NCBI GenBank assembly: GCA_903916205.1
Contig: CAIWVX010000338.1
Location: 1 to 5,779 of the forward strand
Source: an uncultured beta proteobacterium
Lineage (GTDB): Bacteria; Pseudomonadota; Gammaproteobacteria; Burkholderiales; Rhodocyclaceae
Length of the DNA: 5,779 bases
Direction: 5' to 3'
Below the pieces are notes generated by a model. That model had not been told where the DNA came from. It was given only the letters and a program-made list of their open reading frames with translations, and ran no database searches. This document shows positions 1 through 5,779 of this stretch, piece by piece. Within the stretch, counting starts at the first letter, position 1, and each line of letters starts with the position of its first letter. Both the position numbers and the translations under genes were made by a program.

Positions 1-959
1 GTGATGACATGGTAGTTGCCGGTGCAGGTGACGAAGATGTCGGCCTTGTCGGCGGCGTATTCCATGGTTACGACGCGGTAGCCTTCCATCGCCGCTTGTA
101 GAGCGCAGATCGGGTCGATTTCGGTGACCCAGACTTGGGCCGAAAGGGCGCGCATGGCCTGGGCCGAACCCTTGCCGACATCGCCGTAACCGGCGATTAG
201 CGCCACTTTGCCAGCGATCATTACGTCAGTCGCCCGCTTGATGCCGTCAACCAGCGATTCACGGCAGCCGTAGAGGTTGTCGAACTTGGACTTGGTGACC
301 GAGTCGTTGACGTTAATCGCTGGAAATTTGAGGTCGCCGCGTTGGTGCATTTGGTACAGACGATGCACGCCGGTGGTGGTTTCTTCGGTCACGCCCTTGA
401 TCGCGGCGAGACGCACCGAATACCAAGTTGGCGCAATAGCCAGCTTGGCTTTGATGGCGGCGTAGAGGATGGTTTCTTCTTCCGAAGTCGGCTTGTCCAG
501 AACAGAAATGTCCTTCTCGGCGCGAGCGCCGAGGTGCAGCAGCAGAGTGGCATCACCGCCGTCGTCGAGGATCATGTTTGAGTAAGCGCCGTCGGTCCAC
601 TCGAAAATGCGGTGCGTGTAATCCCAGTAATCCACCAGCGATTCGCCTTTGACAGCAAAAACCGGGATGTTTTGCGCGGCGATGGCCGCCGCCGCATGAT
701 CCTGCGTCGAGAAGATGGTGCACGAGGCCCAGCGAACTTTAGCGCCGAGTGCGGTCAAGGTTTCGATCAGCACGGCGGTCTGGATCGTCATGTGCAACGA
801 ACCGGTGATGCGCGCACCTTTGAGGGGTTGGGCGGCGGCGAATTCTTCGCGAATGGCCATGAGTCCCGGCATTTCGGTTTCGGCGATGCGGATTTCTTTG
901 CGGCCCCAGTCGGCTAGATTGAGGTCGGCGATGACGTAGTCAGTAAATTTTTCAGCCAC
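1..959 (-). CDS. ahcY: Adenosylhomocysteinase (S-adenosylhomocysteine hydrolase), C-terminus cut by window edge
   Basis: This cytosolic NAD-dependent enzyme splits S-adenosylhomocysteine reversibly into adenosine and homocysteine, removing the inhibitory product of methyl transfer and feeding methionine regeneration. 319 full codons are visible of an expected 470 or so. The reading starts at GTG (957-959) as M-A-E-K-F-T-D-Y. Family signatures seen: G-S-L-H-M-T around residue 56, the I-L-D-D-G-G-D substrate segment near 130-136, E-E-T-T-T-G near 192-197, the [10 protein letters not shown] block with Lys223 and Asp227 matching the catalytic Lys/Asp of the human enzyme, and the NAD-binding G-Y-G-D-V-G-K-G at 257-264. 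Residues about 147-175 (with D-K-P-T-S-E-E-E) are the extra segment typical of proteobacterial forms. The start is supported by AAGGAG (967-972) seven bases upstream. The gene has its own promoter and an SAH riboswitch leader. Confidence 0.98.
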
Positions 960-966
960 AGTAAGG

Positions 967-972
967 CTCCTT
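967..972 (-). promoter_or_regulatory. Ribosome binding site of ahcY
   Basis: AAGGAG on the minus strand lies seven bases before a GTG start codon, which it decides. The core lies inside AAGGAGCC, and the part GAGCCT (964-969) is complementary to AGGCTC of the SAH aptamer (1092-1097). It could therefore be masked when the aptamer is not folded; that last step is inference. Confidence 0.85.
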
Positions 973-1020
973 ATAACGGTGGCCGGGAGAGGGCGTCGCT
1001 ACTTTGGGTGTGCTGAAATA

Positions 1021-1035
1021 CTACAGATCAGGCTC
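1021..1035 (-). promoter_or_regulatory. Candidate anti-aptamer segment of the SAH riboswitch
   Basis: On the minus strand GAGCCTGA (1028-1035) and CTGTAG (1021-1026) are perfectly complementary to TCAGGCTC (1092-1099) and CTACAG (1102-1107) of the aptamer. The result is 14 base pairs broken only by a 1x2 internal loop. This pairing would consume the 3' strands of P1 and of the variable hairpin, so it excludes the SAH-bound fold. Complementarity is seen directly; the switching role is inference. Confidence 0.6.
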
Positions 1036-1070
1036 ACCCGACGGCCCGTGCCCGGCACGGATTGGTGGGA

Positions 1071-1133
1071 TGAGCGCCGTTGAAACGGTCCGAGCCTGAA
1101 ACTGTAGAACAACAGTTTTGCAGCGCTCCTCGG
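1071..1133 (-). ncRNA. SAH riboswitch aptamer in the ahcY leader
   Basis: Read on the minus strand from 1133 down to 1071, this matches the known SAH riboswitch core: CCGAGGAGCGCTGC, a variable stem, CAGGCTCGG, then AACGGCGCTCA. All expected pairings are present. P1 is CCGAG (1129-1133) with CTCGG (1090-1094). The variable hairpin is AAACTGT (1112-1118) with ACAGTTT (1099-1105). The short hairpin is CCGT (1085-1088) with ACGG (1077-1080), closed by a four-base loop. The pseudoknot is GAGCGC (1123-1128) with GCGCTC (1072-1077). This class is known to bind SAH with strong discrimination against SAM and to raise expression of SAH-recycling genes. Its place upstream of ahcY, just after a probable transcription start, fits exactly. 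The call rests on remembered consensus, not a covariance search. Confidence 0.95.
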
Positions 1134-1144
1134 ATAAGTGTCAA

Positions 1145-1150
1145 ATTATA
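1145..1150 (-). promoter_or_regulatory. Probable -10 element of the ahcY promoter
   Basis: A perfect TATAAT occurs on the minus strand. A start about seven bases downstream (near 1138) would begin the transcript a few bases before P1 of the SAH aptamer, which is the expected geometry. No good -35 is seen: the hexamer at 17-base spacing (1168-1173, GGAGAA) is poor and lies inside the 3' end of the upstream gene. An activator or a weak promoter is possible. Confidence 0.6.
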
Positions 1151-1160
1151 CGCGAAACGT

Positions 1161-2411
1161 TTACTTTTTCTCCGCTAGCTCATAGCCGACTTTGCCCGAC
1201 CAGATTTCATTCAGATCGGCGAAGCCCCATTTTTCAGGATCTTCGCGGCTAACGATTTTCTCGGGACAATAGGTGCGCGAGAGATCGACGATTTCAGGGT
1301 ATATGCGCGTATTGCCGCGTGTCGAGAAGAAAACCTTGACGTGCGGAGAGAGTAGCGATTTTGCTGATTGCTCGATGACGAGCGCTAATCGCCCCGAATT
1401 GAGTTTAACGAGTGAACCTATCGGATAAATTCCGATACTTTTTACAAAGGCTTGAAATATCCTCGGATCAAAGTGGCCGGTAGTCCATTCGGCCATTTTG
1501 CGCAGTGATTCTGCGGGATCCCATCCTGATTTGTAGGGACGATTTGAGGTGATGGCATCATACACATCGCAAACCGCCGCCATTTTGGCGAACAGGCTGA
1601 TACCTTTGTCTTTGTGGTGCTTTGGGTAGCCTGATCCGTCGGTTTTTTCATGGTGATTTAACACAACGTCGAGTGCGACTTTATCCGCGCCGGTACTGTT
1701 GAGGAGTAATTTATAGCCTTCCTCAGGGTGTTTCTTGACGATGTCGAATTCTTCAGGGGTCAGGTTCCCCGGTTTGTTGAGAACCTCCAGCGGCGTGAAT
1801 GCTTTACCGAGATCATGCAAGAGACCGGCAATGCCCGCCGAGCGTGTTTGCGCTTCGTCTAGTCCGAGTTGTTTGGATAACGAGAGCATTAACGCACTCA
1901 CTGCAACCGAGTGCATATAGGTGTAGTCATCCGCCGTTTTAAGGCGGGCTAGACTGATTAATGCACCTGGGTTGCGGCTGAGTGAATTGGATATTTCTTC
2001 AATCAATTCTTGCGCCCCCTCTGTGTTGACCGCATTGCCCATCCGTGCTTCATGGAACATCGAAAATACAGCACGTTTTGATTGGGCGCAGATCTTAGAA
2101 GCGCGTTCAAATTCTACGGTTGCAGGAACTGGGGATAATTCGGGTTTTTTCTTGGCCGTGATCTTTAGGTCGGCATCGACCTGCGCCTCAGTTTCGGCTT
2201 CCAGAACAACATGTTCGCCAGGCGCAATGTCAAGCCCCTTGGAGCTATCAATCCAGACTTCTTTGATGCTGCTGGCGAGAATCGCTTGAATATCTTTGGG
2301 GTCTGTCAGGACGAAAGAGGTGCGCCAGAACGGATGCTCCATCCAAGAGCCACAGAACTCCTTGAGGTGCATCCCAAGTACCAGTTTATCGACACTAATT
2401 TTTTTGAGCAT
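1161..2411 (-). CDS. DUF3391 / HD-GYP domain protein, probable c-di-GMP phosphodiesterase
   Basis: The 416-residue protein has an N-terminal DUF3391 region (about 1-130, opening M-L-K-K-I and containing G-S-W-M-E-H-P-F-W) followed by an HD-GYP domain (about 145-330). All diagnostic HD-GYP residues are present: His167, the H-D-L-G-K motif at 199-203, H-P-E-E-G at 228-232, H-H-E-x-x-D-G-S-G-Y-P at 253-263, and D-V-Y-D-A with N-R-P-Y near 282-293. Such domains hydrolyse cyclic di-GMP at a metal centre, so catalysis is likely, though not proven. No signal peptide or membrane segment is seen, so it should be cytosolic. A C-terminal region (about 330-416) follows, as usual in this subfamily. The ATG is supported by the conserved N-terminus, not by a good ribosome binding site: none is visible. 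It sits between metK and ahcY on the same strand, with no obvious link to the SAM cycle. Its DNA looks more AT-rich than the two neighbours by eye. Confidence 0.93.
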   Translation of the reverse strand: MLKKISVDKLVLGMHLKEFCGSWMEHPFWRTSFVLTDPKDIQAILASSIKEVWIDSSKGLDIAPGEHVVLEAETEAQVDADLKITAKKKPELSPVPATVEFERASKICAQSKRAVFSMFHEARMGNAVNTEGAQELIEEISNSLSRNPGALISLARLKTADDYTYMHSVAVSALMLSLSKQLGLDEAQTRSAGIAGLLHDLGKAFTPLEVLNKPGNLTPEEFDIVKKHPEEGYKLLLNSTGADKVALDVVLNHHEKTDGSGYPKHHKDKGISLFAKMAAVCDVYDAITSNRPYKSGWDPAESLRKMAEWTTGHFDPRIFQAFVKSIGIYPIGSLVKLNSGRLALVIEQSAKSLLSPHVKVFFSTRGNTRIYPEIVDLSRTYCPEKIVSREDPEKWGFADLNEIWSGKVGYELAEKK

Positions 2412-2446
2412 GGCTGATCGAAAGGATGCAATTCAAGAGGAAGAAT

Positions 2447-2475
2447 GGTGATATTAACCGATTTAAAATAGTCAA
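2447..2475 (-). promoter_or_regulatory. Weak promoter candidate for the HD-GYP gene
   Basis: On the minus strand TTACTT and TAATAT are separated by 17 bases, ending about 36 bases before the ATG. The -10 is good and the -35 is poor. In an AT-rich stretch such matches arise easily, so this is only a candidate. Confidence 0.3.
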
Positions 2476-2612
2476 GTAACTACTCACGGAGCAAGGGTTG
2501 CCATCGAAAATCGAGGGTGAAAATGAGTCAACGGCAAGTTTGAGGTATTTCTTAATGAGGCCGCGGTAAGTGCTTTCGATTTCCCCGGAGCCGGTACGCG
2601 ATGTGTTCTACC

Positions 2613-2780
2613 CTAGCCGCCTGTCGGACTTGACCGAGTCGGCTGCAAAATGTGGGAAGACGGCTCATTTTTCCCCGTATTTCGGCGCGAATAGAATAAC
2701 TATTCGCTTGAAATCCGGGAAAAACTGCGCTCGTCTCCCACATTTTTCGCTTCGACTCATCAAGCCCGACAAACGGCTAG
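2613..2780. repeat. 168-base imperfect palindrome (REP/MITE-like element)
   Basis: The left arm (2613-2694) and right arm (2700-2780) are inverted copies around a five-base centre, AATAA. The ends are CTAGCCG and CGGCTAG; the tip is GCGAATAG with CTATTCGC. Reading inward, exact paired blocks of 7, 6, 5, 6, 11, 8, 5 and 8 bases alternate with short mismatches, so at least 56 of about 82 positions match. The longest block is AAAATGTGGGA. It carries no gene. As RNA from either strand it would form one long hairpin. The form suggests a non-autonomous mobile palindrome or an extended REP/BIME unit. No clear target-site duplication is seen at the edges. The family is not one I can name. Confidence 0.88.
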
Positions 2781-2845
2781 CAGCGAAAAGCGCCTGTATT
2801 TATGGCTTTCGGCTCGGTAGGGCAGATTGGCAGATTTAGTGCGAT

Positions 2846-4015
2846 TTAAAAAGGCCCGGCATCTGCCCGTAGTGCAGCGGCTTTGTCGGTGTTCTCCCAA
2901 GTAAACTCGGGCTCTTCGCGACCAAAGTGACCATAAGCGGCTGTTTTCGCATAGATCGGACGCAGCAGTTTAAGCGTTTGAATGATCCCCTTCGGACGCA
3001 GGTCGAAATGTTTGCCGATCAGTTCGACAATTTTTTCTTCACTTATTTTGCCTGTGCCAAAGGTTTCGACCATCAACGAAACCGGCTTGGCAACACCGAT
3101 GGCGTAGGCGATCTGAACTTCACAACGCTCAGCAAGCCCGGCCGCAACGACGTTTTTAGCCACATAGCGTGCGGCATACGCGGCTGAACGATCGACTTTC
3201 GACGGGTCTTTGCCGGAGAAAGCGCCGCCACCATGACGAGCGGTGCCACCGTAACTGTCAACGATGATCTTGCGACCGGTCAGGCCGCAGTCACCGTGCG
3301 GCCCGCCAACAACGAAGCGACCTGTCGGGTTGACGAGGAAGCGGGTTTTATCTGAGAGCAGTTCTTTCGGCAGGACAGGCAGAATGATGTCCTTGATGAC
3401 GGCAGCGGAAAGGTCGGCGTGCGAAATTTCCGGGCCGTGTTGGGTCGAAACCACCACGGTATCAATATGAACCGGCTTGCCATTTACATAGTTAACCGAA
3501 AGTTGGCTTTTGGCGTCGGGGCGTAGCCAAGGCAAGCGACCATCTTTGCGTACCTCGGCCTGACGTTGCATAAGGCGGTGAGCGTAGTAAATCGGTAGCG
3601 GCATGAGCGACGGAGTTTCATTACATGCATAACCGAACATCAACCCCTGATCGCCCGCACCTTGATCCAGATCGAGGCCCTGGCCTTCGTTAACTCCTTG
3701 AGCGATGTCCGGTGACTGGCGGTTAATGGCCGTCAAAATGGCGCAACTCTTGTAGTCAAAACCGATGTCGGAATCGTTGTAACCGATGCGACGCACCGTT
3801 TCCTGTGCGATTTCGCGATAATTGATGTTGGCGGTAGTGGTGATCTCTCCAGAAATCACCACTAGCCCGGTAGAAACCAGTGTTTCGCAGGCGACACGGG
3901 CGGTCGGATCAACCGCGATAATCGCGTCAAGAATCGAATCCGAAATTTGATCGGCCACTTTGTCCGGGTGGCCTTCAGAAACGGATTCAGAAGTAAAAAG
4001 AAACGTGTTTGACAT
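2846..4015 (-). CDS. metK: S-adenosylmethionine synthetase (methionine adenosyltransferase)
   Basis: This cytosolic enzyme joins methionine and ATP to form S-adenosylmethionine, releasing phosphate and pyrophosphate. The 389-residue length fits the family (E. coli about 384). Signatures seen: S-E-G-H-P-D-K at 13-19 with the ATP-binding His, G-A-G-D-Q-G at 119-124, the phosphate-binding loop G-G-G-A-F-S-G-K-D at 262-270 followed by [10 protein letters not shown], and the C-terminal Y-G-H-F-G-R near 361-366. The open frame continues 63 codons upstream to 4204, but that stretch lies over the promoter, leader hairpins and terminator. The conserved [12 protein letters not shown] start and GGAG at 4025-4028, nine bases upstream, fix the true start at 4015. 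The gene has its own promoter and a structured leader. It is divergent from the acyltransferase gene. Confidence 0.98.
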
Positions 4016-4024
4016 GTTCTGCTG

Positions 4025-4028
4025 CTCC
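4025..4028 (-). promoter_or_regulatory. Ribosome binding site of metK, inside a possible masking stem
   Basis: GGAG lies nine bases before the ATG. The overlapping GAGCAG (4022-4027) is perfectly complementary to CTGCTC (4073-4078), which flanks the terminator hairpin on its other side, so folding of the leader could hide the site. Confidence 0.75.
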
Positions 4029-4032
4029 AAAT

Positions 4033-4072
4033 AAAAAACCCCGTTACGGCGGCGTTGCCGGCTCCGGGGTTT
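4033..4072 (-). terminator. Intrinsic terminator / attenuator in the metK leader
   Basis: On the minus strand AAACCCCG (4065-4072) pairs with CGGGGTTT (4036-4043), eight base pairs, and the sequence runs into six T (4033-4038). The enclosed segment can form its own small hairpin, CGGC (4057-4060) with GCCG (4050-4053). It lies downstream of the metK promoter and five bases before the ribosome binding site, so it would end metK transcripts early unless prevented. No upstream gene on this strand needs a terminator here, which favours attenuation. Confidence 0.8.
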
Positions 4073-4155
4073 GAGCAGACGACGCTTTAGCAGTATTTTG
4101 AAGTCTCTTTTGACTTCATTCGCCCTGCAAGTTGTCCTGATTAACTCGGCGAATG
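4073..4155 (-). ncRNA. Structured metK leader, candidate SAM-sensing RNA
   Basis: The transcript would begin near 4154. It opens with an eight-base-pair stem, CATTCGCC (4148-4155) with GGCGAATG (4117-4124), around a 23-base loop; the first base may fall just before the start. A second hairpin follows, TGAAGTC with GACTTCA (about 4099-4118, sharing two bases with the first). Then come TGCTAAAGCG and the terminator. The loop (GAGTTAA...CTTGCAG next to the 3' stem strand) and the later GCTAAA recall the SAM-II riboswitch, and GCAG (4125-4128) can pair with CTGC before TAAA. Spacing differs from SAM-II and the extra hairpin is unusual. That there is structure is well supported; the ligand is a guess. 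Confidence 0.45.
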
Positions 4156-4162
4156 GGATAAT
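4132..4162 (+). promoter_or_regulatory. Weak promoter candidate for the acyltransferase gene
   Basis: TTGTCC and GATAAT on the plus strand are 19 bases apart, longer than ideal. The -10 overlaps the metK -10 on the other strand, which would make the two promoters compete if both are real. Confidence 0.25.
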
Positions 4163-4189
4163 TGTAATGGGTCTATTGTCGTGGGTCAA
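4161..4189 (-). promoter_or_regulatory. metK promoter
   Basis: On the minus strand TTGACC (4184-4189) and TACAAT (4161-4166) are exactly 17 bases apart, a near-consensus housekeeping sigma-70 promoter. The predicted start is near 4154, giving a leader of about 140 bases. The element lies within the 210-base gap to the divergent acyltransferase gene. Confidence 0.8.
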
Positions 4190-4224
4190 ACCCGATAAAC
4201 ACATTTTTAAGTCAGGGTTATGGC

Positions 4225-5097
4225 GTGATTTTTATTTTTCGTTTGCTCAGTTATTTACCGCTTGGGTGCTTGCATCGGATCGGCGTCGTGCTTGGTTACT
4301 TGGCTTGGCTTGGTTCTCCCACCTACCGCAAGCACCTGAAAGAAAACCTATGGCTGGCACTGGGTGAGGCCGGTGAGCGGCGGGTGCGCTTTGCGGCTAT
4401 CGCCAATGCCGGAAAAGCCGCGCTGGAGTTGCCCAAAATATGGCTGCGGCCAGTGGAAGAAACCGCTGCACGGGTGATCAAAATCACCGGTTGGGAATGG
4501 GTCGAGGCCGCCCGCCGAGAAGGCAAGGGGATTATTTATTTGACGCCGCATCTAGGGAGTTTCGAGGTGATCGGTCAATATTTGTCAACGCATGCCCCCA
4601 TTACTTGCCTGTATCGCCCCCCCAAAAAAGCTTGGTTACAAAAGATGATTGAGACAGGGCGGACGCGAGCGCAGTTTCATTTGGCGACGGCAGACATTTC
4701 GGGCGTTCGAATTCTGCTCAAGGCGTTGAGACGAGGCGAGGCGGTTGGTTTGCTGCCGGATCAAGCACCGAAAGTTAATGAGGGGCGCTGGATCAATTTC
4801 TTTGGCAAGCCCGCCTACACCATGACGCTTGCGGCACGCCTAACAGAGACGGGTGCGACAGCCCTCATGATTTGGGCTGAGCGGCTTCCGGGCGGGACGG
4901 GATACCACCTCCATCTGCAAGAACCGACGCAGCCATTTTCCGGCACCACTGAAGTGCGCGCCAAGCAAATCAGTCATGAGATAGAACGCCTGATTCGGCA
5001 GTGCCCGGAACAATATCTCTGGGCGTATAACCGCTATAAAATCCCGCGAGGGGTTGAGGCTCCGCCAGCAACGAATCAAGCGGACGTAGGCAGGTAG
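4225..5097 (+). CDS. lpxL: LpxL/HtrB-family lipid A biosynthesis acyltransferase
   Basis: The 290-residue protein belongs to the LpxL/LpxM/HtrB family, which adds a secondary acyl chain to the lipid A precursor at the inner face of the cytoplasmic membrane, using acyl-ACP. A hydrophobic N-terminus (about 2-28) would anchor it in the membrane. The catalytic H-x4-E motif is seen as H-L-G-S-F-E with His109 and Glu114, preceded by L-T-P. Further family blocks are Y-R-P-P-K-K near 130-135, G-L-L-P-D-Q-A-P at 175-182 and [10 protein letters not shown] at 263-272. Length is slightly below E. coli LpxL (about 306). The start is GTG at 4225 with AGGG seven bases upstream; an ATG at 4220 is out of frame and stops at once. 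Which lipid A position and chain it handles cannot be told, so the symbol denotes the family. It is divergent from metK and overlaps the epimerase gene by 22 bases. Confidence 0.9.
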
Positions 5098-5779
5098 TCA
5101 CGAAACCATGAAACCCAACGGGCAATGCCGTCGTTAAGCGATGTCTTTGGCTCAAAGCCTACGTCACGCCGTAAATCTTCAACGTCGGCATAGGTCGCTA
5201 GAGCGTCGCCAGCCTGCATCGGGAGAAAGTTTTTTATGGCGCGTTGCCCCAGCGCATTTTCAATGGTTTCGATGAAGGTCATCAATTCCACCGGCTGGTG
5301 GTTGCCGATGTTGTAAACCTTGTAGGGCGCAAAGCTGCTGGCCGGGTCAGGTTGGTTACTGTCAAATTCTGCGGAGGGCGCAGCGATGCGATCAACCGCC
5401 CGCACCGTCCCTTCAGCAATGTCGTCGACGTAAGTGAAATCCCGCCGCATTTTGCCGTGGTTGAAAACATTAATCGGGCGACCTTCGAGAATGGCGCGGG
5501 TAAACAGCCAAGGCGACATGTCCGGGCGTCCCCAAGGCCCATAGACGGTGAAGTAGCGCAGGCCAGTCGTCGGCAGGCCGAACAAATGACTGTAGCTGTG
5601 CGCCATCAACTCGTTGGACTTTTTGGTTGCGGCGTAGAGACTGATCGGGTGATTGACTTCGTCATGCACCGAGAAGGGCATCCGGGTATTGGCACCGTAA
5701 ACACTGGAGCTACTGGCGTAAACAAGGTGTTCAACCTGACTCTGGCGGCAGCCTTCCAGCAGGTTGCCGAAACCGACTA
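5076..5779 (-). CDS. NAD-dependent nucleotide-sugar epimerase, probably UDP-glucuronate 4-epimerase type, N-terminus outside window
   Basis: The last 233 residues are visible; the family is about 335 long, so roughly 100, including the N-terminal NAD-binding glycine motif, lie beyond the window. The frame is open from the right edge; the internal ATG at 5681 is not the start. It is an extended short-chain dehydrogenase/reductase. The catalytic Ser region reads A-S-S-S-S-V-Y-G (visible residues 21-28) and the catalytic pair is Y-A-A-T-K (Tyr48, Lys52). Blocks such as [29 protein letters not shown] and Y-N-I-G-N favour the UDP-glucuronate 4-epimerase group (capsule or LPS sugar supply) over GalE. 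The exact substrate is inference. It is convergent with the acyltransferase gene, with 22 bases of overlap. Confidence 0.92.

Follow-up and report, generated by a model that had tools for sequence, protein, structure and literature searches.

A SAM-II-like pseudoknot predicted to switch off metK in beta-proteobacteria

Introduction

The SAM-II riboswitch (RF00521, SAM_alpha) is an H-type pseudoknot of two helices, P1 and P2, in which the motifs GAnUU, CUUGC, and GCUAAAG follow one another in that order, and it belongs to methionine-cycle genes such as metX, metH, metY, or metA. Passages of one source give nucleotides U10–U12, U20, U21, G22, C23, G42, C43, U44, and A45–A47 as completely conserved, with U11 and U21 contacting the sulfonium, U44 the adenine, and A47 the methionine end of the ligand (PMC3764141). 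SAM-V (RF01826) shares a core with this RNA. In the available text of one account, its Shine-Dalgarno sequence lies inside helix P2a in most members, and its U8, the equivalent of SAM-II U10, makes a hydrogen bond to the uridine partner of the ligand adenine (PMC6061858); SAM-V is also described in tandem with SAM-II in Pelagibacter (PMC2704228; PMC11508383). Two other relevant families are the SAM-II long loop (RF01726) and the SAM/SAH riboswitch (RF01727), the latter a small pseudoknot in metK leaders that is described as restricted to Rhodobacterales.

SAM-II is mentioned in beta-proteobacteria (PMC2704228). For metXW and metZ of beta-proteobacteria, the available part of a 2014 study reports an RNA that forms a pseudoknot with a terminator-antiterminator and is given no ligand; in that part, SAM-II sites are placed only in Rhizobiales and Rhodobacterales, the element is not assigned to SAM-II, and its named targets do not include metK (Leyn 2014, PMC4239095). 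We found no account in open-licence papers of a metK element of the kind described here.

We analyzed a 5,779-nucleotide stretch of DNA (the window) from an uncultured beta proteobacterium, in which metK, the gene for SAM synthetase, is preceded by a leader with 12 of the 13 SAM-II pocket nucleotides. Sequence comparison makes it very likely that this pseudoknot binds SAM and then shuts metK by transcription termination together with masking of the ribosome-binding site, and the leader RNA is probably a SAM-responsive off-switch. If it works as predicted, it would be an RNA feedback sensor on SAM synthetase across beta-proteobacteria and would also suggest that the metXZ element, for which the 2014 study gave no ligand, responds to SAM.

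Results and discussion

Architecture of the metK leader

The features of the window are collected in Table 1. The SAH riboswitch before ahcY and the predicted SAM sensor before metK serve neighboring steps and lie within about 3 kb of each other. The idea that the sequence comes from a plasmid was rejected, as a search for plasmid matches gave none. Between metK and the HD-domain gene lies an imperfect palindrome of ~168 bp (2613–2780), which is a palindromic mobile or REP-like repeat and recurs at five more places on other contigs of the genome (four full-length at 93–95%, one partial).

Table 1. Features of the window, with the metK leader (4155–4016, minus strand) read from promoter to Shine-Dalgarno region.
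Feature	Positions	Strand	Sequence or pairing	Basis or remark
ahcY	3–959	minus		partial in window
SAH riboswitch before ahcY	1065–1137	minus		RF01057, 63.6 bits, cut-off 37; a different known family
HD-domain protein gene		minus		
metK, methionine adenosyltransferase (SAM synthetase)	2846–4015	minus		TIGR01034, 613 bits, cut-off 309.4
Lysophospholipid acyltransferase gene		plus
Sugar epimerase-like gene		minus
Sigma-70-like promoter	4189–4161	minus	TTGACC-17-TACAAT	consensus scan, 10/12 matches; similar sequence in same-genus leaders
P1 stem-loop	4117–4155	minus	AUUCGCC 4154–4148 with GGCGAAU 4124–4118	loop with UUGCAG
Third strand	4147–4141	minus	GAGUUAA	SAM-II nucleotides 8–14; a relative aligns in register to Rfam SAM_alpha
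P2 5' strand	4136–4125	minus	GAC 4136–4134 (P2a), CUUGCAG 4131–4125	covaries with 4093–4081
Inserted hairpin	4117–4100	minus	GAAGUC 4117–4112 with GACUUC 4105–4100	between P1 and the 3' pseudoknot strand
P2 3' strand	4093–4081	minus	CUGCUAAAGCGUC	CUGCUAAAGC 4093–4084 (SAM-II 40–49) plus GUC 4083–4081 (P2a)
Element named in the original prediction	4093–4083	minus	CUGCUAAAGCG
Predicted antiterminator/antisequestor hairpin	4085–4052	minus	GCGU-GUC-GCUC (within 4085–4073) with GAGC-GGC-ACGC (within 4064–4052)
Anti-Shine-Dalgarno strand	4078–4073	minus	CUGCUC	pairs with 4027–4022
Intrinsic terminator hairpin	4072–4033	minus	AAACCCCG...CGGGGUUU	ends in a six-T run; −20.0 kcal/mol
Shine-Dalgarno region	4028–4022	minus	GGAGCAG	GGAG 4028–4025; nine bases from GGAG to ATG 4015

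The original prediction suggested that this leader may be a divergent SAM-II-like or separate SAM-responsive attenuator, with a near-consensus promoter, a stem-loop, a second hairpin placed between UUGCA and GCUAAA elements, and a GC-rich terminator next to the start. Judged by the comparisons below, that guess was largely right. The promoter, both upstream hairpins, and both sequence elements are present, and transcription is predicted to begin near 4154, where P1 has its 5' edge. P1 has seven pairs in the predicted fold and a possible eighth (4155–4117). The terminator has the eight outer pairs proposed for it (4072–4036) and its six Ts (4038–4033, the first three inside the stem), but the gap to the Shine-Dalgarno site is four bases (ATTT) rather than five. 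A simple terminator scan reported none in the leader because it allows only loops of 3–8 nucleotides, whereas an internal loop interrupts the window hairpin. Neither the switching helix nor the anti-Shine-Dalgarno strand described below had been proposed, nor had the tandem arrays and the breadth of the family.

Only 1 of 200 dinucleotide shuffles of the leader folded as stably (z −3.24). Because the leader is conserved through the family, where a covariance model finds it in 119 of 121 genomes, we do not regard it as a chance fold.

Relation to known SAM riboswitches

The metK RNA resembles SAM-II in its H-type pseudoknot, in the order of the three motifs, and in its association with methionine-cycle genes. 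It differs in that U10 is replaced by G and both G13 and G18 by A, which turns the G18–C49 pair into A.C, in the P2a pairing of GAC with GUC, in an optional hairpin that separates P1 from the 3' strand, and in standing before metK rather than metX, metH, metY, or metA. It also falls below the Rfam cut-off: RF00521, with its gathering score of 36 bits, did not match the window at all up to E 10. In a metK relative that lacks the inserted hairpin (L055), SAM_alpha was the best of 4227 Rfam families and aligned in register, at 14.8 bits. Moreover, R1, our covariance model of the metK leaders, and RF00521 matched the same stretch at five places in the family, all before metX (G014, G077, G084, G418, and G441), and two of these exceed the Rfam cut-off (G077, 44.0 bits; G084, 39.2), which bears out the SAM-II-like reading.

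The other described families fit less well. The metK RNA shares a core and, by prediction, translational control with SAM-V, but it occurs in other taxa and its P2a strand is followed by a separate anti-Shine-Dalgarno strand; its P2a GUC occupies 4083–4081 and the Shine-Dalgarno region starts at 4028, unlike the arrangement in most SAM-V members. No RF01826 row appeared in six Rfam scans, one of them run at the gathering score only. The SAM-II long loop has a similar 3' strand around UGCUAAAGC and was rejected at 14.1 bits (cut-off 44) with an alignment that was out of register and used the inserted hairpin as P1. RF01727 reached 10 bits in the window, against a gathering score of 40, and lay out of place on the terminator. 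We also rejected a CRISPR RNA (20.3 bits, cut-off 70) and a tRNA or tmRNA origin (ARAGORN found none in seven loci, including the window's own, L002).

Like the 2014 metXZ element, the metK RNA is a pseudoknot with a predicted terminator-antiterminator and is found in the same class; the targets differ, metXW and metZ there and metK here. The metX leader L121 of the family scores as RF00521 (44.0 bits) and also matches R1. A c-di-GMP-I-GGC match (50.9 bits, cut-off 59) lies beside metX at the same locus (L121:3555-3636, plus). We place the metK RNA in the SAM-II/SAM-V kind as a separate sub-type, usually with G10 and with A13 and A18.

Distribution of the leader

Among 148 genomes, comprising the window's own and those of relatives, blastn with the leader gave matches in 141 (E ≤1, including weak ones). 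Conservation stood out in the P1 loop and in the CUGCUAAAGC strand together with the sequence after it. The R1 model was derived from 29 leaders and contained no structure other than P1. It matched 119 of 121 genomes in the family and 151 of 300 in the order at E 0.1, with no match at that threshold in the other 149. In a sample of the class, 8 of 232 genomes matched at E 0.01: the window's own, two of its order, and five from outside it. Among these five, the match stood before an AAA/MoxR gene in two and as a tandem before an unassigned gene in one; in the remaining two (L281 and L285), the core was not seen by pattern. A pattern scan of named genomes gave at least 118 stretches. Titles among the 80 listed include Accumulibacter, Dechloromonas, Thauera, Cupriavidus, Polynucleobacter, Chromobacterium, Bordetella, and Burkholderia, and some give only Proteobacteria or uncultured bacterium as lineage.

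Over 176 fetched loci, R1 made 190 matches, some genomes being represented twice. Most of these (127/190) lie directly before metK, a SAM gene, 125 of them at a distance of 43–111 nucleotides and two at 240. Another 40, counting both copies of tandems, precede a small orphan gene whose product starts M(Y/F)DC; the rest are before AAA_5/MoxR (5), metX (2), or three other genes (4), or are unassigned (12). Our two alignments, A3 and A4, partly overlap (the L083 stretch is contained in L224), so the 190 matches are not 190 independent genomes.

The hairpin that separates the two conserved elements proved to be a variable insertion, divergent in sequence within the genus and short or missing in many relatives. 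In the metK leaders of G442 and G410 (L288 and L289), P1 and the 3' pseudoknot strand are separated by an insertion of ~150 nucleotides, with flanks AGCTTGTGAA / TTCACAAGCT, and R1 splits each aptamer into two matches.

Covariation of the pseudoknot and the SAM-II pocket

All pocket and pair counts were made in A4 alone, whose rows were found by similarity to metK leaders; A3 (81 rows) was not used for the core, most of which is fixed by its exact search pattern. The pseudoknot was absent from the model that made the alignment. Comparison across beta-proteobacteria shows covariation of P1, of the pseudoknot helix P2 that the two sequence elements of the original prediction imply, and of two alternative downstream pairings. 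First, among 103 distinct rows, pair 24/41 is A-U in 43, G-C in 41, U-A in 1, and G-U in 5, with 13 rows gapped, and pair 25/40 is G-C in 90, A-U in 6, and G-U in 2. Second, both sides change in four of the six P1 pairs counted in these rows. Third, when P1, P2, and P2a are taken together, 96.7% of cells pair, compared with 31.6–46.2% in six versions with the strands slid; none of 500 shuffles reached the observed pairing, and 8 of the 15 pairs change on both sides.

SAM-II numbers were placed on the leader by pocket identities, the Rfam alignment, and the sequence of the SAM-II crystal RNA, with positions 13, 18, and 49 counted on from these. On this numbering, U11, U12, U20, U21, G22, C23, G42, C43, U44, A45, A46, and A47 are each present in 63/63 metK rows. 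Position 10 is the exception among the 13, with G in 60 rows and U in 3; the window leader has G at 4145. A guanine at this position could still make a hydrogen bond of the U10 type.

Competing pairings in the expression platform

In the proposed switch, SAM binding would hold GUC (4083–4081) in P2a by pairing with GAC (4136–4134). With P2a locked, the antiterminator could not form, and the terminator (4072–4033) would form instead, inside a larger hairpin in which CUGCUC (4078–4073) masks GAGCAG of the Shine-Dalgarno region (4027–4022); locking of P2a would thus lead, through loss of the antiterminator, to termination and Shine-Dalgarno masking. In the absence of SAM, GCGUCGUCUGCUC (4085–4073) would pair with GAGCCGGCAACGC (4064–4052), and metK would be transcribed and translated because this helix traps the 5' terminator half together with the anti-Shine-Dalgarno strand. 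The whole would form a feedback loop on SAM synthetase. The antisequestor pairing in this helix is GCGUCGUC:GGCAACGC. The helix competes with P2a for one GUC, which makes the two mutually exclusive.

The 127 metK matches yielded 115 distinct platforms, the rest being duplicates or having no accepted start codon, and energies were calculated for the 112 platforms of 60–125 nucleotides. The anti-Shine-Dalgarno strand paired with its own Shine-Dalgarno region at a mean of −12.8 kcal/mol, against −8.9 when partners were permuted between leaders (0/10000 as low; 112 leaders, relatedness uncorrected). Likewise, the last aptamer strand plus the anti-Shine-Dalgarno strand paired better with its own downstream segment than with permuted ones (−13.75 versus −12.39, 0/10000; 112 leaders, relatedness uncorrected). 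This downstream segment reads GGCnACGC in many taxa, and a GGY-ACGY motif occurs in 60 of the 115 platforms (mean 6.85 and maximum 11 in shuffled sequences). Base counts in the 84 platforms with a countable aptamer strand (31 with the strand spelled otherwise were left out, and 16 of the 84 have no motif) follow the pairing: among platforms with the motif, an ACC triplet on the aptamer side faces GGU in 9/9, and a G(C/U)C triplet faces GGC in 38 and GGU in 21. One group of leaders has a different complementary pairing, GUCGCAG with CUGCGAC or CUGCGGC, and some of the 31 left-out platforms pair otherwise. The antisequestor energy stands out weakly when set against dinucleotide shuffles (112 leaders: mean z −0.61, p ≤0.05 in 7%; window, 0.55); the antisequestor claim rests on the between-leader permutation and the base counts, both uncorrected for relatedness.

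In the window, the antiterminator helix (−14.1 kcal/mol) is present in the predicted folds of transcripts ending at 4052, 4048, and 4040, and the terminator takes over from transcript end 4036; the predicted best folds at ends 4036 and 4033 also open P1. The anti-Shine-Dalgarno hairpin with the terminator inside it reaches −27.3 kcal/mol. For the full leader, the fold program, which is unable to represent a pseudoknot, gave −44.8 with the pseudoknot strands blocked, −42.2 with the antiterminator forced, and −48.0 unconstrained; in this full-length best fold, 4093–4089 pairs with the Shine-Dalgarno region.

The terminator is not general among metK platforms: a strict test finds it in 26/115 (2–6 in shuffled sequences) and a lenient test in 40/115 (shuffled 10–12). 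An SAM-sensing aptamer with a constitutive terminator, in which masking of the Shine-Dalgarno sequence alone exerts control, would suit the 89 of 115 platforms that fail the strict test and the generality of the anti-Shine-Dalgarno pairing. We think this arrangement unlikely for the window: of the 30 nearest leaders, 26 have a terminator by the strict test, and in the window the loop of the competing hairpin contains the terminator's 5' half.

Two aptamer versions in fixed tandem order

The window's genome has a single R1 match, at metK, and a single RF00521 match above the cut-off, a canonical SAM-II of 42.4 bits before metH on another contig (L122:1501-1578, plus; contig C202); a terminator immediately precedes the start. 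In the family, 66 of 121 genomes have an RF00521 match at E 0.001, 22 of them above the cut-off. Among 30 RF00521 loci from this search, 17 precede metH and 11 metX, with 2 unassignable, and nearly all have a terminator within 130 nucleotides (lenient 30/30, shuffled 12–14/30; strict 29/30, shuffled 1–6).

Canonical copies carry G13/G18 and the metK type A13/A18. Positions 13 and 18 are A/A in 87 and G/G in 14 of the 103 rows, and the change from G/G to A/A takes pair 18–49 from G-C (14) to A.C (88). Where both copies of a tandem pass R1, the first is G/G and the second A/A in 15/15 rows, which represent 14 distinct loci because of the alignment overlap; two of the first copies have G10. Nine more tandems read by eye have the same order (L032, L044, L086, L096, L098, L106, L118, L280, and L283), the first copy being scored weakly by R1 in seven of them, and in total the canonical version comes first and the variant second in 23/23 distinct tandems seen. 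A terminator lies between the copies in all 15 tandem pairs by the lenient test (shuffled 5–7) and in 14 by the strict test (shuffled 1–3). Two apparent tandems that might have broken this order, in G442 and G410, were rejected as tandems, being the single metK aptamers with very long insertions that R1 splits. The combination of SAM-II with SAM-V in Pelagibacter offers a known parallel (PMC11508383; PMC2704228).

The presence of two sub-types per genome, in fixed tandem order, offers a direct test of how small changes near the pocket set affinity or the choice of output. A bolder reading, which we advance tentatively and rather doubt, is that the metK RNA is a SAM-riboswitch class of its own and not a low-scoring SAM-II. 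The coordinated change of G13/G18 to A13/A18, usually with U10 to G, would then split the aptamer into transcriptional and translational sub-types, of which the translational one would read a different SAM range or another adenosyl ligand, and beta-proteobacteria would use both in one genome, stacked in fixed order as two-threshold or two-input switches.

A related alternative keeps the fold and changes the ligand, with G10, A13, and A18 re-tuning the pocket toward SAH or another adenosyl compound. In its favor, the SAM-V equivalent of U10 bonds the uridine partner of the ligand adenine, SAM-I variants that read spermidine are described in a passage of PMC10853860, and the constant order of the 23 tandems is what one would expect if the two versions differ in function. 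Several observations make this alternative improbable. The contacts to the sulfonium (U11 and U21), the adenine (U44), and the methionine end (A47) are invariant in the metK rows; U10 is found in 4 of the 127 metK matches, so the change at this position occurs without a change of gene; and the product of metK makes SAM. The weakest alternative is a leader that has no small-molecule ligand and is controlled solely by a protein or by the speed of transcription: attenuators with competing hairpins are known, but the fixation of 12 of 13 published SAM-II pocket positions and the presence of the same RNA at metX, metK, and other genes make it highly improbable.

Tandems of the two versions stand before the M(Y/F)DC gene at L082, L083, L091, L093, L104, L111, L119, and other loci. 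Its product is an orphan of ~100 amino acids, of which two examples had no Pfam match, and a MATE transporter homologue is present in the fetched stretch at 27/27 M(Y/F)DC loci. Copies of such tandems also precede genes with no Pfam matches at L032, L044, and L103. The variant aptamer precedes an AAA_5/bpMoxR-like gene at L038 (2765–2983), L110, L279, and L283, of which L279 and L283 are not in the window's order; at L038, the variant comes shortly after an Rfam match to SAM-I/IV (44.5 bits), giving a tandem of two SAM aptamer families. Finally, at L280 (1577–1699, plus), a match to RF02424, the Burkholderia sRNA Bp2_287 (35 bits, cut-off 70), lies on the strand opposite to a SAM-II tandem, and the RF02424 annotation may represent the wrong strand of a riboswitch.
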